From assembly GCA_021821425.1 (NCBI GenBank), contig JAKACL010000118.1, forward strand, positions 1-8,767: a stretch of 8,767 nt of DNA, read 5' to 3'. This document shows, piece after piece, positions 1-8,767 of this stretch (positions are counted from its first letter, which is position 1; every line of letters starts with the position of its first letter). The translations under genes and the position numbers were made by a program. Under the pieces are notes generated by a model, which did no database searches, was not told the DNA's origin, and was given only the letters and a program-made list of their open reading frames with translations. This stretch comes from Pseudomonadota bacterium. Its GTDB lineage: Bacteria; Pseudomonadota; Gammaproteobacteria; Burkholderiales; Thiobacillaceae.

Positions 1-221
1 TAACCCGTCATCATGTGCTTGGCGCCCAGGTACATGAAGGGCAGCAGGTTGACGCCCGAAATTTCCTGGATATAACCCTTGTCCCCCGCGGTGACTGCGT
101 GAGCGAACGCGCTACCCGCCATCACGCTGAGCAACAAAATGCAGATGAACGCCAGCCAGCGGGAACGCAACGCGATCCCGATCCATCGCGGCAAGAAGTC
201 AGGTGTCCCATTTACGGTCAT
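1..221 (-). CDS. HupE/UreJ-like membrane protein, N-terminal part (cut by window edge)
   Basis: Seventy-three codons are visible before the left edge. A long basic n-region (residues 1-21) is followed by a hydrophobic stretch (about 22-39) ending in GSAFA, a likely signal-peptidase site before HAVTAG. The next residues, GDKGYIQEISGVNLLPFMY and then LGAKHMMTG, match my memory of the HupE/UreJ_2 family, in which they lead into GYDHLLF and several membrane helices; the next codon begins TA, consistent with that Tyr. Such genes often accompany czcA in Betaproteobacteria. Some HupE proteins are described as Ni/Co permeases, but the role of this branch is not established. The start is supported by GGAG (230-233) eight bases upstream. 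It begins 29 bp after czcA, so it is probably the next gene of the operon. The family call is fairly firm; transport function is inference. Confidence 0.82.
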   Translation of the reverse strand, partial: MTVNGTPDFLPRWIGIALRSRWLAFICILLLSVMAGSAFAHAVTAGDKGYIQEISGVNLLPFMYLGAKHMMTG

Positions 222-250
222 ATTTGAATCTCCAATTACTTTGTCTCAGG

Positions 251-3633
<3,383 letters not shown>

Positions 3634-3638
3634 GACGG

Positions 3639-3644
3639 CCTCCT
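3639..3644 (-). promoter_or_regulatory. Strong ribosome-binding site of the 61-codon gene
   Basis: AGGAGG lies five bases upstream of the ATG at 3633. The first two bases of the motif are shared with the TAG stop codon of czcB, so ribosomes terminating on czcB would be placed to restart here. This is the main evidence that the small gene is translated. Confidence 0.7.
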
Positions 3645-5154
3645 AGTGGTCGTGGCTCGCGCCGGACTTGCCGATGTCGGCCTTGATGAGGAAGCTGTTT
3701 TTCGCGGCGTATTGCTCGCCCGCGTTCAGGCCGCTGATGATCTCGGTGAGCTTGCCGTCGCTGCGCCCCAATTCAACCGGACGCGCTTCGAACTGGTCGC
3801 CGTAGCGGCCGAACACCACCGTCCAGTCGCGCACGGTCTGGATCGCCTCGGCGGACACGGCCACCGGCACGTCGACCTCCCCCGACACCACCTGGATATT
3901 GACCGGCAGGCCGGGACGCCAGACGCCCTGGGGATTGGGCAATACGACGCGCGCCTTGGCCGTGCGGGTTTGCTCGCCCACCAGTGCGCCGACATAGGAA
4001 ATGACGCCACTGCTCTCGGATTCGAACGCGGTCGCCTTGACAGTGGCTTTCTGGCCGACTTTCACGGTGTTGAGGTCTTTGGCATAAATCGTCATTTCCG
4101 CCCACACCGTGGACAGATCGGCGACGACGAAGATCATCCCGTCTTCCTTCACCGTTTCGCCCAGCGAGACTTTCTTTTCGACCACCACGCCGCTGATCGG
4201 CGCACGAATTTCGTAGCGTGTGAGGTTGCCGCTGCCGCGCAGTTCGCCGCCAATCGACGCCAGTTTCTGGCGCGCGTTTTGCGCCGCGATTTCGGCTTCC
4301 TGCATGGCAGCCTGCGCTTGCAGGTAATCCTGCTCGGCGGAGATTTTGTCCTCCCACAATTTTTTCTCGCGCGTGAACGTCGAGCGCGCCAGCGTCAGGC
4401 GTTTTTGCGCGGCGAGCAGTTCGCTGCGCTGGTCGGCCAATGCCGGGCTGTAAATCACCGCGAGCACCTGGCCTTTTTTGACCCGGTCGCCCGCGTTGGC
4501 CGAGACGGACTCGACGACGCCGGCGAGGCGCGGCACGACGTGAACCTGACGGTCTTCGTTGAAACGAATCTCGCCGATCAACTCCAGCACGCTCTGAATG
4601 CGCGCCGGGCCTGCTCGCAGTATCTCGACCTTGTTTTGCTGCACCTGCTGATCCGACATCGCGACCCGCGCCTCGACCTGCTCGTAGCCAAATCGATACG
4701 ATTTTCCGCCGTGCCGCGCTGCGATGCCGACCTTGAACGAATGCGGCTCATCGACGATGGCGTCGCCCTTCAGGTAATCGTCTTCCGGGGTAAAGCGGAA
4801 TACCTGCGGCGCGCGACCCAGCCGCTCCAGCGTGAGGGTGACCTCGCTCGCCGACGGCGCCAGCGGCTTGTCGTTCAGGTAGGTGTAAACGCGAAACTGC
4901 GGCTCGACGTTGGTCTCGAAGATTGTCACCTCGACGCCGTAGCCATCCTGCGTGAAAAGCTTGCCGCCGTGCGGGCCTTTTTGCGGCGCGCCCACGTCTT
5001 CGTGGCCGCCCTCGGCCTGGCCGGCGGGTTCGTCGTGCGCTTCGGTTGCCATCTGCGGTTTGCCGGTACCGAGGATCAGCGCCGCGAGGAGTGCGCCGAC
5101 TGCCAGAACCCCGGCAATAACCAGCGCCTGTTTCTTGTTCGGATTGAATTTCAT
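3643..5154 (-). CDS. czcB: CzcB, periplasmic adaptor (membrane fusion protein) of the RND efflux system
   Basis: CzcB links the CzcA pump to the CzcC channel across the periplasm. The 503-residue protein has an N-terminal membrane anchor (about 9-30) and then a His/acid-rich stretch (H40, H51, H62) ending in GPHGGKLF, typical of CzcB-type adaptors. An N-terminal beta domain follows (about 64-160). The first lipoyl half-motif is around 205-235 (PRLAGVVESV). An alpha-helical hairpin spans about 238-302, and the second lipoyl half about 310-345 (YEIRAPISGVVVEKK). Beta-barrel and membrane-proximal domains complete it. The C-terminus ends in SHDH, a likely metal ligand cluster seen in CzcB proteins. 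The start is nine bases after the czcC stop, and AGGAA overlaps that stop codon, so translation of the two is probably coupled. Length and domain order are normal for the family. Confidence 0.96.
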   Translation of the reverse strand: MKFNPNKKQALVIAGVLAVGALLAALILGTGKPQMATEAHDEPAGQAEGGHEDVGAPQKGPHGGKLFTQDGYGVEVTIFETNVEPQFRVYTYLNDKPLAPSASEVTLTLERLGRAPQVFRFTPEDDYLKGDAIVDEPHSFKVGIAARHGGKSYRFGYEQVEARVAMSDQQVQQNKVEILRAGPARIQSVLELIGEIRFNEDRQVHVVPRLAGVVESVSANAGDRVKKGQVLAVIYSPALADQRSELLAAQKRLTLARSTFTREKKLWEDKISAEQDYLQAQAAMQEAEIAAQNARQKLASIGGELRGSGNLTRYEIRAPISGVVVEKKVSLGETVKEDGMIFVVADLSTVWAEMTIYAKDLNTVKVGQKATVKATAFESESSGVISYVGALVGEQTRTAKARVVLPNPQGVWRPGLPVNIQVVSGEVDVPVAVSAEAIQTVRDWTVVFGRYGDQFEARPVELGRSDGKLTEIISGLNAGEQYAAKNSFLIKADIGKSGASHDH

Positions 5155-5163
5155 GTTGAGTTC

Positions 5164-6441
5164 CTACGGTTGGACGGCAGCGGGTGCCGGAGGTGTGTCG
5201 CCAAGAATGCGCTCGATTTCGGCTGCTGATCGGTGCGCTTCGGCCAATGCGCGCAGGCTTTGCGCGCGGGCCTGAAATAGCGTGCGCTGCGCATCGAGTA
5301 CGTCTAGAAAGCTGAATTTGCCGAGTTCGAAGCCTCGGGTTGCGGCATCCAGCGCACTTTGCGCGCCTGGAAGAACGTCCCGCCGCAGCGACGCTGTTTC
5401 CTGGCGTGCGGTACTTAGCCGCTCGTATGCAACAGCCAGTTCATTGAGCAGGCGGATCTCGGCGGCGGACAGTTGGTCCCGTGCCTTGTCGGTGCGGCGC
5501 AACGCTTCCAGCAGGTTTCCCTGATTGCGGTCGAACACCGGGATCGGCATCGAAACGCCGAAAACCGCCTGGTTGAGGCCCAGTTCCTCGTTGCGTTTGG
5601 CACCCAGGCTGACGGTCAGGTCCGGAACGCGGCGACTGCGTTCGACTTGCGCCAGCGCTTGCCGGCGCTCGACCTCGATTTTGGCCCGCAGCAAGCTGGG
5701 CGAAGCGGCGAGGCGCGCGTTCAGATCGGCCAGGTCAGGGAGCGGCGGCAGGGCTTCCGGATCGCCCTCGGCGCGTTCGAAACGCGGCGACGGATTGGCC
5801 CAGGTGGCTGCCAGCCGACGGCGCGCGGTCGCCAATTCGCTGGCGGCCGTCGCGAGTTCGACCCGTGCGCCGGCCTCGGCCACGCGCGCCCGGGTTTCTT
5901 CGACCGGCGACACCTTGCCGGCCGTGACCCGCCGTGCGGCGGCGGCCGTCGCGCGTTGCGCGAGTTCGACCGATGCCTGGGCAAGCCACAAACGTTCCTG
6001 TGCGACCAGCACGTCGAAAAACGCCGCCGTCACTGCCGCGCGAATCTCGGCGCGCTTGGCGTCCAGCTCCAGCGACGCGGCATCTCGGCTGCGCTCGGCG
6101 GCTTCGATCCTGGCGCCACGTTTGCCGCCCAGCTCGATCGGCTGGTTCAACTGCAGCGTCGTGGTCCGCGTCGCCCGGCGCGTGTCCTCGATCAAGGCCG
6201 AAAATTCCGGGTTGGGTCGGACCTGTGCCTGAGTGATGGTGGCGTCGAGCGCCTCCAGCTCGCGGCCCGCCGCCGAAAGTTCAGGGTTGGCGCCAAGCGC
6301 CAGCTCTAGGGCCGCTTTTAGGGTAAGCGGGGCTGCTGGTTCGCTGGCGCGCGGCGTACCAGCATCCGGCTCGGTTTGCGGTGTTTGCGCCCACGCCGCC
6401 AACGGCAGCACGAGCAGAATTACGGATAGCGTGATTCGCAT
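5164..6441 (-). CDS. czcC: CzcC, outer-membrane channel of the Czc efflux complex (TolC family)
   Basis: CzcC is the outer-membrane exit duct for metal cations pumped by CzcA and CzcB. The 425 residues begin with a signal peptide (1-18, cleavage after AWA). No lipobox cysteine follows, so it is probably not a lipoprotein. Two outer-membrane efflux protein repeats are visible, about 39-215 and 235-413, each with long Ala/Glu/Arg-rich helices that form the periplasmic tunnel. Recognisable CzcC landmarks are RPNPEF (75-80), ELGGKR (103-108), MPIPVFDRNQG (298-308) and GKFSFLDVLDAQRTLFQAR (374-392). The start is supported by GAGGA (6448-6452) six bases before the ATG. It lies 94 bp after czcI, the only sizeable gap in the czc operon. 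Confidence 0.95.
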   Translation of the reverse strand: MRITLSVILLVLPLAAWAQTPQTEPDAGTPRASEPAAPLTLKAALELALGANPELSAAGRELEALDATITQAQVRPNPEFSALIEDTRRATRTTTLQLNQPIELGGKRGARIEAAERSRDAASLELDAKRAEIRAAVTAAFFDVLVAQERLWLAQASVELAQRATAAAARRVTAGKVSPVEETRARVAEAGARVELATAASELATARRRLAATWANPSPRFERAEGDPEALPPLPDLADLNARLAASPSLLRAKIEVERRQALAQVERSRRVPDLTVSLGAKRNEELGLNQAVFGVSMPIPVFDRNQGNLLEALRRTDKARDQLSAAEIRLLNELAVAYERLSTARQETASLRRDVLPGAQSALDAATRGFELGKFSFLDVLDAQRTLFQARAQSLRALAEAHRSAAEIERILGDTPPAPAAVQP

Positions 6442-6535
6442 GGTTTTTCCTCGTGATAACTCAATGGAACGAAGAACACCGGCGTGCGAAACACGACCGC
6501 GACATGATGTCGCGTTGAAGCAAACGCTCGCCGGT
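6442..6535 (-). other. czcI-czcC intergenic gap
   Basis: This 94-bp gap contains a 17-bp palindrome (6498-6514) and the czcC ribosome-binding site (GAGGA, 6448-6452). I see no T-run that would make the palindrome an intrinsic terminator, and no convincing second sigma70 promoter for czcC. Confidence 0.5.
6498..6514. repeat. 17-bp palindrome in the czcI-czcC gap
   Basis: CGCGACAT and ATGTCGCG flank a single central base, giving a perfect 8-bp inverted repeat. As DNA it could be a dimeric regulator site. As RNA it could fold as a 6-bp GC-rich stem (CGCGAC with GUCGCG) and a 5-base loop. It is 57 bases upstream of czcC. There is no adjacent T-tract, so terminator function is unlikely; partial attenuation, mRNA processing or operator function are all open. 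Confidence 0.55.
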
Positions 6536-6901
6536 TCAGGCGTGCGCTAGCGGGGGACGGTCGAGAAGCGGGGGAGTGCGGGTAAAGAAGACAGCGGGCG
6601 GATGCGGAATCCGGCCACCGGATGACATCAAGCCTGGGGTGAGACCAGATTCCGGGAGGATGAAGGAGAGGACATGATGGCAGTGGCGGTCGTGATGACC
6701 GTCCTCGTTATGCTGCCCGTCATCCGTGCTGCCGAGTTGCACGAGGTCGTGGCTGGGGTGTCCGGCATCGTGATGGTGTTCGTGTTCGTGAACATGCGCG
6801 CCCACAGCTCCCGTGCCCAGGTGTCCATACAAGCCAGCCGCCGCCCAGACGACCTGGAGGGGGATGACAAGCATGATGATCAGGGCGATTAAGCGACGCA
6901 T
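6536..6901 (-). CDS. czcI: CzcI-like, exported His-rich protein of the Czc operon
   Basis: The 121-residue protein starts MRRLIALIIMLVIPLQVVWA, a clear signal peptide (1-20), so the mature form should be periplasmic. Residues 36-76 hold 14 histidines plus C74, with the clusters HVHEHEHHH and HHDRHCHHVLSF. The C-terminus is Pro-rich and ends in LLDRPPLAHA. A short signal-peptide protein with a His/Cys cluster and a Pro-rich tail, encoded immediately before czcC, is the pattern of CzcI, reported to influence czc expression in Cupriavidus. The protein is more His-rich than the CzcI I remember, so a periplasmic metal buffer or sensor role is a reasonable inference. No Shine-Dalgarno sequence is visible before the ATG. 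Instead a promoter abuts the start codon. Confidence 0.82.
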   Translation of the reverse strand: MRRLIALIIMLVIPLQVVWAAAGLYGHLGTGAVGAHVHEHEHHHDAGHPSHDLVQLGSTDDGQHNEDGHHDRHCHHVLSFILPESGLTPGLMSSGGRIPHPPAVFFTRTPPLLDRPPLAHA

Positions 6902-6907
6902 GGCAAT

Positions 6908-6935
6908 ATTCTACAGATTGCGGCGCATCTGCCAA
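6908..6935 (-). promoter_or_regulatory. Predicted sigma70-type promoter of the czc operon
   Basis: TTGGCA (6930-6935, five of six to consensus) and TAGAAT (6908-6913, five of six) are separated by 16 bases. The expected transcription start, seven bases beyond the -10 element, falls on or next to the A of the czcI ATG at 6901, giving a leaderless or nearly leaderless transcript. A second AT-rich hexamer, TATAAA (6943-6948), overlaps the nrdG stop codon but lacks a good -35 element. Confidence 0.5.
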
Positions 6936-6943
6936 GCGTTCGT

Positions 6944-7591
6944 TTATACCGTATTCGCTGATGCCGTGGCGATCCGCCCGTCCCGAACCAGCCTTGCATC
7001 CGCGCAGCCCTGGCTTCGAAACGCCTGGATGACATGACGCGTCACGCCGCGCGCCGACAGTTCCTGCGCCAGGCACGCGACATCGGCGTGGGACAGTAGC
7101 GTCGGATGCACGGTGGTGCGGATTTCGTGGGCGACACCGCTGGCCAGGACATGTTCGAGGCTGGCCATTGCCGGAACGCCGCTGCCGGCAACGCCGGTGA
7201 TGCGCGGGTATTCGGCGAACGGCGCTTTCGCGTCCAGTCCTACCCAGTCCACCAGCGACAGCACCTCGGCGAGCCGGCGCGGATAGGCGCCGCCGGTGTG
7301 CAGGCCGACCTTGAATCCAAGCGCGCGCACCGCGCGCATTGCGTCCGCCAGCCCGGGCTGCAGCGTCGGCTCGCCGCCGGAAAACACCACGCCGTCGAGC
7401 AGGCCCTGACGCCGATGCAGAAAAGCCAGCACTTCGTCCCACGGAATTTCAGTGTCGCCGCGCGGGGGAATCAGGTGCGGGTTGTGGCAATAGTTGCAGC
7501 GCCACGGGCAACCCTGGCAGAACACCACCGCGGCCAGCATGCCGGGCCAGTCGGCGGTGGACAGCGGGGTCAGGCCACCGACGCGGAGCAT
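6944..7591 (-). CDS. nrdG: NrdG, anaerobic ribonucleotide reductase activase (radical SAM)
   Basis: NrdG uses S-adenosylmethionine and a [4Fe-4S] cluster to generate the glycyl radical needed by class III ribonucleotide reductase in the cytoplasm. In the 215 residues the cluster motif CX3CX2C is C28-PWR-C32-NY-C35, preceded by an extra Cys at 25 (CQGCPWRCNYCHNP). SGGEP at 71-75 is the usual SAM-contacting motif of the superfamily. The N-terminus MLRVGGLTPLSTADWPG and the late FRSQGCAD match the longer NrdG2-type activases found with NrdD in Pseudomonas and Betaproteobacteria. The start agrees with the family; its ribosome-binding site (GGTG, seven bases upstream) is weak. It lies 117 bp after the small glycyl-radical gene, a gap holding an FNR-like dyad and a REP-like element, and 42 bp before czcI. 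The activase call is firm. Confidence 0.93.
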   Translation of the reverse strand: MLRVGGLTPLSTADWPGMLAAVVFCQGCPWRCNYCHNPHLIPPRGDTEIPWDEVLAFLHRRQGLLDGVVFSGGEPTLQPGLADAMRAVRALGFKVGLHTGGAYPRRLAEVLSLVDWVGLDAKAPFAEYPRITGVAGSGVPAMASLEHVLASGVAHEIRTTVHPTLLSHADVACLAQELSARGVTRHVIQAFRSQGCADARLVRDGRIATASANTV

Positions 7592-7622
7592 GGTCTTTCA
7601 CCGTGCACGAACAACACATCGT

Positions 7623-7688
7623 CGTCATGCCGGCGAATGCCGGCATCCCGTTTAATCGCTGGATGCCGGGTCGCAGCCCGGAATGACG
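7623..7688. repeat. REP-like palindromic element (double hairpin)
   Basis: The outer ends are inverted copies: CGTCATGCCGG on the left and CCGGAATGACG on the right, with one mismatch. The inner ends CCGGCATCC and GGATGCCGG are exact inverted copies. Each arm also folds on itself. The left arm is ATGCCGGC-GAAT-GCCGGCAT, a perfect 8-bp stem with a 4-base loop. The right arm is CCGGG-TCGCAG-CCCGG. This is the layout of the dispersed 'cgtcattccggcgaa' repeats common in proteobacterial genomes, usually counted as REP or MITE-like sequences. Its place inside an operon suggests a role in mRNA stability or a neutral insertion. Confidence 0.8.
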
Positions 7689-7690
7689 CA

Positions 7691-7704
7691 TTGATGGGCA
7701 TCAC
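7691..7704. promoter_or_regulatory. Possible FNR/ANR box upstream of nrdG
   Basis: TTGAT-GGGC-ATCAC matches nine of ten fixed bases of the FNR/ANR consensus TTGAT-N4-ATCAA. It is centred about 106 bp upstream of the nrdG start. An oxygen-responsive regulator would fit an oxygen-sensitive enzyme activase. No convincing -10 element lies at the standard class II distance, which would fall inside the REP-like element, so the site may be coincidental. Confidence 0.35.
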
Positions 7705-7708
7705 AGGC

Positions 7709-7894
7709 TCAATTCGAACACCGGCCTTCGACAAAAAACCGCCGCTCGCGGTGCTCGCTCTTTTTCCCCTTGTTGAAGCTCGTCACCGGGCGGTGATAGC
7801 CCATCACGCGGGTCCACACTTCGCAGCGGGTGCGTTCCTCGTCCTTCAGGTCGGCGGCGTTCAGGGGGTGGGTCGGTACGGTCATGTCGTTCAT
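7709..7894 (-). CDS. Separate glycyl-radical domain of class III ribonucleotide reductase
   Basis: This 61-residue protein carries the glycyl-radical motif RVMGY at residues 29-33, with G32 the predicted radical site. It lies within RCEVWTRVMGYHRPVTSFN followed by KGKKSEHRERRFF, which I recognise as the C-terminal domain of NrdD proteins. The NrdD encoded just upstream ends without this domain, so the two polypeptides probably assemble into one enzyme whose radical is installed by NrdG. The start at 7894 is decided by AGGAGA (7900-7905) five bases upstream. The gene begins 15 bp after the nrdD stop and is in the same frame, with one TAA and five sense codons between them. Residues 1-20 are a polar linker. 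The domain call is firm. Whether the split is ancestral, a recent nonsense change, or bypassed by readthrough cannot be told here. Confidence 0.9.
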   Translation of the reverse strand: MNDMTVPTHPLNAADLKDEERTRCEVWTRVMGYHRPVTSFNKGKKSEHRERRFFVEGRCSN

Positions 7895-7899
7895 TTCGA

Positions 7900-7905
7900 T
7901 CTCCT
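7900..7905 (-). promoter_or_regulatory. Ribosome-binding site of the glycyl-radical gene
   Basis: AGGAGA lies five bases (TCGAA) before the ATG at 7894, within the 15-bp gap after the nrdD stop codon. A site of this quality argues that the small protein is made by its own initiation, not only as the remains of a broken nrdD. Confidence 0.75.
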
Positions 7906-7909
7906 GGGT

Positions 7910-8767
7910 TTATGCGGCAACAGCGCGTTTGCGGGACAGGGCTTCCTCGTCGCACGCGGGGCAGAATTCGTGCTCGCCGGCGAGGTAGCCGTGTTTGGGA
8001 CAGATGGAAAAGGTGGGCGTGATGGTGATGTAGGGCAGGCGGAAACGCGTCAGCGCGCGCCGCACCAGGTTCTTGCACGCCTCTGCCGAAGAAATGTGTT
8101 CGGACATGTAGAGGTGCAGCACGGTGCCGCCGGTGTACTTGCGCTGCAGGTCGTCCTGCCGCTCCAGCGCCTCGAAGGCGTCGTCGGTGAAGCCCACCGG
8201 CAGCTGCGACGAATTGGTGTAGTAGGGCGCATCAATGGTGCCCGCCTGCAGGATGCCCGGATAGCGCCTGGCGTCTTCCTTGGCGAAGCGGTAGGTGGTG
8301 CCCTCGGCCGGCGTGGCTTCCAGGTTGTACATGTGGCCGGTCTCTTCCTGGAAGGCGGCAATCCGCCCGCGGATGTGGTCGAGCAGACGCACCGCGAACG
8401 CGTGGCCCCATTCGCTGGTGATGTCGTGTTCGTCCCCGCTGAAGTTGCGGATCATCTCGTTGACGCCGTTGACGCCGATGGTCGAGAAGTGGTTGCGCAG
8501 GGTGCCGAGATAGCGCCTGGTGTAGGGGAACAGGCCGTTGTCCATCAGGCGCTGGATTTCCTTGCGCTTGATTTCCAGCCCGTTCCTCGCCATGCCGAGC
8601 AGCGCGTCGAGGCGGCGCAGCAGCCCCGCTTCGTCGCCCCGGTATTCGTGGCCCAGGCGCGCGCAGTTGACCGTCACCACGCCGACCGAGCCGGTCTGCT
8701 CGGCCGAGCCGAACAGGCCGTTGCCGCGCTTCAACAACTCGCGCAGGTCGAGCTGCAGCCGGCAGCA
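7910..8767 (-). CDS. nrdD: NrdD, class III ribonucleotide reductase, C-terminal part without glycyl-radical domain
   Basis: The 285 residues visible are the C-terminal part of the anaerobic ribonucleoside-triphosphate reductase, which makes dNTPs without oxygen. Reading continues to the edge with no start, so the gene is truncated by the window. Family landmarks are CCRLQLDLRE at the edge, GLFGSAEQTGSVGVVTVN, GLFPYTRRYLGTLRNHFSTI, GHMYNLEATPAEGTTYRFAKE, DAPYYTNSSQLPVGFTDD and KYTGGTVLHLYMSEHISSAE. The end carries a Zn-ribbon-like site, CPKHGYLAGEHEFCPAC, with visible residues C256, H259, C269 and C272; the first pair is Cys-x2-His rather than Cys-x2-Cys. Only 13 residues follow before TAA, so the glycyl-radical loop is absent and is encoded by the next gene. 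One of the two Cys at the edge may be the thiyl-radical cysteine, but I infer that from memory of alignments. Confidence 0.93.
   Translation of the reverse strand, partial: CCRLQLDLRELLKRGNGLFGSAEQTGSVGVVTVNCARLGHEYRGDEAGLLRRLDALLGMARNGLEIKRKEIQRLMDNGLFPYTRRYLGTLRNHFSTIGVNGVNEMIRNFSGDEHDITSEWGHAFAVRLLDHIRGRIAAFQEETGHMYNLEATPAEGTTYRFAKEDARRYPGILQAGTIDAPYYTNSSQLPVGFTDDAFEALERQDDLQRKYTGGTVLHLYMSEHISSAEACKNLVRRALTRFRLPYITITPTFSICPKHGYLAGEHEFCPACDEEALSRKRAVAA

Follow-up and report, generated by a model that had tools for sequence, protein, structure and literature searches.

The nrdD gene at the edge of a stretch of Thiobacillaceae DNA, the 61-aa gene that follows it, and nrdG very probably constitute a single operon encoding a class III ribonucleotide reductase (RNR) in which the radical loop is made as a separate polypeptide. 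In textbook NrdD, the RVxGY-type loop is the C-terminal end of the same chain. Reviews and structural papers, in the parts available, describe the glycyl-radical domain as the C terminus of NrdD. The window, by which we mean the whole stretch of DNA analyzed, is positions 1 to 8,767 of contig JAKACL010000118.1 (assembly GCA_021821425.1), and it contains the following features.

7910..8767, minus strand: nrdD catalytic chain, C-terminal 285 codons (PF13597 263-530; NF006126 377-657 of 684), ending in TAA
8762..8767, minus strand: the two putative radical cysteines (CC) of finger-loop motif SMCCR, where the window ends (relatives have SMCCR)
7952..8002, minus strand: predicted zinc-site loop CPKHGYLAGEHEFCPAC, aligned to the Zn region of T. 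maritima NrdD
7910..7912, minus strand: TAA stop of nrdD, 13 residues past CPAC
7900..7905, minus strand: Shine-Dalgarno AGGAGA of the small gene, inside the five bridging codons
7709..7894, minus strand: small glycyl-radical subunit gene, 61 aa (ATG at 7894, TGA at 7711-7709), in the frame of nrdD
7796..7810, minus strand: RVMGY glycyl-radical motif, with the Gly32 codon at 7799-7801
6944..7591, minus strand: nrdG-type radical SAM activase (NrdG2; TIGR02495, 216.9 bits, cutoff 131.15)

The 5' part of the nrdD ORF lies beyond the window edge at 8767, and the finger-loop cysteine motif is present, with CCR readable at that edge. As the first-pass annotation had described, nrdD ends 13 residues past the zinc site (TAA at 7912-7910, 13 residues after CPAC), and the two ORFs share a frame in which one TAA, five sense codons (ACC CAG GAG ATC GAA, 7909-7895), and an ATG separate them; the ribosome-binding site that it had assigned to the small gene is AGGAGA at 7905-7900. 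The large chain matches the PF13597 catalytic barrel (Pfam profile positions 263-530, E 3.6e-81), and the small chain matches the same profile at 532-562 of 562 (E 3.9e-8; 32.9 bits against a cutoff of 26.2), so that one match takes over almost where the other leaves off. Together, the large and small chains are the whole PF13597 C terminus, with the break falling after the zinc loop and before the radical loop. The RVxGY glycyl-radical loop is absent from the large chain and sits on the separate 61-aa ORF, and the pair together has this feature. No intein or intron lies between the parts in the 15-nt gap of the window. The B12-dependent NrdJ barrel is absent, the large chain being PF13597. 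Between the small gene and nrdG (window 7592-7708) there is an inverted-repeat-like stretch that by eye resembles a REP-type element, and the length of this gap varies among Thiobacillus loci. Elsewhere in the window (251-6441, minus strand), a CzcA/CzcB/CzcC-type metal efflux operon is suggested, on visual inspection, by three long ORFs (1059, 503, and 425 aa).

SMCCR was found in all 107 relatives whose core scored above 900 bits, and the zinc-loop pattern CPxH...CPxC was found in 106 of these 107 cores, with L107 as the exception. The CPxH...CPxC of the large chain aligns to the Zn region of T. maritima NrdD and is a predicted metal site. By way of the natural fusion L084, RVMGY aligns with Gly621 of T. 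maritima NrdD, and HGYL falls in the zinc region. The available part of PMC4493059 identifies Gly621 as the glycyl-radical residue of T. maritima NrdD. On its own, the comparison of the small-chain profile with solved NrdDs was not significant (T. maritima chain, E 0.27). Among 33 chosen host and viral copies of the small chain, R21, RVMGY, R35, P36, N41, GK, E47, R51, and F54 are invariant. An AlphaFold2 model of the read-through pair was poor (pLDDT 59.5, pTM 0.47) and gives docking no structural support.

The evidence is strong that the split is a lineage-wide form of class III RNR, as judged from the genes of relatives. A total of 3612 proteins of 0.55 to 1.75 times its length match the small protein at E of at most 1e-3, and a relative of it is encoded at 386 of 430 pattern-matched places in GTDB genomes. 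It had been suggested beforehand to check whether small PF13597 proteins adjoin an nrdD lacking RVxGY, and at 76 of 81 loci (the best 80 of the 386 GTDB places plus the window) NrdD was split; it was fused at 1 (L072), and no core was present in the examined stretch at 4. L052, one of the 81 loci, had no NrdD core by HMM, and L012 and L042, also without a core, sit at contig edges. The small gene is followed by nrdG within 500 nt in 76 of 78 rows. In a class sample of 370 genomes, PF13597 matches occurred in 39, with 30 split, 7 fused, and 2 partial; in the split genomes, the core ends at profile positions 528-540 and the separate match covers about 531-562. The PF13597 barrel spans about 2-530 of the profile in relatives' large chains. 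A phylum sample of 398 genomes had 57 with PF13597 matches, counted by hand as 13 split, 43 fused, and 1 weak, and two of its genomes, G539 and G570, have an in-frame TAA. In the order of Thiobacillus thioparus (399 genomes), 125 had PF13597 matches, comprising 92 split before the glycyl-radical loop, 6 divided by just one stop in the same frame, 24 with a fused NrdD only, and 3 fragments or other cases. The class, phylum, and order samples overlap in some genomes, and their counts are not additive. The first-pass annotation had guessed that the split was shared by a lineage, which is borne out by the separate loop ORF accompanying 30 of 30 split cores in the class sample and the separate loop copy in 92 of 92 split genomes of the order sample; the small-protein profile A1 also found the loop copy in all 6 single-stop genomes of the latter. 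A distant fused NrdD is also present in 6 of the 92 split genomes, and no second full-length NrdD was found in any of 8 split genomes examined in another set. The split is also seen in plasmid records from Cupriavidus, Bradyrhizobium, Shinella, Paracoccus, and the campylobacterote Sulfuricurvum. The small protein has about 45 to 70 aa in the lineage, and public records call both halves anaerobic or ribonucleoside triphosphate reductase.

A sequencing error at the TAA had been named as one way in which the split could prove false, and it is excluded because independent genomes show the split; the proposed division into a catalytic chain and a separate RVMGY chain is real. Sequencing error or decay is likewise ruled out by the relatives of the small protein, the recurrent split loci, and a pN/pS of 0.15 for the small gene in 41 Thiobacillus-type sequences (L001-L044 plus the window). 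The corresponding values of 0.25 for L045-L148 and 0.27 for L149-L245 are rough, as pS is high (0.68 and 0.87, respectively). In a 0.9-Mb genome (L148, G570), the nrdD match runs through two TAA codons, and core and loop are on separate ORFs. In L115 (ORF 2534-5596, residues 312-624), L059, and L116, an intein-like in-frame insert of about 310 codons lies in the NrdD core; the L115 type starts with C, ends in HGKTFVTGN before T, and is not located between core and loop.

The large and small genes are in the same frame in 27 of 114 pairs (L001-L148) and in different frames in 87; for the 76 split loci of the best-80-of-386-plus-window set, the counts are 27 and 49. In-frame pairs are rarer than one third (P = 0.029 for the 114 pairs, with relatedness ignored). 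Gaps within these pairs run from -38 to +549 nt (median, 17.5), with 25 pairs overlapping and 14 at least 100 nt apart, and all three stop codons occur. In G670 and G800, the small gene lies beside nrdG and about 9 kb from nrdD or on another contig; in G808, it lies 2.3 kb from nrdD, and nrdG comes after it. The small gene travels with the activase gene nrdG. A Shine-Dalgarno sequence of at least 4 nt stands before 136 of 138 nonviral copies and before 77 of the 94 on viral contigs, in counts for which the choice of start favored such a sequence and which include duplicates and orphan copies. Given that 87 of 114 pairs are out of frame, the limited stop readthrough that the first-pass annotation had entertained is not the general mechanism, a result to which the range of gaps and the distant small genes of G670 and G800 also contribute; readthrough or frameshifting in that general role is ruled out by the frames and gaps of the 114 pairs. 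The broader idea that one gene is being read as two, with readthrough or a frameshift giving a fused NrdD and the separate ORF being incidental, can appeal to the window, where a single TAA parts two ORFs of one frame, and to the single same-frame TAG or TGA stops in six genomes of the order sample, but it is exceedingly improbable in view of the out-of-frame, overlapping, and widely spaced pairs, the use of all three stop codons, the same-frame Thiobacillus loci, whose Shine-Dalgarno sequence falls within the bridging codons, and the remote small genes of G670 and G800.

C. necator H16 is a named example in which the place of the radical can be considered. On pHG1 it has the same split, with H16_RS32680 (676 aa, 76,191 Da), H16_RS32675 (66 aa, RVMGY), and nrdG; there is no R[VI]xGY in the H16 large chain, and residue 650 of that chain is the Gly in CPTHGYL, within the zinc loop. 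In the 1999 work of Siedow et al., a 76.2-kDa NrdD of this strain was reportedly needed for anaerobic growth, a G650A change is said to have abolished that growth, with G650 proposed as the radical site, and NrdG reportedly had a mass of 30.9 kDa. The annotated H16 nrdG product has 25.4 kDa, and at most 27.1 kDa in frame; the reported 30.9 kDa is not matched, and the account given here of the 1999 paper may therefore be imperfect. If that account is right, the split enzyme would work in vivo, and the radical site of H16 NrdD would have been misassigned. Alternatively, the large chain might rely on a glycine of its own (HGYL; G650 in H16), with the small protein serving only as a spare or a regulator, which would agree with the reported G650A result and with residue 650 indeed being the Gly in CPTHGYL. 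We consider this very unlikely, in that L084 has both CPVHGYL and RVMGY, RVMGY is the motif that matches T. maritima Gly621 while HGYL belongs to the zinc region, the H16 large chain has no R[VI]xGY, the small gene is kept in split-core genomes (30/30 and 92/92), and G650A could simply break the zinc loop. We found no report of a split-off or phage-borne NrdD glycyl-radical chain in the open-access literature searched, and one may be contained in the 1999 H16 paper or the N. bacilliformis paper.

Natural fusions bear on how the two chains relate to each other. A quick IQ-TREE analysis covered 85 of 114 cores, with most near-identical Thiobacillus rows omitted, and was rooted on four fused NrdDs; the remaining 81 rows comprise 78 split NrdDs and, nested among these, 3 fused ones (L072, L084, and L128). 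At least 4 changes are needed to explain this pattern, which may be read as one split and three re-fusions; only 2 of the changes are required by the starred branches, and the tree contains some long branches. In L084 (Acidiphilium), the zinc loop and the radical loop are joined by a short linker, and this natural fusion suggests that both parts work together. A genuinely two-subunit enzyme, one of the meanings offered in the first-pass annotation, is the reading best supported by gene structure, conservation, co-occurrence, variable frame, and natural fusions, and the system is very likely a two-chain class III RNR with its radical chain separate.

The small gene also occurs on mobile DNA. 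In a Thiobacillus bin with split nrdD, a second small gene follows phage tail genes (L060), and the A. vinosum plasmid pALVIN01 has a copy with no nrdD within 3.5 kb. Two single queries of IMG/VR returned 29 and 103 places, from which 97 loci on 88 distinct contigs were kept, all with the small ORF; no NrdD core was detected by HMM in any of these loci up to 8 kb on each side. More than 2.5 kb of upstream sequence was available in 75 of the 94 viral loci with a callable start and less than 2.5 kb in 19, where nrdD could therefore lie off the contig. A profile scan of IMG/VR gave 203 places, and the 80 retained from these added 21 new contigs, 20 of them without a core. The NrdD core is thus absent from the examined stretch in 108 of 109 distinct IMG/VR contigs, with L287 as the one viral contig that has it, and no nrdG was found in the viral loci. 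In 50,697 INPHARED phages, no orphan copy was found; weak matches came from four records, three annotated as NrdD-type enzymes and one without annotation.

We scanned 40 neighbors at 18 places (15 viral contigs plus L060, L083, and L113), and phage-function families lie beside the small gene at 16 of them, including a weak match at L225 (E 4.5e-5), with none at L156 and L083. The families are DNA polymerase, clamp loader, primase, replication initiator, tail, tape measure, major head, portal, endolysin, and RecT; in L196, L221, and L232, the small gene adjoins phage DNA polymerase, clamp loader, or primase genes. At L113 (G246:C3), a RecT-like gene and an NrdA-like class I RNR gene are near an orphan small gene. 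All 33 aligned copies, host and viral, match phrog_4132, which PHROGs lists as of unknown function; the phrog_4132 profile has 179 positions, with the radical loop at 113-153. Nine viral copies (L159, L160, L164, L170, L176, L185, L190, L191, and L210) have an N-terminal module, PC..C..P..C..C..Y, with four invariant cysteines, which may be a metal site that comes along with the radical loop.

Extra copies were found in 7 of 98 split genomes (G820, G846, G909, G978, G988, G1060, and G1085) versus 0 of 301 others in the order sample of 399 (one-sided Fisher test, P = 4.6e-5), in a count whose first scan scored at most 16 candidates per genome and may have missed copies. Counting G891, where the small gene lies beside nrdG with no core, as an orphan changes this to 1 of 301 (P = 2.9e-4), and when the 24 fused-only genomes, none with an extra copy, serve as the sole comparison, the difference does not reach significance (P = 0.34). 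Among the contexts of these copies, L248 is adjacent to an endolysin gene, L249 is near endolysin and integrase genes, L251 is near a relaxase-like gene, L258 is near a RecJ-like gene, and L246 and L247 have only PHROGs of unknown function nearby. At L250, which is the same place as L052, genes for a B12-binding radical SAM protein and a methyltransferase lie near a second small gene, with no core and with an nrdG-like match about 2 kb on. Phage-like copies occur in G003, G246, G978, and G1060, and NrdD is split in all four.

Two other explanations of the mobile copies have to be weighed. The copies on viral contigs could be host contamination in IMG/VR, as L287, with its NrdD core, and the two tested places without a phage family (L156 and L083) would allow, but this is highly improbable given that 108 of 109 contigs have no core in the examined stretch, that 16 of 18 places have phage-function neighbors, and that the L181 provirus copy is identical to the L248 copy in G1060, which lies beside an endolysin gene while G1060 keeps its own paired copy elsewhere. 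The phage copies could also be decoys that occupy NrdG or NrdD and slow the dNTP synthesis of the host or of a rival phage. A decoy would likewise keep the binding surface and the loop, and near the viral copies there is no nrdG found and, 1 of 109 contigs excepted, no nrdD core. Set against this, all 33 aligned copies keep the radical glycine and RVMGY unchanged, and the position of L196, L221, and L232 beside replication genes and of L113 near an NrdA-like gene fits dNTP supply; we therefore regard decoys as unlikely, though deserving of some weight. The replaceable radical subunit that the first-pass annotation had suggested gains support from the phage- and plasmid-borne copies that lack nrdD.

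We propose that the small chain would be translated from its own start and would dock where the C-terminal loop of fused NrdDs sits, beside the SMCCR finger loop. NrdG would make the radical on Gly32 of the small chain by H abstraction, and NrdD would then reduce NTPs as in fused NrdD. Oxygen damage would be confined to the small chain, which could be replaced; with the oxygen-cleavable part on a small separate chain, that part would be exchangeable. Judging by their distribution, the copies on phages, plasmids, and other mobile elements most likely plug into host NrdD and NrdG and would sustain dNTP synthesis during infection, a spare-part role for which the case is moderate and which is bolder than the split itself. 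We lean somewhat toward a picture in which the radical chain of this large proteobacterial lineage is a removable cartridge, such that phages, plasmids, and integrative elements supply their own, some with the four-cysteine module, which would dock on host NrdD, receive their radical from host NrdG, and let dNTP synthesis continue when oxygen has done damage or an infection is under way.

Several known systems resemble this one in part. It shares the barrel, the zinc loop, and an adjacent NrdG with class III NrdD (PF13597, TIGR02487, and NF006126; T. maritima, T4, and P. copri structures), and its SMCCR finger loop resembles the SCCR of T. maritima NrdD; unlike in fused class III NrdD, the radical loop here is a separate polypeptide with its own ribosome-binding site. 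Like the pyruvate formate-lyase (PFL) cofactors GrcA/YfiD and T4 Y06I, the small chain is a stand-alone glycyl-radical protein that is also carried by phages, but in hosts it completes a large chain without a loop, whereas GrcA/YfiD spares a full-length enzyme. No PFL-type glycine radical domain was detected, the small protein matching only PF13597 (E up to 1) and the viral copies L159 and L190 likewise (E up to 0.01); given that the loop matches PF13597, it should serve NrdD and not PFL. Class II RNR of Pseudomonas aeruginosa is encoded as NrdJa/NrdJb on two neighboring ORFs, according to the parts of PMC4009431 and PMC9669993 available. That arrangement is similar in yielding an RNR from two adjacent ORFs, but NrdJa/NrdJb is B12 dependent, and its cut frees other domains, not the radical loop. 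Phage nrdD can be split by introns or inteins, or fragmented in single phages, as described in the accessible portion of PMC3653736; there too the gene is in pieces, but here the cut is fixed just before the radical loop and recurs in a lineage.

If this reading is true, spare parts would exist for a glycyl radical enzyme besides PFL, in the form of the small chain. In its available part, PMC8683613 (2021) gives YfiD and Y06I as the only validated cases and allows that such parts may exist for further glycyl radical enzymes, which is the question that our findings would address. With the two-chain form, nature would offer an enzyme whose radical chain can be supplied, withheld, or exchanged at will, so that the storage and transfer of the radical, as well as oxygen repair, could be put to direct test. 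It would also suggest a function for the unannotated phage protein family phrog_4132 and would mean that the radical site reportedly published for C. necator NrdD has to be reassigned. Public records give both halves of split NrdD the name of a reductase, which calls for caution.
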